Below are positions 1 through 64,000 of a stretch of DNA of 64,000 bases, piece by piece. The translations under genes and the position numbers were made by a program. The notes beneath the pieces are model-generated. The model had not been told where the DNA came from. It worked only from the letters and a program-made list of their open reading frames with translations, and did not search any database. The stretch covers positions 186,001 to 250,000 of the forward strand of contig NZ_JAPWDU010000007.1 of NCBI RefSeq assembly GCF_027257155.1, written 5' to 3'. The first letter of the stretch is position 1. Each line of letters opens with the position of its first letter. Origin of the DNA: Cerasicoccus sp. TK19100. Its GTDB lineage: Bacteria > Verrucomicrobiota > Verrucomicrobiia > Opitutales > Cerasicoccaceae.

Positions 1-39
1 ACTGCCGCGACCGGAACCTAAAATGGCAACGCGAAACAT
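1..39 (-). CDS. purN: Phosphoribosylglycinamide formyltransferase (PurN), N-terminal fragment
   Basis: Only the first 13 codons lie in the window, on the minus strand from an ATG at 39; they read MFRVAILGSGRGS. This is the typical start of PurN/GART formyltransferases: a first beta strand followed by the SGxGSN phosphate-binding loop, of which SGRGS is visible. PurN adds a formyl group from 10-formyl-THF to GAR in purine synthesis. The ATG is five bases after the rfaE2 stop on the same strand, so it looks like the last visible gene of grpE-dnaJ-rfaE2-purN. The rest lies left of base 1. The call rests on a short motif plus the operon position; another Rossmann-type enzyme cannot be excluded. 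Confidence 0.55.
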   Translation of the reverse strand, partial: MFRVAILGSGRGS

Positions 40-44
40 AGATC

Positions 45-554
45 TTAAAAGGTTGTAGCGGCGGCGCTGATCTTGGCAATCAAAGACGTGGTGCTGTAGC
101 CCTGCAAAAATGGCATGAACTGGATGACGGCACCGCAGGCCTCCAGCGCGCCGCGTTCCTCGGGGTTGAGCGTTTCCAGCGTGTAGTCGCCAGCTTTGGC
201 GTAAACGTCGGGCTGGAGCGCCGCGATCTCGGCCGTCAGCCGCGGTGTGCCGAAGGTGACGAGCGTGTCGACAAAGTTCAGCCGCCCGAGCAAATACGCG
301 CGCTCCAACTCGCTCTGCACGGGGCGGGTTTCGCCCTTGAGCGCCTTGACACTGACATCGGAATTGATCGCGATGAACAGTGCATCGCCCAGTTTGGCGG
401 CCTCGCTCAGGAAGTAAACGTGCCCGGTGTGCAGCAGGTCGAAACAGCCGTTGGTCAGCACGACCCGTTTGCCCTCGGCGCGCAGCGTTTCGCGGCGCTC
501 AATGGCGTCGCTCAGGCTGAGCAGGCGGGGATTGGGCAAGTCTTGGACGTTCAT
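45..554 (-). CDS. rfaE2: D-glycero-beta-D-manno-heptose 1-phosphate adenylyltransferase (HldE C-terminal-type, RfaE2)
   Basis: A stand-alone nucleotidyltransferase of 169 residues that transfers AMP from ATP to heptose-1-phosphate to give ADP-D,D-heptose, a precursor of the LPS inner core. The cytidylyltransferase signature [12 protein letters not shown] is at residues 34-45, with the HxGH nucleotide-binding motif at 42-45. [11 protein letters not shown] follows, matching the family's NSDxSVxxLKG. In E. coli this domain is fused to the kinase as HldE; here the kinase is a separate gene at 37672-38664, so the pathway is split across the window. The start codon overlaps the dnaJ stop by four bases (ATGA), suggesting translational coupling. 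Confidence 0.9.
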
Positions 555-1693
555 TCAAACCACTTCTTGGCTTTGTCGAAGAAGGACTTTTCCACCGGTT
601 CGTCGGCATCACCGCAGACTTCGGCAAAGTGCTCCAGTGCCGCTTTTTCATCGCCCGCGAGCTTCTTGGGCACCTCGATCTCGACGCGGACAATCTGGTC
701 GCCCACGTGGTTGCCGCGCAGGGAGGGCATGCCCTTGCCGCGCAGGCGGAACTTGGTGCCGCCCTGGGTGCCGGACGGAATCTTGAGCGAGGCGCGGCCG
801 GAAAGCGTCGGCACCTCGATGGAGCCGCCCAGCGCCGCGAGCGTGAACTTGATCGGGATCACGCAATAGAGGTCGTCCTCATGGCGCTCGAAAATGTCGT
901 GTTGCGCAATGTGAAGCGTCACGTAAAGATCGCCGTATGGGCCGCCCTGGCCACCGGCATTGCCGTTGCCGCGCGAACGCAGGCGCGAGCCGGTGTCCAC
1001 GCCGGGCGGGATGTTGAGCTTTACCTTGTGCGTTTTGACCTGCACGCCGTGGCCACGGCAGTCGTCGCAGGGGTTTTCAATGACGGTGCCCTGACCCTGG
1101 CAGGTCGGGCAGGCCTGGCGCACTTGAAAAAAGCCGCGGGAGCTAATTACCTGGCCGTGGCCGTTGCAAGTCGTGCACTTGGTGCGGGCGCTGCCGGATG
1201 CTGCGCCGGTGCCGCCGCACGAGCCGCAGTGCTCATGGCGTCGGTAGGAAATTTCTTTGGTGCAGCCTTCGGCCGCTTCTTCGAGGGAAATTTCCAGATC
1301 TTCGCCGAGGTTCTCACCTTGCGTGGGGCCGCCGCGCTGGCCACCGCCACCACCGAAGAATTCCTCGAAAATGCCGCCTCCGCCACCGCCGCCCTGCTGG
1401 CCGAAGAATTCGCGGAAGACGTCGAACGGGTCGTGGAATCCACCCGCGCCACCGGCACCGGCACCCGCGCCCTGAAAGGCAGCGTGACCGTAGCGATCGT
1501 AGGCGGCGCGCTTGTCGGGATCTTTGAGGGCCTCGTAGGCCTCGGAGACCTGCTTAAATTTTTCCTCAGCCTCGGGATTGTCCGGATTTTTGTCCGGGTG
1601 ATACTTCACGGCCATCTTGCGGTAGGCCTTTTTGATCTCCGCAGCGTCGGCGTCCCGGCTAACGCCGAGGAGCTCGTAATAATCTTCGGGCAT
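551..1693 (-). CDS. dnaJ: Chaperone DnaJ (Hsp40, type I)
   Basis: Co-chaperone that delivers unfolded clients to DnaK and stimulates its ATPase. The 380-residue protein has the full type I layout: a J domain with HPD at residues 32-34, a Gly/Phe-rich linker at about 75-125 with long glycine runs, and a zinc-binding region with four CxxCxGxG-type repeats ([32 protein letters not shown]). A C-terminal substrate-binding beta domain follows. It starts three bases after the grpE stop and overlaps rfaE2 by four bases, so it is part of a grpE-dnaJ-rfaE2-purN operon. No dnaK is present in the window. Confidence 0.97.
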
Positions 1694-1696
1694 TGC

Positions 1697-2284
1697 TTAG
1701 GCGTCTTCGTTGGTTTCGGCCGGGCCGGAGGACACGACCACGGAGGCCGGGCGCAACAGGCGGTCGTTGAGCTGGTAGCCCACGCGCATGACCTTGATAA
1801 TGTGGTGGTCGGCAATCTCGTCGCTGGCTTCGTGGCCTACGGCTTCGTGCTGGTGGTGGTCGAACTCGTCGCCCGGGGCCGGGGCCACCTGGGTGAGGCC
1901 GCGCTGTTCCAAGATCTGGTTGATCTGGGTGACGATGAACTCGAAGCCCTTGGCGACGTCGGCACCGCTCTGGGCCTTGGCCGCATGTTCGAGGCCGATC
2001 TGGAAGTTGTCGATGGCCGGCAGAAGGTCTTCGATCACGCCGGACTCGACAGCCTTGCGCAGGTCGTCCTTTTCACGGGCGACGCGGCGGCGGTAGTTGT
2101 CGAGGTCGGCCACGGCGCGCAGCGTCTTGTCCTTCTGGGCCTGCAAATCGGCCTGAAGCTGCTCAATCTGCGCAAGCAGTGCGCCCACGCCGTCGTCGTC
2201 CGCAACTTCGGTGGTGTCGGTGTTCTCGACTTCCGGATTCTCGGGTTGTTCTTCGTTGACTGGTTTTTCGGTGTCGCTGCTCAT
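1697..2284 (-). CDS. grpE: Nucleotide exchange factor GrpE
   Basis: GrpE releases ADP from DnaK in the Hsp70 cycle. The 195-residue protein has an acidic, poorly ordered N terminus (about 1-33), a long coiled-coil helix (about 34-80), and the conserved core reading DNYRRRVAREKDD and LLPAIDNFQIGL. The beta-rich C-terminal head includes VMRVGYQLNDRLLRPASVVV, close to the family signature VxxGYxxxxRxLRPAxVxV. It is the first gene of the minus-strand operon with dnaJ. I looked for a CIRCE operator in the upstream 170 bases and did not find one, so heat-shock control is not evident from the sequence. Confidence 0.96.
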   Translation of the reverse strand: MSSDTEKPVNEEQPENPEVENTDTTEVADDDGVGALLAQIEQLQADLQAQKDKTLRAVADLDNYRRRVAREKDDLRKAVESGVIEDLLPAIDNFQIGLEHAAKAQSGADVAKGFEFIVTQINQILEQRGLTQVAPAPGDEFDHHQHEAVGHEASDEIADHHIIKVMRVGYQLNDRLLRPASVVVSSGPAETNEDA

Positions 2285-2460
2285 GGCTGGAAAATTGGAA
2301 AACCGCCTAATTTAACCGAAAACACCGTAATTCAAAGGGTTTTTTTGTTCCCATGGAAAAAAGGAGGTCGTTTGGGGCTGAAGCTGGGCGTGAGAGGCAT
2401 TTTTTGGCCCGCGAAGTCACGTGAAGCGCCGATTTTGGGTGCCTAAAAACGCGTTTAGTG

Positions 2461-2603
2461 AGTTTGGAGTGCGCCAGCCCTCTGGCGCTTTCGCATTTTG
2501 GGTGACGCTGAAAAACTGAAACCAGAGCATTATTTTGCTCGATGTATACATTTAGACTGCCCTGAAAATCCTAAAGCGCCAGAGGGCTGGCGCACTCCAA
2601 ACT
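2461..2603. repeat. Paired palindromic intergenic element (REP/BIME-like)
   Basis: Bases 2461-2491 and 2573-2603 are perfect 31-base reverse complements, separated by 81 bases. Each arm also contains its own hairpin: GCGCCAG-CCCT-CTGGCGC in the left arm (2471-2488), mirrored in the right arm. Two hairpins in head-to-head orientation is the architecture of REP pairs (BIMEs) and of small MITE-like elements. It lies in the 368-base gap upstream of grpE and downstream of the deaminase gene, both on the minus strand, so it may also end the deaminase transcript. The rest of the gap (2285-2460, 2604-2652) shows no gene. Confidence 0.8.
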
Positions 2604-2652
2604 TGTCTCGCGAAGCGATTGTAAGCCGGGTTATTGCAAAAGTCTAACCTGC

Positions 2653-3117
2653 CTACACCCCAATATCTTCGTTCCAGAGCTCGGGCTTGGCGGCGATGAA
2701 GTCGCGCATCATCTGCTTGCATTCCTCGCTTTCGAGGTGGATGAGCTGCACGCCGTTTTGGCGGAGGGTGTCCTCGGCTCCCATAAAGGTTTCGTTCTCG
2801 CCGATGATGACGAGCGGGATCTTGTAGAGCAGAATCGCGCCCGTGCACATGGGGCAGGGGGAGAGGGTGGTGACGATGAAGCTGTTTTGGTAGTCCTTGG
2901 CGCTGAGGCGACCGGCGTTTTCCAGTGCGTCCATCTCGCCATGGAGCACGGAGCTGCCCTTTTGGATGCGCTGGTTGTGGCCGCGCCCAACGATCTCCGG
3001 ACCTTGGTCGGTCAACCTGACGAGCACCGAGCCAATGGGAATGCCGCCCTCGGCCAAGCCTCGGCGGGCTTCCGCAATGGCGGCGTCGAGAAAGGGCTGA
3101 TAGTCGATGTCGGACAT
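2653..3117 (-). CDS. Cytosine deaminase of the fungal Fcy1 type (CDA fold)
   Basis: A zinc-dependent deaminase of 154 residues. The zinc ligands and catalytic acid are seen as HGE at 59-61 and SPCPMC with cysteines at 88 and 91. The spacing, total length and C-terminal run ending in ELWNEDIGV are very close to yeast cytosine deaminase Fcy1 as I remember it (about 158 residues, ending in a W-x-EDIG motif). The likely reaction is cytosine to uracil in pyrimidine salvage. Most bacteria use the unrelated amidohydrolase CodA for this step, so a fungal-type enzyme is notable. A related nucleoside or guanine deaminase is the main alternative. It is 12 bases from the next upstream gene's stop codon. 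Confidence 0.82.
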   Translation of the reverse strand: MSDIDYQPFLDAAIAEARRGLAEGGIPIGSVLVRLTDQGPEIVGRGHNQRIQKGSSVLHGEMDALENAGRLSAKDYQNSFIVTTLSPCPMCTGAILLYKIPLVIIGENETFMGAEDTLRQNGVQLIHLESEECKQMMRDFIAAKPELWNEDIGV

Positions 3118-3129
3118 GGTGGGCGGAGG

Positions 3130-3891
3130 CTAGTAGTTGCTGTAGGAGTCGAGCTTTACCCGCAGATCGGTTGAGTAATATTCGTCTTCCTTCATCTTCA
3201 TGACGACATCCAGCGCGCGCTCGTAGCGGGTGTTGTTGGTGTCGATGTGCGTCACCTCGCCCTTGGAGTTTTTAATCACGACGATGTAACCGGCGTCCTC
3301 CCAGCCAAATTCGTAGTCCGAGAGCTCGGACTTGTAATTGTTAAACTTGTAGGGCGAGCCCTGGACGTAGGTGGTTTGTTTGCGGGGAAGGTTGACCGTC
3401 TTTTCGGTGACGGAAGTGACCTCCAGGCTGTTCTTGTATTTGGTATGCCGGGCGAAGCAAACGAGGCGCACCTTGCAGTCAGTGTAGCTCTGATAAAGGT
3501 CGTCATTGACGATCTCGATCACCGGTTCGAAAAAGTAGTCGTCGTCGTCGCTGTAAGAGCTGTTGTATTGCGATTCCTTTTTGCGGTTGGACTTAAAGCT
3601 GAACTCCAGATCCACATCGGGTTTGAGAATTTCTTTCTCCTTTTGCTGCTCTTTCCACCAGTCGCGGACCTCGCGCTGATCCTTGAAGCTAAGGTTGTTG
3701 ATCGGGATGTAAAACTTCCGCTGGTCGACCTCACGCTTGACGTGGATGCTCTCCTGGCCGCGGTAGTCGGTGACTTCCAGCAGCTCGACCTCGATCGAGG
3801 CCCCGTCCTGATTGGTGAGGGTGCGGGTGTCGGCGCGGCAAAGGGAGATGGTGCCGAGCACGAGCAGTAAGGTGGTGAGTGTTTTGTTCAT
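3130..3891 (-). CDS. Secreted protein with SHD1-like N-terminal region
   Basis: A 253-residue protein, taking the ATG at 3891; an in-frame GTG at 3900 would add three residues and neither has a clear Shine-Dalgarno. It begins with a Sec signal peptide (MNKTLTTLLLVLGTISLCRA, cleavage probably after Ala-20). The next part (RTLTNQDGASIEVELLEV, then FYIPINNLSFKDQREV) looks like the SHD1-type beta domain found in many secreted Verrucomicrobia and Planctomycetes proteins. The remainder is charged, rich in Tyr, Asp and Lys (including SYSDDDDYFFEP), and I do not recognise it. Expected in the periplasm or outside the cell; function unknown. Confidence 0.6.
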   Translation of the reverse strand: MNKTLTTLLLVLGTISLCRADTRTLTNQDGASIEVELLEVTDYRGQESIHVKREVDQRKFYIPINNLSFKDQREVRDWWKEQQKEKEILKPDVDLEFSFKSNRKKESQYNSSYSDDDDYFFEPVIEIVNDDLYQSYTDCKVRLVCFARHTKYKNSLEVTSVTEKTVNLPRKQTTYVQGSPYKFNNYKSELSDYEFGWEDAGYIVVIKNSKGEVTHIDTNNTRYERALDVVMKMKEDEYYSTDLRVKLDSYSNY

Positions 3892-4011
3892 AGCTAACAC
3901 GTATTAATGGTCAATGATTCGACCATCATAATAGATGAAAGTTCAATGGAAATCGATTACAATTTCCTAGCAAGATTGCAACGGCGCGCCCATCAGGCAC
4001 TTTTGCCGGCT

Positions 4012-4779
4012 CTAAAGCTGCGCCTTACCGTGGACTGCGCGGACGATGGCCCCGCCGAGTCGGTTGTCGGCGATGGCGTCGTGGAGCTGCGTGTAGAGCG
4101 AAAGCATGTGCTCGTAAAAGCCTTCCGGGGTCGATTCCTTGATGGCCTCCTCGGCGTCTTTGGTGCGTTCGACTAGCTTGCCATACCAGTCGGCAAAGTG
4201 TGGGTGCAGCGGCTCGATGGTGAACAAGCGCCAGCCGTTCTCGGCCAAAAGGCGCTCGATCTTGTCGAGTCTTAAGGGATTGGGGAGGAACGGTTTGCCG
4301 TTTTCCATGATGGGGTTACTGGCGTAGCCGCCGCGGTCCACGTAGTCGAAAATGGCAAACTTGGACTCGTGCGAGGCCACGTGGGACAGCGTTTGCAGCG
4401 CCGCTGCCTGGTCGTCGAAGGCGTAAAACGCGTTGAAGCTGACGAGCAGGTCGAAGCGCTCCTTGAGGACGAGGGAGGAGTCGACAACGTCCGTGTGGAT
4501 GAAATTGCAGCGCTTGTAATGCTCGTTGGCATAGATGACGGATGGGTGGCTGCGGTCGATGCCGGTCACCTCGCCCCAGCCCTGCTGGCGGATGTAGTCG
4601 GCCGTCGCGCCGAGGCCGCTGCCAACGTCGAGCACTTTGGCCGATGGGTCGCGGGGCAGCTTTTTGAAGACCATGTCGATGGCTTCTGAATCGCCGGCGT
4701 GAGCATAGTCTGCTTCGCGCACGAGGCTGAGGGCCTTTTTGCCCGCGAGGCTGTTCATTTCAATCGGAGTATCCGCCAT
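4012..4779 (-). CDS. SAM-dependent methyltransferase, class I
   Basis: About 255 residues from the ATG at 4779 (MADTPIEMNS); the frame stays open further upstream but would overlap the SUI1 gene, so the shorter form is chosen. Motif I is clear (AKVLDVGSGLGATADYI, the SAM-binding glycine loop), followed by an acidic residue at the end of strand 2 (VTGIDRS). The later FDLLVSFNAFYAFDD region matches motif IV. The C-terminal half is helical and of no recognised subfamily. No substrate can be named. It lies about 118 bases after the SUI1 gene on the same strand. Confidence 0.75.
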   Translation of the reverse strand: MADTPIEMNSLAGKKALSLVREADYAHAGDSEAIDMVFKKLPRDPSAKVLDVGSGLGATADYIRQQGWGEVTGIDRSHPSVIYANEHYKRCNFIHTDVVDSSLVLKERFDLLVSFNAFYAFDDQAAALQTLSHVASHESKFAIFDYVDRGGYASNPIMENGKPFLPNPLRLDKIERLLAENGWRLFTIEPLHPHFADWYGKLVERTKDAEEAIKESTPEGFYEHMLSLYTQLHDAIADNRLGGAIVRAVHGKAQL

Positions 4780-4897
4780 AAGCTTTCTACCAATGCGCAA
4801 ACCGCGCACGGTGTAAAGCTTACGCATTTGCCGCCTGTAAAATTGCGTCTCCGCCATTGCCACGACGTGGCAATCAAGGATGCAACGGCACGTTGCC

Positions 4898-5296
4898 TCA
4901 GCCGCCGACGCGGACGACGCGATAGCCGCGCTGGGCGAGCTCGGGCTCGACGGCATCGCGGACGTCGCCCTGTAGCTCCACGGTCTTGCCCTGGACTTTG
5001 CCGCCGCAGCCCAGGCGCGTCTTAAAGTGTTTAAGCATCGCATCGAGCTCCTGCGGGCCGGTGGTGTTCATGCCTTCGCCGGAAATAATGGTAACCACTT
5101 TTCCGCCACGCCCGCCTTTCTGGCGTTGCAGGTCCACGCGGCCACGTTTCTTGACTTTGGCCGGAGCGGGGGTGGGCTTGGGCGCGGGGGCTGGTTTCTT
5201 CGGGGCATCGGGCAGGCCTTCACCGCTCAGTGCGCCAAATGGGTTGGCGTCCAGGCCGTTGCCGCCGTCGGTGGAAATACGTTGTTTCTTGGACAT
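4898..5296 (-). CDS. SUI1/eIF1-family translation factor (YciH-like)
   Basis: The C-terminal 80 residues form a SUI1 domain: RGRVDLQRQKGGRGGKVVTI, then the TRLGCGGKV loop and VELQGDVRDAVEPEL, closely matching bacterial YciH and archaeal/eukaryotic eIF1. In eukaryotes this domain checks start-codon fidelity on the small ribosomal subunit; the bacterial role is less settled. The N-terminal 50 residues contain a Pro/Ala/Lys-rich linker (KKPAPAPKPTPAPAKVKKR) and look disordered. At 132 residues it is slightly longer than E. coli YciH because of the linker. Bases 5297-5470 downstream of its start hold no gene; they are G-rich on the plus strand. Confidence 0.88.
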   Translation of the reverse strand: MSKKQRISTDGGNGLDANPFGALSGEGLPDAPKKPAPAPKPTPAPAKVKKRGRVDLQRQKGGRGGKVVTIISGEGMNTTGPQELDAMLKHFKTRLGCGGKVQGKTVELQGDVRDAVEPELAQRGYRVVRVGG

Positions 5297-5470
5297 TGGG
5301 AAAAGGGGAGTTCGGGAGTTGTGGGTTGTGAAGTTTTGTGTCCTGAAGCTGGTGAGTTGGAGGACAGGTTGAAGGTGTTGCTTGAGGTCAGTTAGTTTGC
5401 ATACATGCGAACGCTAAGCGCAGGGGGTGACAGCAATAGCGGGCGTTCCCTGCTGTTAATGTGTCATGCC

Positions 5471-6181
5471 TCATCTCTTTATTGCTCTGAAGCATAGAAA
5501 TCCTGGTGAATTTGATAGATGATTGTACTCAGCTTCATCATGTTTTCTGAACTCATCCGTTGGTGTTGGCTCCAAAACTTCATCGAGATCAAAACCTGCC
5601 CTTATTAGGGGGTTGATCATCTCCTGAAGTGGCCTTCGATATGAGGTTACAACCACCGGTTCATCAAATCCTCTCCATTCTAGCTCTGTTTTTTTAACGG
5701 AGAAATAGTTTTCACCTGATCTAATGCGGTAGTCGGATGACGGGTGTTCGACCGAGAAAACCAGGATACCGCCTTTTGCTAAGACTCTAAAGAACTCTCT
5801 GAAGATCGCTTCCCAGTTTCGAATATGGTCCAAGACGAGAGCGCATATGATGACGTCAAAGATGCCGTCCTCAAAGATGGGAATTCCGTTCTCCAAGTTT
5901 AACTCATGGAGCACCGCTTTGCTACCCAGCCGAGTCTTCGCATAATCCAGCATTGTAGGGCTTACATCAATGCCAACTGGATCAATTGCACCTAGTGCCA
6001 AAATTTCTTCCAGGTAGATGCCTGGACCACATCCAGCATCCAAAACACGTTTCCCTTCTAATTTTGGAAGAAGCGATAGCACTGCTGGTCGGTCATAGTA
6101 AGCGTTGTGAGGCTTTGTTTTTGCCCGTGCGTCATAGGATGCCGCAATCTTTTCATAGGCGTCTAGGGAAATTGGTTTCAT
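5471..6181 (-). CDS. SAM-dependent methyltransferase (Methyltransf_11 type), AT-richer than its neighbours
   Basis: A 236-residue class I methyltransferase. Motif I is KRVLDAGCGPGIYLEEIL; the acidic residue after strand 2 is in DPVGIDVSP; and the GIFDVIICALVLDHI stretch is motif IV. FREFFRVLAKGGILVFSVEHP matches post-motif III of small-molecule methyltransferases. The substrate cannot be deduced. The DNA is visibly AT-richer, with more A/T-ending codons than the GC-rich genes on both sides, which suggests recent acquisition. No mobile-element genes or target duplications were seen around it. Confidence 0.82.
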   Translation of the reverse strand: MKPISLDAYEKIAASYDARAKTKPHNAYYDRPAVLSLLPKLEGKRVLDAGCGPGIYLEEILALGAIDPVGIDVSPTMLDYAKTRLGSKAVLHELNLENGIPIFEDGIFDVIICALVLDHIRNWEAIFREFFRVLAKGGILVFSVEHPSSDYRIRSGENYFSVKKTELEWRGFDEPVVVTSYRRPLQEMINPLIRAGFDLDEVLEPTPTDEFRKHDEAEYNHLSNSPGFLCFRAIKR

Positions 6182-6263
6182 TCGATTTTTCGCTAACTAA
6201 TTTTTTGGATATATCTAGCGGCAATATTAGCGCGGTTGGATTTCTTTTGGGGCTCTTTTCATG

Positions 6264-6488
6264 CTACTTCCCCGAGCAACCGCCGGGGGGCATGTTCTCG
6301 GGTTCGTCTTTCAGGAAGGCCAGGGCCTTGCCGTAGCTGCGACGCTCCAAGAAGTGGGCCAGGCGCGGGGGCAGCTCGGCGGCGTGTGCGCGGTGGTAGG
6401 CGTCGAGGTCGCGGATGGTGTCCGCCACCGGCCGATCACGGGTTTCCAGTGATTCCAGATGCTTAACGAGGGTATCAAAATCGCTCAT
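6264..6488 (-). CDS. Small conserved-looking hypothetical protein
   Basis: A 74-residue soluble, mostly helical protein with many Arg, Asp and Leu residues and no membrane segment or known motif. The sequence LPPRLAHFLERRSYGKALAFL in the middle looks like a packed helix pair, and the C terminus is Gly/Pro-rich with a single Cys. Codon use matches the GC-rich chromosome, which supports it being real. It is divergent from sucA; the 169-base gap between them should hold both promoters. I do not recognise the family. Confidence 0.5.
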   Translation of the reverse strand: MSDFDTLVKHLESLETRDRPVADTIRDLDAYHRAHAAELPPRLAHFLERRSYGKALAFLKDEPENMPPGGCSGK

Positions 6489-6593
6489 GTTTTTGGCCTA
6501 ATAGCTTGCGGAATATCAGGCAGAAGTCTATCTCTACCTCTTCTTTACGTCGAAAAACCCTTTAATTAGACAGAATTTCAACGCCAGGCGTTC

Positions 6594-6625
6594 AGCATAT
6601 GGACGCCTATACATTTTTTGCCAAC
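6594..6625. promoter_or_regulatory. Small palindromes in the sucA leader region
   Basis: In the gap between the divergent small gene (start 6488) and sucA (start 6658), there is an AACGCC-A-GGCGTT palindrome, and its right half can instead pair with a downstream ACGCCT (AGGCGT ... ACGCCT). These overlapping, mutually exclusive pairings lie about 40-65 bases before the sucA ATG. They could be an operator or leader structure; nothing more specific can be said. Confidence 0.3.
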
Positions 6626-6657
6626 GCGGATAATTTCCCCTCTTAGCCCCTTACGCC

Positions 6658-9441
6658 ATGAAGAATCTCGGTATCGCCAACCGCTGGAATGCGGACCTGA
6701 TCGACCAGAACTACGAGCAGTGGCTCGACAATCCCGACACGCTCGACGAGCACTGGCGGGCGTTTTTTGAAGGCTTTGAGCTGGCCCAGCAATTGGCCAG
6801 CGCGGGCGAAACGGGTGTCACCAGCGCTACGGCGGCGGAAATTGAGGGCCTCGACGCAATTACGCAGTCCCGCGTGATTGGCGCGATTTACGCCTACCGC
6901 TCGATCGGCCACACGCAGGCGCGCTTCAACCCGCTGACGGTTGAGCCCGTGCCGAATCCGCGCCTGTCGCTGGATCGCCTGGGCCTGGACAAGGTCGATA
7001 CGGAGAAGGAATACCACACCGGCAATTACCTGGGCGGCGTTTTCATGACGGTGCCTCAGTTGCTGGAGCGTCTTTCGGAAACCTACTGCGCCCACGTTGG
7101 CTGCGAGTATATCCACATTCAGGAGACGCCCAAGCGCCGCTGGATTCAGGCCGCGATCGAGCCGACCAATTTCAAGGCTGACTTCAGCCGCGAAGAAAAG
7201 CTCCGCATGCTGGACAAGGTCATGCAGGGCGAAATCTTTGAGCGTTTTCTGCACACCCGCTACGTCGGCCAGAAGCGCTTCTCGCTGGAAGGCGGCGAAA
7301 CGCTGATTGCCGCACTGGACTTGCTGATTCAGGATTGCCCGGCCAACGGCGTCGAAGAAATCGTGATGGGCATGGCCCACCGCGGCCGACTCAACGTGCT
7401 GGCAAACATCCTCGGCAAGTCCTACCAGTTCCTTTTCCGCGAGTTCTCGGAAAACTACATTCCGGAGTCCATCCATGGCGACGGTGACGTTAAATACCAC
7501 CTCGGCTACGAAGCGGTGCTGAAAACCGTTTCCGGGCAGGACATTGAGCTCCGCCTGGCCGCGAACCCGAGCCACCTGGAGGCGGTTGACCCCGTCGTCG
7601 AGGGTAAGGCCCGTGCCCGCCAGCGCATTCGTGGCGACCTCGAGCGCAAGCGTGTGCTGCCGCTGCTCATCCATGGTGACGCCGCTTTTGCCGGCCAAGG
7701 CGTGGTCGCGGAAACGCTCAATCTGGCCAAGCTGAAGGGCTACCGCACCGGCGGCACGATTCACGTGGTGATCAATAACCAAATCGGCTTTACCACGGAC
7801 CCGCGCGACTCGCGTTCCAGCCGCTACTGCACCGACATCGCCAAGATGATCGATGTGCCGATTTTCCACGTTAACGGAGATGATCCGTTGGCTGTTTGCG
7901 CTGTTATGCGCCTGGCCGCGAAGTATCGTCAAGAGTTTGCTGACGACGTCGTGATCGACATGTATTGCTACCGTCGCCACGGCCACAACGAGTCCGACGA
8001 ACCCGGCTTCACCCAGCCCGATCTTTACCAGCGCCTTTCCAAGCACCCGGCGATCAGCGAGTCGCTTAAGTCGCAGTTGCTCAAGACGGGCGACATCTCC
8101 GAAGAGGAGGCTCAGAAGCTGACCGACGACTACCAAAATACGCTCAACGACGCCTTCCTCGACGTGAAGAAGGAAGAGGAAAAGCAGAACAGCAAGAAGT
8201 CTCAGGCCCAGGCCAAGGAAGACAAGCTGAAGGGCTCAGCCGGTATCACGCAGCCGCCGTTTAAATTTACCACCACGAAGACCAGCGTCAAAGCCGAGGA
8301 GCTGCGCCACGTGGCCCGTCGCCTCACCGAGGTGCCCGGCAACTTCAGCGTGAACAGCAAGATCGCGCGCCAGCTCAAGCAAAAGTGGAAAAACTTCGAG
8401 GCCGGCGAGGGAATCGACTGGGCCTTTGCCGAGTCGCTCGCGTTCGGCACGCTGCTGCTCGACGGCACACCGGTTCGCTTGTCCGGGCAGGACTCCGAGC
8501 GCGGCACCTTCAGCCAGCGCCACACCGCGTGGTATGACTCCGAGACGCGCACCCGCTACGTGCCGTTGACCAATCTCGACGCGAATCAGGCCACCTTCTG
8601 CGTGCACAACTCGTCCCTCTCCGAGGCGGCGATTCTGGGCTTCGACTACGGTTACTCGATCGACTACCCGGACATGCTTGCACTCTGGGAAGCGCAGTTT
8701 GGCGACTTCGCTAACGGCGCGCAGGTCCACTTCGACCAGTTTATCGCCAGCAGCGAATCCAAGTGGGGCCGCGTGAGCGGGCTCGTCATGCTGCTGCCGC
8801 ACGGCTACGAAGGGCAGGGGCCGGAGCACTCCAGTGCCCGCCTTGAGCGTTACCTGCAGGCCTGCGCCGAGGACAACATCCAAGTCGCGATGATGACCAC
8901 CCCGGCGCAATACTTCCACATCCTGCGCCGCCAGAAGAAGCGCGATTTCCAGAAGCCGCTCGTCATCATGGCCCCCAAGAGCCTGCTGCGCCACAAGCAG
9001 TGCGTGTCCACGGTTGAGGAGCTGCAAAAAGGGCAATTCCACGAAATTCTCAACGACGAAACGCCGCCCAAGAAGGCCAAGCGCGTCATTCTTTGCTCGG
9101 GCAAGGTTTACTACGATCTGCTCGCCTACCGCGAAGAAAACAAGATCAAGGACGCCGCCATCGTGCGCGTTGAGCAGCTCTATCCGTTCAACGAAAAACT
9201 GCTCACCGATATCCTCGCGAAGTACCCAGGCTACGAGCACCTCGTCTGGTGTCAGGAAGAGCCGCAGAACATGGGTGCGTGGAGCTTCATTTACCACTAC
9301 ATCAAGCAGGTCTCGGGCAAGGAGCCAATCTTTGCCGGTCGCCACGCCGCCGCCAGCCCCGCGCCGGGCTCGCTCGCCGTTCACAAAATCGAGCAGCAAA
9401 CCCTCGTGGAGGAAGCGTTCGAGAAGACTTCGGCCAAGTAA
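6658..9441 (+). CDS. sucA: 2-oxoglutarate dehydrogenase E1 component
   Basis: The thiamine-diphosphate subunit of the TCA-cycle 2-oxoglutarate dehydrogenase complex; it decarboxylates 2-oxoglutarate and passes succinyl to the lipoyl arm of E2. The 927-residue length fits the family. The N terminus ([20 protein letters not shown]) is the usual E2-docking segment, and [12 protein letters not shown] and [17 protein letters not shown], followed by INNQIGFTT, form the ThDP/Mg site. The transketolase-type C-terminal half reads through [21 protein letters not shown] Lys/Glu-rich stretch near residues 500-525 looks like a flexible insertion. First gene of sucA-sucB-lpdA. Confidence 0.97.
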
Positions 9442-9575
9442 CTCCTTGTATTCAAAATGCAGAATTCAAAAACGTCTCAGAATTCTGCATCAATAAAAGA
9501 ACTTACCAGAACCAAGTAAATCCCGCCTTCGTTAACCCTTTTTGCATTCTGCATTTATAATTTTGCATTTTTATC
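9442..9575 (+). repeat. sucA-sucB spacer made of ATGCAGAATTC/TTTTGCAT word repeats
   Basis: The 134-base spacer carries a perfect 11-base inverted repeat, ATGCAGAATTC at 9457-9467 and GAATTCTGCAT at 9480-9490. Further on are degenerate copies of the same word: TTTTGCATTCTGCATTT, then TTTTGCATTTTT just before the sucB start. It is AT-rich compared with the flanking genes and codes for nothing. It may set relative expression or mRNA processing between E1 and E2, or may be a small degenerate repeat element. The same style of word-repeat spacer is found at 10818-10987 and 26915-26989. Confidence 0.6.
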
Positions 9576-10817
9576 ATGGCTGTTGAAATGAAAATCCCGG
9601 CCCTCGGTGAGTCGATCACCTCGGGCATCATCGCCGCCTGGCATGTCGCCGAGGGCGACTACGTCGAGAAAGACCAAGTAATCTTCGAACTCGAGACTGA
9701 CAAGATCACCTCGGAAGGGCTCGCTGAGGCCAGTGGTGTCATCAGCCTGAAGGCCGACGAGGGCGACGAGGTCGAGATCGGCCAGATCGTCGCCGTGATC
9801 GATGACTCCGCCGCCAAGCCCGGCGGTGGCAGCTCGGAGAGCACTGACTCGGACGACTCCGAGGGCGAAGCCGCCAGTGAAGCACCCGCTCCGAAGAAGG
9901 ACGAAAAGCCGGCCCCGGACGATGCCAACTCGCCCGCCGTTCGCCGCATCGCTGCCGAGACCGGCATCGACCCGAAGTCGGTCGACGGCTCCGGCAAGGG
10001 TGGCCGCGTGACCAAGGGGGACATGCTTGCCGCGCAGGATCGCGACTTTAAGGCCGCCCCGGCAGAGTCTCCCACCAAGCCTTCCGATACCGTGGTCCGC
10101 GCAGATCAGCCCGAGGCCGGCCGCACGACGCGCAAGAAGATGACTCCGCTGCGTCGCAAGATCGCCGAGCGCCTCGTTGCCGCGACGAACGAAGCGGCCT
10201 TGCTAACCACTTTCAATGAGGTGGACATGAGCGCGGTGATGAAGCTGCGCAAACAGCATCAGGACAAGTTTGTGGAAAAATACGGCGTCAAGCTCGGCTT
10301 CATGTCGTTCTTCGTGAAGGCCGTTGTTAACGCGCTGCAAGAAGTGCCGGATCTGAATACTCAGCTCGATGGCGACCACGTTATCCAAAATCATTTCTAC
10401 GATATCGGTGTGGCCGTTGGTTCGGACAAGGGGCTGATGGTTCCGGTGGTGCGCGATTGCGATTCCAAAAACTTCGCCACGATTGAGCAGGATATCATTG
10501 CTTACGCCAAAGCGGCGCGCTCCGGCAAAATTAAGCTGGAAGACCTCAACGGCGGCGTCTTCACGATCTCCAACGGCGGTATTTACGGCAGCATGCTTTC
10601 CACGCCGCTGCTCAACATGCCGCAAACCGGCATCCTCGGCCTGCACAACATCACCGAGCGCGCAGTCGTCATTAATGGCGAAATCGTGGCCCGCCCGATG
10701 ATGTATCTCGCGCTGAGCTACGACCACCGCGTCGTCGATGGCAAGGGCGCAGTCACGTTCCTGGTGAAGATCAAAGAAGCCATCGAAGACCCGACCAAGC
10801 TCCTCTTCGGCGTCTAG
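9576..10817 (+). CDS. sucB: Dihydrolipoyllysine-residue succinyltransferase (E2 of 2-oxoglutarate dehydrogenase)
   Basis: The core acyltransferase of the complex, moving succinyl from the lipoyl arm to CoA. The N-terminal lipoyl domain (1-77) has the lipoylated lysine in [10 protein letters not shown] at residue 43. It is followed by an Asp/Ser/Ala/Pro-rich linker (about 80-115) and an E3-binding domain ([19 protein letters not shown], then GRVTKGDML). The catalytic domain (about 185-413) ends with [16 protein letters not shown], holding the catalytic His and Asp. The 413-residue length is normal for a one-lipoyl E2. The succinyl rather than acetyl specificity is inferred from the sucA neighbour. 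Confidence 0.96.
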
Positions 10818-10987
10818 TCGTTCAACTCCAACGTATTTCATCTCACAGAGACCAAAGGCCAAGCATCTGATTTTTGATCAAAAAATCTTTGTGCCTCCGT
10901 GCCTTTGTGAGAAATAATATTCGCCTCGCAGGCATCTGCGCTCATTCGCGCCATCCGTAGTTAAAAAACTCCCACCCATTTAAGATC
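10818..10987 (+). repeat. sucB-lpdA spacer with degenerate word repeats
   Basis: A 170-base non-coding spacer. TCTCACAGAG near 10839-10850 partly mirrors CTTTGTGCCTCCGTGCCTTTGTGAG at the far side, giving a long imperfect hairpin around the near-palindrome GATTTTTGATCAAAAAATC. A second word, TCTGCGCTCATTCGCGCC followed by ATCCGTAGTT, is next to it. I recall very similar short words repeated in intergenic DNA of several environmental bacterial genomes, but no name for them. No gene is present; lpdA starts at 10988. Confidence 0.5.
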
Positions 10988-12385
10988 ATGGCAGATTACG
11001 ACCTCCTTGTTATTGGCTCCGGCCCTGGCGGCTACGTGGCCGCGTTTCGCGCCGCGCAGCTGGGCATGAAAACCGCACTTGTTGAAAAGGACGCCACTCT
11101 CGGCGGCACGTGCCTGAATGTCGGCTGCATCCCGTCGAAGGCGCTGCTGCACTCGACCGAGATTTTCCACATCGTCAAGGAGCGCGGCGAAGCGCACGGC
11201 ATCAAGACGGGCAAGCTTAGCTCGGACATTCCCGCGCTGATGAAGCGCAAGGACGAGGTCGTCAAGCAGCTCAACGGCGGCGTGGCGCAGCTCGCCAAGG
11301 CTCGCAAGGTAGAGGTCCTGCAAGGGCTCGGCTCGCTCGAAGGCGAGGGCAAGGTAAAGGTCAAGGGCGACGATGGCGAAAAGACGGTCAGTGCCGACCA
11401 CATCATCATCGCGACTGGCTCCGTGCCTGTCGAGCTGCCCTTCATGAAGTTTGACGGCAAGACTATCGTTTCCAGCACGGAAGCCATCGCTTTTGACAAG
11501 ATTCCGGGTAAGCTCGTCGTCGTTGGCGCAGGTGCCATTGGCCTGGAGCTGGGCAGCGTTTGGGCGCGCCTGGGCAGTGAGGTGACCGTCGTCGAGCTGC
11601 TGCCGCAGATTGCGGGCGCGGTCGATAAGGATGTCGCCAAAATGGCCGAGCGTTTCTTTAAGAAGCAAGGCATGGCCTTCGAGCTCGGTGCCAAGGTCAC
11701 CGGCGTCGCCAAGGAGGGCAAGAAGACCTTCCTCACCGCCGAAAAGGGCGACAAGGAGCTGAAGTTTGAAGCCGACAAGATCCTCGTGGCCGTAGGCCGT
11801 AAGGCGACCACCGCCGGGCTGACTCCGGACAAGGCCGGCGTCGAGCTGGACGACCGTGGCCGCGTGAAGATCGACGATCATTTCCGCACCAGCGCCAAGG
11901 GCATTTACGCGATCGGCGACGTGGTTGCTGGCCCGATGCTCGCCCATAAGGCTGAGGAAGAAGCCGTGGCCTGCGTTGAGCTGATCGCGGGTAAGGGCGG
12001 CCATTGCAATTACGACGTCATCCCGAATGTCATTTACACCGAACCGGAAATTGCCTGCGTGGGCATCGGCGAGGACAAGGCCAAGGAAGACAAGCTCGAG
12101 GTCAACGTCGGTAAGTTCCCATTTGCCGCCAATGGTCGCGCTATCGCGGTCGATGCTACCGACGGCTTTGTGAAGATCATCGCCGACAAGAAGACGGACC
12201 GCATTCTCGGTGCGCAGATCATCGGCCACGGTGCCAGTGAGCTCGTCGCCGCCATCGTGACTCATATGGAATACGGTGGCAGCGCCGAAGACCTCGGTCG
12301 CACCATCCACGCCCACCCGACCATGTCGGAAGCGATGAAAGAAGCCGGCCTCGCCGTCAGCAAGAGCGCGATTCACTCGATGTAA
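10988..12385 (+). CDS. lpdA: Dihydrolipoyl dehydrogenase (E3)
   Basis: FAD flavoprotein that reoxidises dihydrolipoamide with NAD+ in the 2-oxoglutarate dehydrogenase complex and possibly others. The 465-residue protein has an FAD-binding loop ([19 protein letters not shown], about 8-26), the redox disulfide in [13 protein letters not shown] (Cys42/Cys47), and an NAD-binding [10 protein letters not shown] at about 178-187. The second FAD motif ends in GIYAIGDVV, and the C-terminal catalytic signature HAHPTMSE carries the active-site His-Glu pair. It is the third gene of sucA-sucB-lpdA and is followed by a paired palindrome that may end the transcript. Confidence 0.97.
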
Positions 12386-12432
12386 CCAGCGTCCCGCTGG
12401 ACCGATAGATTCGCGCATTGCGCGAACGAAGG

Positions 12433-12519
12433 AAGGAACACGAACCTCTGTGTTCGCTGCTGCTCGATCTGAATGAAAAGTGATGGATAGGAATGCGAAC
12501 ACAGAGGTTCGCGTTCCTT
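12433..12519. repeat. Paired palindromic element downstream of lpdA
   Basis: Bases 12433-12457 and 12495-12519 are 25-base inverted repeats with one mismatch. Each arm contains a smaller hairpin (GCGAAC-ACAGAG-GTTCGC on the right, 12495-12512). This is the same two-hairpin, mirrored layout as the element at 2461-2603, but with unrelated sequence. It lies between the convergent lpdA (+) and the small membrane protein (-), so it could serve as a bidirectional transcription or mRNA stability barrier. The right arm is followed by a short T run (CCTTTTTAC). Confidence 0.72.
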
Positions 12520-12542
12520 TTTACACCGCCTCCGCCTATTGT

Positions 12543-12977
12543 TTAGGCGATTGAGGTCGGTGGTTCCTCTAGATTACCGGCGTAAAGTAGAGCTCCAACC
12601 GCGATTATGCTTAATGGCCAGACCATAAACATATACCCGGCGAACATGATGATTAGGGCGATGGCGAAGCAAGTAAGTGAGATTTTTATACTCATACGGT
12701 ATGCTTTGCGGATCCCCTTTTTTCCAAGACGTTGAACTTTCACTTGGTATTTTTTCCGTCTCTTTTCGAGGATAACTTTCTTTTCGTCACTTGAGCGCAA
12801 CGATAGCAGGTTTATCCCTAGAATCGTCAACATTAGCGCCAGAAATAAATAATCCGAAGTAGGCTCGCCTCCGAGAATTCCCTTACTCACTAAAAAAATG
12901 GTCAAGCCGGTGACCCACATTACCGTTCCTAGCCGACGAATAATTTTGCAAAAAGTCGTGGAGAACCCGTGTAGCAT
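12543..12977 (-). CDS. Small integral membrane protein, unknown function
   Basis: About 144 residues from the ATG at 12977 (MLHGFSTTF). The frame stays open to 13046 but that would overlap the zinc-ribbon gene, so the shorter start is preferred. Hydrophobic segments are seen at about 15-33, 40-58 and a long pair at about 98-135, giving three to four membrane helices. A strongly basic stretch (EKRRKKYQVKVQRLGKKG) between them should face the cytoplasm. The DNA is AT-richer than its surroundings. I do not recognise the family. It is downstream of the CPXCG gene on the same strand, with a 40-base gap. Confidence 0.55.
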   Translation of the reverse strand: MLHGFSTTFCKIIRRLGTVMWVTGLTIFLVSKGILGGEPTSDYLFLALMLTILGINLLSLRSSDEKKVILEKRRKKYQVKVQRLGKKGIRKAYRMSIKISLTCFAIALIIMFAGYMFMVWPLSIIAVGALLYAGNLEEPPTSIA

Positions 12978-13017
12978 AATTCGTTGAATCTTAATTGTAG
13001 CAATTTGTTGCTCAAGC

Positions 13018-13224
13018 TTAATCGCCGATTGCCTCCGCCTCGGCAATGACTTCCTCGCCGTTCAGGTAGAAGCGGATGAGCATGGGGCGGCAGCAGACTT
13101 CGCAGTCGTAGTCCCATTCGGTGGGGACTTCGGTTGCCGCCGGGCCGGGGATGGAAAACGGTTCGAAGCAAGTGGGGCAGGTGACTTGGCAATAGTCGGC
13201 GTGCATGGTTGGCGTATTGTTCAT
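13018..13224 (-). CDS. CPXCG-motif cysteine-rich zinc-ribbon protein
   Basis: A 68-residue protein with two CxxC knuckles, CQVTCPTCFEPF and CEVCCRPM, and the acidic C terminus (GEEVIAEAEAIGD) typical of the Cys_rich_CPXG family. It probably binds one zinc; no enzymatic role is known for the family. The start could be the ATG at 13224 (MNNTPTMH) or the internal ATG at 13206 (MHADYCQ). Neither has a good ribosome-binding site and the conserved part begins at the second. Confidence 0.75.
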   Translation of the reverse strand: MNNTPTMHADYCQVTCPTCFEPFSIPGPAATEVPTEWDYDCEVCCRPMLIRFYLNGEEVIAEAEAIGD

Positions 13225-13470
13225 TGAAGGATTGGCTAGTCGAGGGCAATCAGCAGCGCCACGATTCCGATTGCGGGCGGTACTTTGCGCGAAAATCGCG
13301 AGGGCTTCTCAGTCGGTAAAAAATGTCGACCTAAAGTTAGTGCTTTGGGGGTGCTTGGAGGTCGTTATCGAAAAAAAATTTCTATTGGTGCGATTTTTTC
13401 GGAATAATTCCATCGGCGGCTGCTCTTATCTTCGTAATTAGCAGCATACAGTCAGAATAGCAGGTTCAGT

Positions 13471-13504
13471 TGGGCGGCGGTTTCAGGAGTGAGGCCGCCG
13501 CCCA
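13471..13504 (+). other. GC-rich hairpin in the 13.2-13.6 kb gap
   Basis: TGGGCGGCGG (13471-13480) and CCGCCGCCCA (13495-13504) form a perfect 10-base stem with a 14-base loop, followed by TTATTTA. It looks like a terminator without a proper T run, and no plus-strand gene reads into it. On the minus strand, the same bases give a very short open frame. Bases 13225-13470 and 13505-13587 show no gene. Confidence 0.4.
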
Positions 13505-13587
13505 TTATTTAGGAGGTTGCGCGGTAACTTCCGGCTATTGCTAGGGTCAACGAACACGGATTTTGTATCTTGATTGCTGCAAACACT

Positions 13588-13826
13588 GCCCCAACGGGGC
13601 TGCGCATCAATAGCCCAGGGTTAAAGCGAACCGCTTGCGGGAAGCGCTACCCTGGGAAACCGGATGCTCGCTTATCTCCCAGCCCCAACGGGGCTGCGCA
13701 AGATGTCGTTTTGCGCAATCCCGTTGGGATAGGCAATATACGTATTCGTATTCCCAGGGTAGGCGTTCAGCCGCTCTGCGGCCTCAAGCCAACCCTGGGC
13801 TATAGTTGCGTAGCCCCGTTGGGGCA
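13588..13826. repeat. Verrucomicrobial-type palindromic intergenic repeat, inverted pair
   Basis: Two copies of a compound palindrome face each other. Copy 1 runs from 13588: CCCCAACGGGGCTGCGCA, then CCCAGGGT (13614-13621) and ACCCTGGG (13649-13656) around an inner CCGCTTGCGG. Copy 2 is inverted: CCCAGGGT (13753-13760), inner CCGCTCTGCGG, ACCCTGGG (13792-13799), then TAGCCCCGTTGGGGC. A third CCCCAACGGGGCTGCGCA stands alone at 13683-13700, and a degenerate ATCCCGTTGGGAT is at 13719-13731. From memory, repeats with this CAACGGGG/CCCAGGGT wording are common between genes in Verrucomicrobia and Planctomycetes and are often mis-annotated as small proteins. Short frames here are not genes. Confidence 0.85.
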
Positions 13827-13856
13827 AATTCTCTGAAAGTTGAATGTCCGTTCGTC

Positions 13857-14678
13857 CTACGCACCGGTTGCCGATTGGCGGGCCTCGCGTGGGGTGCAGC
13901 CGCGGACGCTGCGGAAGACTTTGGAGAAGTAGCTCGCGCTGCCGTAGCCGACGCGCTCGGCGATGGCGGAAATGGAGTCGCTGGTGGCGGCCAATCGCTG
14001 GCGGGCGATCTCGATGCGGTGCTGCTCCAGGTAACGCATCGGGGTGATGCCGACCTCCTGCGGAAACAGGTGCGCGAGGCGGGAGGGGGAGATGCCGGAG
14101 GCGCGGGCAATGTCGTCCAGGGTCAGCGGTTCGCGGTAGTGGTCGCAGATGTAGGCCATGGCGCGGCGCACCCGGGAATCAAGCCGCTGGGCGGTCTTGT
14201 TGGGGTTGGCGGAGTCGCACCACAGGATGAGCTGCTCCAGCAGGCTCATGGCCAGCGCCTCGCGTTGGGGCAGGGGGCCATGGAGGGTTTTCACCATGTC
14301 GTCGAAGCAGGATTTTACACGATTGGAAACGGTTTCATCCAGCCGTTTCAGCATGCCAAAGCCCTGATCCAAGCGCGGCCAATTCAGCCAATCAATCCAC
14401 TCGGATCGCGGTTGAAAGCATACCCAGTAATGCAGCCAGGGGCCCCGGGATTCATCATTCTCGTAGGTTTGTGGCGCACCGGGTTCAAAGAGGAAAATGC
14501 TGTGGGCGGCGGCTTCGACGGTTCCATTGGCCAGGTGCATGTTGGCAACACCACCGGCGGTGTATTCAAGCAGCCAGTAGGAGAAGCCCTGCGGCCGGCG
14601 AATGCGGTTGGGCGCGTCGCGGTCGTGCCGACCGAGGCCGGCATAGATCATTCGGGGGCTGCTGATGATTTTTGCCAT
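13857..14678 (-). CDS. AraC-family transcriptional regulator
   Basis: About 273 residues from the ATG at 14678 (MAKIISSPRM); the frame is open upstream but would run into the divergent gene. The N-terminal half (about 1-150) is a cupin-like sensor domain (FSYWLLEYTAGGVANMHLAN, IFLFEPGAPQTYEN) as in sugar-responsive AraC proteins. The C-terminal 100 residues carry two helix-turn-helix motifs: LTLDDIARASGISPSRLAHL and ISAIAERVGYGSASYFSKVF. It is divergent from the oxidoreductase fusion gene at 14751, with 72 bases between. Control of that gene by this regulator is the obvious inference. Confidence 0.9.
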   Translation of the reverse strand: MAKIISSPRMIYAGLGRHDRDAPNRIRRPQGFSYWLLEYTAGGVANMHLANGTVEAAAHSIFLFEPGAPQTYENDESRGPWLHYWVCFQPRSEWIDWLNWPRLDQGFGMLKRLDETVSNRVKSCFDDMVKTLHGPLPQREALAMSLLEQLILWCDSANPNKTAQRLDSRVRRAMAYICDHYREPLTLDDIARASGISPSRLAHLFPQEVGITPMRYLEQHRIEIARQRLAATSDSISAIAERVGYGSASYFSKVFRSVRGCTPREARQSATGA

Positions 14679-14750
14679 GTAGCAAGATTTTGCTAGTTTA
14701 TGACCAGACTGGCCCTTGTTTTCAAGTCGGCAATGCGATAGACTAACGAC

Positions 14751-16781
14751 ATGATTGAAACTTCCCCCGTCTCCGACGCTTCCGCTAAAATTCTCAACTG
14801 GGGCGTCATCGGCCCCGGTCGCATTGCCCGCAAGTTTGCCGCCGGTTTGGCGGGTTCCGACACGGGCAAGCTCTATGCCGCGGCCAGTCGCGACGCAGCC
14901 CGTGCGCAGGCGTTTCTCGACGAGTTTGGTGGCGGTCAGGCATTTGGTGATTACCAGGCGATGCTGGACGATTCGCAGCTCGATGCGGTGTACATTGCCA
15001 CGCCACATCCGATGCACGCCGAGTGGGCGATCAAGGCCGCGCGCGCCGGTAAGCATGTGCTTTGCGAAAAGCCCGCTACGTTAAACTACGGGGAAGCGCT
15101 GGCAGTGGTCGATGCCGCTCTGGAGAGTGATGTGGTCTTCCTGGAAGCATTCATGTATCGCTGCCACCCGGCGACGGCGAAGCTCTATGAACTGGTTAAG
15201 GAAGGTGCCATCGGGCAACTGCAGCGTATCCGTGCGTCGTTTGGCTTTGATAGCGGCGAGAACCATGAGGGTCGTCTCCAAGCGAATGCACTGGGCGGCG
15301 GCGGCATCCTGGATGTCGGTTGTTACCCGATCTCGATGTGCCGCTTGTTGGCGGGGGCCGTGCAGGGTAAGGCGTTCGATAATCCGATTGAGCTGAAGGC
15401 CATTGGCCACCTCGACGAAAAGACCGGCGTGGACACCTGGACGAGTGCGGTCTTGAAATTTGAGGGCGACATCATCGGCGAGTGCTTTTGCGGTGTGCGC
15501 GCTGGTGCGGAAAACGACGTCACCGTTTACGGAACCGAAGGAACGATTCGCGTAGAGCAGCCTTGGTTTGCCGGTGGCAAAATAGTCCTGCAGCGCAAGG
15601 GCAAGGAGCCCGAGGTGATCGACGCCAGCTCTGAGCGGCACCTGTATACTTTTGAAGTGGAGGCCGTGCATCAGCTGGCCCATGGCGGCGGCTTGCTCAA
15701 CTGTGCGATGAGCATTGAAGATACCTTGGGCAACATGCAGACGCTGGACCGCTGGCGCGCCGAGATCGGTCTGCAATATGAAATGGAGAAGCCCGGCCCG
15801 GAATTTCCCTGCGTGTATGGCAAGCTGACCGGCGCGGGCAGTGCGATTCCCAAGGGGGAAATCCCCGGCGTCGCCAAGCCGGTGTCGCGCCTTTGCATGG
15901 GCCACCCCGGCATGCAGCGATCGTTTACCGACGTGGTTCCGCTTTACGACGCCTTTTTCGAGCTCGGGGGTAACGTGTTTGACGACGCCTCGATCTACCG
16001 TGGCTGGGGTGCCAAGCCGAGCTTTGCCGGCCGCTGGATGTCGATGCGTGGCGTTCGTGAGCAGTGTGTGATGATCGACAAAGGCGCACATGCGCCCAAC
16101 TGCACTCCGGACTACATGACCGACGAAGTCGACCGCCTGATAAAGACCAATTTCTGCGGCTACATCGACCTTTACATGATGCACCGCGACAACCTCGATG
16201 TGCCGGTGGGCGAGTTTGTAGACGTGCTTGGCCAATTGATCAAGTCGGGCAAGATCCGTGCCTATGGTTTCTCGAATTGGACGGCGGTGCGCTTCGACGA
16301 GGCGGCGGCTTACGCCAAGGCCAATGGCATACCCGCGCCGGTCTGCTTGTCGAACCAGCTGAGCCTCGCCGAGATGGTGAACCCCGTCTGGCCGGGCACC
16401 GAATCGTGCTCCAATTCGGAGTTCCAGGCATGGCTCGCCGAGCGAAATTTACCGCTGATCCCGTGGTCGAGCCAAGCGGCTGGATTCTTCACCGATCAGA
16501 GCGCTCCGGATCGCAAAGAGAACAAATTGCTCGTCCACGGTTACTACAGCGAGGCCAACTTCGAACGTAAAAAACGCGCGAAAAAACTGGCCGAAGCAAA
16601 AAACGTGATGCCGATAAATATCGCCATGGCATGGGTCATTGGGCAGTCGTTCCCGACTTTCCCGTTGATCGGTCCGCGGACGATTACGGAGCTGCGTACC
16701 TCGTTAACCGGCCTTGAAGTAAGCCTAACCCCCCAGGAGATGGATTGGCTGAACCTTAAGAGCGACTCCATTCAGGCTTAG
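14751..16781 (+). CDS. Fusion protein: Gfo/Idh/MocA oxidoreductase plus aldo/keto reductase
   Basis: One 676-residue frame joins two NAD(P)-dependent enzymes. Residues 1 to about 330 are Gfo/Idh/MocA: Rossmann motif GVIGPGRIARKF (18-29), catalytic EKP at 106-108, and the C-terminal fold with GGGGILDVGCYPISM, close to dihydrodiol dehydrogenase-like enzymes. Residues about 350-676 are an aldo/keto reductase with the D-Y-K-H tetrad visible in NVFDDASIYRGW, VMIDKGAH and DLYMMHRDN; GFSNW and IPWSSQAAGFF follow the family. The two halves could oxidise and reduce the same sugar or polyol in sequence. No frameshift or internal stop separates them. The divergent AraC gene is the likely regulator. Substrate unknown. 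Confidence 0.9.
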   Translation: MIETSPVSDASAKILNWGVIGPGRIARKFAAGLAGSDTGKLYAAASRDAARAQAFLDEFGGGQAFGDYQAMLDDSQLDAVYIATPHPMHAEWAIKAARAGKHVLCEKPATLNYGEALAVVDAALESDVVFLEAFMYRCHPATAKLYELVKEGAIGQLQRIRASFGFDSGENHEGRLQANALGGGGILDVGCYPISMCRLLAGAVQGKAFDNPIELKAIGHLDEKTGVDTWTSAVLKFEGDIIGECFCGVRAGAENDVTVYGTEGTIRVEQPWFAGGKIVLQRKGKEPEVIDASSERHLYTFEVEAVHQLAHGGGLLNCAMSIEDTLGNMQTLDRWRAEIGLQYEMEKPGPEFPCVYGKLTGAGSAIPKGEIPGVAKPVSRLCMGHPGMQRSFTDVVPLYDAFFELGGNVFDDASIYRGWGAKPSFAGRWMSMRGVREQCVMIDKGAHAPNCTPDYMTDEVDRLIKTNFCGYIDLYMMHRDNLDVPVGEFVDVLGQLIKSGKIRAYGFSNWTAVRFDEAAAYAKANGIPAPVCLSNQLSLAEMVNPVWPGTESCSNSEFQAWLAERNLPLIPWSSQAAGFFTDQSAPDRKENKLLVHGYYSEANFERKKRAKKLAEAKNVMPINIAMAWVIGQSFPTFPLIGPRTITELRTSLTGLEVSLTPQEMDWLNLKSDSIQA

Positions 16782-16805
16782 CGCCTGAGTGTTGGGGAAT
16801 CAGAT

Positions 16806-16880
16806 TGGTGCGGGTGGAGGGAATCGAACCCTCATCCCAAGTGTGGAAGACTCGTATACTAGCCGTTGTACTACACCCGC
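16806..16880 (-). tRNA. tRNA-Gly (anticodon TCC), CCA encoded
   Basis: Read on the minus strand, the 75 bases fold as a cloverleaf: acceptor GCGGGTG pairing with CACCCGC, anticodon stem CGAGT/ACTTG with one G-T pair around the loop CTTCCAC (anticodon TCC), and the T arm GAGGGTTCGATTCCCTC. The 3' CCA is encoded (16806-16808). It resembles E. coli tRNA-Gly(UCC). It reads toward the convergent end of the oxidoreductase fusion gene. Confidence 0.95.
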
Positions 16881-16896
16881 CTGTAAAAGGGGAAGG

Positions 16897-16924
16897 CTTG
16901 ACCTCGTTCACCATTTAGGTCAAG
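16897..16924. promoter_or_regulatory. Inverted repeat between tRNA-Gly and gspF-like gene
   Basis: CTTGACCT (16897-16904) and AGGTCAAG (16917-16924) form a perfect 8-base inverted repeat with a 12-base spacer, in the divergent gap between tRNA-Gly and the GspF-like gene. TTGACC would serve as a -35 box on either strand, and TATATT at 16925-16930 is close to a -10 for the plus strand but the spacing is 21 bases. It may be an operator or a promoter pair. Confidence 0.35.
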
Positions 16925-16998
16925 TATATTTCCTCAATTAGCGCTTCTGCTAGTGAACTCTCCTACTGCGCGCACCAACCTTCTGATTCTGCAACACT

Positions 16999-18159
16999 AT
17001 GGCAATGTTAAGTCAAAGCGCGGCCAGCGCGACTCCGGCTGGCGGTAAGAAGAAGCCGTCATTTGCCGAGTCACAGCGACTGGCCAAGCAAAAGGCCTAC
17101 GAAAAGCAAGCCCACCGCAAGAAGATCAAGCTCGATGAGTTGGCGGTCTTCACGCAGCAAATTTCGTCTATGCTTGAGGCGGGTTTGCCCCTTGTGAGCG
17201 CGCTGGAAGCCTTGCAGGATCAGACGGAAAATCCGGTTTTCAAGATCATCATCCGCGACGTGCGCAACGACATCGCGGGCGGCACCTCGTTCTCCGACGC
17301 GGTGCGCAAGTTCCCCAAGGCCTTCCCGAACCTTTTTGTTTCCATGGTGGAAGCCGGTGAGGCCTCTGGTGCCTTGGCGGACATTATGAGCAAGGTGGCT
17401 CTTTACTTCGAGGACTCCCTGGCCCTCATCAAAAAGGTGAAGAGCGCCATGACCTACCCAATTGCCGTTATCGGCTTGGCGGTGATCCTGGTGAATGTGC
17501 TGCTTATTTTCGTGATCCCGGTTTTCGCGGAAATGTTTGCTGACTTCGGTGCTGAGCTGCCGAAGCCGACGCAGATGCTTATCGATATTTCCGACTTCCT
17601 GAAGTATAACATTCACTGGCTGATCCTCGGAGGCGTCGCCCTCTGGTGGTCGTTAAAGAAGATCGTCGCTACGCCACGTGGCCGGCGCGCCAAGGATGTC
17701 TTTTTCAGTAAGTTGCCCATTATCGGCAACCTCTCGCAGAAGGTGAATATCTCCCGCTTCTGCCGCACCTACGCAATTCTGCTGCGAAGCGGTGTGCCGA
17801 TCCTGCGCACGCTGGAGATTTGCTCCAGTGCGTCGAACAACACCTTCATTGAAGAGGCATGCGTGAACTTTAGCCGCCACATCAGTCAGGGCGGCCAGCT
17901 ATCGGAAGTTATCGCCGAGACGCCGTATTTCCCATCGATGGTTAAACACATGGCCAAGGCCGGTGAGCAAACCGGTAATGTCGACGGGATGATGAATAAG
18001 ATTGCCGATTTCTACGACGTGGAAGTGAATAACATTGTCGAATCGCTGACATCGCTGATGGAGCCAATTCTGATCTGCGTATTGGGTGTGGTCATCGGTG
18101 GTATCGTGATGGCTATGTTCTTGCCGATCTTCCAGCTCTCCAGTGTGGTTGGCGGCTAA
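16999..18159 (+). CDS. Type II secretion / type IV pilus inner-membrane protein (GspF/PilC family)
   Basis: Polytopic platform protein of type II secretion and type IV pilus machines. The 386 residues have a basic N terminus (about 1-45), a first T2SSF domain (about 50-170: FTQQISSMLEAGLPLVSALEAL and FPNLFVSMVEAGEASGAL), and membrane segments at about 150-180 and 205-225. A second T2SSF domain (about 250-370) repeats the pattern (FCRTYAILLRSGVPILRTLEI, PSMVKHMAKAGEQTGNVD), and a last membrane helix ends the protein. No other secretion or pilus gene is in the window, so the partner genes must lie elsewhere. The response-regulator gene follows after 30 bases. Confidence 0.92.
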   Translation: MAMLSQSAASATPAGGKKKPSFAESQRLAKQKAYEKQAHRKKIKLDELAVFTQQISSMLEAGLPLVSALEALQDQTENPVFKIIIRDVRNDIAGGTSFSDAVRKFPKAFPNLFVSMVEAGEASGALADIMSKVALYFEDSLALIKKVKSAMTYPIAVIGLAVILVNVLLIFVIPVFAEMFADFGAELPKPTQMLIDISDFLKYNIHWLILGGVALWWSLKKIVATPRGRRAKDVFFSKLPIIGNLSQKVNISRFCRTYAILLRSGVPILRTLEICSSASNNTFIEEACVNFSRHISQGGQLSEVIAETPYFPSMVKHMAKAGEQTGNVDGMMNKIADFYDVEVNNIVESLTSLMEPILICVLGVVIGGIVMAMFLPIFQLSSVVGG

Positions 18160-18189
18160 TCTTTAATCCCTGAATCTACCCCCTCACAT

Positions 18190-18711
18190 ATGCCTAGTTT
18201 GCTGATCGTCGACGACCTGCCTGCCATTCATGAGATGTTAACCGGTCTCATGGGTGCTACGGGTTATCTCTGCGCTGGAGCTTCTTCCGGGGAAGAGGCC
18301 TTGATGCGCTATCGGCAAAGCCGGTTCGATGTGGTCCTGATCGACTATGCGATGGAGCCGATGGATGGCTTGGAGCTGGCCCGGCGATTGATTGAAGCTG
18401 ACCCGAATGTCATCATTATTCTCATGTCGGGCTTTACCAGTGAAGAGCTGACGCAGGACGCAATTGGTGCGGGGATTTATCTGGTTATTGAAAAGCCGAT
18501 TCAAGTCGACTCGCTCATGGTGGCCGTGGAGCGGGCGTATGAGGAGTCCAAGGTGCGTCGGCCGCGCCTCCGAGAGTCTGAGATCGAGAATCTGCCCACG
18601 CTTGCCGAACACCTGCAACTGGCGGAAGAGAATTATGCGGGCTTCGTCCTGGATCTGTGTAATGGCGACAAGGCCAAGGCCTCGAAAATCCTGGGTGTGG
18701 ACCTAGGCTGA
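18190..18711 (+). CDS. Response regulator with a cut-off Fis-type helix-turn-helix tail
   Basis: Residues 1-115 are a REC domain with the acidic pair D8-D9, phospho-acceptor D52, S79 and K101 all in place. The C-terminal part (about 133-173) starts like the Fis/NtrC DNA-binding helices: AEENYAGFVLDLCNGDKAKASKILGVD corresponds to the usual N-x-x-A-A-x-x-L-G pattern. It stops two residues later, where family members continue with the recognition helix (R-x-T-L-Y-R-K). The gene's last nine bases overlap the end of the convergent mscS gene. Either the 3' end was lost in a rearrangement or the tail has another use. No sensor kinase is nearby. Confidence 0.82.
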   Translation: MPSLLIVDDLPAIHEMLTGLMGATGYLCAGASSGEEALMRYRQSRFDVVLIDYAMEPMDGLELARRLIEADPNVIIILMSGFTSEELTQDAIGAGIYLVIEKPIQVDSLMVAVERAYEESKVRRPRLRESEIENLPTLAEHLQLAEENYAGFVLDLCNGDKAKASKILGVDLG

Positions 18712-19896
18712 TTTTTCCGGCGCGCCCTTGGTTGCCTGGCTTTCTAGGCTGCGAATCGAGTCCATGCCCGGGATGTTGAGCGGGCGGTTGTCGTCTCCAG
18801 CCAAGTAGATGGTTTGTGAGGGGAAGGCGAAGTCGATGCCGGCCTCACCAAAGGCCTTGAAAATGCGGATGTTGAGCCACTGGCTGTGCTCCAGGAAGTC
18901 CCAATACGCCGGGGGCTGGTACCAGTAAATGCAAATGATGTTGAGCGAATCGGCGTTGAATTCGTTGAAGTAAACGCGGGGCAGTAAGTCCCCTTGGTTG
19001 ATGGCTTCGTTCATTTTGGTGGACTCATCACCCTCCTTGTAGGCCATCAGGTCGCGCAGAATTTTGACCGCTTCTTCGATTTTTTCCGGCGGCGTGTCGT
19101 AGGTGATGGTCACGTTCATAATGCGGCGGATGAAGGGCCGCTTGCCGATGTTGTGAATCGTCTTTTTGTAAAGCTGGCCGTTGGGGATGGTGACCAGGTG
19201 TCCGTCGAGGCGCTCCATGCGGGTGCAGGTCAGGCCCATCTCGCTGATTACGCCATCGTGGCCGTCGATGTTGCAGCGTTCGCCGATTTCGAACGGCTTG
19301 TTCATAAAGAGGAACACCGAGCCAAACAGGTTGCCAATGCTCTCTTGGGCGGCGAGGCCAAACGCCAGCGAGGCAATGCCCAAACCGGCGAGAATTGTGG
19401 TGATTTCCTTACCGCTGATGATCTGAAAAATCTGCAAGATGATGACGCCGATCACGACGACGCGAAGCGTTTTGCTGATCAGCGGCACAAGCATGGCGTC
19501 CATGCGGGTGTCGTCCTTTTCGGCATGCTTGGTCATCAGGTATTCGGGCACGGCGACGAGATGCAGCACGAGCATGCCGAAGGAAAGAATGATGAGAATG
19601 GACGCCGCCAGATCGGCGATGCCCTCCAGTTTCCCCGGAAAGACGATCAGCCCCACGCCGATACGCAGACCGATTGACATGCCAATCGCGCCGAGGGACT
19701 TGCCCACCGACGCGTAGAAGACCTTCATCACGCTGTTTTGGTCCTCAGCGAAACGGTTACCGGCCTTCGTCACCGCAAAATGCCCGAGCTTGGCGATCAC
19801 GTAGCCAATCGCCACACAGGCGAGGGCAAAGCCGTAGTGCCAGACGGGATTGCCGAGAAAATCCTGGGTCAGAAAGTCAGTAGTCATGCTGGTCAT
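18703..19896 (-). CDS. MscS-family mechanosensitive ion channel
   Basis: A 397-residue small-conductance-type channel. Five membrane segments are visible in the first 200 residues. The pore helix region reads LAGLGIASLAFGLAAQESIGNLFGSVFLF, the Gly/Ala-rich MscS TM3 pattern, and is followed by the beta domain beginning KPFEIGERCNIDGHDGVISEMG. A C-terminal alpha/beta domain and a short charged tail close it. The channel opens under membrane tension to protect cells from osmotic downshock. Start at 19896 (MTSMTTD); the ATG three codons later is equally possible. It is convergent with, and overlaps, the response-regulator gene. Confidence 0.93.
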   Translation of the reverse strand: MTSMTTDFLTQDFLGNPVWHYGFALACVAIGYVIAKLGHFAVTKAGNRFAEDQNSVMKVFYASVGKSLGAIGMSIGLRIGVGLIVFPGKLEGIADLAASILIILSFGMLVLHLVAVPEYLMTKHAEKDDTRMDAMLVPLISKTLRVVVIGVIILQIFQIISGKEITTILAGLGIASLAFGLAAQESIGNLFGSVFLFMNKPFEIGERCNIDGHDGVISEMGLTCTRMERLDGHLVTIPNGQLYKKTIHNIGKRPFIRRIMNVTITYDTPPEKIEEAVKILRDLMAYKEGDESTKMNEAINQGDLLPRVYFNEFNADSLNIICIYWYQPPAYWDFLEHSQWLNIRIFKAFGEAGIDFAFPSQTIYLAGDDNRPLNIPGMDSIRSLESQATKGAPEKSA

Positions 19897-19995
19897 TATG
19901 AAAGTCAGGTTTATTCTTAATGCAAATTACATTCCAAATGCGGCACATTCGTAACCGGTGATTGGTTTGCGCTTGGCGGATTGAGGGAATGCATT

Positions 19996-21237
19996 ATGTT
20001 GTCCTCTACCATGACTGCTTTTCCGAACGTGGATGGCACACTGGCAATGGAAGTTGCCGGCACACTGGCAATGGAAGTTGCCGAGCTGCCCGGTGAGTTC
20101 GGGCCCGTTAGCCTATCCGAGCGGGTCGTGCAGCGCATTTGGCTGAGGCAGGACTTTCATCGCGAGGATTTAAAAACACAGTCGGGACGTCGTCTGGTCA
20201 TTCGCCGCCCCGGGCAGTGGAATCTCCAGGAGGGCCCGGATTTCCGCGACGCGCTGTTGGAGATCGACGGCGAACGCGTGGACGGCGATGTGGAAATCCA
20301 TTTCTACCCGGGGGACTGGTTCGACCACGGCCACGAGAGTGATGCCAACTTCGACCGCGTCGTCCTGCACGTGGTGGTGTTTGACGACGGCAGCCGCCCG
20401 GCCTACACCGCCCTCGGCGCGCAGCCGGAGACGCTGGCGCTCCTGCCGCTGCTGGACCGTGACCTGGAGTCGCATGCGATGGAAGACGCCCTGCTGGCCA
20501 TGGAGCGCCGAGACCACCTGGACCTCGTCCAGTATTATTTGAGCCTGTCCGTCACGGCGCGCTTGGCCGATTTGCGCGACCTCGCCTTTGACCGCTGGCG
20601 GCAGAAGCGCCGCTACGCGCAGATGCGGATCGAGCGGCTGGGCTGGCGGTTGGCGCTGCATCAGGCGGTGCTGGAGGCGCTGGGCTTCCGCCGCAATCGC
20701 GCGCCGATGATCGCGCTGGCCGAGCGTTTCCCGCCCGATGTGATGGCCACGATGACGCCGGATTCGCTGTTTGAGTTTGCCCAAGGGCGTTGGAAGCTCG
20801 CCGGGCTGCGTCCGGCCAACCATCCGCGCCGGCGCTTCGAGCAATACCTGACCCTGCTCAACGGAAAGCCCGACTGGCCGCAGTCACTCCTGAAATGGAC
20901 TGCCTTGACCGCCGAGGCCGACCCGGACGAGCGCACCACCTTGGTCCGCCGCACGGCACGCTTTTCCGCCTTGCGCGACGAGCTGGCGGGGGAGGTGCTT
21001 TGCAGCGCTTTATCCGGCCCGCGGCTGGATACGCTAGTGGTCGATGCGCTCCTGCCGATGTTGTCCGTTGAGACCGGGCGCGACTTGTTCGGCCTCTGGC
21101 ATCACTGGATGGTTGGCGATGCGCCTGGTGCGCTGAACCAGTTCCTTCGTGAGGCGGGTGTTTGCGGCCCGCGTCAGCCGCGCTGCAACGGCTTGCTGCA
21201 AGGCGCGCTCCAGCGATTTTTTACGCAGGGGCTTTGA
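19996..21237 (+). CDS. DUF2851 family protein
   Basis: About 413 residues from the ATG at 19996, chosen because GAGGGA at 19983-19988 is a good Shine-Dalgarno seven bases upstream; a TTG at 19981 is the other frame end. The body matches DUF2851 as I know it: SERVVQRIWLRQDF, LVIRRPGQWNLQEGPDFRDA, GDVEIHFYPGDWFDHGHE and the later helical region with RPANHPRRRFEQY. The early part looks like a nuclease-type fold, but no function is established. The N terminus contains a tandem 24-base duplication (see 20035-20082). Confidence 0.85.
   Translation: MLSSTMTAFPNVDGTLAMEVAGTLAMEVAELPGEFGPVSLSERVVQRIWLRQDFHREDLKTQSGRRLVIRRPGQWNLQEGPDFRDALLEIDGERVDGDVEIHFYPGDWFDHGHESDANFDRVVLHVVVFDDGSRPAYTALGAQPETLALLPLLDRDLESHAMEDALLAMERRDHLDLVQYYLSLSVTARLADLRDLAFDRWRQKRRYAQMRIERLGWRLALHQAVLEALGFRRNRAPMIALAERFPPDVMATMTPDSLFEFAQGRWKLAGLRPANHPRRRFEQYLTLLNGKPDWPQSLLKWTALTAEADPDERTTLVRRTARFSALRDELAGEVLCSALSGPRLDTLVVDALLPMLSVETGRDLFGLWHHWMVGDAPGALNQFLREAGVCGPRQPRCNGLLQGALQRFFTQGL
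20035..20082 (+). repeat. Tandem 24-base duplication inside the DUF2851 gene
   Basis: Two exact, adjacent 24-base copies (20035-20058 and 20059-20082) encode GTLAMEVA twice, close to the N terminus. Being a multiple of three, copy-number change would not shift frame. It looks like a recent slippage duplication upstream of the conserved domain. Confidence 0.9.
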
Positions 21238-21316
21238 TGAGGGCCTGTGAATTTTTGCGTCAAAAACTTGTGACCCGCATCATCCTGATTACGTTCTATT
21301 TAATTAAAGGCTACCT

Positions 21317-24300
21317 ATGAAGAAATTCCTCAAAGTTATTCTGATCCTTGCCGTATTGCTGATCCTGGTGGTCGTGATTGCGGCGGTGGTTGTCACGCGG
21401 CCAGGCTTCCAGAAGTCGATTTTCCTAAGCTCCATGGAGGGCAAAGTTGACAAGGTTCAGGTCGAAACGCTCTCGGCGGGCATGTCGAAAGTTGACGTGC
21501 AAGACCTGGAGATCGAGAAAAACGGTGCCCTGATCAAGCTCGGCGACTTGCAACTGCAATACTCGCTGTGGGACTTCGTTTTCGGTAAAGAGCTGCGCAT
21601 TGACGAGTTGGTAATCGACAAACTTTACGTCGATACCACAAAAATGAAACCAAGTGGTGACAAATCGGATGACGATGAACCTTCCGTTGAGGGGGGAGCG
21701 CCAAAGTTTGAGGGAATTTTTGATAACGCGGAGATTCCGCTGAAAATTTATCTGGGTAAGGCCGACATCAACGGCCAAGTCGTGATGCCCAAGCGCCAAC
21801 TGACCTTCTTCGTCACGGGCGGAGACATTGCCCCGGGTAAGGAGGGCAAGCTAACCCTCAAAGGCGACCTGATCGACCAGACCCCGGGTGCAGCCGCTGG
21901 CAAGCTGGCGGTCAACGGGGAGTTGAAGCTGAATCAAACCAGCGAACAGAAGTTGGATCGCGTATCCTTCGTTGGTGACATTTCTGCGAGTGGCGGTGCG
22001 CTCAGTAAGCCCGCAACGCTCACCATCGCGGCTTCCGCCGAGGATAAGAGCGAGACCGAGGAGTATATTTTGACGCTGAGCCGCGACAATAAGCAGCTGG
22101 CGCAACTGGATTCTACCTACACGCCGGCAACCGAGTCGCTGGTGGGAGGCATGACGGCAGATGTAGATCGCGCGACGCTGGAGCCCTTTCTGATGGGTGC
22201 CGACCTGCCGGACTTTGCGCTTACCATGAACGAGAAGTTCACCCTTGATGGCAAGGCGGAGCAGTTCGTCGTGGGGGGGAAGCTGCAACTTGATCTGCGG
22301 AACTTGGCCCAATGGAAGCCTGAGCTGGCCAACGTGGGCGGTGGCACGCTGACCGCGAATCTTCAGTCCACGCTCCAATCCAAGCAGGTATTGCTGGAGA
22401 CACTGGACGCGAATTTCGTCACTACCAGTGGTCGCAAATTGCTCGCGCTAGAGCTGAAGCGGAAGTTCACCGTAAAGATTGTCGATGGCAAGCCGCAGCT
22501 TGACGGCCAGTCGGGTGAGCTCCTAACCATCGATTTACAAAGCCTGCCCATCGAGTGGCTCAATCCATTTCTGAAAGGGATGTCTCTTGATGGTGACGAA
22601 ATGACTGGTGGCGCTTCCATTACCGCCCAGAGTGACTCCAATTTCACGGTCACAAGCACGAAGCCATGGAGCGTCACTTCGCTTTCCCTCGCTAAGGATG
22701 GCCAGCCAGTGCTGAAGTCGGTCAACATCGCGCTGACGCCAAACATTGTCATCGACGAGAAGGACCTTCAACTGAAGCTCGACGCTCTGAGCCTGACTAG
22801 TGGCGGTAAGAATCTGCTGAGTGGCAGCGTCGATTACTCTGCGAACATGGAGAACGCGGCGGATACCGCTAATGTGAGTCTCAACCTGAGCGGCGACTTG
22901 GCTAACCTGCTGGCTCAACCGGTGTTAGAGAAATACGCAGGCTTGGCTGGCGGGCAGTATTCGCTGAATGGAAAAGTCACGCCGGCTTCTGGTGGCGTGG
23001 CGGTGGATGCCTCCCTGGCATTGACCGACCTGACGCTTAAGGAAAGCTACGACCGTCTTGCCAGGGCAACGCTCTCGCTGAAGGGCACCGTTGATGGCGC
23101 GGAGAAGATCGACCTACAGGGACCATTGAATATTAAGGGTTCGTCACTTGTTAGTGACGCGAATTTAGTCGCCAAGGTGGATCGCTCCGGCGGTGTGAAC
23201 AATTTTGACGTAGATCTAAGCGGCCAATCGCTGAGCATCGACCAGCTGCAGATGCTGGGTAAGGCATTTAAAAATCCCCAGTATGTCGCCCCAACCGCTG
23301 CGCCCGCGCAGGATATGCCTCAGCCGACGCCTACCGCCAACGCGCAAACCGGTCCGGACAAGGTCGCGGCCTGGACGGGTAACGATGGCACGTTGGACAT
23401 CAATTTCGGCCGGGTCATAATGGGCAAAAGCACTTTTCAGGACTTTGAGGGCAAGCTGCTGATCAACGATAAGACCTTGCGCATCACGCCGCTCAAGGCA
23501 GTGCTCAACAACGCGCCGGTCAACGCAAAGGCGATCATCGATTTCACGGCAGGTAAAGCCAAGCCCTACACGCTGGATGCGGATATCGACCTGGAGGGGC
23601 TGGAGGTTGGCACCTTGACCGCCAAAGATGGCAACCCGCAAAATGCCGGCGTCACCGGCCCGTTTTCCTTCAAGGGCGAGGCCAAGGGTGATGCTCCGAC
23701 GCTGGGGCAGTTGGCCGATCTGGTGCTCTTCAATTTGGATCTGAAGGGCGGCCCGGGGGTTGTGCGCACTCAGGGCAGCGCGGTGGGCGATGCGGTCTCG
23801 GGCATCGGCGCAGGGCTGGGGCTGGTCAGCGAAATTACGAGCCAGTTTGGCGTTAGCGCAGTTAAGGAAAATCCTGCGGTGCAACAGGTTAACGGCATGC
23901 TCAAAGCGATTAGCCAAAAGATCGAATACGACCAGATTTCACTGACTGCCAATCGCAAGGAGAACTTAAACGTCAACCTGAGCGAGTTCGTGCTGCTGAG
24001 TAACGTTAACAACATGATGTTCAAGGGGAACGGCCAGATCACCTACCAAAAGGACGTGCCTCTGACGCAGCAACCAATGAAAATTTCGGCTCAGTTGTGG
24101 ACGCGTGGCAACCAGTTGAAGCTCATCACGGATCTTAAGCTTGCCGGTCAGCAGCAGGACAGCGAGGGGTTTGTGAGTGGGCCAAAATTTGATATCACGG
24201 GCACATTGAGCCAGCCGGATTATTACAGCAGTTTAGCAAGCACGGTCTTGGGCAACCTGCCGAACATCGTCACCAGCCTGGTGGGAGGGGCTGCGAATTC

Positions 24301-24445
24301 TGCCACGAATACGCTTGGCGTGACGGACGACCAGTCTCAGAATCAAACTAAAGATCAGAAGAATCAGGATACTGCGCGCGCTGTTGGCGGCTTATTGCAA
24401 GGCATCCTGAATCAGCAGAAAAAGAAAGACGACAGCTCTCAATAA
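21317..24445 (+). CDS. Large AsmA-like envelope protein
   Basis: 1042 residues with one N-terminal membrane helix (KFLKVILILAVLLILVVVIAAVVVT in part, about 4-28) and the rest outside the inner membrane. The mature part is long, repetitive beta-strand sequence with the features of AsmA/TamB-like proteins: VQDLEIEKNGALIKLGDLQL near the start, and FSFKGEAKGDAPTLGQLADL, LDLKGGPGVVR and NGQITYQKDVPLTQQPMKIS near the C terminus. A Pro/Thr/Ala linker lies at about 655-680. Such proteins are thought to bridge the periplasm and move phospholipids or shape the outer membrane. The stop overlaps the next start by one base. The last 40 residues are Gln/Asp/Lys-rich. Confidence 0.78.
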   Translation: MKKFLKVILILAVLLILVVVIAAVVVTRPGFQKSIFLSSMEGKVDKVQVETLSAGMSKVDVQDLEIEKNGALIKLGDLQLQYSLWDFVFGKELRIDELVIDKLYVDTTKMKPSGDKSDDDEPSVEGGAPKFEGIFDNAEIPLKIYLGKADINGQVVMPKRQLTFFVTGGDIAPGKEGKLTLKGDLIDQTPGAAAGKLAVNGELKLNQTSEQKLDRVSFVGDISASGGALSKPATLTIAASAEDKSETEEYILTLSRDNKQLAQLDSTYTPATESLVGGMTADVDRATLEPFLMGADLPDFALTMNEKFTLDGKAEQFVVGGKLQLDLRNLAQWKPELANVGGGTLTANLQSTLQSKQVLLETLDANFVTTSGRKLLALELKRKFTVKIVDGKPQLDGQSGELLTIDLQSLPIEWLNPFLKGMSLDGDEMTGGASITAQSDSNFTVTSTKPWSVTSLSLAKDGQPVLKSVNIALTPNIVIDEKDLQLKLDALSLTSGGKNLLSGSVDYSANMENAADTANVSLNLSGDLANLLAQPVLEKYAGLAGGQYSLNGKVTPASGGVAVDASLALTDLTLKESYDRLARATLSLKGTVDGAEKIDLQGPLNIKGSSLVSDANLVAKVDRSGGVNNFDVDLSGQSLSIDQLQMLGKAFKNPQYVAPTAAPAQDMPQPTPTANAQTGPDKVAAWTGNDGTLDINFGRVIMGKSTFQDFEGKLLINDKTLRITPLKAVLNNAPVNAKAIIDFTAGKAKPYTLDADIDLEGLEVGTLTAKDGNPQNAGVTGPFSFKGEAKGDAPTLGQLADLVLFNLDLKGGPGVVRTQGSAVGDAVSGIGAGLGLVSEITSQFGVSAVKENPAVQQVNGMLKAISQKIEYDQISLTANRKENLNVNLSEFVLLSNVNNMMFKGNGQITYQKDVPLTQQPMKISAQLWTRGNQLKLITDLKLAGQQQDSEGFVSGPKFDITGTLSQPDYYSSLASTVLGNLPNIVTSLVGGAANSATNTLGVTDDQSQNQTKDQKNQDTARAVGGLLQGILNQQKKKDDSSQ

Positions 24446-25779
24446 TGCCCCAAAGCCCGGTAATCCAGATTGATGAAAAACTGACTCAAGGTCCCAAGCA
24501 TGACATGGCGTCCGCGCCGTTTCACGTGATGACCAAGCCCATTGGGCCGCTTTGCAATCTGGATTGCGAGTATTGCTTCTACCTCGAAAAGGAGAATCTC
24601 TACGGCTCGAACGAGCGCTTCAAGATGTCTGAGGAGACGCTTGAGGCCTACGTTCGCAATTACATCGAGTCGCAGCCCGAGCACACGGTGACCTTTGCCT
24701 GGCAGGGTGGGGAGCCGACACTGATGGGGGTTAAGTTTTTCCAAAAAGTCGTTGAGTATCAGAAAAAGTATGCCAACGGGCGCACGATTGAGAATGCCCT
24801 GCAGACCAATGGCACCTTACTCGATGAGGATTGGGCGCGCTTTCTTCACGACGAAAATTTCCTCGTCGGCATCAGTATCGACGGCCCGGAGGAGCTGCAC
24901 AACCACTACCGCGTCGATAAGAAAAAGGGTCCGTCCTACGCCAAAGTGATACGCGGCATCGAGCTCGCCAAGAAGTTCAAAGTGGAGTTCAACACCCTGA
25001 CCTGCGTTCACGCGGGCAATGTCGACAAGGCGCTGGACGTTTATAAATTCCTGAAAAACATCGGCAGCGGCTACCTGCAATTTATCCCGATCGTCGAGCG
25101 TCTGCCCGACAAGGATTCGCGCGACATCGGTCTACAGCTCGCGCATCCGCCGGACTTCCGCAATCCGCCCATTGAAAAACGCCCGCCAGTCATGGCGCAT
25201 TGGGCGGTGGACCCGCACAAATATGGCGAGTTTCTTTGCAAAATTTTCGACCGTTGGGTAACGCGCGATGTTGGCAAGACCTACGTGCAGATTATCGACA
25301 TGGCGCTCGGCAAGTGGCTCAATATTCCCGGCGGACTCTGCGTATTTAGCGAAACATGCGGCAAGGCGATGGCCATTGAGCACGATGGCGACGTCTTCGC
25401 CTGTGACCACTACGTTTACCCGCGCTACAAGGTCGGCAACGTGCTGAACCAGTCACTTGGTGCCATCGTGGAAAGCGATGCAATGAAGCAATTTGGGCAG
25501 GACAAAAAGCTTGGCCTGCCGCAGCAGTGCGTGAAGTGCGATGTCCGCTTTGCCTGCCATGGTGAGTGCCCGAAGCATCGCTTTACCTGGACGAAGGATG
25601 GCGAGTTCGGGCTGAATTACCTGTGCCCGAGCTACCTGAAATTCTTCCGCCACATCGATCCGGCGATGCAGATCATGGCTCAGCTTTATCGTAATCGCCG
25701 CGCCCCGGCGGAGATTATGCCGATGCTGAAGAAGGACCCGAAGTTGTTGGATAAGCAACGTGCGGCCAGCCGTCGCTAA
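24445..25779 (+). CDS. Anaerobic sulfatase-maturating enzyme (radical SAM, SPASM)
   Basis: Radical SAM enzyme of 444 residues that oxidises a Cys or Ser of sulfatases to formylglycine. The radical SAM cluster motif is CNLDCEYC, preceded by MTKPIGPL and followed by FYLEKENLY, exactly the anSME pattern; TFAWQGGEPTLMG is the GGE SAM-binding motif. The C-terminal half has the SPASM cysteines (CVFSETCG, FACDHYVYPRYKVGN, CVKCDVRFACHGECP, LCPSY) for two auxiliary clusters. No sulfatase gene is in the window, so its clients are elsewhere. It overlaps the AsmA-like stop by one base and is probably co-transcribed. Sulfatase-rich marine Verrucomicrobia commonly carry such enzymes. Confidence 0.93.
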   Translation: MPQSPVIQIDEKLTQGPKHDMASAPFHVMTKPIGPLCNLDCEYCFYLEKENLYGSNERFKMSEETLEAYVRNYIESQPEHTVTFAWQGGEPTLMGVKFFQKVVEYQKKYANGRTIENALQTNGTLLDEDWARFLHDENFLVGISIDGPEELHNHYRVDKKKGPSYAKVIRGIELAKKFKVEFNTLTCVHAGNVDKALDVYKFLKNIGSGYLQFIPIVERLPDKDSRDIGLQLAHPPDFRNPPIEKRPPVMAHWAVDPHKYGEFLCKIFDRWVTRDVGKTYVQIIDMALGKWLNIPGGLCVFSETCGKAMAIEHDGDVFACDHYVYPRYKVGNVLNQSLGAIVESDAMKQFGQDKKLGLPQQCVKCDVRFACHGECPKHRFTWTKDGEFGLNYLCPSYLKFFRHIDPAMQIMAQLYRNRRAPAEIMPMLKKDPKLLDKQRAASRR

Positions 25780-25822
25780 GATACCTAATGAGGGCAGCGC
25801 AGGCGCGTCCTCGCGCCGCAAG

Positions 25823-25968
25823 CCCATTTGTCAAAGGGCAAATTAATCTGTCCAGCAGGAGCTGGCGGCTTGTCTGGAGACTGCGCCCTACCTTGTTCAG
25901 CTAGATAGCCATTTGCCCAATGGGCAAATCCGAATGCATTCGCATCCGACTGTGAAGCGGGACGCTTC
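25823..25968. repeat. Palindromes in the convergent gap between anSME and fcl
   Basis: The 187-base gap holds ATTTGCCC-AAT-GGGCAAAT (25911-25929), a perfect 8-base stem, plus an earlier variant of the same word (ATTTGTCAAAGGGCAAAT, 25826-25843). A third hairpin, GAAGCG-GGA-CGCTTC (25954-25968), covers the fcl stop. They could terminate either convergent transcript. The copies of ATTTG...CAAAT look like a duplicated element. No gene is seen. Confidence 0.55.
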
Positions 25969-26914
25969 AGGCGCGGAGGGAGCCGTCGGCCATTTCGTCG
26001 AGGAAGGACTGGTAGGTTTGCTTGACGCCGGTACGGAGGTCTATCTTGGGCTCCCAGCCGAGGCTGCGCATGATGGAGGAGTCCATCAGCTTGCGCGGAG
26101 TGCCGTCGGGGCGGTTGGTGTCCCAGACCATCTCGCCTTCGAAGCCCACGGTGTCGCAGACGATTTCTGAAAGTTCCTTGATGGTGACATCGCTGCCGTA
26201 GCCGACATTGACCAAGTCCGGCGGCTCTTCGAGCTCCAGCAGGTAGACGAGGGCGGCGGAGAGATCGTCGACGTGGAGAAACTCGCGCATCGGCGAGCCC
26301 GTTCCCCAAAGGGTGATTTCCTTGGCACCGGACTCCTTGGCTTCGTGGAAGCGGCGGAGCAGGGCGGGCAACACATGGGAATTTTCCCCATGGTAGTTGT
26401 CACGCTGGCCATAGAGATTGGTCGGCATGGCGGAGTGGTATGTCACCCCATATTGACGTCGGTAGTATTCGCAAAGCTTGAGGCCAGCGATCTTGGCGAT
26501 GGCGTAGGCTTCGTTGGTGGGCTCCAGCGGGCCGGTGAGCAGGGCGTCTTCGCGCATCGGCTGCTCGGCGAGTTTTGGGTAAATGCAAGAGCTGCCCAGG
26601 AAAAGCACACGCCCGACGCCATGCTGATAGGCACCGTGGATCAGGTTTTGCTCCAGCGCTAGGTTTTCGTAAATGAACTCGGCCGGGTAGGTGTTGTTGG
26701 CGTGAATGCCGCCGACCTTCGCTGCAGCGATCACGATCACATCCGGCTTTTCGGTGGCGAGGAACTCGTTGACGGCGACTTGATTCGTCAAGTCGAGCTC
26801 GCTGCGGGTGCGCGTAATGATGTTCTGGTAGCCTTTGGCTTGCAGGGCGCGGACGACGCCTGCGCCGACCATGCCGCGGTGCCCGGCAACGTAAATCTTG
26901 GAATCGGAGTTCAT
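25967..26914 (-). CDS. fcl: GDP-L-fucose synthase
   Basis: Bifunctional 3,5-epimerase/4-reductase that turns GDP-4-keto-6-deoxymannose into GDP-L-fucose. About 315 residues from the ATG at 26914 ([19 protein letters not shown]); the open frame upstream lacks family sequence. The extended-SDR motif GHRGMVG is at 11-17. [19 protein letters not shown] is the family's Ser-Ser-Cys-Ile-Tyr-Pro stretch with a catalytic Ser and Cys. The YxxxK pair is in AYAIAKIAG, and [12 protein letters not shown] is highly conserved. It follows gmd on the same strand, 75 bases downstream, so the two-step pathway is together. Confidence 0.95.
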
Positions 26915-26943
26915 GGGATGAGAAACGTTTACGATAAAAAGAA

Positions 26944-26970
26944 GCGGATTACGGAAATTCCGCAATCCGC
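26944..26970 (-). repeat. Hairpin in the gmd-fcl spacer
   Basis: GCGGATTACGGAA and TTCCGCAATCCGC form a 13-base stem with one mismatch around a single A, followed by the related word ATCCGTAAGG. It sits between gmd and fcl inside the operon. It may stabilise the gmd message or attenuate fcl, and belongs to the same style of word-repeat spacer as those in the sucA-sucB-lpdA operon. Confidence 0.6.
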
Positions 26971-26989
26971 ATCCTGAAATCCGTAAGGG

Positions 26990-28021
26990 CTAGAAGCTCT
27001 TGTTGACGCCGGTTGCTTCCTTGTAGGCGTGCTCTTGTTTGGCGAGTTCGAGGTCGGCTTCGGTCATGATTTTGACGAGCTCCTTGAACTTCACCTTGGG
27101 CTCCCAGCCGATTTGCTTCTTGAGCTTGGCGGGGTCGCCGATGAGCAGGTCGACCTCGGAGGGGCGCTCGTAGCGCTTGTCGTAGTCGACATACTTTTCC
27201 CAGTCGAGGTCGAGCAGGTTGAAGGTCTCGATTACGAAGTCGCGGACGCTGTGGGTCTCGTTGGTCGCGCAAACGTAGTCATCAGGCTTATCCTGTTGGA
27301 GCATGAGCCACATGACTTCGACGTATTCCTTGGCGTAGCCCCAGTCGCGCTGGGCGTCGAGGTTGCCGAGGTAAAGCTTGTCCTGCAGGCCCATCTTGAT
27401 GCGGGTCGCGGCACGGGTAATCTTGCGGGTGACGAAGGTCTCGCCGCGGCGCGGGGACTCGTGGTTAAAGAGAATGCCGTTGCTGGCGTGCAGGTTGTAG
27501 GCTTCGCGGTAGTTGACGGTGAGCCAGAACGCAAAGACCTTGGCGCAGCCGTACGGCGAGCGCGGCCAGAAGGGCGTTTCCTCGGTTTGCGGCACGTGTT
27601 GCACCTTGCCAAACATCTCGGAGGAGCTGGCCTGGTAGTAACGGACGTCCTGCGTCAAGCCGGCTTCGCGAATGGCTTCGAGCAGGCGGACGGTGGAGAG
27701 GCCGGTGACGTCGCCAGTGTATTCCGGGCTGTCGAAGGAGACGCGCACGTGGCTCTGGGCACCGAGGTTGTAAATTTCGTCGGGCTTGAGTTCGTAAAGG
27801 AGTTTGGTGATGCGGCTGCCGTCGGCGAGGTCACCGTAGTGCAGGTGCAATTTCGAGCCGTTGACGTGCGGATCGCGGTAAAGGTGGTCGATGCGGTCGG
27901 TATTAAAGGTCGATGCGCGGCGAATGATGCCGTGGACTTCGTAACCTTTTTCCAAGAGCAATTCGGCGAGGTAGGAACCGTCCTGACCGGTGATTCCTGT
28001 TATCAGGGCTTTCTTAGGCAT
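26990..28021 (-). CDS. gmd: GDP-mannose 4,6-dehydratase
   Basis: First enzyme of GDP-L-fucose (and GDP-rhamnose/perosamine) synthesis. The 343 residues begin [28 protein letters not shown], the NADP-binding GxxGxxG of this family. The catalytic triad is seen in [14 protein letters not shown] (Ser-Ser-Glu) and [11 protein letters not shown] (YxxxK). [17 protein letters not shown] and [17 protein letters not shown] are family signatures. Upstream is a 152-base divergent gap to polX that should hold its promoter. With fcl it supplies GDP-fucose, presumably to the polysaccharide locus 15-30 kb away. Confidence 0.97.
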
Positions 28022-28173
28022 GATGCTGGTATAGTTATCTTGAGCGTTTTGGCTAGCTCATTTTATTCAATTTTCTTTGAACTTCGGCTGTAGGATTTGT
28101 TCCACTCTGATGGTGCTGAAGAAAGTTAGCGAGTTTGATTGGCAGCACGTCGTTTGTTCATACTGGTTGAAGT

Positions 28174-29916
28174 ATGGAAAAAAGCGAGATTGTCGGCGTT
28201 TTGGAGGAAATTGCGGAGCTGCTGGAGCTCAAGGGCGAAAACCCGTTTAAGGTCCGCGCCTACCAAAGTGGCGCGCGCGCGCTGGAGACGCTGGAGGAGG
28301 ATCTCGGGGCAGTGATCGAGGAGGATCGCCTGGGCAAGATCAAGGGCATCGGCAAGGCGCTGGTGGAGAAAATTACCACACTGCACGAGACTGGCGAGTT
28401 GGAGTATTATGACAAGCTGAAGGCGTCGGTGCCCGAGAGCATGATCGAACTGCTGACGATTCCCAACCTCGGCCCCAAGAAGATTAAAAAACTCCATGAC
28501 GAGCTGGGCATCGACAGTGTGGAATCGCTCAAGGCCGCCTGCGAAGCGGGCAAGGTCGCAGAAATTTCCGGATTTGGCGCGAAAACCGAGCAAAAGCTGC
28601 TGTCGGGCATTGCGAACCGTGAGGCCTATCAGGCGCGGCACCATTGGTGGAAGGCGGCCAGCGTTGCCGAGCCAATCGTGGAGGGCTTGCGGGAGCTGCC
28701 GGAGGTGGAGCGGGCTGAGTCGGCCGGTAGCTTGCGTCGCATGCGTGAGACCGTCGGCGATTTGGACTTTATCGTGGCTTCAACCAAGCCCAAGCCGGTC
28801 ATGGACTGGTTTGTCGGTTTGGATACGGTATCGGAAGTCACTGCCCATGGACATACGAAGTCCAGCGTGCGTTTTCAGGACGGTTTGCAGGCTGATTTAC
28901 GTGTGGTGCCGCCCGAGCAGTTTGCGTTTGCCCTGCTGCACTTTACCGGAAGTAAGGATCATAATGTCCGGATGCGGCAGCGGGCCTTGGAGCGGGGGTG
29001 GTCGCTCTCGGAGTGGGGCTTGTTCGACAAGGATTCGAAGCCGGAAGACCCGGACCGGAAATCCGTCATCGCCGCCGAAACCGAAGAGCAAATTTACGCC
29101 AAGCTCGACATGAAATGGGTTCCGCCCGAGCTCCGCGAGGACCGCGGGGAAATCGAAGCCGGCGAGACGGGTGATTTTCCGCAACTCATTGAGGTAGAAG
29201 ATATTCGTGGCGTGTTTCACAACCACACGACCGCCAGCGATGGCCATAACACCCTGGAGGAAATGACGGTGGCGGCCGAGGAGCTGGGCCTAGAATACCT
29301 GGGTATTGCCGACCACTCCAAGGCGAGCTTTCAGGCCAGCGGGCTGGATGAGGACCGCCTGGCCGCGCAGGTAGAGAAAATTCGTGCGCTGAACGCGAGC
29401 GGCAAGTTCAAGTGCCACGTCTTTGCCGGGAGCGAGGTGGATATCCTGAAGGATGGTTCACTCGACTTCGACGACGATGTGCTGGCGACCTTGGATTACG
29501 TGGTCGCCTCGGTGCACAATGCGCTGACATTGACCGAGGACGAGATGACGAAGCGTATCATCAAGGCGATTGAAAATGAGCACGTCACCATGTTGGGACA
29601 TTTGACCGGGCGTCTGCTGCTGCGCCGTGAGCCTTATGCGGTTAACGTGGGCAAAGTGATCGATGCGGCCATTGCCAATGATACCATTATCGAGCTGAAC
29701 GCGAATCCCTGGCGCTTGGATATGGACTGGCGTCATTGGAAAAACGCCGTGGACAAGGGGCTGCTGTGCGCGATCAACCCCGACGCGCACGATACGGATG
29801 GCCTGGCGTTGTTTGTAGCGGGGATTAACGTGGCGCGTAAAGGCTGGCTGGAGCCGAAGCATATCTTGAACACGCGTCCGCTGGCTGAGGTGAAGCAATA
29901 CTTCGGGGTAGAGTAG
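28174..29916 (+). CDS. polX: DNA polymerase/3'-5' exonuclease PolX
   Basis: Family X polymerase of 580 residues joined to a PHP nuclease, used in gap-filling base excision repair. Order: an 8-kDa-type domain with helix-hairpin-helix motifs ([30 protein letters not shown], about 40-110), then the palm with [19 protein letters not shown] holding two metal-binding Asp residues and ADLRVV the third. The C-terminal PHP domain (about 345-580) has [36 protein letters not shown] and NPDAHD metal ligands. Length and order match bacterial PolX. It stands alone, divergent from gmd. Confidence 0.96.
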
Positions 29917-30024
29917 TTTTTGCCGTCAAGGCAGCCTGTATGGTTGTGCTGAATGCGTTGAATGTAAGGTTTGTGTTACGGGAGCTGTTGAGCCTTGTCA
30001 GGCTAGGTGCTTAGCCCTGTTTTG

Positions 30025-31602
30025 ATGCCGCCTACCTGCTCAACTCATTTAGTAGCCGTGTCAAAGAGCAACACACCACCTTTGCAGCCCGATCCGGGGT
30101 CGCCGCAACCTGAGCGCACCGTTCAGGAGTATATTGACGAACGCCCAATCTGGGCCGACGGCACGACCACGCCCACAACGCCGATGACGGTGATGCAGTG
30201 GCGTATCTGGATGTTGGCCACGGCGGGGAAATTCTTCGAGGGCATGGTCGTTTTTATGACGGGCGTGGCGCTGCCGCTGGTCACCGAGGAATTCGCCTTG
30301 AATGCCTCGGACACAGGCTTTGTGACGGCGGCGACGCTGGCCGGTATTTTGGTGGGAGCCTCGGCGCTCGGTGGCTTATCTGACCTGTGGGGGCGCAAGC
30401 GAATGTTCATCCTGGAGATGATTATCTTTACGGTGTTCCTGACGGCGCTTTGCTTTGCACCCAATTTTATTGTGCTAGTGATTTGCCTGTTCGGCGTTGG
30501 CATTGCGCTCGGGTGCGACTACCCGACGGCCCACTTGGTTATTTCGGAAAGTATCCCCACGGTCATGCGCGGTCGGCTGGTGTTGAGTGCATTTGCATTT
30601 CAGGCGGTGGGCGCGTTGGCAGGGACGCTGATTGGGCTGGTACTCCTGATGAAGGACCCGGATGTCGGTGCCTGGCGCTGGATGTATGCCACTGCGATTT
30701 TTCCGGCGATACTGGTGATCATCGGGCGTTTTTATGTGACGGACAGCATCCACTGGCTGGTGTCCAAGGGCCGGATGGAAGACGCGGAGTATGAGACGCA
30801 TCGTCTGCTCAAGCGCCATCCGCAATACCCGAAGCATGTCCGGCTCAAAAGCCCTCATGACGACAGCAAACCCAAGCCGAAATCGAACTACTTTTCGCTC
30901 TTTAACAAGGATAACCGCAAGGCGACTATCCTGGCCTCATTGCCTTGGTTTTTGCAGGATTTGGGCACCTACGGCATTGGCATTTTTACACCGACGATCC
31001 TGGCCGCGATGATCGGTGCCAGGACGCAGGAAAACACGATCAAGGACATCATCCACAACGACATGCTGGCTTCGAAGGGCTCAGCGATCATGGACTTGCT
31101 GTTCGTGTTCGGCATTATCTTTGCCATCTTGCTGGTGGACAAGGTTGGCCGGATAAAACTGCAAATCGTGGGCTTTGTGGGCTGCGCGGTTGGTTTGCTG
31201 TTGGCGGCGTTGTCAATGAATCCAGACGGCAGTAATAATATGCTGCTGCTCTTCGTGGGCTTCATGCTGTTCTTCTTCATGACGAATCTTGGGCCGAATG
31301 CGATGACCTACCTGCTGGCCGGGGAGGTGTTCCCAACGCACGTGCGCGGCATGGGGGCGGGCTTTGCGGCGTCGTTTGCCAAGATTGGTGCGGTGCTCAC
31401 GGCGTTCTTATTCCCGATTTTATTGGCCCATATCGGTACGACCATGCTGCTTTATGCACTGGTGGTGACATCGCTCATTGGTGCCGTGGTCACCTTTGTT
31501 TTTGCCATTGAAACGAAGGGGCTCAGCCTGGAAAGCATTGGGCAAAAGCAAACCGACGAGGAGATCGACCGCGAACGGGAAGCCGATGCGGATCTCGTTT
31601 AA
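30025..31602 (+). CDS. Major facilitator superfamily transporter (sugar-porter type)
   Basis: Twelve membrane helices can be counted. Loop 2-3 has GGLSDLWGRKRMF, the MFS motif A, and the second half has the matching DKVGRIKLQ. TYLLAGEVFPTHVRGMG before helix 11 resembles the sugar-porter signature. An N-terminal cytoplasmic tail of about 50 residues is Pro/Thr-rich. The start is uncertain: ATG at 30025, GTG at 30007 or GTG at 30058 (reading VSKSNTPP) are all possible and none has a clear Shine-Dalgarno. Substrate unknown. A rho-independent terminator follows at 31616-31655. Confidence 0.85.
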   Translation: MPPTCSTHLVAVSKSNTPPLQPDPGSPQPERTVQEYIDERPIWADGTTTPTTPMTVMQWRIWMLATAGKFFEGMVVFMTGVALPLVTEEFALNASDTGFVTAATLAGILVGASALGGLSDLWGRKRMFILEMIIFTVFLTALCFAPNFIVLVICLFGVGIALGCDYPTAHLVISESIPTVMRGRLVLSAFAFQAVGALAGTLIGLVLLMKDPDVGAWRWMYATAIFPAILVIIGRFYVTDSIHWLVSKGRMEDAEYETHRLLKRHPQYPKHVRLKSPHDDSKPKPKSNYFSLFNKDNRKATILASLPWFLQDLGTYGIGIFTPTILAAMIGARTQENTIKDIIHNDMLASKGSAIMDLLFVFGIIFAILLVDKVGRIKLQIVGFVGCAVGLLLAALSMNPDGSNNMLLLFVGFMLFFFMTNLGPNAMTYLLAGEVFPTHVRGMGAGFAASFAKIGAVLTAFLFPILLAHIGTTMLLYALVVTSLIGAVVTFVFAIETKGLSLESIGQKQTDEEIDREREADADLV

Positions 31603-31615
31603 ATCGCTGAGCATG

Positions 31616-31655
31616 AAGCGGGAACAAGGTGCATCATGGCCTGTCCCGCTTTTTT
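31616..31655 (+). terminator. Rho-independent terminator after the MFS gene
   Basis: AAGCGGGA at 31616-31623 pairs with TCCCGCTT, with AAGG/CCT extending the stem across a small bulge, and the 3' arm runs into six T residues (GCTTTTTTG). It is 14 bases after the transporter stop and separates it from ugd. Confidence 0.8.
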
Positions 31656-31744
31656 GTTCGCCAGAGCTGGCCTGATTAACTAGGTCAGCATGCTTTAAAA
31701 AAAAGCGCAACCGCGCTGCTACATCTATTCCTAAAACCCGAACT

Positions 31745-33121
31745 ATGAACATCTGCTGTATTGGAGCCGGTTATGTGGGCGGACCCACGATGGCCATGAT
31801 CGCACTGAAGTGCCCGGAGCACCGTGTGACCGTGGTCGACATTAATGAGAAGCGCATCGCTGCCTGGAACTCCGATGAGTTGCCCGTTTACGAGCCGGGG
31901 CTGGATGATGTTGTGCGTGAAGCGCGCGGGCGTAACCTGTTTTTCTCGACTAGCGTCAATGAGGCGATCGCCGATGCGGACATGATTTTCATTTCCGTCA
32001 ACACGCCGACGAAAACTTACGGCGTGGGCGCTGGCAAAGCGGCGGACTTGAAGTTCATCGAAAAGTGCGCGCGTCAGATTGCCGACGTGGCCAAGGGCAA
32101 CATCATCGTGGTGGAAAAATCCACCCTGCCGGTGCGCACTGCCGAATCGATTCGCCGCATTCTGGAAGGCTGTGGCGGCGACTTCACTTTCCAGGTTTTA
32201 TCCAATCCCGAGTTTCTCGCCGAAGGCACCGCGATGAAAGACCTCAATGAGCCCGACCGTGTGCTCATTGGCGGCGAGCAGACGCCGGAGGGTGAGCAAG
32301 CCGCGCAGACGCTGGTCGATGTTTACGCCCATTGGGTGCCTCGCGAGCGAATTCTGACGACCAATGTCTGGTCTTCAGAGCTTTCCAAGCTGACCGCGAA
32401 TGCCTTTCTGGCGCAGCGCGTTTCGTCGATCAACGCGATCAGCGCACTCTGCGAGGCGACCGAGGCAAATGTGGATGAAGTGGCCCGCGCGATTGGCACC
32501 GATAGCCGCATTGGCCCGAAGTTCCTGAAGAGCTCGGTTGGCTTCGGCGGCTCCTGTTTCCAGAAGGATATCCTGAACCTCGTTTACCTGTGCCAGCATT
32601 TCGGCCTGCCGGAAGTCGCGAACTATTGGGAGCAGGTCATCGTGATGAACGATTACCAGAAAAGCCGCTTCGTCCGTCGCCTGGTGCGCACGCTTTTTAA
32701 CACGGTTTCGGACAAGAAGATCGCGATTCTCGGCTTTGCCTTCAAAAAGGACACCAACGACACCCGCGAATCGCCGGCGATCTACGTTTGCCGCGATCTC
32801 CTGGAAGAGCAGGCGAATGTCCACATCTACGACCCGAAGGTGAAGGCGACTCAGATTTTCGCCGATCTGGCCCAGGCGCAGACGCATTCCGATGGCTCGG
32901 ACAATACCGATGTGGTTGTCGAGGAAGACGCCTACGCCGCTTGTCAAAGCGCTCACGCGGTGGCCATTCTCACCGAGTGGGATCAGTTTAAGGAGCTCGA
33001 TTGGCAGCGCATTTACGATAACATGCTCAAGCCGGCTTTTGTGTTCGACGGGCGTAACGTTCTCGATGTCGACGCTTTGCGAAAAATCGGGTTTGAGGTT
33101 TCCGGCATTGGTCGGGTATAA
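31745..33121 (+). CDS. ugd: UDP-glucose 6-dehydrogenase, animal-like type
   Basis: Oxidises UDP-glucose twice to UDP-glucuronate. The 458 residues start [18 protein letters not shown] and read through [28 protein letters not shown] and [14 protein letters not shown]. The catalytic region is [19 protein letters not shown] with the active-site Cys, and [17 protein letters not shown] is the C-terminal NAD-type domain. These stretches match animal and plant UGDH as I remember it much more closely than E. coli Ugd, including [12 protein letters not shown] and [10 protein letters not shown]. It is 14 bases before glmS, giving a sugar-nucleotide operon. The product feeds the epimerase at 38676. Confidence 0.95.
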
Positions 33122-33135
33122 GAAGTCTTTTATTT

Positions 33136-34995
33136 ATGTGCGGAATTGTTGGTTACATCGGTAAGCAGAAGGCTAGTGCCATTCTGATTGAAGGGTTAAA
33201 GCGTTTGGAATACCGGGGTTACGACTCGGCCGGTGTCGCTGTTATCAACGGCGATGGAATCGAGGTGATGAAGAAAACCGGTCGCGTCGAAAACGTCGCT
33301 GCTCTCGTCAACAAGCGCAACTCCAGCTCTAACATCGGGATCAGCCACACTCGCTGGGCAACCCACGGTGGCGTAACAGACGCCAATGCGCACCCGCACT
33401 TGTCGTGTGATGGACGCATCTCGATCGTTCACAACGGCGTGATTGAAAATCACGAGGCCCTGCGTCGCTTCCTGAAGCAGGAAGGTATGACTTTCTCCAG
33501 TGAGACCGACACCGAAGTGCTCGTCAATCTGATCGCCTACCATTACTCCCGCGAGACGCTGGAGGGTGAGGGCATAGCCCGCCTGATTGCCGCAGTGCGC
33601 CATAGCCTTCGTCTCGTCGAGGGCACCTACGGCATCGCCGTTCTTTCCCCGGATTTGCCGGGAGACATCGTGGGCGCGCGCAAAGGTAGCCCGCTCTGCC
33701 TGGGCATTGGCAACGGTGAGAATCTGCTCGCCAGTGACGTTTCCGCCTTTGTCGGACGCACGCAAAATGTGGTCTATCTCGATGATGGCCAGATCTGCCA
33801 CCTGACCGCCGACGAGTTTTCCATCACGACGATTAGCGAGAACGAAGAGGCGATTGACCCCGTCATCAACCAGATTGACTGGAAGATTGAGCAAGCGGAA
33901 CTCGGTGCCTTCAGCCACTACATGGAGAAGGAAATTTTCGAGCAGCCGACTGCTCTGGAAAACGCCATGCGCGGCCGCTTCTCCGATGATGAATCGACGT
34001 CCAAATTTGGTGGCCTGAATATCGACGCCCGCGAATTCCGCCATGTGGATCGCATTGTCTTCCTGGCCTGCGGCACCGCTTGGCACGCCTGCCTGGTGGC
34101 GGAGTATCTCATTGAGAAATACGCCCGTATTCCAGTGGAGGTCGAATACGCCAGTGAGTTTCGCTACCGCAATGCGCCGTTGGACAAGAACACGCTGGTC
34201 TTCGTGATTAGCCAGTCCGGGGAAACACTCGACACCCTGGAGGCGCTGCGCGAGGCCAAGCGCAAAGGATACCGGGTGCTCGGGATCACCAATGGCGTCG
34301 GCTCGACGATTGCCCGCGAGACCGATGGCGGTGTTTACCAGCACTCGGGGCCGGAAATCGGCGTTGCCTCGACTAAGGCATTTACCTCACAGGTGTTGAT
34401 CGCGGGCATGCTCGCCCTGCATCTGGGCCGCATGCGTGACTTGTCCTTCAGTGATGGCCGCGAGATGGTCAAAGCCTTCCGCAGTGTTCCCGGCCTGGTG
34501 AGCCAGGTATTGGGCCAGGCCGAGAAGATCAAAGAAATCGCCGCTCAGTATACGAATTACGACGACTTCCTCTTCCTGGGCCGCCAGTCGATGTTCCCCA
34601 TCGCGCTGGAAGGCGCGCTCAAGCTCAAGGAAATTTCCTATATTCACGCCGAGGGTTACCCGGCGGCGGAAATGAAGCATGGTCCGATTGCGTTAATCAG
34701 CGAAGATTGCCCGAGTGTAGTTCTTTCACCGCACGGTGACACATTCTCCAAGGTGCTTTCCAACATTCAGGAAACCCGTGCGCGGAAGGGCAAGGTCATC
34801 GCGATCACCAGCGCTGGTAAGGATTTCCCGCAGGATGGTGCAGACGAAGTGATCCACATTCCACAGGCCCACGACTGCATTATGCCGATTTTGGCGACGA
34901 TTCCGATGCAGCTCTTGGCATACTATATCGCCGTCAACCGCGGTTGCGATGTGGATAAGCCCCGCAACCTCGCCAAGAGCGTTACCGTGGAATAA
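33136..34995 (+). CDS. glmS: Glutamine-fructose-6-phosphate aminotransferase (isomerizing)
   Basis: Makes glucosamine-6-phosphate from fructose-6-P and glutamine, the entry to UDP-GlcNAc, peptidoglycan and lipid A. The 619-residue protein begins MCGIVGYIGKQ with the catalytic Cys2 of the glutaminase domain (1-240). Two SIS domains follow, with FVISQSGETLDTLEALREAK and FLGRQSMFPIALEGALKLKE, and the C terminus KPRNLAKSVTVE is the conserved end that closes the active site. It follows ugd by 14 bases and precedes hldD by 93. No glmS ribozyme-like feature fits in the 14-base spacer. Confidence 0.97.
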   Translation: MCGIVGYIGKQKASAILIEGLKRLEYRGYDSAGVAVINGDGIEVMKKTGRVENVAALVNKRNSSSNIGISHTRWATHGGVTDANAHPHLSCDGRISIVHNGVIENHEALRRFLKQEGMTFSSETDTEVLVNLIAYHYSRETLEGEGIARLIAAVRHSLRLVEGTYGIAVLSPDLPGDIVGARKGSPLCLGIGNGENLLASDVSAFVGRTQNVVYLDDGQICHLTADEFSITTISENEEAIDPVINQIDWKIEQAELGAFSHYMEKEIFEQPTALENAMRGRFSDDESTSKFGGLNIDAREFRHVDRIVFLACGTAWHACLVAEYLIEKYARIPVEVEYASEFRYRNAPLDKNTLVFVISQSGETLDTLEALREAKRKGYRVLGITNGVGSTIARETDGGVYQHSGPEIGVASTKAFTSQVLIAGMLALHLGRMRDLSFSDGREMVKAFRSVPGLVSQVLGQAEKIKEIAAQYTNYDDFLFLGRQSMFPIALEGALKLKEISYIHAEGYPAAEMKHGPIALISEDCPSVVLSPHGDTFSKVLSNIQETRARKGKVIAITSAGKDFPQDGADEVIHIPQAHDCIMPILATIPMQLLAYYIAVNRGCDVDKPRNLAKSVTVE

Positions 34996-35088
34996 AAGTG
35001 TGGAAGTCTGGTGGTGGAGGTGTGTAGAGGTTAGGTTCTCGAAACGTCCACCCTTCGACCCTTCAGCACTTCAACGCATTTTTGAAAA

Positions 35089-36072
35089 ATGGCTAAACCG
35101 AAAATTCTCGTTACCGGCGGCGCTGGTTTTATTGGCAGTGCGCTGGTCTGGGCGCTCAACGAACGCGGGCGCGACGACGTGCTGGTGGTGGATTACCTCG
35201 GCCAGGATGAAAAGTGGAAGAACCTCGTGCCACTGAAGTTCGCCGACTACCTGGAGGCGGATGATCTGCTGGAACTGCTGGAGGATGATTACCTGTCTGA
35301 AATCGAGACCGTGCTGCATTTGGGGGCCTGCTCGGCCACCACGGAGCGCGATGCCCGCTACCTGATCCACAATAACTTCGAATATACGAAGGAACTCGCA
35401 CTTTGGTCTTTGGCCAATGATGCGCGCTTTGTCTATGCCTCTTCAGCGGCCACCTACGGGGATGGCGCACACGGGATGGACGACCAGTTGGAGAATTTAC
35501 ACAGCCTGCGGCCGCTCAACATGTATGGCTATTCCAAGCACATGTTTGATTGCTTTGCGCAGCGGGAGGGCTTTCTCGATCAGATTGTCGGCCTGAAGTA
35601 TTTTAACGTCTTTGGCCCGAACGAGGATCACAAGGGCGATATGCGTAGCGTGGTCCACAAGGCTTTTGGGCAAATATCGGAAACCGGTGGAGTGAAGCTG
35701 TTCAAAAGCTATCACCCGGATTACGAAGATGGCGGGCAAATGCGCGACTTCCTTTACGTGAAGGATGCTGTGACGATGACGCTTCATTTGGCCGAGACGA
35801 AGGCCGTGGGCGGCCTTTTCAACCTCGGTAGCGGCCAGGCCAATACCTGGGTGTCATTAGTGACGCCGATTTTCGAGGCGCTCAATCTGCCAGTGAATAT
35901 CGAGTTCATCGAAATGCCCGAGCAACTGCGCGGCAAATACCAATACTTTACGCAAGCGGACACCGCGAAGCTGCAGGGCAGTGGCTTTGGAGGCTGTCAG
36001 TTTAGCCTGCCCGAAGCGGTTAAAGACTACGTCGCCAACTACCTGGCCCCAGACAAGCGCCTCGGCGATTAG
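35089..36072 (+). CDS. hldD: ADP-L-glycero-D-manno-heptose 6-epimerase
   Basis: Last step of ADP-heptose synthesis: inverts C6 of ADP-D,D-heptose to the L,D form used in the LPS core. Extended SDR of 327 residues with VTGGAGFIGSALVWAL (9-24). HLGACSATTERDARYLIHNN is a stretch peculiar to HldD, YASSAATYG holds the catalytic Ser/Thr, and YGYSKHMFD gives the YxxxK. FNVFGPNEDHKGDMRSVV is a family signature. It ends three bases into the convergent small gene at 36069. It completes, with gmhA, hldE1 and rfaE2, all but the phosphatase step within this window. Confidence 0.95.
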   Translation: MAKPKILVTGGAGFIGSALVWALNERGRDDVLVVDYLGQDEKWKNLVPLKFADYLEADDLLELLEDDYLSEIETVLHLGACSATTERDARYLIHNNFEYTKELALWSLANDARFVYASSAATYGDGAHGMDDQLENLHSLRPLNMYGYSKHMFDCFAQREGFLDQIVGLKYFNVFGPNEDHKGDMRSVVHKAFGQISETGGVKLFKSYHPDYEDGGQMRDFLYVKDAVTMTLHLAETKAVGGLFNLGSGQANTWVSLVTPIFEALNLPVNIEFIEMPEQLRGKYQYFTQADTAKLQGSGFGGCQFSLPEAVKDYVANYLAPDKRLGD

Positions 36073-36503
36073 GCATCCAGATCGGCGTGGTCGATGATGA
36101 CCAGGCCCGCCTTGGGCTTGCCCTTCCATGCGGTGTTGACGGCTTGGGTGAGCTCTTTGTTTAGGGCATTGTATTGTTGGCGAAGCTGCTTCAGCTGGGT
36201 TTGATAGCTTTCTATTTGGAGGCGATCCTGCGTTCCTTGGGGGTTCACAACGCGGCCCATGTTGATTGGAGCCCCGATATTCGCGCCATGCTGGTTGGCT
36301 GGCGTGCGGCGCTGTTGGTTTATGATGTGAATTTGAGACTGGATAGCCTGAATCTGATTCTGAATGTTTTCCAATTTAAAGTGCTTAGTATGTTCAATTT
36401 TGCTTGAACATTTTTGTTTTTGATGTGTCTTGAATCTTGTGGCGAAAACCCCTTCACCCTCTGGTAATCCTGATGCTGGTAATGATGAGTCATTGCTGGG
36501 CAT
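36069..36503 (-). CDS. Gln-rich coiled-coil hypothetical protein
   Basis: Up to 144 residues. The C-terminal two thirds are rich in Gln and Asn with heptad-like spacing (ENIQNQIQAIQSQIHIINQQ and QIESYQTQLKQLRQQYNALN), suggesting a coiled coil. The tail KPKAGLVIIDHADLDA is different in character. The first ATG (36503) overlaps the start of the divergent regulator gene; a TTG start around 36378 (LENIQNQ) would avoid that and keep the whole coiled coil, so the N terminus is doubtful. No recognised family. The stop overlaps the hldD stop. Confidence 0.4.
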   Translation of the reverse strand: MPSNDSSLPASGLPEGEGVFATRFKTHQKQKCSSKIEHTKHFKLENIQNQIQAIQSQIHIINQQRRTPANQHGANIGAPINMGRVVNPQGTQDRLQIESYQTQLKQLRQQYNALNKELTQAVNTAWKGKPKAGLVIIDHADLDA

Positions 36504-36969
36504 AACTATGGATGAATGGGAGCTATCCGTGATTGAGACGTTTGTTCATGCCGCTCAGCTCATAGGAGTCCCTAAATCGGTGGGCCAGATTTACGGTGTG
36601 CTCTACTGCCGTGAAGAGCCGCTTACGATGGATAGCATCATGGCATTGCTTGGCATTAGTAAGGGGTCAGCCAGTATGGGGCTAAAGACCTTACGCCAAA
36701 TTGGGGCAGTGAAGACGGTTTTCATGATTGGTGACCGCCGCGATTATTACACGCCGGAACTACGGTTGCGTAAATTGGTCTCTGGTTTTATTAGTGACCA
36801 AGTGCAGCCTCATCTGGATAGTGGCGTAGAACGCTTGAATCACATGGACTCTCTATTGAGGGAAATTCCGGAAGATCGCCGTTCTTTTGCAGAAAACAGA
36901 ATCCAGTCGCTGCGTTCCTGGCATAATAAGATGACCACTATCTTGCCAATCGTTCGCAAGCTGCTTTAG
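36439..36969 (+). CDS. GbsR/MarR-type winged-helix regulator
   Basis: About 176 residues. The central region is a winged helix: VGQIYGVLYCREEPLTMDSI followed by MALLGISKGSASMGLKTLRQIGAVKTV, with an FMIGDRRDYYTPE wing, matching GbsR-like regulators of the MarR superfamily. A helical C-terminal part should dimerise. The start is uncertain: GTG at 36439 (VAKTPSP), TTG at 36430 or ATG at 36508 (MDEWELSV). It is the first gene before the heptose/KDO operon and could control it or the polysaccharide locus. GbsR itself senses choline, but ligands of relatives vary, so no ligand is claimed. Confidence 0.8.
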   Translation: MAKTPSPSGNPDAGNDESLLGITMDEWELSVIETFVHAAQLIGVPKSVGQIYGVLYCREEPLTMDSIMALLGISKGSASMGLKTLRQIGAVKTVFMIGDRRDYYTPELRLRKLVSGFISDQVQPHLDSGVERLNHMDSLLREIPEDRRSFAENRIQSLRSWHNKMTTILPIVRKLL

Positions 36970-37076
36970 CACTTTCATTCGCCGGGCATTCCGTTGGTCC
37001 GGTGTCATTAAACAACCGCCCTGATGGGCCTTATTATCAAATCCCGTTCTCAATTGGCTTTCCTGTCCCGGATCCG

Positions 37077-37094
37077 GCCAAGGGCGGCAGCGTA
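37077..37094 (+). promoter_or_regulatory. ops/JUMPstart-like sequence upstream of gmhA
   Basis: GCCAAGGGCGGCAGCGTA lies 12 bases before the gmhA start. The enterobacterial ops core with its JUMPstart flank reads GCCAGGGGCGGTAGCGT, so 15 of 17 positions agree. In E. coli, ops pauses RNA polymerase and recruits RfaH to LPS and capsule operons. Here the T that RfaH contacts is a C, and no RfaH/NusG paralogue is in the window, so a chance match is quite possible. Confidence 0.3.
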
Positions 37095-37105
37095 ACGAAT
37101 TTTGC

Positions 37106-37672
37106 ATGAGTGATCGGACATTAGCCCAAATTAACGAACTCGTCGATGTGGTCATCGCCACCCGAGAGCTTACGCCGCTTATCAACGATTCCGGAGCTTG
37201 TTTGATCAATGCGCTTAGAAGCGGCAAAAAAATCCTGACTTGCGGTAACGGTGGTAGTGCCACGGATGCGTTGCACTTGGCTGAAGAATTTGTGGGGCGG
37301 TATAAGGGAGATCGAATATCTCTACCCGCCATTTGCCTGAGCGCCGATGTCTCAGTGCTCACCTGTATTGCTAATGATTATGGGTTTGACGCGGTATTCT
37401 CACGGGCAGTCGAAGGGCTTGGGCAGCCGGGCGATATCTTGGTGGGAATTTCCACCAGTGGGAACTCGGCAAATATACTCGCTGCATTTTCTGCCGCACG
37501 TGCTAAGGGGATGAAGACGATCCTGCTTAGTGGCAAAGATGGTGGTAAGGCACTCGGTCAGTGTGATTTTGAACTGATTGCTCCGAGTAATACGACTGCA
37601 CGCATTCAGGAAATTCACACGCTAATCTTGCACTGCTGGCTTGAGATGGTTGAGGCAGAAACTTGGAATTAA
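37106..37672 (+). CDS. gmhA: Sedoheptulose-7-phosphate isomerase
   Basis: First step of ADP-heptose synthesis: sedoheptulose-7-P to D-glycero-D-manno-heptose-7-P. The 188 residues form one SIS domain with TCGNGGSATDALHLAEEFVGRY (catalytic Glu), then the GmhA signature LSADVSVLTCIANDYGF and ISTSGNSANILAAFSAA. IHTLILHCWLEMVE carries the catalytic His near the C terminus. The stop codon TAA overlaps the ATG of the kinase by one base. First gene of the gmhA-hldE1-epimerase-kdsA-kdsD operon, which probably continues into the ligase gene. Confidence 0.95.
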   Translation: MSDRTLAQINELVDVVIATRELTPLINDSGACLINALRSGKKILTCGNGGSATDALHLAEEFVGRYKGDRISLPAICLSADVSVLTCIANDYGFDAVFSRAVEGLGQPGDILVGISTSGNSANILAAFSAARAKGMKTILLSGKDGGKALGQCDFELIAPSNTTARIQEIHTLILHCWLEMVEAETWN

Positions 37673-38664
37673 TGGACCTGGACGCAATTATCGATAAGCT
37701 CGCCACGGTCAAGGTATTGGTGGTCGGCGACGTCATGCTGGATCACTACATTTGGGGCGACGCGACTCGTATATCCCCAGAGGCACCTGTGCCGGTAGTA
37801 AATGTTTTTAATGATTCCTGGTCAGCGGGAGGTGCTGCGAATGTCGCCATGAATTTGACCTCTCTGAAAGCGTCTGCGTCACTGGCTGGCGTTTATGCTG
37901 AAGACGAGGCCGGCGATCAGTTGAGAACGATTTTTACACAGGCCGGTGTTGATTTCTCGTCCATGCATTTAACTGCCAGTGCTCCAACCATTCGCAAAAC
38001 CCGGGTTGTGGTGCAAAAGCAGCAAATCTGCCGTATTGATCGTGAATCGGCCCCAGCCGAGTATGCATTTCCAGGTGGCGAAAAGCTCAAGCAGGCTTTT
38101 TCCGGTGCACACGCAGTAATTCTGTCAGACTACGCCAAGGGCGTGGTCACGGATGAGCTGCTGGATGAGGTCGTGGCGATTTGCAAGGACTCCGGGGCTG
38201 CTTTATCAGTAGATCCAAAGCCACGTCGCCGCCTGAATTATCAAGGTGCGGCCCTCATGACGCCCAATCGCAGCGAAGCTTTGGAATTAGCAGAAATCTC
38301 CGTTGGCTTGCACGACACATTCCCCACTGAGGCTGTTTGCCAGGCAATCTATGAGCGGTATCAACCGCACCGCTTAGTGGTTACATTGGGTGCTGATGGC
38401 ATGATTTTGGTTGAGGAAGGCAAAATCTTGGGGAGGTTGCCCACGCGCGCGCAGGAAGTTTTTGATGTCTCTGGCGCGGGTGACACCGTTATTGCAGTTC
38501 TCACTGCAAGCTTGGCGACTGGAGCAAGCTTGGTTGAGGCGGCTCATTTGGCAAATTCGGCAGCCGGCGTTGTCGTCGGGAAATTCGGAGCCGCGACGGT
38601 TTCGCCTGATGAGCTACGTACGGCGGCAAAGCTGGATCAAGGCATCCCGCTCCTTACCGTTTAA
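37672..38664 (+). CDS. rfaE1: D-glycero-beta-D-manno-heptose-7-phosphate kinase (HldE N-terminal-type, RfaE1)
   Basis: PfkB-family kinase of 330 residues that phosphorylates C1 of heptose-7-P. The start is the ATG at 37672, overlapping gmhA by one base. VGDVMLDHYIWGDATRISPE and APVPVVNV are the HldE signature, SAGGAANVAMNLTSL is the PfkB substrate motif, and DVSGAGDTVIAVLTA holds the catalytic Asp (about 270). E. coli fuses this to the adenylyltransferase; here the protein ends after the kinase domain and the partner is rfaE2 at 45-554. The phosphatase GmhB, needed between the two, is not in the window. Confidence 0.94.
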   Translation: MDLDAIIDKLATVKVLVVGDVMLDHYIWGDATRISPEAPVPVVNVFNDSWSAGGAANVAMNLTSLKASASLAGVYAEDEAGDQLRTIFTQAGVDFSSMHLTASAPTIRKTRVVVQKQQICRIDRESAPAEYAFPGGEKLKQAFSGAHAVILSDYAKGVVTDELLDEVVAICKDSGAALSVDPKPRRRLNYQGAALMTPNRSEALELAEISVGLHDTFPTEAVCQAIYERYQPHRLVVTLGADGMILVEEGKILGRLPTRAQEVFDVSGAGDTVIAVLTASLATGASLVEAAHLANSAAGVVVGKFGAATVSPDELRTAAKLDQGIPLLTV

Positions 38665-38675
38665 ACTCGCTATAA

Positions 38676-39653
38676 ATGTCTAATAAAACTTATTTAGTCA
38701 CTGGAGCGGCTGGGTTCATCGGCCAGCGAGTTGCAGCTCAGCTATTGGCTCGGGGTGACAGGGTAATCGGTGTCGATAATCTGAATGATTATTATGACGT
38801 CCGCATCAAGGAATACCGGCGCGACCAGTTGATCGATTCTGAAAACTACATTTTCCGTCAATTGGATATTGAGGACGCTTCTTCGGTGAATGCGCTTTTC
38901 AGTGAATTCGACTTTGAGGTAGTATTCAATATGGCAGCTCGCGCTGGGGTTCGCTACAGCATGGAAAATCCGCACGTATATCTAAGCACAAATGCGGTGG
39001 GCACCCTGAACCTTCTCGAAGGCATGCGCACTAACGATGTGAAGAAGGTGGTGCTCGCATCGACGTCCTCGCTCTACGCCAGACAGAAGATGCCGTTTAC
39101 AGAAGATCTTCCTGTGAATACACCGCTTTCTCCCTATGCGGCGTCTAAGAAAGCAGCTGAAGTAATGGCTTACAGCTATCATCATCTCTATGGCATTGAT
39201 GTGTCCGTCGTTCGTTATTTTACGGTGTTTGGCCCATGTGGACGCCCTGATATGAGCATTTTCCGTTTTATTAAATGGATCGACGAAGGCGCACCAATTG
39301 AGCTTTTTGGCGATGGCTCGCAGAGCCGTGATTTTACTTACGTAGAGGATGTTGCTGCTGGTACTATAGCTGCATCAAAGCAGGTAGGGTATGAGATTTT
39401 TAACATCGGTGGTGGTCGTAATCCAATCACGTTGAACACCCTCATTGCTTGGATTGAGGAAGCATTGGGCAAAACGGCGACATTTGACTATAAGCCTTTT
39501 CACAGTGCTGACATCACAGAAACGTGGGCAGACATTTCCAAGGCAGAAAGACTTCTGGGCTGGAAGCCTAAGACGGATGTTCGCGAAGGGCTTAATGTAT
39601 GCGTTGAATGGTATCAGGAAAACAAGTCTTGGTTGAAGGATATCCGGCTGTAG
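38676..39653 (+). CDS. NAD-dependent epimerase, probable UDP-glucuronate 4-epimerase
   Basis: Extended SDR of 325 residues. LVTGAAGFIGQRVAAQLL (5-22) binds NAD, and GVDNLNDYYDVRIKEYRRDQL is the hallmark of the UDP-GlcA 4-epimerase (CapI/GAE) group. LASTSSLYARQKMPF holds the catalytic Ser/Thr, SPYAASKKAAE the YxxxK, and YFTVFGPCGRPDMSIFRF is conserved in this group. It would convert UDP-glucuronate from ugd into UDP-galacturonate, which can enter LPS core or O-polysaccharide. UDP-glucose 4-epimerase or a dTDP-sugar enzyme is less likely. It is embedded between the heptose and KDO genes. Confidence 0.85.
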   Translation: MSNKTYLVTGAAGFIGQRVAAQLLARGDRVIGVDNLNDYYDVRIKEYRRDQLIDSENYIFRQLDIEDASSVNALFSEFDFEVVFNMAARAGVRYSMENPHVYLSTNAVGTLNLLEGMRTNDVKKVVLASTSSLYARQKMPFTEDLPVNTPLSPYAASKKAAEVMAYSYHHLYGIDVSVVRYFTVFGPCGRPDMSIFRFIKWIDEGAPIELFGDGSQSRDFTYVEDVAAGTIAASKQVGYEIFNIGGGRNPITLNTLIAWIEEALGKTATFDYKPFHSADITETWADISKAERLLGWKPKTDVREGLNVCVEWYQENKSWLKDIRL

Positions 39654-39671
39654 ATCGCTAAACGGTTATTT

Positions 39672-40451
39672 ATGGAAAACATGATTTTTATCGCTGGTCC
39701 TTGTGCGCTTGAGAGCTGGGATATTTGTGCCCCTGTTGCTGAACAAGTGAAGCGCTGGAAAGAGCAGTTCCCGGTGCTGAACGTTTTCTTCAAAGGTTCC
39801 TTTGATAAAGCAAACCGCACCTCATTGGATAGTAACCGGGGCCCTGGCATTGAGGAGGGGTTGGCGATGTTGGCCCGTGTAAAACGAGAGTTTGGCTTGC
39901 CGGTTTTGACCGATTTTCACCTACCTTCCCAGGCAGCTATGGTCGGTGAAGTTTGTGACGTCTTGCAGGTGCCTGCATTCCTCTGTCGTCAAACGGATCT
40001 ACTCGTCGCTGCTGCCGAAACCGGGCGAATTGTTAACGTAAAGAAAGGTCAGTTTCTTTCACCGTTTGAGATGGAGTTTGTTGTTAACAAGCTGGAAGGC
40101 GCGAAAGCAAAAGAGATTTGGCTAACTGAGCGTGGTTCGACCTTCGGCTATCAAAACCTGGTAGCTGACATGCGGAATTTCAATATCATGGCGCAATGGG
40201 GGCATCCGACTATTTTTGACGCCACCCACAGTGTTCAAATCCCAGGTGGCGCTGGAGGCAAAAGTGGCGGCCAACGTGAGTTTGTTTTACCACTAGCAAG
40301 AGCCGCCTTGGCGGCAGGCGCGGGTGGCTTGTTTATGGAAACGCATCCGAATCCGGATGCGGCTATCTCGGATGCCGCCAGCCAAATGCCACTAGATGTG
40401 ATGGTCAAAGAATTGCCCAAGCTCGTGCAGCTTTGGGAAGCTTTGCATTAG
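39672..40451 (+). CDS. kdsA: 3-deoxy-8-phosphooctulonate (KDO-8-P) synthase
   Basis: Condenses arabinose-5-P with phosphoenolpyruvate to KDO-8-phosphate. 259 residues: [10 protein letters not shown] (6-15), [26 protein letters not shown] and [17 protein letters not shown] are all KdsA signatures. The Cys in GPCALES corresponds to the metal ligand of metal-dependent enzymes such as that of Aquifex; E. coli-type enzymes have Asn there. [13 protein letters not shown] supplies the other expected Glu and Asp ligands. It precedes kdsD by 15 bases. KdsB and KdsC are not in the window. Confidence 0.95.
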
Positions 40452-40466
40452 AGAGTAAGCGAATTC

Positions 40467-41438
40467 GTGAGCTATTACGCGACAGCCCAACAAGTCTTTG
40501 GCGATGAGATTGCATCGCTTAATGCGGTGCTAGGTCAGCTTGCCGGAGATTTTGATCGTGTCATTGAACTGCTCCTTACCTTGCGCGGCAAAGTTGTTGT
40601 CACCGGCTTGGGAAAATCTGGTCTAGTGGGCGGGAAAATTGCCGCGACGCTGGCGAGCACTGGTACGCCTGCGATCTTCATGAATGCCGCCGAAGCGTTG
40701 CATGGAGACTTGGGGTATGTCTCCGAGGGGGATGCAGTGCTCATGCTGTCTAACAGTGGAAGCACGGTAGAACTGGTTAAGATGCTTCCAACCCTTGAGC
40801 GACTGAAAACACCGATCATTGGGATTTTTGGCAGGTTGGATACACCACTCGCGCGTCGCTGTCATACCGTTTTAAATGCGACAGTCGAAAAAGAGGCCTG
40901 CCCACTCAATTTAGCGCCAATGAGTAGCACTACTTGCGCGCTAGTGATTGGAGATGCGTTGGCCGCCGCCTTAATGAAGGCGCGTCAGTTTCAGCCGGAT
41001 GATTTTGCCCTGCGTCACCCTGGTGGAGTACTGGGCGTTCGTTTGCTACTCAAAGTTCGTGACCTCATGCACACCGGAAGGGAGCTGCCTACCATTGCGC
41101 CAAATGCGGGCTTTCGTGAGGTGATCGCCGAGTCTACACGGCCGAATCTGGGTGCCGCTTGCGTAGTCGATGACAACGGCATCTTATTGGGGATCGTGAC
41201 TGATGGTGACGTGCGTCGCTCATTACTCAAGGAATCGTTCTTGGAGTTCCGCGCGGACGAAATTATGACGCGTGACCCGGTTGCAATCCAAGTGGATGCC
41301 TCGATCAATGACGCGCTTGAGATTATGGAAGCGCGTAAGATTTACGTATTGCCGGTTGTCGATGGCCCCGAGCGTAAGTTGTTGGGGCTTCTGCGTATGC
41401 ACGATATTTTTGCGGATTCAAACCAAGGGGTCCGATAG
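40467..41438 (+). CDS. kdsD: Arabinose-5-phosphate isomerase (KdsD/KpsF)
   Basis: Isomerises ribulose-5-P to arabinose-5-P, the substrate of KdsA. The 323 residues have an N-terminal SIS domain (VVTGLGKSGLVGGKIAATLA, FMNAAEALHGDLGYV, MLSNSGSTVELVKML) and two C-terminal CBS domains (about 205-320, including IGLxxDGDVRR-like GIVTDGDVRRSL and RKIYVLPVVD). The start is a GTG (40467), supported by its position 15 bases after kdsA and the upstream AGAGTAAG. Gene order kdsA-kdsD keeps two consecutive enzymes together. Confidence 0.94.
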   Translation: MSYYATAQQVFGDEIASLNAVLGQLAGDFDRVIELLLTLRGKVVVTGLGKSGLVGGKIAATLASTGTPAIFMNAAEALHGDLGYVSEGDAVLMLSNSGSTVELVKMLPTLERLKTPIIGIFGRLDTPLARRCHTVLNATVEKEACPLNLAPMSSTTCALVIGDALAAALMKARQFQPDDFALRHPGGVLGVRLLLKVRDLMHTGRELPTIAPNAGFREVIAESTRPNLGAACVVDDNGILLGIVTDGDVRRSLLKESFLEFRADEIMTRDPVAIQVDASINDALEIMEARKIYVLPVVDGPERKLLGLLRMHDIFADSNQGVR

Positions 41439-41462
41439 ATTCAGACTGTTCTGTAGTCAAAA

Positions 41463-42965
41463 ATGGCAGGCGCACTTACAGTAGAAGAATTTCGCAAAGG
41501 CGGGCACCTCCGCCGTTCATCACGCTCGCGCGTTAGTCGTGATGAATGGGTGATTTTGGGTGTCGCGGCTCCAGCTGTGATTATCTCACCGTTCTTACTC
41601 GGAGGTATGGTCTGGTGGAGTCAGGTGTCTATCGCATGTATGCAGGCGCTAATCTTCTTGGTTGCACTCACCCCTTTTTCTGGCATCGCGGCATGGCGTC
41701 AACGATTGCTGAAGCTGGTCAAGTTGCCACCGTTCTGGCTGGGTGGATTGTTTGTCATCTACGTGCTGATACAGGCACTGAATCCGAGCATGAAGCAGGT
41801 TTATGTGGATGAAACGCGCTACTATATTGCAGACCTTAAGCCTGAGTACTACATAGATTGGCTACCGCAGAGCATACTAACCAATTTTTACACCATGAAC
41901 GCCTGGCGCATGGTCATTTTCTGGGCTGGAGCATGGGCGTTCGTTTGCGGCCTCTGGATGGGGCTTAATAATCGAAAAGCGTGGCTAGCTCTCGGTTGGA
42001 TGGCCTTGGGCACCGGTGCTGTCCTAAGCCTGGCTAGCATCGCGCATCACCTGTCCAGTAATGAGCACTTGTTTTGGCTGGAGCAGTTTAAGCGAAATGA
42101 AGGCGCTTTCGGTCCGTTTGTATACCGGAATCAAGCAGCGGCGTATCTTTATTTGTCTATGGGACTTGGCTTTGTACTATTCTTGTATCTGCTTCGCTCT
42201 GGCAAATTTCGTTCAGGCCTACCTATGCTCGCTATAGCTTTCTCGTTGATATGCTTGCTGGGCGTTGCGTTGTGTCCCTCGCGGGGAGGGTGGCTGGGTG
42301 CATCGGGCGTGTTTGTACTATTTATAGTTCTGCTGCCATTTTCATTTAGATTTGAGAATGATTTATCTGTGGGATCACTAGTTGGTATCGTCGTAATCGC
42401 TATTGCTATGGTTTGTGGTAGTATATGGGTGGCGCGAGCTATGGATTTTAGCCAAATCGGCAGTAAGTGGAAGTCTCTCAGGTCTGGCGATGAAGTTTCG
42501 CTTGAAGCCCGTTTTATGCTTAGCAAGCTTACCTTGGACATGCATGAGGACCGGCCTTGGGTTGGCTGGGGAGCAGGGAGCTTTTCTTATAGATATCGAT
42601 ATTATGGATTGGCTTATCCGGATTTGTATTTCATCGGTGATCCATTGAAAAGCTACTATGGTAATCCTCGCTACATTAGCGATTATAAGCAGTCTCATAA
42701 TGATGTTTTTCAGTTTTTGGCCGAGTATGGCATCGTTGGATGCTCATTTATGTTGCTGAATCTTGGCTATTTCATTGTTTATGTTTTATACAAATCTTTT
42801 TCCCCTGAATGGGTTTTAGCTTTATGCGTATGTGTATTATTTATTTTGCACAACTTAGGTGATTTTTTGCTTCAGAATTCTATCCTTCAGATGTCATTCT
42901 TGATTTTGATCCTGCTGAGCCTTGCGTTCGCGCGACGAGGCCACTTTACTTCTGTGGAGAGTTAG
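41463..42965 (+). CDS. O-antigen ligase/polymerase family membrane protein (WaaL-like)
   Basis: A 500-residue protein with about 11-12 membrane helices. A long loop in the second half carries the Wzy_C-type pattern: ARFMLSKLTLDMHEDRPWVGWGAGSFSYRYR, then the conserved HNDVFQFLAEYGIVG containing the His-Asn-x-x-x-x-x-x-x-E-x-G motif. Such proteins either ligate finished O-polysaccharide onto lipid A-core or polymerise repeat units. Because a separate Wzy-like protein is at 47429, ligase is the better guess. It follows kdsD by 24 bases. The DNA becomes steadily AT-richer in its 3' half, marking the edge of the exchanged locus. Bases 42966-43143 after it are AT-rich and hold no gene. Confidence 0.82.
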   Translation: MAGALTVEEFRKGGHLRRSSRSRVSRDEWVILGVAAPAVIISPFLLGGMVWWSQVSIACMQALIFLVALTPFSGIAAWRQRLLKLVKLPPFWLGGLFVIYVLIQALNPSMKQVYVDETRYYIADLKPEYYIDWLPQSILTNFYTMNAWRMVIFWAGAWAFVCGLWMGLNNRKAWLALGWMALGTGAVLSLASIAHHLSSNEHLFWLEQFKRNEGAFGPFVYRNQAAAYLYLSMGLGFVLFLYLLRSGKFRSGLPMLAIAFSLICLLGVALCPSRGGWLGASGVFVLFIVLLPFSFRFENDLSVGSLVGIVVIAIAMVCGSIWVARAMDFSQIGSKWKSLRSGDEVSLEARFMLSKLTLDMHEDRPWVGWGAGSFSYRYRYYGLAYPDLYFIGDPLKSYYGNPRYISDYKQSHNDVFQFLAEYGIVGCSFMLLNLGYFIVYVLYKSFSPEWVLALCVCVLFILHNLGDFLLQNSILQMSFLILILLSLAFARRGHFTSVES

Positions 42966-43143
42966 CCTTGTTAGCAGGCGTTATTTCAACTACTAATACG
43001 TTACTATAAGCCTTTGAAGCATATACTTGATCTCAATAGCTAGTCGTTGATATGTTAATTCAGTCTTTAATCACAAAGATTTCCGATAGTTTACATAGTT
43101 TCTACTTAAGTAGATAGTCTGAGTAATTATAGGGAGATGAATA

Positions 43144-44115
43144 TTGGATATGATTAGTTCTCTCGCGCCGAAGCTCAAGTTTTATGCAGCAAGAGGAATT
43201 CTGTCGTGCTCGTTACGCAAGGAGGAGTTGAATGAGCCGCAGCTGTTGTTTATCGTTGGTACAGGGCGATCTGGGACTAACCTATGCAAGGCTTTGCTGG
43301 ATGTCAGGCCAGATATTTGTATAGGCACTGAAACTCATTTTATTCCAAAATTGATTGCAACTCAAACATCTAACGAATTTGAGTTAGGCAGATTTATTGA
43401 TGTTCTAATGAATCACTGGGATTCGGATGGCTCTTATCGCTGGTTTGAGCATCATGTGTTAAGAGCGGGTAGGCAGCCGAAAAAGTTTCGAAGTGATTTT
43501 GAACGCTTTTGTTTTAAAAACGATTTTCTGAGCGTAGGTGAGTGTATCTATGCTTTCTACATTTACTGCTATGGAAAGCACTGGAGTTTTATTGGCGATA
43601 AGACACCGCAGTATGGTATGCATATGGCCGATATTCATCGCATATTGCCTAAAGCGAAGTTCCTCCATTTGGTGCGCGATGGCCGTTATTGCGCTACTTC
43701 GATTCAGAAGCATGGAGGGTTTATTAAGATGATCAATGGAGGCTATCCTGAAAAGACGATGGAGTATGCTTATGACAACCAACAATCCAAGTATCCAACT
43801 GAGCCTCTTACTTTGTCGCAATGTATTGGATTCTGGCAGCATGTGGTCTTAAGGATTGAAGAGCAGGCAGCGCTAATTCCCAAAGAGAATTATTTACGGG
43901 TGCGTTACGAGGATTTGCAAATGGACTCAAGTCGTGAGTTAACTCGTATTGGTGCCTTTCTTCAGCTCTCAAAAAGTGAATTGTGGACACGTGTCGGACC
44001 GTGGATTCTTGATAGGGGCCTTCGGCGTAAGCAAGAAAAACGACTTGAGAATAAAGATTTTGATGAGCTTACAGAGGCGGGCTCAAAGGCTCTGAAACTG
44101 CTGAATTATATCTGA
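43144..44115 (+). CDS. Sulfotransferase-family protein
   Basis: About 323 residues. The PAPS-binding 5'-phosphosulfate loop is FIVGTGRSGTNLCKALL (GTGRSGTN at 39-46), and the 3'-phosphate motif appears as HLVRDGRYCATSIQKHGG. FIGDKTPQYGMHM is also typical of carbohydrate sulfotransferases. It probably transfers sulfate from PAPS to a sugar of the surface glycan. Start: a TTG at 43144 lies seven bases after GGGAG (43132-43136); the ATG at 43150 is 13 bases away, so TTG is preferred. AT-rich like the rest of the locus. Confidence 0.85.
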   Translation: MDMISSLAPKLKFYAARGILSCSLRKEELNEPQLLFIVGTGRSGTNLCKALLDVRPDICIGTETHFIPKLIATQTSNEFELGRFIDVLMNHWDSDGSYRWFEHHVLRAGRQPKKFRSDFERFCFKNDFLSVGECIYAFYIYCYGKHWSFIGDKTPQYGMHMADIHRILPKAKFLHLVRDGRYCATSIQKHGGFIKMINGGYPEKTMEYAYDNQQSKYPTEPLTLSQCIGFWQHVVLRIEEQAALIPKENYLRVRYEDLQMDSSRELTRIGAFLQLSKSELWTRVGPWILDRGLRRKQEKRLENKDFDELTEAGSKALKLLNYI

Positions 44116-44130
44116 TCTTGCTCTCATCCC

Positions 44131-45222
44131 ATGAAGATTATTGATTCATCGTATCGCGCTGGTTTCCAAGAAGATGTTTTGGATGGAGTACGAGGATTGG
44201 CAGTCTTGATTGTGTTAATGAGTCATGCGGCTAACAAGGGCATTTTGTGGGGGCCGGTAAATGAGTTATTTGGGGGGGGCTCAGGTCAATATGGAGTCTA
44301 TTTGTTTTTTACACTTAGTTCATTTTTGCTGGTTCGCTCACTGTTGAGGAAAAATAATCAAGATTTAAAGAATAGGAAAATTTGGTTGGAGTATTTCTTT
44401 CGAAGATTGCTTCGGATATACCCTTTGTATGTCGTGGTGTTGTTGTTTGTATGCTTTTCCACTCTGATGGATTGGAAGTTGTTTTACTGTTTTGGTTTAG
44501 GTGACTTCGGCGAGCATCTGATGTTGGGGGGGGGGATAGGTCATTTCTGGACTATTGTCGCTGAAGTTAGATTTTACTTCATCATCCCTGTGTTTGTATG
44601 CTTGTTTGTGTTTTTATTTAAAAGAAAAACGGTCCTGTTTATTTTGTTTTCCGTTCTCTTTCTTCAAATTGTATTAGTCTTAAACCTGTTTGTATTTGAT
44701 GATTCTCCGCGCTACTCGCTGATTCGCAATATTATGGTTTTTTATTATGGCGCGTTGGTTGGTGTTTGTTATGAGGGAAATGTTTTGGGGCGAGTCTTTG
44801 AAGTTCTTGGTCCTTTCATGGACTTGATCGCTTTGCTATTAATTATCTCTTGTTTTCTGTTGATGCCGGGTGTTTTAAATGTAATTAGTGGCTATTTTGG
44901 TTTACCGCATATCCCCATTCTTAGTGAGCCAATGCTCAACTTCTGGGGCTTATGGGGCGGGTCTGTTATTTGGACTTCAATGATGTGTCAAGGTTTTATG
45001 AGGCGTTTCTTGAATCTTTGGTTTATTCGATTATTGGGTTTTATCAGTTTTAGCTGTTACTTGTGGCATTGGTTCATTCTGGAGTTCGTTGCTAAATTGA
45101 ATACTGTAAATTCGGTTAAGCTTTTTATCTTTATCACTATGACTCTTGCGGTTAGTACGCTTTCGTACGTGGTTATTGAAAAGCCGTTAGCCAAAATTCG
45201 TATCTATTCACGTCCTCAATAA
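44131..45222 (+). CDS. OafA-like membrane acyltransferase (acyltransferase 3 family)
   Basis: 363 residues with about ten membrane helices. VLDGVRGLAVLIVLMSHAANKG near the N terminus is the family signature with the catalytic-type His. RRLLRIYPLYVVVLLF and HFWTIVAEVRFYFIIP also fit. Members O-acetylate O-antigens, capsules and other sugars at the inner membrane. The gene has two G tracts, G8 at 44272-44279 (codons 48-50) and G10 at 44526-44535 (codons 132-135). In this copy both keep the frame open, while loss or gain of one G soon meets a stop. Phase variation is therefore likely. Confidence 0.9.
   Translation: MKIIDSSYRAGFQEDVLDGVRGLAVLIVLMSHAANKGILWGPVNELFGGGSGQYGVYLFFTLSSFLLVRSLLRKNNQDLKNRKIWLEYFFRRLLRIYPLYVVVLLFVCFSTLMDWKLFYCFGLGDFGEHLMLGGGIGHFWTIVAEVRFYFIIPVFVCLFVFLFKRKTVLFILFSVLFLQIVLVLNLFVFDDSPRYSLIRNIMVFYYGALVGVCYEGNVLGRVFEVLGPFMDLIALLLIISCFLLMPGVLNVISGYFGLPHIPILSEPMLNFWGLWGGSVIWTSMMCQGFMRRFLNLWFIRLLGFISFSCYLWHWFILEFVAKLNTVNSVKLFIFITMTLAVSTLSYVVIEKPLAKIRIYSRPQ
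44272..44279 (+). repeat. G8 tract in the acyltransferase gene
   Basis: Eight consecutive G residues in the frame reading FGGGSG. With one G removed, I read a TGA stop at 44345-44347, about 25 codons downstream. A candidate slipped-strand contingency site. Confidence 0.8.
44526..44535 (+). repeat. G10 tract in the acyltransferase gene
   Basis: Ten consecutive G residues in the frame reading MLGGGIG. One G fewer gives TAG at once after the tract; one G more gives TGA about ten codons on (within GTCGCTGAA). The longest homopolymer I saw in a gene here. Confidence 0.85.
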
Positions 45223-45223
45223 T

Positions 45224-46141
45224 ATGGAATTTTCTCAATCAATGGCTCCGATTGCCTTGTTTGGTTATAATCGACCTATTCATTTTGAAGAAACGCTTGA
45301 GGCATTGTCGAAAAATGTAGGTGCTTCTGAATCGGATTTGCATATCTTTTGCGATGGTAGCAAGGGTGAGGGGGATCGCGAGGCCGTTCGCCAAGTGCGT
45401 GAGATTGCTCAAGCAGCACGTGGGTTTAATTGTGTGAACGTAATGCTATGCGAAAAAAATTATGGTTTGCGGGATAATATTGTTAAGGGGGTTACTGAAT
45501 TAGTTAATGACTATGGAAAAATAATTGTTGTAGAGGATGATATAGTAACATCGCCAGAGTTTCTGGTCTACCATAACCGCGCTTTAGCTCACTATTCTGA
45601 ATGTGAATCTGTTATGCATGTTTCAGCTTATATGCCTAGCCTAATGCATAAAGATAAACTTCCGGATACAGCGCTTTTAAGGTTTATGTCATGTTGGGGG
45701 TGGTCGACTTGGCAACGTGCATGGAGTAAATTCCGTCTTGATTCGGACTATTTTATAGATCGCTTTAATGATGATGATATTCGCTATTTGAACCTTGATG
45801 GCGCATTTCCCTTTTGGAATCAATTAGTTAATAATCATCGAAATTTATCAAGAACGTGGGCAATTTTTTGGTATGCTAGTATTGTTGAGAACAATGGATT
45901 GTCATTGCATGTTAGGGACTCGCTTTGCAAAAATATCGGTGTTGATGGCAGTGGGACAAATTCGCATTGTTCTAGCCAGTTTGAGGTTAATTATGCCATG
46001 AAGGCCCCGGTGACCTTTCCGACGAGCATTGTTGAGGATGTAGTTATGTTAGATGCGCTTAAGGAAGCTTATAGAACCCTTAAGCCAAGTCTCTTTAAGC
46101 GACTGGCCAATAGATTTATTAAATATATTACATCGTCGTGA
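45224..46141 (+). CDS. Glycosyltransferase (GNT-I/GT2-like)
   Basis: 305 residues. The N terminus PIALFGYNRPIHFEETLEAL and HIFCDGSKG give a GT-A nucleotide-binding fold, and IIVVEDDIVTSPEFLVYHNRAL contains the metal-binding Glu-Asp-Asp seen in GNT-I-like (GT13-related) proteins. FMSCWGWSTWQRAWSKF is a conserved acceptor-side stretch in bacterial relatives, some of which are labelled HlpA-like. Likely adds one sugar of the O-unit; donor unknown. It starts two bases after the acyltransferase stop and ends in a GTGA overlap with the flippase gene. Confidence 0.8.
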   Translation: MEFSQSMAPIALFGYNRPIHFEETLEALSKNVGASESDLHIFCDGSKGEGDREAVRQVREIAQAARGFNCVNVMLCEKNYGLRDNIVKGVTELVNDYGKIIVVEDDIVTSPEFLVYHNRALAHYSECESVMHVSAYMPSLMHKDKLPDTALLRFMSCWGWSTWQRAWSKFRLDSDYFIDRFNDDDIRYLNLDGAFPFWNQLVNNHRNLSRTWAIFWYASIVENNGLSLHVRDSLCKNIGVDGSGTNSHCSSQFEVNYAMKAPVTFPTSIVEDVVMLDALKEAYRTLKPSLFKRLANRFIKYITSS

Positions 46142-47454
46142 TAAGGCGACAGGTTGAGTCGATTAAAGCTCTTGGTCGGAGATCGAAAAGGCTGTTTGCC
46201 TATTCTACGGGCACGATTGCTTCACAAACTCTGCCGCTGTTGTTGTCGCCTTTGTTGGCTAGACTCTATTCACCTAGTGATTTCGGTCTTCTTGCCATGC
46301 TCTCCGCGCCATTGGCGGTTTTGACAATACTGTCAAATTTTCGCTATCAAATGACAGTGCCATTGCCGGTTGTAGCTGCGCATGCGCGACGAATGGTGGA
46401 CGTGTGTCTATGGTTGAATTTTACATCTAGTGTTCTGGTTCTCTTTGTTGTCTCGATTTTTGGGGAGAGTATCTGCGAATTGACAGGCACTCCGAGTTTG
46501 AAGATCTGGTTGTTATTTGTTCCTCTCATGATGTTGACTGGTGGTAGTGCGGCTGTTTATCAAATTTGGGCGTTACGAAATGATCACTACTTTGGTTGCG
46601 GCATGAGTAAATTTTTTGGAGCGCTGATGACGGGTACTGTTGGTGTAGCTGGCGGGCTAGTGGGGGGTGGATTTATCACCTTGCTGTATGGAAGAATGGC
46701 TGGACCGGTGTTTGCGCTTGCTCTACTTTTTAGATATGGACGCAAAGTATTGGTTCAGTATAGTCCTCGCCATTATTTTATGCGAATGCGAGTATTGCTA
46801 AGGCGATATCGCGATTTTCCGACCAAGGGACTGTTGCCGATTGTGCTTAACACGCTCGCTGCATCATTGCCGGTGCTAGTGATAGCCACCTTCTATGGTG
46901 CTATGGAGCTTGGTTGGTATTATATGGCTAGTCGTGTGCTTCTCGTGCCCGTGCAAATGCTGGGCGATAGTCTTAAACAGGTCTTGTATCAATCAGCAGC
47001 AAACCGCTCAAGAGAGAGGTTGCCAGTCCGCCCACTATTTATGAGAGTTATGCTTGCTCTGGGGGCTATGATGGTGCCTGTATCATTATTTGTTGCTTTA
47101 TGTGGTCCCGCGGTTTTTGCGTTTTTCTTGGGAGAGGATTGGCGTGTTGCAGGTGGATTTTCTGCAATCTTGGCTATCGCTATTCCTTTTAAAATGACAG
47201 GTTCCTGTCTTGGATGTCTTTTTCTTGTTAATCGAAGAATTGGAACACAATCAGTGTGGCAATACGCATACTTTTTAATCAGCATGATCGGTGTTGTATA
47301 TCTGGCCTGCAGTTATGGAATTGAGGGATTTCTATGGGGGACAGTGGTTATCGATGTCATCATGTATAGTGTTTATATCGGTGTGAATTACTATACATGC
47401 CGATCATCGGATCATCAACGGCTTATTTATGGAAGAACCTCTGAGTTTTTATAA
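46138..47454 (+). CDS. wzx: Wzx-type polysaccharide flippase
   Basis: A 438-residue MATE/MVF-like transporter with about 12 membrane helices. Near the N terminus, AYSTGTIASQTLPLLLSPLLARLYSPSDFGLLAML is the usual first helix pair of lipopolysaccharide flippases. It should move lipid-linked repeat units across the inner membrane for Wzy to polymerise. The start is a GTG at 46138, overlapping the preceding stop by four bases, which argues for coupled translation. Its 3' end overlaps the next gene by 26 bases. Confidence 0.87.
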   Translation: MIRRQVESIKALGRRSKRLFAYSTGTIASQTLPLLLSPLLARLYSPSDFGLLAMLSAPLAVLTILSNFRYQMTVPLPVVAAHARRMVDVCLWLNFTSSVLVLFVVSIFGESICELTGTPSLKIWLLFVPLMMLTGGSAAVYQIWALRNDHYFGCGMSKFFGALMTGTVGVAGGLVGGGFITLLYGRMAGPVFALALLFRYGRKVLVQYSPRHYFMRMRVLLRRYRDFPTKGLLPIVLNTLAASLPVLVIATFYGAMELGWYYMASRVLLVPVQMLGDSLKQVLYQSAANRSRERLPVRPLFMRVMLALGAMMVPVSLFVALCGPAVFAFFLGEDWRVAGGFSAILAIAIPFKMTGSCLGCLFLVNRRIGTQSVWQYAYFLISMIGVVYLACSYGIEGFLWGTVVIDVIMYSVYIGVNYYTCRSSDHQRLIYGRTSEFL

Positions 47455-48775
47455 GGTTATTGCGGTTTTGGTTGTTCTCGGCACCATTTGCATAGGAATG
47501 TGCATTCGCGATATTATACGTTACCAATTGCGTACAATTGCTGGGCCAATGATTGCTCTTTTTGCATCTGTCCACATTTACGGATATCTCATATATCCTC
47601 GTGCTGCTAAGATGCCAATTAATGAGTATCGTTTCGATTGGGAAATTTATGTTCAGATGGGGTGGGCCCTTGCGTTAATACTTTGTCTGTTGATTGGCCT
47701 AATGTTACTTAAAAAGCTATTGATGCCGAAGGATCTTCGATTTCTTATGACGTCTAGGGAAATTGCCCCTCGTCCTCAATTATACCAGTTGGGTTTCTTT
47801 GTAACAATCGTCTACACGCTATTCTTCCTAATTAGAAAGCGCAGTGCAATTGGTGAACTGCTAACGATTATCCGTTCTGGCGATTATATGTGGTATTACG
47901 AGGTTCGTGTGCAAAATATTTTTGATCATGCTCAGAGCAATCCCATCTTAAACAATCTTGACTCGCTGATTGTTGGTAATTTGTTGATGTTTCTCGTTGG
48001 GGTTTTGTATTATATAGGTTTCAAATATAGAAAGTTTTTCCCTTATTATCATCTTTTACTAGCTTTTGCGCTGCTAACGACGCTCATACGCTTTCAGAAA
48101 TCGCCAATTCTTCAGTTAATGCTATTGATCTGTTTGGCATATTTTTTCGGACGACAGTTTTCAATCCGCCGTGGGTTTCGTTTTATCAAACCCATTCTGC
48201 TAACTGGAGTTTTCTTAATTGCTGTGGTTGCTGTTTATGTTGTTCTCGGTTTTTCGGGGAACATTGTTGGCGAACTGCACAACCGGCTATTTCTTTCGTC
48301 GACTTTAACTTCTTATGCACATTTTTGGACTTTTCCTACGCATAATGGTTTTTTGTATTATGGCGGTTCTCGTTTGTTTAACTTAGTATTGGGTTTTGGA
48401 CAAACTCCCGACCTGTCTCTGGGCTTGGCCACACCGCCGCTTGTTAGTTCATATCTATATATGGGTAGTATGTTCAACTTGAATACTAGCATTTTAGGGA
48501 CGGCGTGGGCGCAAAATGGATATGCTGGTATTTTTATAGAAACAATGCTTTTTTTCGGGTGCTTTGTTTTCTGGGATATTGTTTTTGCAAGAAAATTGAA
48601 ACGATACCCCTACGAGCCAGTTGTTATTTTCTTTTTAATGCAATTTTTGGTAGTGTTGAATAACGGAGCGCTTTCCTTGATTGGTAAAGGTTTTATTGTA
48701 ATACCTGTTTTATACCTAATTCTGTTTAGGCCTTTCAGTGGCGGTTATGGTGGGGGGAGGCCCCCGATGTCATGA
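47429..48775 (+). CDS. Wzy-type O-antigen polymerase (putative)
   Basis: 448 residues with 10-12 hydrophobic segments and large loops; no close motif, as is usual for Wzy. The position between Wzx and glycosyltransferases, the membrane layout and the loop with TTLIRFQKSPILQLMLLICLAYFFGR support oligosaccharide-unit polymerase (O-antigen polysaccharide polymerase type). The region YMGSMFNLNTSILGTAWAQNGYAG late in the protein recalls the conserved end part of such proteins. It overlaps the flippase by 26 bases and the next gene by four (ATGA). A G6 run is next to the stop. The other possibility is an unrelated polytopic protein. Confidence 0.7.
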   Translation: MEEPLSFYKVIAVLVVLGTICIGMCIRDIIRYQLRTIAGPMIALFASVHIYGYLIYPRAAKMPINEYRFDWEIYVQMGWALALILCLLIGLMLLKKLLMPKDLRFLMTSREIAPRPQLYQLGFFVTIVYTLFFLIRKRSAIGELLTIIRSGDYMWYYEVRVQNIFDHAQSNPILNNLDSLIVGNLLMFLVGVLYYIGFKYRKFFPYYHLLLAFALLTTLIRFQKSPILQLMLLICLAYFFGRQFSIRRGFRFIKPILLTGVFLIAVVAVYVVLGFSGNIVGELHNRLFLSSTLTSYAHFWTFPTHNGFLYYGGSRLFNLVLGFGQTPDLSLGLATPPLVSSYLYMGSMFNLNTSILGTAWAQNGYAGIFIETMLFFGCFVFWDIVFARKLKRYPYEPVVIFFLMQFLVVLNNGALSLIGKGFIVIPVLYLILFRPFSGGYGGGRPPMS

Positions 48776-50046
48776 GGGTTTTATGGTTCGTGAATGCTCC
48801 AATGCCTGGCCATATGGCTATGGTCGGGCGCCGAATGGAGACTACGGGATGGTGGATGGTTTCCTTGCTCAAAGAGTTGATGAGGTATCGCCATTTCCAA
48901 TTCATTGTTGTTTGTGAAAGCGGTATTTTTAATCAATACTGCGAGGAAGTGCATGACAACGTTACCTACGTAGGGATTCCCGAGCAGAATATTTTTCGCC
49001 GTTTGGCTGCCAATCAGAATGGGGTTAGTATTATTGTGGCACGTTTGCTCTTGATTGGCGCTGCTTTTACTGCCGCAGCATGTCTCAAGGGGCGCAATAA
49101 TTATGTGGATATTATTCGGCGTTATGAACCTGATTTGGTTCATGTCCATGGGACTGAGAAGCCTTATGCCTTGGCAAAGCAACTATGTCCCGACGTTCCG
49201 TTCCTAGTGACGATCCAGGGGATTTTGGACGTTTATCGTCAGTATTATTGGGCGGATTTGCCTTGGAGGGAGCGCCTTAAATATCCGCAACTTATGGCTG
49301 ACTATTTGGGCATGCAGAGGTATTCGGTCATCGAGCGCGAAATCTTTCGCTGCAACCAGAATTTTGGGGGTCGGACATTTTGGGATCGTGCACATGTGCT
49401 GCGTATGAACTCCCAAGCTTGCTACTTTAATATTGGAGAAATGCTACGAGAAGATTTTATTGGGAGCAGGTGGAGATCCAGTAACGCCGTCAAGGGACGA
49501 ATATACACCACCACCACGCCGCGGACATATAAGGGGATTCATATCCTTATTGAGGCTATAGCAATTTTGCGTATGACTATGCCTAATATTCATCTAAGAA
49601 TAGGTGGCCCTATAGGTAAGCATGGATGGAGTAGGCGTATGAGACGGCTCGCAGCAAGTCGTGGTTTGTCGGATTGCGTTGAATTCTTGGGCTACGTTGA
49701 TACCTCGCAAATTGTGGAGAACCTTCAGGAGTGTCAGGTGTATGTTTTGCCATCCTTCATTGAAAACAGCCCAAATAGTTTAGCTGAAGCGCAGGCTATG
49801 GGGGTGCCTTGTGTATCGTCCTATTGTGGCGGTGTTCCGTCTATGATTGAGGAAGGTGAAACTGGTTTGTTATTCAATTGCGGTGATTCTGCCGTGCTTG
49901 CAGAGAAAATACGCACACTTATGAATGATGAGCAACTTGCAACTCGTCTCTCTATGTGTGGACGGAAAGTCGCTCATGCTCGCCATGAATCAAGTGGTGT
50001 GGTGTCGGGATTGAGGTTTGCTTATTCTGAGCTCACTGGCCTCTGA
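48772..50046 (+). CDS. Glycosyltransferase family 4
   Basis: 424 residues, GT-B fold. The C-terminal donor domain has YTTTTPRTYKGIHILIEAI, RIGGPIGKHG, and the GT4 ExxxxxxxE-type motif in VLPSFIENSPNSLAEAQAMGVPCV. The N-terminal domain starts VLWFVNAPMPGHMAMVGRRM, a typical acceptor-side opening, and DLVHVHGTEKPYALAKQL. It retains the sugar configuration; donor and linkage unknown. ATGA overlap with the polymerase gene. Confidence 0.88.
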   Translation: MRVLWFVNAPMPGHMAMVGRRMETTGWWMVSLLKELMRYRHFQFIVVCESGIFNQYCEEVHDNVTYVGIPEQNIFRRLAANQNGVSIIVARLLLIGAAFTAAACLKGRNNYVDIIRRYEPDLVHVHGTEKPYALAKQLCPDVPFLVTIQGILDVYRQYYWADLPWRERLKYPQLMADYLGMQRYSVIEREIFRCNQNFGGRTFWDRAHVLRMNSQACYFNIGEMLREDFIGSRWRSSNAVKGRIYTTTTPRTYKGIHILIEAIAILRMTMPNIHLRIGGPIGKHGWSRRMRRLAASRGLSDCVEFLGYVDTSQIVENLQECQVYVLPSFIENSPNSLAEAQAMGVPCVSSYCGGVPSMIEEGETGLLFNCGDSAVLAEKIRTLMNDEQLATRLSMCGRKVAHARHESSGVVSGLRFAYSELTGL

Positions 50047-50078
50047 GGTTGTAAGCGAATTTCAAAAAAAAAAGAATA

Positions 50079-50687
50079 ATGAGAATGTTTTTTGATGCTT
50101 GGCGAACTGCCAAAAGAGGGTTGCTTGGCCTTTTTTGGACTGCCAGAGATATTTTATTTTTCAGGCTGTCCCGAATTATTTGTGGAAAAAATTTTAAGAG
50201 TGTTGGTAGGATCTATTGGCATGTCCATCGCCGTGGTCAGTTGATGATTGGGTCCAACGTTCGTATACTGTCGAGCTATTCGGCAAATGTCGTAGGAGCT
50301 GAAAACCGAGCATGCATTCAAGTGCTACCAGGTGGGTTTCTGTCCATTGGGGATTGCGTTGGGATAAGTAACTCAACGATTGTATGTTTTCGAGAAATAA
50401 CAATTGAATCCAATGTGTTCATTGGAGGTGGCTGTCATATTTATGACACTAATTTTCATGATCTTAACGCCCAGAGGCGTGTTTCTCAGGTCGATGAAGT
50501 GATTGACTCTGCTCCAATAATTCTAAGAGAGTATTGCTTTATCGGCGCGCATGCCATTATTTTGAAGGGCGTTGAAATTGGACGTGAATCCATCATCGCA
50601 GCGGGCTCTTTAGTGACTAATAATGTTCCTGCGAGAGAGGTTTGGGGTGGGGTTCCCGCTAAGTATATTCGTAAAATCGATGAGTGA
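50079..50687 (+). CDS. Left-handed beta-helix acyltransferase (hexapeptide repeat)
   Basis: 202 residues with hexapeptide repeats from about 50 on: GSNVRILSSY, GGFLSIGDCVGISN, ITIESNVFIGGGCHIYDTNFHD (catalytic His region), FIGAHAIILKGVEIGRESIIAAGSLV and VWGGVPAKYIRK, which is the standard C-terminal end. It resembles serine- or sugar-O-acetyltransferases of capsule loci. An A10 run (50064-50073) occupies the ribosome-binding region, six to fifteen bases before the ATG, and could alter expression if its length varies. Confidence 0.85.
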   Translation: MRMFFDAWRTAKRGLLGLFWTARDILFFRLSRIICGKNFKSVGRIYWHVHRRGQLMIGSNVRILSSYSANVVGAENRACIQVLPGGFLSIGDCVGISNSTIVCFREITIESNVFIGGGCHIYDTNFHDLNAQRRVSQVDEVIDSAPIILREYCFIGAHAIILKGVEIGRESIIAAGSLVTNNVPAREVWGGVPAKYIRKIDE

Positions 50688-51846
50688 TAAGAGATTGCTA
50701 GTGATTATTGGCTGTTTCCCTTTTCCGAGAGGAGAAGCTGCCAGTGTGCGCGTATGCAATTTTGCTCACGCGGTTAGGGAAAGTGGATGGGATGTTGAGG
50801 TGATGACTTATGGTGCCTCTGGGTCGCAGGAAAATTATGAAATAGACGGTGTTCGGTACGTGTCGCTTTTTCCTGCTAATGGCGGAAGATTAGCGAGTCA
50901 GTTGAGTTATTATTGGGTCCCATTCCTACTGGCTAGAAAAATTAAACGGCGTTATCTTGGTCAAAAGAATATTGCCGTGATGATCTACAATGGAGTGGCT
51001 ACCGTAAATTTTCCCATATTCTTAGCTTTTAAGTCACTCGGTGCTTTTGTTTTGGCTGACATTAACGAGTCGCCCTCAAGCTTTACGGGGAGGGGGGGGA
51101 AATTAAGCCCCAATTACTGGAATTTCTGGTTCTCTTATCATTGGGTTGCGCGAAAATTTGATCTAATTGCTGGGATTACGCATTCTATCTGTGATTATTT
51201 TACTCGCTGTGGGCTTAATAGCGTAGTCTATCCTAGTATTGGCAATTTTGCTTCGTTATGCAACCATCACGATGCCAATGATCCAATACAGCTTCTATAT
51301 ATGGGTCGTTTTTTTGACCGAGATCGTCCAGATTGGATGTTTGCTCTGTTGGGGTACCTAAAGCGTAGTGGCGTGTTATTTAAGCTGCATTGCGTGGGAA
51401 GTGAAACTGGAAATGCCTATGAGTCTAAATGCGTTGAGGAGGCTTTTACTAACTATCCCGATCTGCGTGATAATGTGTATTTTTATGGTCGTGTTTCTGA
51501 GTGTGAGTTGTTGAATATTAAGAGAAAAGCCATCGCCGGATTTGTGCTTCGTCGTGATCATGAGTCTGAGCGTACTTCGTTTCCTACGCGTTTGGTTGAG
51601 ATGCTTGAGTTAGGCATTGCTGTGATTACTTCGCCTGTGCCCGATGTTAATTCTTATCTTACCCACGGAAAAGATTCTATAATTTTAGGGATGAAATCCC
51701 TTGATGATGATGCCGCGATGTTGAAGCGCTTTTTTGAATATCCAGACAAGCTTGCTGACTTGGGCAAAGCAGGGTGGCAAACTGGTAAGTTGCATTTCAG
51801 TGCACGGAGTTGCGCCCAGCGTGTCTTGGATGAAATTGTGCTGTGA
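50680..51846 (+). CDS. Glycosyltransferase (GT4-like)
   Basis: About 388 residues from the ATG at 50680 (MSDKRLLVIIG), which overlaps the previous stop by eight bases. GT-B fold: FPFPRGEAASVRVCNFAHAV in the acceptor domain, and LLYMGRFFDRDRPDWMFALL, YFYGRVSECELLNIKRKAIAG and FPTRLVEMLELGIAVITS in the donor domain. The E-x7-E motif is not canonical. A G8 tract at 51092-51099 (about codon 138) keeps the frame; a slip of one either way reaches a stop. Confidence 0.78.
   Translation: MSDKRLLVIIGCFPFPRGEAASVRVCNFAHAVRESGWDVEVMTYGASGSQENYEIDGVRYVSLFPANGGRLASQLSYYWVPFLLARKIKRRYLGQKNIAVMIYNGVATVNFPIFLAFKSLGAFVLADINESPSSFTGRGGKLSPNYWNFWFSYHWVARKFDLIAGITHSICDYFTRCGLNSVVYPSIGNFASLCNHHDANDPIQLLYMGRFFDRDRPDWMFALLGYLKRSGVLFKLHCVGSETGNAYESKCVEEAFTNYPDLRDNVYFYGRVSECELLNIKRKAIAGFVLRRDHESERTSFPTRLVEMLELGIAVITSPVPDVNSYLTHGKDSIILGMKSLDDDAAMLKRFFEYPDKLADLGKAGWQTGKLHFSARSCAQRVLDEIVL
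51092..51099 (+). repeat. G8 tract in a glycosyltransferase gene
   Basis: Eight G residues within the codons for GRGGKL. Losing one G gives TAA two codons on; gaining one gives TGA about 20 codons on. Same candidate slippage signal as in the acyltransferase gene. Confidence 0.8.
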
Positions 51847-51888
51847 TTTTGGGCAGTGTTAGTTTGTTTTGATTTTTATTATTATAAA

Positions 51889-52581
51889 ATGAAACTGTTT
51901 CTGCGTAAGTTAATTCGCAATAGTCCTTTTGCGTTCTCTCTCTATTTATCAATAGTTAGGCCACCAGTTAGGGGGCGCATGCCGGACCGTTCGACACAAT
52001 TGCATCTGACTGGTTTTCCTCGTTCTGCAAATACACTTGCTATGCGTATGCTCCATGAATTTTTCCCTGCGCTAGCAATATCCACACACATACACACAAT
52101 CGCTTCACTTAAGCTCGCGCTTAAGTATAATATACCAACTGTCGTTCTGGTCAGAGATCCAGTTAGTACTATTACTTCGCTAGTTGTTATGCGAGCAAAC
52201 GGAGATGCATCGTATGTGTCGACGTTCATTCGGGATTATGTTGACTATAATGAATATGTTGAATCTCATTTGGATTCATTTACAATTTTCTCATTTTATG
52301 AGCTTGTATCAGAGCCCAAAAAGCTTGTTCGTTTGGTGGCCGAGACGGTGCGACTTGATTTTGATGAAACGAATTTCGATAGACGTATGGCGAAAGTTTA
52401 CAAAGTCATGGACATTGCTGAAGATAATCGTGAAGCCCACGTAAGTCAATTGCCTAATGCTGATAAGGAGCGTTTGAAAAAAGAATATGTAAAGTTGGTG
52501 GAGTCGCATCCTCTATTTGAACGTGCCCAAAGGGTATACTCCGTCTTGATGGAGGAAGTCGATTCCTCAAGTAATAACTAG
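51889..52581 (+). CDS. Sulfotransferase-like P-loop protein
   Basis: About 230 residues from the ATG at 51889 (MKLFLRKL); 11 upstream codons are open but unlike the family. The phosphate-binding loop is LTGFPRSANTLAMRML (GFPRSANT at 42-49), and VVLVRDPVSTITSLVVMRA is the 3'-phosphate (PAPS) motif, both of sulfotransferase type. It is shorter than the enzyme at 43144 and has no close resemblance to it, so it probably has a different acceptor. A kinase-like P-loop protein is a weaker alternative. Lies between glycosyltransferases. Confidence 0.75.
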   Translation: MKLFLRKLIRNSPFAFSLYLSIVRPPVRGRMPDRSTQLHLTGFPRSANTLAMRMLHEFFPALAISTHIHTIASLKLALKYNIPTVVLVRDPVSTITSLVVMRANGDASYVSTFIRDYVDYNEYVESHLDSFTIFSFYELVSEPKKLVRLVAETVRLDFDETNFDRRMAKVYKVMDIAEDNREAHVSQLPNADKERLKKEYVKLVESHPLFERAQRVYSVLMEEVDSSSNN

Positions 52582-52661
52582 GGGGTTGCGCAGTGTATAT
52601 GAACAATGAAAACGTTAGCTGATATTTTATTTTTGCACTTTGAATTATCGACTTATCGGTC

Positions 52662-53819
52662 ATGAAGTTTGCTGTTTTAGTTGCTTCTATTTCTAAGCGT
52701 TCGGGCGGCTTTTACTATAGTGTCCCGGCTTTTGCTAGGGCAACGGTGAATGCCTCAGGCGCTAGGGCTGCGCTTTTTGTTAATGGTAATGATTACTCTA
52801 AAGAAGATTGTGACCGATGGTCGCCAATATCCGTTTACCAGTCTCAAATCTTAGGGCCGCGACCATACTCCTTCTCACCGCAAATGGTTCGCCAAGTTGA
52901 AGCGTTTGATCCCGACCTTCTGCATAATCATGGCGTATGGCTTTATAATTCTTACGTAACAGAAAAATGTGGTCGCCGACGCAGAAAGAGATACTTGTTG
53001 AGTGCGCATGGTATGTTGGACAAATGGGCCTTGCAAAATTCGTATTATAAAAAAATTATACCTCGTGTGCTTTATGAAAATAGGCTGATTCTCGAAGCAC
53101 CCTGCATGCATGCATTAAATCTGAACGAGGCGGAATCTTTCCGTGACTATGGCTATCAGGGGCCGATTGCTATAATACCAAATGGAGTTGATCTACCTTT
53201 TGTTAAGCAGGCTGAAAATAGGGCAGCCGATGGTCGGAGATCTGTTGTTTTTCTGGGGCGCATTCACCCCAAAAAAGGGATTGAACATCTCGTCAATGCC
53301 TGGAGTAAAACTTGCCGAGAGGTTCCTGATTTTGCTTCCTCTTGGGTACTGAAAATTGCAGGTTTTGATGATGGTGGTTACTTGAAGCGATGCCAGCAGC
53401 TTATTCACGACTTGAACATTTCTGAATCAGTGAAGGTTCTTGGTTCAGTGTACGGTGACGCGAAGGAAAGGCTTTTAATGGAAACTGAGTGGTTTGTACT
53501 GCCATCCTTCAGTGAAGGTCTTCCAATGGCGGTATTGGAGGCGTGGTCTTATGGCGCTCCGACCTTGATCACTCGCGAATGTAATCTCCCTGAGGGATTT
53601 GAAGCAGGTGCCGCATTGGAAATAAGGCCTGAAGTTGATAGTATTGCTCAGGCGCTGCTCGTTATCCATAACATGCCCTCGATGGGACGTGCGCAAATGA
53701 GCAATTCCGCGAAGCGGCTTGTTGCTCAGAATTTTACATGGGATCGACAAGGTGAACGAATGGCTTCTGTTTATCAATGGTTGTTAGGTGGAACAAGGCC
53801 TAGCTGTGTTCATGGCTGA
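52662..53819 (+). CDS. Glycosyltransferase family 4
   Basis: 385 residues, GT-B. The donor domain reads SVVFLGRIHPKKGIEHLVNAW, KVLGSVYGDAKERLLMETEW and VLPSFSEGLPMAVLEAWSYGAPTL (E-x7-E). The N-terminal domain includes DLLHNHGVWLYNSYVTEK and SAHGMLDKWALQNSYYKK, common in capsule and EPS GT4 enzymes. Preceded by an 80-base gap. Its stop overlaps the next gene by eight bases. Confidence 0.9.
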   Translation: MKFAVLVASISKRSGGFYYSVPAFARATVNASGARAALFVNGNDYSKEDCDRWSPISVYQSQILGPRPYSFSPQMVRQVEAFDPDLLHNHGVWLYNSYVTEKCGRRRRKRYLLSAHGMLDKWALQNSYYKKIIPRVLYENRLILEAPCMHALNLNEAESFRDYGYQGPIAIIPNGVDLPFVKQAENRAADGRRSVVFLGRIHPKKGIEHLVNAWSKTCREVPDFASSWVLKIAGFDDGGYLKRCQQLIHDLNISESVKVLGSVYGDAKERLLMETEWFVLPSFSEGLPMAVLEAWSYGAPTLITRECNLPEGFEAGAALEIRPEVDSIAQALLVIHNMPSMGRAQMSNSAKRLVAQNFTWDRQGERMASVYQWLLGGTRPSCVHG

Positions 53820-55062
53820 TGAATTACACATATTGTTTAATACTGGTGCTTATCCACCGGCCCGTTGCGGCGGGGGGCCAATCAAGAGTGTCTCTGCTTT
53901 GGCGAAAAAACTCGTGCAACGTGGGTGTCGCGTCACTGTTGCCGCCATTAATTGTGATGGCGACGAGGTCTTGGATGTGCCGATCGCACGGCCTGTTCGG
54001 CGCGATGGCGTAGATGTTTTATATTTCGATACTGCGCGCTGTTGGTGGCAGGGGTTGCCGCTGAACGCTTTGCAGAAAGCATCTGTATTTAGAATGACAG
54101 ATAATTGGCATCAGTGGATCTGGCAATGTGGCGGAGAGTTTGACGTCATTAACAGTCAGCTTGGTTTCCTGGCAAGTAATCCTCAAGCTTCACTTGTAGC
54201 CAAATCTTCTAGTTCCCTTTATTTTTATCATCAGCGCGGTAACCTTGATCCTCGGCGTTTTGGACGTCGTGCATGGTTGAAGAAATTGTTCATTACATTG
54301 TGTGAGCAAAAGATTCTAAAGCGTGCTGATGCTCTAATAGCGCTTTCGCAAAGAGAGGCCGATGTTTATCGTTCGTTAAGGCCTAACGCTCGAATTGCCC
54401 ATATTCCAAATGGGGTAGACGTTGAGGCTTGGCGAGTTCCCGCAGAACCCAGTGGATCGCTAAAGCAAGACTTGCAACGTCTTGCTGCTGGTCCAATGGT
54501 TGTTTGGTTGAATCGCTACGATAGCCGTAAGGGACCAGACATATTTATTGATTCGATTCACCGCGCGCGGCAGGAGGGAATATTAGTTAATGGCCTAATG
54601 GCCGGTCCGGACGCGACTGGCATGTTACCGCAGATCCAAGCGCGTATTCATACTCTTGGTCTAGGTGATTTTCTCATTGCGCGATCTGGCCTAGAGGGCG
54701 CTGACCTGCGCGCTGTGTTGCATGCCTCATCAATTTATGCGCTGCCGACCTCGGGTGAAGGGTTCTCGATGGGCCTATTGGAGGCGATGGCAGCTGGCTC
54801 GTTCGTGGTTACGACGCCCGAAGCGAATTTTCCCGAGTTGGAGCTGCACCATGCGGGTTTAGTTGTTGACTGCTCGGCTGAATCATTTAAAAATGCTTAT
54901 TCTCATATATTGAGCAAACCGCATTTTGCTGAAGCCACCCGGAATAATGCTCGTGCCCTTGTGGGTGAGCAGTTTAATTGGGATGCTGTTGTTGATCGCT
55001 ATCTTGCCTTAGTTCGCGAACTGAGGGCACTTCGGGCAATGAAACTCATTTGTGACCGATGA
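53812..55062 (+). CDS. Glycosyltransferase family 4
   Basis: About 416 residues from the ATG at 53812 (MADELHILFN), overlapping the previous gene by eight bases. The acceptor side includes ARCGGGPIKSVSALAKKLVQRG. The donor side has VVWLNRYDSRKGPDIFIDSI, then ALPTSGEGFSMGLLEAMAAGSFVV with the E-x7-E motif. It resembles the preceding enzyme in layout but not closely in sequence. Donor sugar unknown. A G6 run occurs near codon 20. Confidence 0.9.
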   Translation: MADELHILFNTGAYPPARCGGGPIKSVSALAKKLVQRGCRVTVAAINCDGDEVLDVPIARPVRRDGVDVLYFDTARCWWQGLPLNALQKASVFRMTDNWHQWIWQCGGEFDVINSQLGFLASNPQASLVAKSSSSLYFYHQRGNLDPRRFGRRAWLKKLFITLCEQKILKRADALIALSQREADVYRSLRPNARIAHIPNGVDVEAWRVPAEPSGSLKQDLQRLAAGPMVVWLNRYDSRKGPDIFIDSIHRARQEGILVNGLMAGPDATGMLPQIQARIHTLGLGDFLIARSGLEGADLRAVLHASSIYALPTSGEGFSMGLLEAMAAGSFVVTTPEANFPELELHHAGLVVDCSAESFKNAYSHILSKPHFAEATRNNARALVGEQFNWDAVVDRYLALVRELRALRAMKLICDR

Positions 55063-55070
55063 AATGAATT

Positions 55071-55625
55071 ATGACGCAGCTCAATATTAAGGCAAACCGC
55101 AAGGCGGTTAAATATAGCAAGCGTATACTGGCTGCTAGGCTTTGTTGGGGTTTATGTCGTTGTTTTTTTCGTTGTTCACCACGTGTTGCTTACGGGTTTC
55201 GTAACTCTCTTCTGCGGCTTTTCGGAGCAAAAGTAGGTCAAGATGTGCGGATCCATCCAACAGCCGTCATTCAATTTCCTTGGAATTTAGCTATAGGCGA
55301 TTATTCATCTATCGGTGATAGTGCATACATTTACAATCTGGGTTTTATTAATATTGGGCGGCGTTCTACCGTTTCCCAATTTGCGCACCTTTGCGCAGGT
55401 ACTCATGATTTTACTGATCCCACCATGCCGTTGCTGTGTCCACCTATCTCTGTAGGCGATGACGCATGGCTTTGCGCAGAAACTTTTATTGGTCCGTCTG
55501 TTATTATAGGAAATGGCGCAGTGGTTGGAGCGCGATCGGTTGTGGTTAAAGATGTGCCTCCCTGGAAGGTCGTAATAGGCAATCCGGCTAGAATCATAAA
55601 AGATCGTAATTTATTCAGTGAGTGA
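55071..55625 (+). CDS. WcaF-like sugar O-acetyltransferase
   Basis: 184 residues. YGFRNSLLRLFGAKVGQDVRIH is the characteristic start of colanic-acid WcaF-type acetyltransferases, then hexapeptide repeats IGDYSSIGDSAYIYNLGFINIG and VGDDAWLCAETFIGPSVIIG. The catalytic His is in LCAGTHDFTDP, and the C terminus VVIGNPARIIKDR is conserved. It should O-acetylate a sugar of the glycan using acetyl-CoA in the cytoplasm. Confidence 0.88.
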   Translation: MTQLNIKANRKAVKYSKRILAARLCWGLCRCFFRCSPRVAYGFRNSLLRLFGAKVGQDVRIHPTAVIQFPWNLAIGDYSSIGDSAYIYNLGFINIGRRSTVSQFAHLCAGTHDFTDPTMPLLCPPISVGDDAWLCAETFIGPSVIIGNGAVVGARSVVVKDVPPWKVVIGNPARIIKDRNLFSE

Positions 55626-55717
55626 TCTCAAAATATAATCTAAGCTACGTATCTGTGCGTTGATTTATTATACCCCTTTGGACTGTCTGGGGTCGATCCG
55701 GTTTTTATTAGTTTACT

Positions 55718-56551
55718 ATGTGCGGCTTTTCAATTGTCATACTCACGCTAAACGAGGAAATTAACATAAGGGCGTGCATTGAGTCCGTTCCTTGGTGTGA
55801 TGACATCGTAGTCCTAGATTCTTGCAGCACTGATCGCACGGTAGATATTGCTAAAGAATGTGGGGCTAGGGTGTATCAAAACAAATTTGAAGATTTTGGG
55901 CAACAGCGCAATTTCGCATTGGATTTTATTGACTTTAAATATGACTGGCTTTTCCACCTCGACGCGGATGAGAGATTTAATGATATGTTGAAGCGCGAGT
56001 GTGAAACCAAGATTGCATTGAATTTGCACAGTGCTTACTGGGTCCCGAATCGAATCATCTTTCTTGGTAAATGGATACCGCGTTGCACGCAATACCCCTA
56101 CCCACAGGTGCGTCTTATAAAAATTGGTGAGGTTCGCTTTGCCAAAGCTGGTCATGGCCAGAAGGAAGATCAAGTTTTGCGTGGCATTGGTAGCATAGAT
56201 ACTCCATATGATCATTACAATTTTTCCAAAGGGATTAACGCGTGGTTGGAGAAGCACATTCATTATGCAAGTGAAGAGGCAGAGCTTTCTATTTCGCTCG
56301 CTCGGCAGCCTTTCAAATGGAAAGAAATTTTTAGTGCTAATCCTTTAATTCGTCGCCGAGCTCAGAAGCGCCTGCACGTCGTTCTTCCTTTTCGCTGGCT
56401 CTGTAAGTTTCTCTACTTGTATGTGTTGCGTATGGGTTTTCTAGATGGCGTTGTTGGATTTAATTATTGTATGATGATAATGTTTTACGATTTTTTAATC
56501 ACTTTGAAAATTAAAGAGCTTAGGCGTAAACGGGATAATCTACCGATTTGA
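55718..56551 (+). CDS. Glycosyltransferase family 2 (WaaE/KdtX-like)
   Basis: 277 residues. The GT2 start is FSIVILTLNEEINIRACIESV, followed by DDIVVLDSCSTDRTVDIAKECGA and WLFHLDADERF with the Asp-x-Asp metal motif. GQQRNFALDF and the lysine-rich LPS-type C-terminal part fit the WaaE/KdtX group, which adds glucose to heptose of the LPS core. Placement in the O-unit cluster leaves other beta-linkages open. The stop overlaps the possible TTG start of the next gene. Confidence 0.86.
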   Translation: MCGFSIVILTLNEEINIRACIESVPWCDDIVVLDSCSTDRTVDIAKECGARVYQNKFEDFGQQRNFALDFIDFKYDWLFHLDADERFNDMLKRECETKIALNLHSAYWVPNRIIFLGKWIPRCTQYPYPQVRLIKIGEVRFAKAGHGQKEDQVLRGIGSIDTPYDHYNFSKGINAWLEKHIHYASEEAELSISLARQPFKWKEIFSANPLIRRRAQKRLHVVLPFRWLCKFLYLYVLRMGFLDGVVGFNYCMMIMFYDFLITLKIKELRRKRDNLPI

Positions 56552-56556
56552 AGTTG

Positions 56557-57768
56557 ATGCGAATCTGGATCATTAACCCTTACGATAACATTCCAGGTGA
56601 AGGGGCTAAACAACGCTATTGGACTCTCAGTGAAACCCTTTCATTACGGGAGCATGATGTGACTTGGTGGAGTTCGGTTTGGAGCCACCGCCGGAAGGCT
56701 AAGCGCACGGTAGACAAATGTGCTTTAAGGCAAGCTGGGAATTTTGAACTTCGATTAGTGGATGTACCTGCCTACTTTCAGAACGTAGGCTTAGCGCGAT
56801 CACGAAATCATCGAATTTTTGCACGGAACCTTGAGCACCAAGGGAATGCCTTGTTCGAAAGGGATGCGCCGGATGTAGTCCTATTTAGCTGGCCGCCAAT
56901 GGACACGGGGCGGGTTGCTTTAACTTGGAAAAAGAGATATGGCTGTAGAGTAGTCATTGATGTGATGGATGCTTGGCCTGATAATTTCATGTTGCTGGCT
57001 CCACGAATCCCGGGAGCCCGCTCTGCGCTCCGTCTTGCCTTAAATACATATTATGCCAAAACGCGTAAGGTCTACGCTTCCGTAGATGCGATATCGGCCC
57101 AGTCTTTGGCATTCGCTGAATGGGCTAAGCTAAAGGGGGCGAAGGGGCAGCCGCATGTTTGCTATCTTGGTGCCTCATCGCTGCGTGTTCAGCCTCGTAA
57201 GTCAGCTGATAATTCGCCTCCGCGCTTGTTGTATTTAGGGGCGATGGGGCGGGTGTATGACCTCAAAACTCTGGTTATGGCCGTGGAGCGACTTTACCAC
57301 AAGGATGGTATTCCCGTTGAATTGGACCTAGCTGGTCAAGGGGAGCAGGAAGCAGACCTCAGGGCACTTGTGAGATCTCTTAAGCTCGAAAGTCAAATCC
57401 GATTTCATGGATATCTCGAAGGGGAAGGCTTGAGCAAATTGCTGGAGCGCGCTGATATTGGCATCATTCCGATGCGTCCAGAATCTTTGGTTGCAGTTCC
57501 CTACAAAGCAGGCGAGTACCTAGCGGCGGGATTGGCGGTAATTAATAGCTTGCCTGGTGAAATGGCAGCTTTGATTGATGAATATCAATGTGGCAGTCAC
57601 TACACCTGCGGAGATGTGTGTGGCCTTGTCTCTGTCTTGCGCTGCTATTGCAATGATCGTAGCCGTATGAAGGGGGAAGGCCGTAATGGACTTCGATTAT
57701 TCGAGACGCATTTTAATCGTTCCGTAACCTATAAGCGATGGGCTGAATGGCTTGAAGGAGTGATGTGA
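56557..57768 (+). CDS. Glycosyltransferase family 4
   Basis: About 403 residues from the ATG at 56557 (MRIWIINPYDNIPGEGAKQR); a TTG at 56548 would add three. The acceptor side PYDNIPGEGAKQRYWTLSETL is seen in EPS glycosyltransferases, and the donor side has RLLYLGAMGRVYDLKTLVMAV and IRFHGYLEGEGLSKLLERAD. IPMRPESLVAVPYKAGEYLAAGL takes the E-x7-E place. A possible 42-codon frame begins in its stop codon. Confidence 0.86.
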   Translation: MRIWIINPYDNIPGEGAKQRYWTLSETLSLREHDVTWWSSVWSHRRKAKRTVDKCALRQAGNFELRLVDVPAYFQNVGLARSRNHRIFARNLEHQGNALFERDAPDVVLFSWPPMDTGRVALTWKKRYGCRVVIDVMDAWPDNFMLLAPRIPGARSALRLALNTYYAKTRKVYASVDAISAQSLAFAEWAKLKGAKGQPHVCYLGASSLRVQPRKSADNSPPRLLYLGAMGRVYDLKTLVMAVERLYHKDGIPVELDLAGQGEQEADLRALVRSLKLESQIRFHGYLEGEGLSKLLERADIGIIPMRPESLVAVPYKAGEYLAAGLAVINSLPGEMAALIDEYQCGSHYTCGDVCGLVSVLRCYCNDRSRMKGEGRNGLRLFETHFNRSVTYKRWAEWLEGVM

Positions 57769-57893
57769 ATACTGGTATTAGTAATCACGAAGCTGTTACT
57801 AGTTCTAGAGCTCTGGGAGATGTGCAACAGTCGAACTATTATTCTCAGTTAAAATCAAATATTTCTTGGGCGATATTATTATTATTATTATGA
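57765..57893 (+). pseudogene. Short coupled frame, possible truncated flippase start
   Basis: A GTG that overlaps the preceding stop (GTGA) opens 42 codons ending in five TTA codons and TGA. The segment QLKSNISWAILLLLL recalls how some Wzx flippases begin (…NISW…). Downstream the reading is lost in all frames. The TTA/ATT triplet run (about 57875-57890) and AT-rich DNA fill the rest of the 379-base gap to 58148, where no other gene is seen. It may be a decayed gene edge left by cassette exchange; the identity is a weak guess. Confidence 0.25.
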
Positions 57894-58147
57894 CTATGTT
57901 CAACTATTCTTAGGAACGTGTTTATCGGTTGCGTTGTTTTTTTAAATTAGTCGATTCATTTTATACTAAGAATGTCTATTTATCCCATCTTACCTGTTTG
58001 CGATTTAGGGAAATTCGACTTTGTTGGGCATGGCCAGTGGCTATTCATATTAGTCACAAAAAGATGCGCTTGATGCAAGTCATTGGGAATGACTGATCTG
58101 GCCTGTAGTGAGTTTGCGTGCACAGCACAGCATCTCCGGAAAATAGA

Positions 58148-59134
58148 ATGAAAGTCACCTTTTACTATAGAAAACAAGGGTGTGCGTTCAGCATCGAACA
58201 GGTGTTTTCAGATGTGCGGGTGGCGCTGCCGTCTGAGATCGAGCAGAATGCGTATTTTTGTCGTCATCGTGTTGCGTCGCCACGCGCGATGTGGGAGAAT
58301 TGCCAGAGAGCCAAAAAGCATCGGGGCGATATTAACCACATTACTGGGGAGGTGCATTATTTGGCGCTAACTTTACCTCGTCGGGGATTGGTTTTGACGA
58401 TTCATGACACTGGAGACACCAATGCATTTACGGGCTGGAAGAAGCGACTCTTCGAATATTTGTGGTATTCTGGGCCGATCAAGCGAGCCAGCGCGGTGAC
58501 TTTTATATCGGATGCCACCCGTCAAGCGGTTGAGAGGATGATTGGGCGGAAAATTTCGCATGCGGAAGTTATTCCTGATCCCGTATCACCCGCTTTTAAA
58601 TTTTCACCTAAGCCATTTCCCATTAGTACACCACGAATTTTATGCCTTGGGACAAAGGTTAATAAAAATTTGGAGCGCTTGGCGATGGCTCTCTCTGGAT
58701 TAGACATCGAGCTGCGATTGATTGGTGAGCCAAATCAGCAGCAGTTAAAAGTATTGGAAATAAACGGCGTCAAGTTTACGACAGCATGTAATTTAACAAC
58801 CGAGGAAATTGTTCAGGAATACATGTGCGCGGACATCGTCGGGCTAGTTTCAACTTTTGAAGGCTTTGGGCTTCCTATTATTGAGGGGCAAGCAATCGGG
58901 CGGCCGGTGATTACTTCTAATATCGCGCCAATGACGGACACGGCGGGTAAGGGGGCATGTCTAGTCGATCCTTTTGATGTGGCTTCTATACGCGGTGGAG
59001 TTGAGCGCTTGATCAAAGACCCCACTTGGCGCGCCTCGCTCATTGAAAATGGTCGTGCCAATGCTCAGCGTTATTCGGCTGAGGCTATTGCACACCGTTA
59101 TGCTTCACTCTACACGCGGTTGGTCAAATCATAG
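58148..59134 (+). CDS. Glycosyltransferase family 4
   Basis: About 328 residues from the ATG at 58148 (MKVTFYYRKQGCAFSIEQVF). It is a compact GT-B: the acceptor side has HITGEVHYLALTLPRRGLVLTIHD, the donor side has RILCLGTKVNKNLERLAMAL and VGLVSTFEGFGLPIIEGQAIGRPVI with the E-x7-E motif. GT4 enzymes of this short kind are common mannosyltransferases, but the donor is not provable. GC content is rising again here, so it may belong to the older part of the locus. Confidence 0.88.
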   Translation: MKVTFYYRKQGCAFSIEQVFSDVRVALPSEIEQNAYFCRHRVASPRAMWENCQRAKKHRGDINHITGEVHYLALTLPRRGLVLTIHDTGDTNAFTGWKKRLFEYLWYSGPIKRASAVTFISDATRQAVERMIGRKISHAEVIPDPVSPAFKFSPKPFPISTPRILCLGTKVNKNLERLAMALSGLDIELRLIGEPNQQQLKVLEINGVKFTTACNLTTEEIVQEYMCADIVGLVSTFEGFGLPIIEGQAIGRPVITSNIAPMTDTAGKGACLVDPFDVASIRGGVERLIKDPTWRASLIENGRANAQRYSAEAIAHRYASLYTRLVKS

Positions 59135-59256
59135 GTAATGGTTCGCGGCGTTATGCTCTTTGCCGGGCATATTTCATTATCAGCATTCTAGGATATCAAG
59201 CGACGATAATGTCAGTAGGCAATTACTATGCCTCTCGATATTAATCCTTCTCACTA

Positions 59257-60471
59257 ATGGCTAAGCGTTTATTGTTAATTTCTCAGGTTTACGTGCCCGA
59301 TCCGGCGGCAGTTGGTCAATATATGGCGGACGCGGCTGAGGAGATGGCGGCGCGGGGGTGGGAGGTCACAGTGCTGACGGCCGACCGAGGTTATGACAAT
59401 CCGGAAGAGCAATTCCCGAGGCAAGAGGTGTTAAATGGCGTAAGGATTCGGCGGTTGCCATTTTCTTCGTTGGGCAAGGGAAGTATCAAGCAGCGCTTGG
59501 CTGGGCAGTTGCTGTTTTGTCTTCAGGCATTTTTGCATGGTCTGTTCATGCGGAAGCCTGATGCGGTGTTGGTTACGACATCGCCGCCGATGGGAAGTGG
59601 AGTCGCCGTTGCACTGCGCTGGTTGCGTCGAGTGAAGGTAAAATTCTGGGTAATGGATATCAATCCGGACCAGGTCGTTGTGCAGAAAATTTTGCCAGAA
59701 AGTCATCCGATGGTTAAGGCCTTTGAGTGGCTTAACCGGCGGGCATTGGCGGCATCAGCAGACGTTATTTCTTTGGATCGGTTTATGCTGGCGACCATGA
59801 AGCGAAAACTACCGACTGCTCCTTGTCAGCATCATGAGATTCCCCCGTGGCCAATGGAGAATCATTTGGAGCGCATTGAACATGCCCAGAATTCCTTTCG
59901 CACGAAACATGGTTTAGATGACAAATTGGTGGTGATGTATAGCGGAAACCATTCGGTTGTGCATCCTCTCGGCACAGTAATCCAAGCGGCACTTCAGATG
60001 CAGGATTGCGATAAGGTTATGTTCGTTTTTATCGGTGGTGGCTTGGGGAAAGAAGACGTGGATGCTGCGATAGAGCAGCATCAGCCCAAGAACATGCTCT
60101 CACTGCCATACCAACCGCTGGACCAGATCCGTTACTCGCTGTCGGCAGCAGACGTGCACTTGGTGAGCATGGGTGAAAAAATGGTAGGTGTGGTTCACCC
60201 TTGTAAATTTTATAATGCACTGTCGCTAGCAAAGCCGATCCTCTTACTGGGGCCCAGTGAATGCCATGTAGGCGATGTGCTGAGAGAGCATGATTGCGGT
60301 TGGCGTGTTAACCATGGCGACGTGGATGCGGCTGAGACTTTGTTTCGCACCTTGGTTAAAATGGACTCCTCGGCTATAGAATTAAAGGGACGGAATGGCC
60401 GTGAGTTGGTTGAATCGCATCTTGGTAAGTCCGTGCTGATTAACCAGTTTGCGGAGGTGTTGGACTCATGA
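59257..60471 (+). CDS. WcaI-like glycosyltransferase (GT4)
   Basis: 404 residues. The start LLLISQVYVPDPAAVGQYMADAAEEMAARG is typical of WcaI/fucosyltransferase-like GT4 proteins, and FWVMDINPDQVVVQKIL and NALSLAKPILLLGP are conserved too. In colanic acid synthesis WcaI adds fucose, so a fucosyltransferase using gmd-fcl product is possible but not shown. It overlaps the DUF4838 gene by four bases (ATGA). Confidence 0.85.
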   Translation: MAKRLLLISQVYVPDPAAVGQYMADAAEEMAARGWEVTVLTADRGYDNPEEQFPRQEVLNGVRIRRLPFSSLGKGSIKQRLAGQLLFCLQAFLHGLFMRKPDAVLVTTSPPMGSGVAVALRWLRRVKVKFWVMDINPDQVVVQKILPESHPMVKAFEWLNRRALAASADVISLDRFMLATMKRKLPTAPCQHHEIPPWPMENHLERIEHAQNSFRTKHGLDDKLVVMYSGNHSVVHPLGTVIQAALQMQDCDKVMFVFIGGGLGKEDVDAAIEQHQPKNMLSLPYQPLDQIRYSLSAADVHLVSMGEKMVGVVHPCKFYNALSLAKPILLLGPSECHVGDVLREHDCGWRVNHGDVDAAETLFRTLVKMDSSAIELKGRNGRELVESHLGKSVLINQFAEVLDS

Positions 60472-62891
60472 TGCGGTTATTGGCATGTATTTTAGTTTTA
60501 AGTTGTCTTCAGGTTGTCGCTGAAACGCGGCGAACTGCGGTTACTAAAACGATGACTTTGTGGGATGGTGATTCAGTATTGGGAGCGATTTACTACCCGG
60601 CGAATGCCGAAGGGGATTCGCCCGAGCGCCAAGTTGCTGAAGATTTAGCGCGAATCTTGGAAGTGGCTTCTGGGAATGACTGGTCAGTGGGGCCAGAGCC
60701 ACAGGGAGTTGTCATTGCTGATGGTATATTTATTGGTAGTACGATTCGGGCGCGTATCGATCGTGTCTATGGTAGTTGGGACGGACGGCAACTGACTGGA
60801 GACAGTCGTCGTGAGTTACTACATACAGCTTCTTGGGAACGCACCACGGTATTAACTCATCCACGACGTTTGGTTATCAATGGGAGCACGCCTGAGGCGA
60901 CACGCTCGGGTGTTTATCGTTTCCTCCAAGAGGTCATGGAATGCCAATGGGGCTTCCCAGGGGTGCTCGGAGAGCGTATCCCTAGCAGTGAGCGTTTTGC
61001 GCTGCGAGTGGGGACAAGAGATATACAGCCCGATTACCTTGATCGTAAGTTTTTGCTTGGCGGTCGATTAAAGACGGACAGTGAGACTGGCTTATGGGCG
61101 CTAAGAAATGGCGCTAGCCAACACTTTAACTTCAACCACGAACTCCACAGAATCATAACGCGAGATGTGTTGGCGAAGCATCCGGAGTGGAGAGCATGGA
61201 GATTTGGCAAGCGGACATCGTTATCCGATGTGAAAGGCAATGGCTCGCAACCCGATTTATTAGAACCGGAATTGGTCGAATATGTCAGCCAGTTTGTTAA
61301 AAACCGGGCTGAAGCTAGTCCCGATTTATTGACGGTGTCCATCGGGACGAATGACTCAATTCGCTATGATGATTCTCCGCGAACACGTGATTTCTTGCTC
61401 CCATTTTCCTACTTTCGCGGTAAGCCAAACTACTCTGATCTGGTTTTTGGCTTTAGCAATGCGGTTGCAGAAAGTGCATCCCAGATGGAGCATCCGCCAG
61501 TCATCACACAATTGGCGTACATGTGGACAGAATTACCACCATCTTTCCCTGTGGCGGCAAACCTTATGCCATATATTTGCACGGACCAAAGCCAATGGTA
61601 TGACTCTCATTATCGAGCAGAGGACGAAGCACTAATCGATGCTTGGGGCAAGTCGGGGGTGAAGATGTTCGGTGCTTGGGAATATTATCAAGGGCAACCA
61701 TATATAATACCACGCTATTTCCCACAGATCGAATCGGCCAGCGTGCGCTATCTCTATGATCAGGGGGCACGAGGTATCTTTTATTCCGGGAATCCGGTTT
61801 GGGGGTTTGATGCGCCGAAGTATTGGTTAGCAGGACAATTGGCCTGGGACGTCGATATCAATCAAAGCAAGGCGCTCGAGGGATACTTTAAGCGGATGTA
61901 TGGCCCAGCTGCCGAGGCGATGACTCGGTTCTTTGCTTATGCTGAGGAAGCTTGGATGTCTCAACCTGGCGAGGGCATGTGGTTGAAATACTGGAATAAC
62001 GCAGATCAGTTTGCATTGTATCCCGCCGAGCGACGTGCGTTGATGAGCGAATGCTTGGATGAGGCGCGTCACTTGGCACTAACTATTGACAGCGAAAAAG
62101 AGCAAGCCGCTGTGCTTGATCTGATAGCCGAGACTGAATCGGCATGGGCAGTTACGCTCGCCGGTGCGGAGCTTTACGACGCATGGATGCAGATCGGTTA
62201 TCCTGGCATGGATTCGAAGCCGACAGTGCAGCAAATTGACAATTTTCGTGATAAACAACGACGCTGGCTGTCAGTTGATCGGGATGCATTTCCGAGAAGT
62301 TCTACGATGCTGAAGTTAGTTGATGGTCTTGATCCATTGAGCCGCTGGAGTAATGGGTGGCAGTCCGTGGCTGAAGAAGATTTTACCAATGTAATCTTCG
62401 AAGGTGATTTGGACGGCGGTGGCCCTGAAAGCGTATCCCCCAGCGATTTTCGGCGGGGATGGGCGACGATGGTCTCACATGCAGAGGGGTTAAGGGTTAA
62501 GCGTATTCTAGAGCCTTTCGCTAGGTTACGTATTGAGGGAGCCGACTATTGTAGCATTTTTCGCTGGCTTGATATCAGCGACGGCGTCGTGGGAGACTTC
62601 AAGCTTGAGGGGCGTGTGCGGGGGCACATCAGTCCTGGCTCGCAAATGGAGCTGGTTTTGTATTTCATGGATGCCGAAGGAAAAACTTCAGAGGTAATTC
62701 ATAGAGACCGACTAAAGCCCGGATATTTTCCTGAATGGATCGTTACCGCGACTGAATGCGAAATCCCTTTAGGCTCGGTGCGTGTTTACACCGGAGTCCG
62801 AGTTTCTAATCAGTACACTGATGACTGGTTGGAAATCGAATCAATTGATTTACAATTCCGTAAAGCTGATTCATCGACTCCATCAAGCTAG
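60468..62891 (+). CDS. Secreted DUF4838 protein, possible glycan-active
   Basis: 807 residues with a signal peptide (MMRLLACILVLSCLQVVAET, cleavage near 19). RQVAEDLARILEVASGND and RSGVYRFLQEVMECQWGFPGVLGERIP are the DUF4838 pattern, with the expected alpha/beta N-terminal domain followed by a long TIM-barrel-like part (IGTNDSIRYDD, FSNAVAESASQ, GAWEYYQGQ). The last 150 residues look like a carbohydrate-binding beta domain. Members occur next to polysaccharide enzymes and are suspected glycoside hydrolases, related in fold to alpha-glucuronidases. Being inside the operon, overlapping the previous gene by four bases, it may process the exported glycan. Activity is inferred. Confidence 0.75.
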   Translation: MMRLLACILVLSCLQVVAETRRTAVTKTMTLWDGDSVLGAIYYPANAEGDSPERQVAEDLARILEVASGNDWSVGPEPQGVVIADGIFIGSTIRARIDRVYGSWDGRQLTGDSRRELLHTASWERTTVLTHPRRLVINGSTPEATRSGVYRFLQEVMECQWGFPGVLGERIPSSERFALRVGTRDIQPDYLDRKFLLGGRLKTDSETGLWALRNGASQHFNFNHELHRIITRDVLAKHPEWRAWRFGKRTSLSDVKGNGSQPDLLEPELVEYVSQFVKNRAEASPDLLTVSIGTNDSIRYDDSPRTRDFLLPFSYFRGKPNYSDLVFGFSNAVAESASQMEHPPVITQLAYMWTELPPSFPVAANLMPYICTDQSQWYDSHYRAEDEALIDAWGKSGVKMFGAWEYYQGQPYIIPRYFPQIESASVRYLYDQGARGIFYSGNPVWGFDAPKYWLAGQLAWDVDINQSKALEGYFKRMYGPAAEAMTRFFAYAEEAWMSQPGEGMWLKYWNNADQFALYPAERRALMSECLDEARHLALTIDSEKEQAAVLDLIAETESAWAVTLAGAELYDAWMQIGYPGMDSKPTVQQIDNFRDKQRRWLSVDRDAFPRSSTMLKLVDGLDPLSRWSNGWQSVAEEDFTNVIFEGDLDGGGPESVSPSDFRRGWATMVSHAEGLRVKRILEPFARLRIEGADYCSIFRWLDISDGVVGDFKLEGRVRGHISPGSQMELVLYFMDAEGKTSEVIHRDRLKPGYFPEWIVTATECEIPLGSVRVYTGVRVSNQYTDDWLEIESIDLQFRKADSSTPSS

Positions 62892-62974
62892 CAATTTTCT
62901 TTCGGCTTGCCCATCACTTGCTCTAGGCGTTAGGGATTCCGGTTTATCACTATGGCATCCTCGTGTAACTTGAA

Positions 62975-64000
62975 ATGAACGATCTGACTAAATACTTTGC
63001 TGTTTTTGGCATCGGTTTTGTCGTATCGCTAATTCTCACTCGAATCATGATACGAGTGGGCCCAGCTATTGGCATGATTGATATGCCAGACGAGCGCCGA
63101 ATTCACACTAAGCCCATTCCGCGGGCTGGTGGGGTCGCCGTTTTCATCGCTTTCAATTTCACATTACTGCTCCTTTACGCATACGTCTGGCCGATCTCTT
63201 ATGAGACATCCGTGTTGTTTAATGGCAAGTTGGATATGTCATGGTGGCAGGGCTTTATCGTTGCGTCAGGTTTGCTTTGTGCAGTCGGTATTTGGGATGA
63301 TATCAAGGGGATCAGCCCGCTCTACAAACTTGGGGGCCAGGTCGCAGCTAGTTGTCTGTTATTTTTGCTTTCGGACAAAGGATTTAACCATATGCTGGGG
63401 GTTGATCTCCCTTGGTATCTCAATCTAGCGCTCACTATCATCTGGTGTGTCGCGCTTATCAACGCCTTTAATTTGATCGACGGATTGGATGGACTCTGCG
63501 GAGGCTTGGCGGTTATATCCTGCCTTGGAATTGGCGCAGCATTTTTATTGAGAGGGGAAGCGGCGGATTCGCTTGTTGCCTTGGCATTGATTGGAGCGGT
63601 GATGGGTTTTCTGCGCTATAATTTTCATCCGGCAAAGATTTTTCTCGGCGATACTGGTTCAATGTTTCTTGGTTTTACTCTAGCTTCATTGGCTTTGGAA
63701 AGCGCAGGGAAATCGACCGTACTCGTTAGCATCGGCGTTCCGTTTCTTGCCGCAGGAATTCCTATCATGGATACTGTTTTGGCCATCTGGCGGCGCTCAG
63801 CTCGTCGCTTGTCGGCTAAGTTGTCTGGTGAAACATCAGGCCCGAAAATCATGGGTGCCGACAAAGATCATTTGCATCATCGCTTGCTGGAAGCAGGCTT
63901 CTCCCAGCGCAAAGTCGCGATCCTAATGTATGTTGGGAATTTCCTGCTGGTTACGATTGGGTTGTTTTCGATCTTTATGAGTAAGGCCTTAGTTGGGCTT
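62975..64000 (+). CDS. WecA/TagO-like undecaprenyl-phosphate sugar-1-phosphate transferase (partial)
   Basis: Open from ATG 62975 to the window end, 342 codons without a stop, so the C terminus is missing. Multiple membrane helices; the family motifs are PDERRIHTKPIPRAGGVAVF near the start, VGIWDDIKGISP (Asp-Asp), NAFNLIDGLDGLCGGLAV, FLGDTGSMFLGF and the DKDHLHHRL (HIHHR-type) loop. It transfers a HexNAc-1-phosphate to undecaprenyl phosphate to start the O-unit, in line with the Wzx/Wzy genes before it. The donor, GlcNAc or another HexNAc, cannot be fixed. Confidence 0.9.
   Translation, partial: MNDLTKYFAVFGIGFVVSLILTRIMIRVGPAIGMIDMPDERRIHTKPIPRAGGVAVFIAFNFTLLLLYAYVWPISYETSVLFNGKLDMSWWQGFIVASGLLCAVGIWDDIKGISPLYKLGGQVAASCLLFLLSDKGFNHMLGVDLPWYLNLALTIIWCVALINAFNLIDGLDGLCGGLAVISCLGIGAAFLLRGEAADSLVALALIGAVMGFLRYNFHPAKIFLGDTGSMFLGFTLASLALESAGKSTVLVSIGVPFLAAGIPIMDTVLAIWRRSARRLSAKLSGETSGPKIMGADKDHLHHRLLEAGFSQRKVAILMYVGNFLLVTIGLFSIFMSKALVGL

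What the first reader, a model, noticed from the sequence alone, without database searches (positions are those of the whole stretch)
14751..16781. Natural fusion of a Gfo/Idh/MocA oxidoreductase with an aldo/keto reductase
Both halves keep their catalytic residues (EKP at 106-108; D-Y-K-H tetrad in the second half) and are joined in one 676-codon frame, divergent from an AraC regulator. Two redox enzymes in one chain could oxidise then reduce the same sugar, recycling the cofactor internally to epimerise or isomerise it. I do not know of a characterised member with this order.
Basis: partly seen in the sequence, partly recalled or inferred. Interest (0 to 1): 0.6.

Follow-up and report, generated by a model that had tools for sequence, protein, structure and literature searches.

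The report
Widespread two-headed sugar oxidoreductase
One bacterial gene makes a protein that joins two complete sugar-handling redox enzymes in a single chain; the same joined protein occurs in about ten bacterial phyla but, as far as I could find, nobody has tested what it does, and its second enzyme has been dropped several times during evolution.

Summary
Window 14751-16781 (+) is one uninterrupted 676-codon gene: a Gfo/Idh/MocA oxidoreductase (about 15-347), an ordered linker, then an aldo/keto reductase (about 375-676). Catalytic residues are intact: E106-K107-P108, D188, Y192; D411, Y416, K444, H478. It is neither an artefact nor rare. The host is a Cerasicoccus (Verrucomicrobiota); full-length relatives occur in ten phyla and on rhizobial plasmids, and in 85 aligned fusions these residues are essentially invariant. 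No solved structure found spans both halves, no curated family covers the fusion, and ten literature searches found no characterised member. In rhizobia it ends two unrelated sugar ABC-transporter operons whose binding proteins are closest to galactose/beta-galactoside binders; one operon has a GH42 beta-galactosidase. In Verrucomicrobiota the AKR half was cleanly lost several times, leaving an intact Gfo enzyme, so the Gfo half evidently works alone. Best reading: a cytoplasmic, probably NADP(H)-linked, bifunctional oxidoreductase for a galacto-type sugar, with the Gfo half as core and the AKR half as an optional complementary reductase. The proposed internally recycling epimerase is possible but unproven; the repeated AKR losses argue against an obligate cycle.

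The parts
14751..16781 (+). Gfo/Idh/MocA - aldo/keto reductase fusion gene, 676 aa
14793..15791 (+). Gfo/Idh/MocA half (about residues 15-347): G21-x-G23 Rossmann loop, S46-R47, E106-K107-P108, D188-x-G190-x-Y192
   Evidence: Pfam; conservation; fold match to Gfo structures
15792..15872 (+). inter-domain linker (about residues 348-374), ordered in the model (block pLDDT 84-96)
15873..16778 (+). aldo/keto reductase half (about residues 375-676): tetrad D411, Y416, K444, H478; conserved motif K444-G-A-H447-x-P449-x-C451-x-P453
   Evidence: Pfam
13857..14678 (-). divergent AraC-family regulator (273 aa, start corrected); 207 bits (over-long ORF) to the arabinose AraC model against a cut-off of 208
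14680..14725 (.). intergenic block conserved in four Cerasicoccus species; putative operator/promoter between AraC and the fusion

Best explanation
A cytoplasmic, probably NADP(H)-dependent, bifunctional sugar oxidoreductase. SHOWN: two complete half-enzymes in one chain, both with intact and nearly invariant catalytic residues, in a conserved architecture. INFERRED: the divergent AraC-family regulator senses the sugar and switches the gene on. The Gfo half, the core activity, transfers a hydride between a galacto-configured sugar (D-galactose, L-arabinose or a beta-galactoside is the leading guess) and NADP, as Gfo-type aldose dehydrogenases do. The AKR half is a complementary carbonyl reductase that can use the NADPH so formed, on the keto product or on a second sugar molecule. 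The fusion keeps the pair in a fixed ratio and lets the cell process the sugar with little net redox change. The AKR half is an accessory: lineages that lost it keep the Gfo reaction and must regenerate the coenzyme elsewhere.
For: Domains and intact motifs. E106, P108, G190, Y192, D411, Y416, K444 and H478 in 85 of 85 fusions, K107 and D188 in 84 of 85. pTM 0.89 for the whole chain, suggesting a defined domain arrangement. S46 invariant and R47 at 90% or more, as in NADP-type Gfo enzymes (family knowledge). Rhizobial operons: AraC-family regulator | binding protein-permease-permease-UgpC-fusion and ROK regulator | binding protein-permease-permease-ATPase-(GH42)-fusion. The two binding proteins are only 25% identical over 228 residues while the fusions are 61% identical. 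Their nearest solved relatives are AcbH, 178-190 bits, described as exclusive for beta-D-galactopyranose (Licht et al. 2011, cited in PMC7682106), and 6H0H/Bal6GBP, 102-108 bits, a beta-1,6-galactobiose binder (PMC8106489). The Cerasicoccus AraC is nearest the arabinose AraC model. One of the closest characterised AKRs is DepB, the NADPH-dependent reductive half of a two-enzyme epimerisation (PMC6056672).
Against: Ligand inference from binding proteins at this distance is weak, and the rhizobial fusions are only 43-47% identical to the window protein. Contexts outside rhizobia and Cerasicoccus are mixed: GH1, GH3, a weak GH127-like match, a putative cyclase, a phosphoribosyltransferase, tRNA-related genes. 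Nothing distinguishes coupled from uncoupled activities. Coenzyme preference of the AKR half was not established.
Confidence: 0.5

Rival explanations
1. Intramolecular redox epimerase or isomerase: the Gfo half oxidises one hydroxyl of a sugar to a ketone, the AKR half reduces it from the other face with the same NADPH, giving the epimer with no net redox change.
For: In the rhizobial AraC-type operon the fusion is the only catabolic enzyme next to the transporter, which fits a self-contained conversion. Both active sites are intact. One of the closest characterised AKRs, DepB, is the reductive half of a two-step epimerisation. The Gfo half looks NADP-type.
Against: The AKR half was lost repeatedly while the Gfo half stayed intact, so the cycle is not obligatory for the Gfo half's function.
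Confidence: 0.2
2. GFOR-like sugar dismutase: the Gfo half oxidises one aldose to a lactone and the AKR half reduces a second sugar to a polyol, with NADP(H) cycling between the halves.
For: The Gfo half matches glucose-fructose and aldose-aldose oxidoreductases in sequence and fold, and many AKRs reduce aldoses (family knowledge).
Against: GFOR does both half-reactions in a single Gfo active site, so an AKR would be unnecessary; there is no evident signal peptide in the N-terminal sequence, unlike periplasmic GFOR.
Confidence: 0.2
3. Two uncoupled or sequential activities (for example two successive reductions of a dicarbonyl, or unrelated sugar and aldehyde reductions), fused only for co-expression.
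For: Gfo half viable alone at the same neighbourhood; varied gene neighbours.
Against: Strict retention of order and an ordered linker across phyla, with pTM 0.89, suggests that the joining matters.
Confidence: 0.3

Closest known systems
Gfo/Idh/MocA family: dimeric dihydrodiol dehydrogenase, KijD10, 1,5-anhydrofructose reductase, glucose-fructose and aldose-aldose oxidoreductases; 4had of Rhizobium etli (unknown function)
   Same: Rossmann domain plus C-terminal alpha/beta domain, EKP, D-x-G-x-Y; TM-score 0.86-0.92 on the target's length for the best matches
   Different: All matched chains cover only the Gfo half; identity to the Gfo half is 20-30%; none listed carries an AKR domain
Aldo/keto reductases: DepB (8hwn), 7utf, perakine reductase, AKR6D1, IolS
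   Same: Aldo_ket_red domain with the D-Y-K-H tetrad aligned
   Different: Free-standing proteins; only 52-76 bits to most of them; the invariant K-G-A-H-x-P-x-C-x-P motif is not shared by the aligned ones
Uncharacterised rhizobial 'aldo/keto reductase' or 'Gfo/Idh/MocA' records, such as R. etli p42b WP_011427608 and a S. meliloti 1021 pSymA homologue
   Same: Same two-domain architecture, 43-47% identical over the full length
   Different: Last gene of a sugar ABC-transporter operon; in Cerasicoccus the gene has a divergent AraC gene and no transporter next to it
DepA/DepB deoxynivalenol epimerisation
   Same: Oxidation then AKR reduction on the same carbon (works-like comparison only; PMC6056672)
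   Different: Two separate proteins; DepA is not a Gfo enzyme (own knowledge)

Membership tests
Gfo/Idh/MocA oxidoreductases | Two-domain fold above the Pfam cut-offs | tested here: met
   PF01408 and PF22725 above gathering scores; Foldseek TMt 0.92 to 4had
Gfo/Idh/MocA oxidoreductases | Catalytic E-K-P and C-terminal-domain D with Y or H | tested here: met
   E106-K107-P108, D188, Y192; nearly invariant in 85 fusions
Aldo/keto reductases | Aldo_ket_red barrel domain | tested here: met
   PF00248 9.7e-38 over 16-284 of 291; alternating strands and helices in the confident model
Aldo/keto reductases | D-Y-K-H catalytic tetrad | tested here: met
   D411, Y416, K444, H478; 85 of 85
Aldo/keto reductases | NADP(H) use | not testable with these tools
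   needs coenzyme binding or kinetics
NCBIfam equivalogs (myo-inositol, xylose, levoglucosan dehydrogenases and others) | score above the curated cut-off | tested here: not met
   best 103.5 bits against a cut-off of 355
Glucose-fructose oxidoreductase | single Gfo active site doing both half-reactions on tightly bound NADP, exported | tested here: inconclusive
   no twin-arginine or signal-like N-terminus seen in the sequence; bound coenzyme not testable
Oxidation-reduction epimerase (Dep-like) | both half-reactions on the same carbon with opposite facial selectivity | not testable with these tools
   needs product analysis

The most novel reading that the evidence does not exclude
A self-contained, single-chain sugar epimerase or isomerase for a galacto-configured free sugar or glycoside: the Gfo site oxidises and the AKR site reduces with the same coenzyme, replacing a kinase or nucleotide-sugar route, spread across about ten phyla.
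Probability: 0.15. Interest if true: 0.65.

Novelty: new variant of a known kind. Interest (0 to 1): 0.35.

Why it matters
Both enzyme families are textbook, but the conserved pairing in one chain is an unstudied architecture found in hundreds of genomes, including model rhizobia. The rhizobial operons suggest a substrate class and an easily tested phenotype, and natural Gfo-only versions of the same gene give a ready comparison for what the second enzyme adds. If the halves are coupled, it would be a cofactor-neutral sugar converter of practical interest.

Tried and rejected
Assembly or frameshift artefact: rejected. Decayed half: rejected. Membership in a curated NCBIfam equivalog: all far below the cut-offs. 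A solved structure spanning both halves: none in the 50 listed Foldseek hits or in the phmmer list. Ten literature searches, including Pfam accession pairs and S. meliloti locus tags guessed from map position, found no study of the fusion. A universal gene neighbourhood: not found; greedy ORF calling in GC-rich loci gives spurious antisense ORFs, so neighbour statistics were not used quantitatively. Fusion-specific residues in the Gfo half that might mark the domain interface: only position 346 stood out. Active-site facing: not testable, because model coordinates and PAE were not available. One annotated region gave no genes for S. meliloti 1021.

Full report
OBSERVATION. Window 14751-16781 (+) is one open frame of 676 codons. 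Pfam places GFO_IDH_MocA (15-131), its C-terminal domain (143-267) and Aldo_ket_red (390-665) in it, all with strong scores. EKP is at 106-108. The C-terminal Gfo motif D188-V-G-C-Y192 and the AKR tetrad D411, Y416, K444, H478 are present. The neighbouring AraC-family gene is divergent; its ORF is called too long, and the plausible start is at 14678, giving 273 aa and a 72-bp intergenic region. A 46-bp block in that region (14680-14725) is conserved in four Cerasicoccus species, which suggests a shared regulatory site; this is inference.

WHOSE GENOME. The window lies in a 5.07-Mb, 13-contig assembly. Its same-genus genomes match Cerasicoccus frondis, C. maritimus and C. arenae (Verrucomicrobiota), with 71-78% identical full-length fusions. 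In the whole genome no second fusion was found; the other 17 matches are single-domain, mostly Gfo proteins at about 25-37% identity.

DISTRIBUTION. A scan of one genome per species gave 483 related places, of which the best 80 were kept. Nearly all are full-length fusions at 45-78% identity, from records named as Planctomycetota, Verrucomicrobiota, Chloroflexota, Armatimonadota, Lentisphaerota, Pseudomonadota, Elusimicrobiota, Abditibacteriota, Portnoybacteria and Omnitrophota. Many are MAGs, so single-record phyla are less sure, but isolates (Cerasicoccus, Ktedonobacter, Ktedonospora, Tengunoibacter) are included. On plasmids it is common in Rhizobium and Sinorhizobium, at about 46% identity over 97-99% of the query, including S. 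meliloti 1021 pSymA.

CONSTRAINT. In 85 aligned fusions E106, P108, G190, Y192, D411, Y416, K444 and H478 never vary, and K107 and D188 vary once each. The AKR half also has an invariant K444-G445-x-H447-x-P449-x-C451-x-P453 motif that the aligned solved AKRs lack; its role is unknown. S46 is invariant and R47 nearly so, an arrangement that in Gfo enzymes goes with NADP(H) (family knowledge).

STRUCTURE. AlphaFold2 on 70 sequences gave mean pLDDT 92.1 and pTM 0.89, with an ordered linker. For a two-domain chain such a pTM implies a defined relative placement; coordinates and PAE were not available, so the geometry of the active sites could not be measured. Foldseek against the PDB returned Gfo-family chains covering one half only among the 50 listed.

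EVOLUTION. Trees of the Gfo half do not place the fusions in one clade. Single-domain Gfo proteins nest inside them repeatedly: nine changes, five forced by well-supported branches, and one clade rejected at p-AU 2e-10. For example the single protein of L120 is 78% identical to the Gfo half of fusion L109. In the AKR tree the fused AKR halves group together, though with weak support and few outgroups, and close free-standing AKR relatives were rare in the phylum. The single-domain versions keep all checked Gfo motifs, no AKR remnant was found near them, and in Opitutaceae related loci with and without the AKR share flanking genes. The simplest reading is an old fusion followed by several clean losses of the AKR half; repeated re-fusion of the same AKR is not formally excluded.

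CONTEXT. Two different rhizobial operons end in the fusion. Type A: AraC-family regulator, binding protein, two permeases, UgpC-like ATPase, fusion. Type B: ROK regulator, binding protein, two permeases, ATPase, in R. tumorigenes a GH42 beta-galactosidase, fusion. The binding proteins of A and B are only 25% identical while the fusions are 61% identical, so the enzyme is the shared element. The nearest solved relative of B is AcbH (178-190 bits), described as exclusive for beta-D-galactopyranose (PMC7682106, citing Licht et al. 2011). That of A is 6H0H/Bal6GBP (102-108 bits), a beta-1,6-galactobiose binder (PMC8106489). Binding-protein specificity shifts easily, so this is a lead rather than proof. 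The Cerasicoccus AraC regulator is nearest to the arabinose AraC model and falls one bit short of its cut-off; L-arabinose has the galacto configuration. Elsewhere the neighbours are mixed.

MECHANISM. The evidence supports two active half-enzymes in sugar catabolism, the Gfo half being the indispensable one. Internal coenzyme recycling is attractive, but its strict form (an epimerase needing both sites) is weakened by the repeated AKR losses. The distinction between epimerase, dismutase and uncoupled activities cannot be made from sequence.

VERDICT.

Noticed in passing
14680-14725: Intergenic block conserved in four Cerasicoccus species between the AraC gene and the fusion; in the window it holds a TAGCAA-GATT-TTGCTA inverted repeat that is not kept in all species.
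   Followed up: partly
16806-16880 (-): tRNA-Gly (tcc) lies directly downstream of the fusion, on the opposite strand.
   Followed up: no
L097:3636-7034: A Verrucomicrobia MAG has the two halves in the same frame split by a stop codon in the linker region; natural split, pseudogene or sequence error not decided.
   Followed up: partly
L162, L163, L165, L167 and L056:2431-3636: A conserved gene of about 400 aa without a Pfam match lies downstream of the fusion, or of its Gfo-only version, in Opitutaceae-type loci.
   Followed up: partly
L017: One divergent fusion is flanked on both sides by further Gfo proteins.
   Followed up: no
L150:8857-9837: A Listeria record labelled as a plasmid (2.9 Mb, probably a chromosome) encodes a free-standing relative of the AKR half with no related Gfo gene in the stretch examined.
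   Followed up: no
12543-13046 (-): 167-aa ORF, apparently membrane-spanning, with no Pfam match.
   Followed up: no

Follow-up and report, generated by a model that had tools for sequence, protein, structure and literature searches.

A candidate slippage-switched acyltransferase gene in a surface-polysaccharide locus of Cerasicoccus

Can a bacterium of the genus Cerasicoccus switch the decoration of its surface polysaccharide on and off by slippage at runs of G? The question is raised by a cluster of long homopolymers in one locus of a 5.07-Mb Cerasicoccus genome. The window, meaning the whole stretch of DNA that was analyzed, is C7:186001-250000 of that genome, 64,000 nucleotides long. The features that matter here, numbered from the first base of the window, are the following.

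41463..42965, plus strand: membrane protein of the Wzy_C / O-antigen-ligase family (Pfam)
43144..44115, plus strand: sulfotransferase gene, directly upstream of the AT3 gene (Pfam)
44131..45222, plus strand: acyltransferase-3 gene (AT3, OafA-like), 363 aa, with two G tracts (ORF; Pfam Acyl_transf_3, PF01757)
44272..44279, plus strand: G8 tract in the AT3 gene, codons Gly48-50, about 13% into the gene
44526..44535, plus strand: G10 tract in the AT3 gene, end of a Leu codon and Gly133-135, about 36% into the gene
46138..47454, plus strand: Polysacc_synt flippase-like gene (Pfam)
50064..50073, plus strand: A10 tract, ending 5 bases before the ATG of a hexapeptide acyltransferase gene
50079..50687, plus strand: hexapeptide-repeat acyltransferase gene, downstream of the A10 tract (ORF and Pfam)
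50623..51846, plus strand: GT4-type glycosyltransferase gene, probable start ATG 50680 (ORF; GT4-type families)
51092..51099, plus strand: G8 tract in the glycosyltransferase gene

The AT3 protein belongs to the Acyl_transf_3 family, which it matches at 88.3 bits (cut-off 31; E 6.6e-25). In alignment, it has the H, RRxxR, and E positions in common with its relatives. From match and alignment together, the gene, with a GC content of 39%, appears intact. Farther downstream, the probable start of the glycosyltransferase gene overlaps the stop of the gene before it. The neighborhood also contains more glycosyltransferase genes, a second hexapeptide acyltransferase gene, and PfkB, epimerase, DAHP_synth_1 (KdsA-like), and SIS/CBS (KpsF-like) genes. 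The occurrence together of Wzy_C, flippase-like, glycosyltransferase, sulfotransferase, DAHP_synth_1, and SIS/CBS genes supports a surface-polysaccharide locus, with O-antigen, capsule, and exopolysaccharide all compatible. The sequence-only reading had spoken of an O-polysaccharide locus; gene content backs the surface polysaccharide in that name.

The three G runs lie exactly where the sequence-only reading had placed them, and all are in frame in their ORFs in this assembly. The stop codons that it had traced by hand agree with computed frameshifts. At the AT3 G8, a −1 shift reaches TGA at 44345 and a +1 shift TAG at 44316; at the G10, the corresponding stops are TAG at 44537 and TGA at 44562; and at the glycosyltransferase G8, they are TAA at 51104 and TGA at 51159. 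A change of one or two bases in the AT3 tracts leaves 61-144 aa of a membrane protein that is otherwise 363 aa long. These tracts have one mark of a poly-G contingency locus, namely an in-frame homopolymer of about eight or more bases with early stops in both shifted frames. The G10 is also the only run of at least ten G or C in any ORF of at least 100 aa in the genome. Overlooked in the earlier list of tracts was the A10 upstream of the second acyltransferase gene, one of 5 runs of at least ten A or T in the genome.

Neisseria, Campylobacter, and Helicobacter have many poly-G/C phase-variable surface-glycan loci, and switching has been observed in them. The Cerasicoccus locus resembles theirs in that its glycan genes contain in-frame tracts of 8-10 G and soon meet a stop when the frame is shifted. 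It differs in being a single locus, known from one assembly, in a genome where MutS and MutL are present.

How often would such runs arise by chance? Merging 23 overlapping matches leaves 15 tracts of at least eight G or C in the genome; 11 are coding, counted as inside an ORF of 160 aa or longer, and the other 4 are not. When the synonymous codons of each gene are shuffled, about 116 (sd 21) coding tracts are expected compared to the 11 observed; therefore, long G runs are avoided about tenfold in this genome. Under-representation of poly-G/C runs is a general property of genomes (PMC2831843). In untargeted stretches, coding runs of 5, 6, and 7 occur at 0.59, 0.35, and 0.26 of expectation. 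The codon-shuffle expectations rest on a mechanical ORF picker, and the sample of the genome consists of 60 stretches, 12 centered on tracts and 48 without tracts (40 picked by a script, 8 manually). The sequence-only reading had proposed that G-run frequency be compared with a codon-shuffled model and had named a genome-wide excess in ordinary genes as a result that would speak against it. In this genome, the comparison gives depletion and no excess, but G8 also occurs in two ordinary genes, those of TilS and an Hsp70-like protein.

The tracts of the locus exceed chance given the codon use of their own genome, by tests that are all post hoc, with thresholds set after the data were seen. When the AT3 gene is shuffled alone, just 11 of 40,000 shuffles give two G8+ tracts with one of at least ten. 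If 15 tracts were placed uniformly, three would fall inside 6.82 kb with P of about 0.0024 and two within 254 bases with P of 0.011; with the A10 added, four of 20 rare runs inside 6.8 kb have P of 3.75e-5 (all post hoc). For two of the eight runs of at least ten in the genome to lie this near each other, P is 0.059. The glycosyltransferase G8 is the weakest member of the set, being short at eight bases and matched by a G8+ tract in 2.4% of shuffles of its gene (959 of 40,000).

Alternatively, the runs may be incidental, the outcome of a low-GC and perhaps horizontally acquired locus with freer use of GGG, where mismatch repair keeps the tracts stable and no relevant switching takes place. This is a serious possibility, if a somewhat doubtful one. 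GGG makes up 22% of Gly codons in the locus compared to 14% in the sample, and 8 of the 30 Gly codons of the AT3 gene are GGG; the higher GGG use makes chance runs likelier there. A dinucleotide shuffle of the 64-kb window is likewise not significant, with 15 of 100 shuffles reaching 5 matches, and the G8 tracts of TilS and the Hsp70-like gene fit incidental runs as well. What such an origin explains poorly is how seldom the AT3 gene's own codons give such a pair of tracts and how unlikely the clustering is, with or without the A10.

The concentration in surface genes amounts to three of the 11 coding tracts in the locus. The other eight lie in genes for a GH3 enzyme, a helicase, HsdS, the Hsp70-like protein, TilS (presumably at its SGGxDS motif), and a kinase/FGE-sulfatase protein and in two ORFs with no Pfam match. 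That two of 10 tract genes are glycan genes has P of 0.016-0.12 on the assumption that such genes make up 2-6% of all genes. Among the glycosyltransferase clusters listed, three others in the genome (C5:198-219k, C5:484-493k, and C3:20-50k) have no tract of at least eight G or C.

Relatives of the AT3 gene bear on both readings. One assembly represents the species, and one genome per species was compared. Among 387 genomes of the phylum, no close relative other than the gene itself was found at E<=1e-15, nor was one found in genome and viral contigs by a peptide-pattern scan, a result in keeping with incidental runs in acquired DNA. Matches in relatives are about 27-41% identical. The second Gly stretch, encoded by the G10, is followed directly by a hydrophobic segment (residues 139-166). 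All 14 relatives aligned at this stretch lack Gly-Gly-Gly; therefore, changes of length that keep the frame may be tolerated at this site. Several relatives have Gly-Gly near the first stretch, and one has Gly-Gly-Gly, so this stretch is possibly in part structural. Four Cerasicoccus genomes have 20 further AT3 places, and at none of them does a tract of at least eight G or C lie inside the domain (0/20). Three of the 20 have a tract within about 250 bases outside it (C8 at L347, G10 at L360, and G10 at L362). In the sibling G002, an in-frame TGA splits one AT3 gene (L355), which contains no G/C run of 7 or more.

Loss of mismatch repair was considered as a cause of the tracts and rejected, as MutS and MutL are present in all four genomes of the genus. 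Slippage should be slower for that reason, and the presence of both proteins also suits the incidental explanation. In mutS mutants, the rate of homopolymer indels climbs with tract length (PMC5854121).

The genomes compared within the genus are those of C. frondis (G001), Cerasicoccus sp. G002, and C. maritimus (G003), the one under study being G000. Tracts of at least nine G or C number 5 in the genome under study, 52 in C. maritimus, 94 in C. frondis, and about 459 in G002, the last figure being the difference between the G9 and G10 match counts. G10 matches occur at least once in 151 of 226 genomes of the order, and G002 has the most (787), compared to 3 in the genome under study. The tracts examined were 69 of 94 in C. 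frondis, 50 of 52 in C. maritimus, and those within 400 kb of G002. In the G002 samples, coding runs of at least nine stand at 3-12 times the codon-shuffle expectation and runs of 5-7 below it; no excess is seen for A/T runs of at least 8. The genes concerned include those for GatB, glutamyl/glutaminyl-tRNA synthetase, IlvD, RibBA, TsaD, GlgB, dihydrouridine synthase, and H+-pyrophosphatase. A glycosyltransferase was found in one of 36 scanned G002 tract ORFs, with 6 lacking any Pfam match at 1e-5. For C. frondis and C. maritimus together, the scan took in 43 tract ORFs with lengths from about 180 aa upward and one of 104 aa, the remaining short ones being dropped; three of 43 are glycosyltransferases, a fourth ORF bears a GINT1_N transferase domain, and 14 of 43 lack a Pfam match at the same cut-off. 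Of the 69 C. frondis tracts, 24 lie outside ORFs of 100 aa, as do 26 of the 50 C. maritimus tracts.

With tracts so widespread in the ordinary genes of the siblings, a tract alone is poor evidence of a contingency gene in this genus. The excess that the sequence-only reading had named as telling against it is therefore found in part at the level of the genus, where it is 3-12 fold in the G002 samples and reaches housekeeping genes, but not in the genome under study. Six G002 coding tracts of at least nine are spanned by an alignment with a homologue (42-82% identical), and all six are in frame (L092 15137, L093 11311, L093 19388, L098 10557, L105 3009, and L106 15660); one more tract that an alignment spans (L106 17373) is situated shortly upstream of a gene start. 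Some tracts have the same site and length in two species, as seen for a C9 in a helicase gene (genome under study and C. frondis), a 10-base tract in a glycosyltransferase gene, and a C9 in an M23 peptidase gene (both in C. frondis and C. maritimus). Equal lengths mean that tracts need not vary; they may persist unchanged as species diverge or be maintained by selection. A dispersed repeat of the siblings was also sought in 1.26 Mb of the genome under study, including the window, and only a motif of about 30 bases in one stretch matched; ten loci that bear repeats had no match in Rfam.

These counts could also mean that poly-G grows past about eight bases in any gene across the lineage, which would be a mutational regime rather than a selected contingency locus. 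The rise in tract number across the genus, the G002 pattern of depleted short and abundant long G/C runs with no A/T excess, and the many sibling tracts in housekeeping genes all favor such growth. As an account of the AT3 tracts it is nevertheless improbable: their own genome is without excess, its coding tracts of eight or more are depleted, and the three tracts are all in one locus.

The sequence-only reading knew of no described case in the Verrucomicrobiota, and in this it was mistaken. In Akkermansia muciniphila, slippage was proposed in 2011 for a G8 in the capsular exopolysaccharide gene Amuc_1413 and a C10 in the acyltransferase gene Amuc_2098 (cps1) (PMC3048395). Frameshifts in Amuc_1413 were reported in 2026 from passage experiments, where G9 had become G10 in 4 of 9 sequenced mutants, in 87-91% of reads, and the change came with loss of mucin binding (PMC13055324). 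Among 100 genomes examined in that work, the tract was 9G in 32, 8G in 3, and 10G in 1 (PMC13055324). The capsule of A. muciniphila also undergoes phase variation via invertible DNA (PMC13343947). The likeness to Cerasicoccus lies in the phylum, the exopolysaccharide and acyltransferase genes, and the tracts of 8-10 G/C, in Amuc_1413 with nearby out-of-frame stops (PMC3048395, PMC13055324, PMC13343947). However, length change, mixed reads, and variation among genomes are reported for Amuc_1413, whereas the Cerasicoccus tracts are known from one assembly; the Amuc_2098 repeat is at the gene end, unlike the AT3 tracts in the first 40% of their gene. Beside the argument that MutS and MutL slow slippage can be set the observation that the Akkermansia G9 still moved in culture (PMC13055324). 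In Vibrio cholerae O1, phase-variable O-antigen biosynthesis genes were found with an O1-specific phage as probe (PMC3441752). A literature search on homopolymers in Cerasicoccus turned up a single paper, on a sponge microbiome, and among the titles listed by another search, none concerned slippage in Verrucomicrobiota.

The best reading of the locus, though unproven, is that the acyltransferase is switched by slippage, and the chance that AT3 is a phase-variable gene of this surface-polysaccharide locus can be put at just short of even. The gene is a candidate because G runs are avoided genome-wide yet two lie in this one 39%-GC gene; because of the singular G10, the clustering, and the stops in both shifted frames; and because of the apparently intact gene, the relatives without Gly-Gly-Gly at the G10 site, the other AT3 domains without a tract, and the Akkermansia precedent. 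Of the earlier slippage reading, the frameshift hotspot in AT3 stays plausible, given its sole long run, its stops, and its locus, but the tracts in ordinary genes across the genus tell against it.

The G10 and G8 in the first 40% of the AT3 gene, both in frame, would represent the ON state. Reversible frameshifts would arise when the polymerase slips at the G10 or, more rarely, at the G8, and a minority of cells would be left without the acyl decoration. Gain or loss of three bases would merely change the length of a Gly stretch. AT3 is thus probably a frameshift hotspot that would switch OFF and back ON at the G10, with the glycosyltransferase G8 at most a much slower switch. Counted against switching of AT3 were MutS and MutL, the sibling tracts in ordinary genes, the tract-free glycosyltransferase clusters, and the GGG use of the locus, along with the possibly part-structural first stretch, the equal-length tracts in two species, and the post hoc statistics. 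A broader scheme, held to be unlikely, would join the AT3 G10 and G8, the A10 at the ribosome-binding region of the second acyltransferase gene, and the glycosyltransferase G8 into a multi-tract decoration switch producing combinatorial surface variants in a bacterium that has both MutS and MutL. In its genus, poly-G growth would have made dozens to hundreds of genes per species potential frameshift hotspots.

The sibling species show that contingency genes in Cerasicoccus are poorly marked out by the length of a homopolymer alone. The AT3 locus is a candidate further case of the slippage switching already described in the phylum. If this is true, slippage switching of surface glycans, described in gut Akkermansia, would also occur in Cerasicoccus, in a genome that has MutS and MutL. 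Members of Cerasicoccus are marine isolates, and the likely driver of such switching would be phage pressure, not host immunity.

The sibling Cerasicoccus species G002 carries about 459 G/C tracts of at least 9 bases in a 4.1-Mb genome. Examples are in the sequence stretches L090-L109. Many of the tracts lie in ordinary genes, and they keep the reading frame where checked. Among the coding tracts of this genome, lengths of 5-7 are depleted and lengths of at least 9 are in large excess, and there is no excess of A/T runs of at least 8 bases. Both MutS and MutL are present in G002.

The genomes of Cerasicoccus frondis (G001) and Cerasicoccus maritimus (G003) share a dispersed repeat, with about 290-670 aligned bases per copy. 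A G tract that varies between 9 and 17 bases forms one end of the repeat, and most copies continue from it with TAAA and, shortly afterwards, ATATCAA or a similar sequence. The copies are 67-93% identical to the one in L332, and the tract is the point at which similarity begins.

Copies of the dispersed repeat
L332, from about 2501 onward: reference copy, C. frondis
L299, L330, L300, L329, L341, L305, L336, L322, L311, L308: further copies, C. frondis
L264, L276, L269, L278, L268, L266: copies, C. maritimus

An Rfam scan of 10 loci gave no match for the repeat, and it was not found in the samples from the TK19100 genome and G002, apart from a 30-base motif.

Some tracts occupy the same place in two species. 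One in a DEAD-box helicase gene is identical in position and length in TK19100 and C. frondis, and another sits at one shared position in the homologous GT4-type glycosyltransferase genes that C. frondis and C. maritimus carry (74% identity over 301 amino acids).

Tracts at the same place in two species (positions within each stretch)
L042 10279-10287 and L324 2501-2509: C9, DEAD-box helicase gene
L252 1502 and L293 2502: 10-base tract, GT4-type glycosyltransferase genes

Single tracts were also seen. The TK19100 gene for an HsdS specificity subunit has C8, coding for PVPPL, at L044 10149-10156 (C2:193149-193156), and a G10 run at L051 10134-10143 lies in what looks by eye, from a motif, like a possible transposase remnant. 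In C. maritimus, G10 at L360 1347-1356 is located about 117 bases 5' of the likely start of an acyltransferase-3 (AT3) gene. In G002, an AT3 gene within a glycosyltransferase cluster (L355) is interrupted too, and the cause there is an in-frame TGA rather than a G tract.

Five A/T runs of at least 10 bases occur in the TK19100 genome. One of them, A10 at window positions 50064-50073, lies just upstream of a hexapeptide acyltransferase gene, with its end 5 bases from the start codon, where it could change the ribosome-site spacing of that gene.
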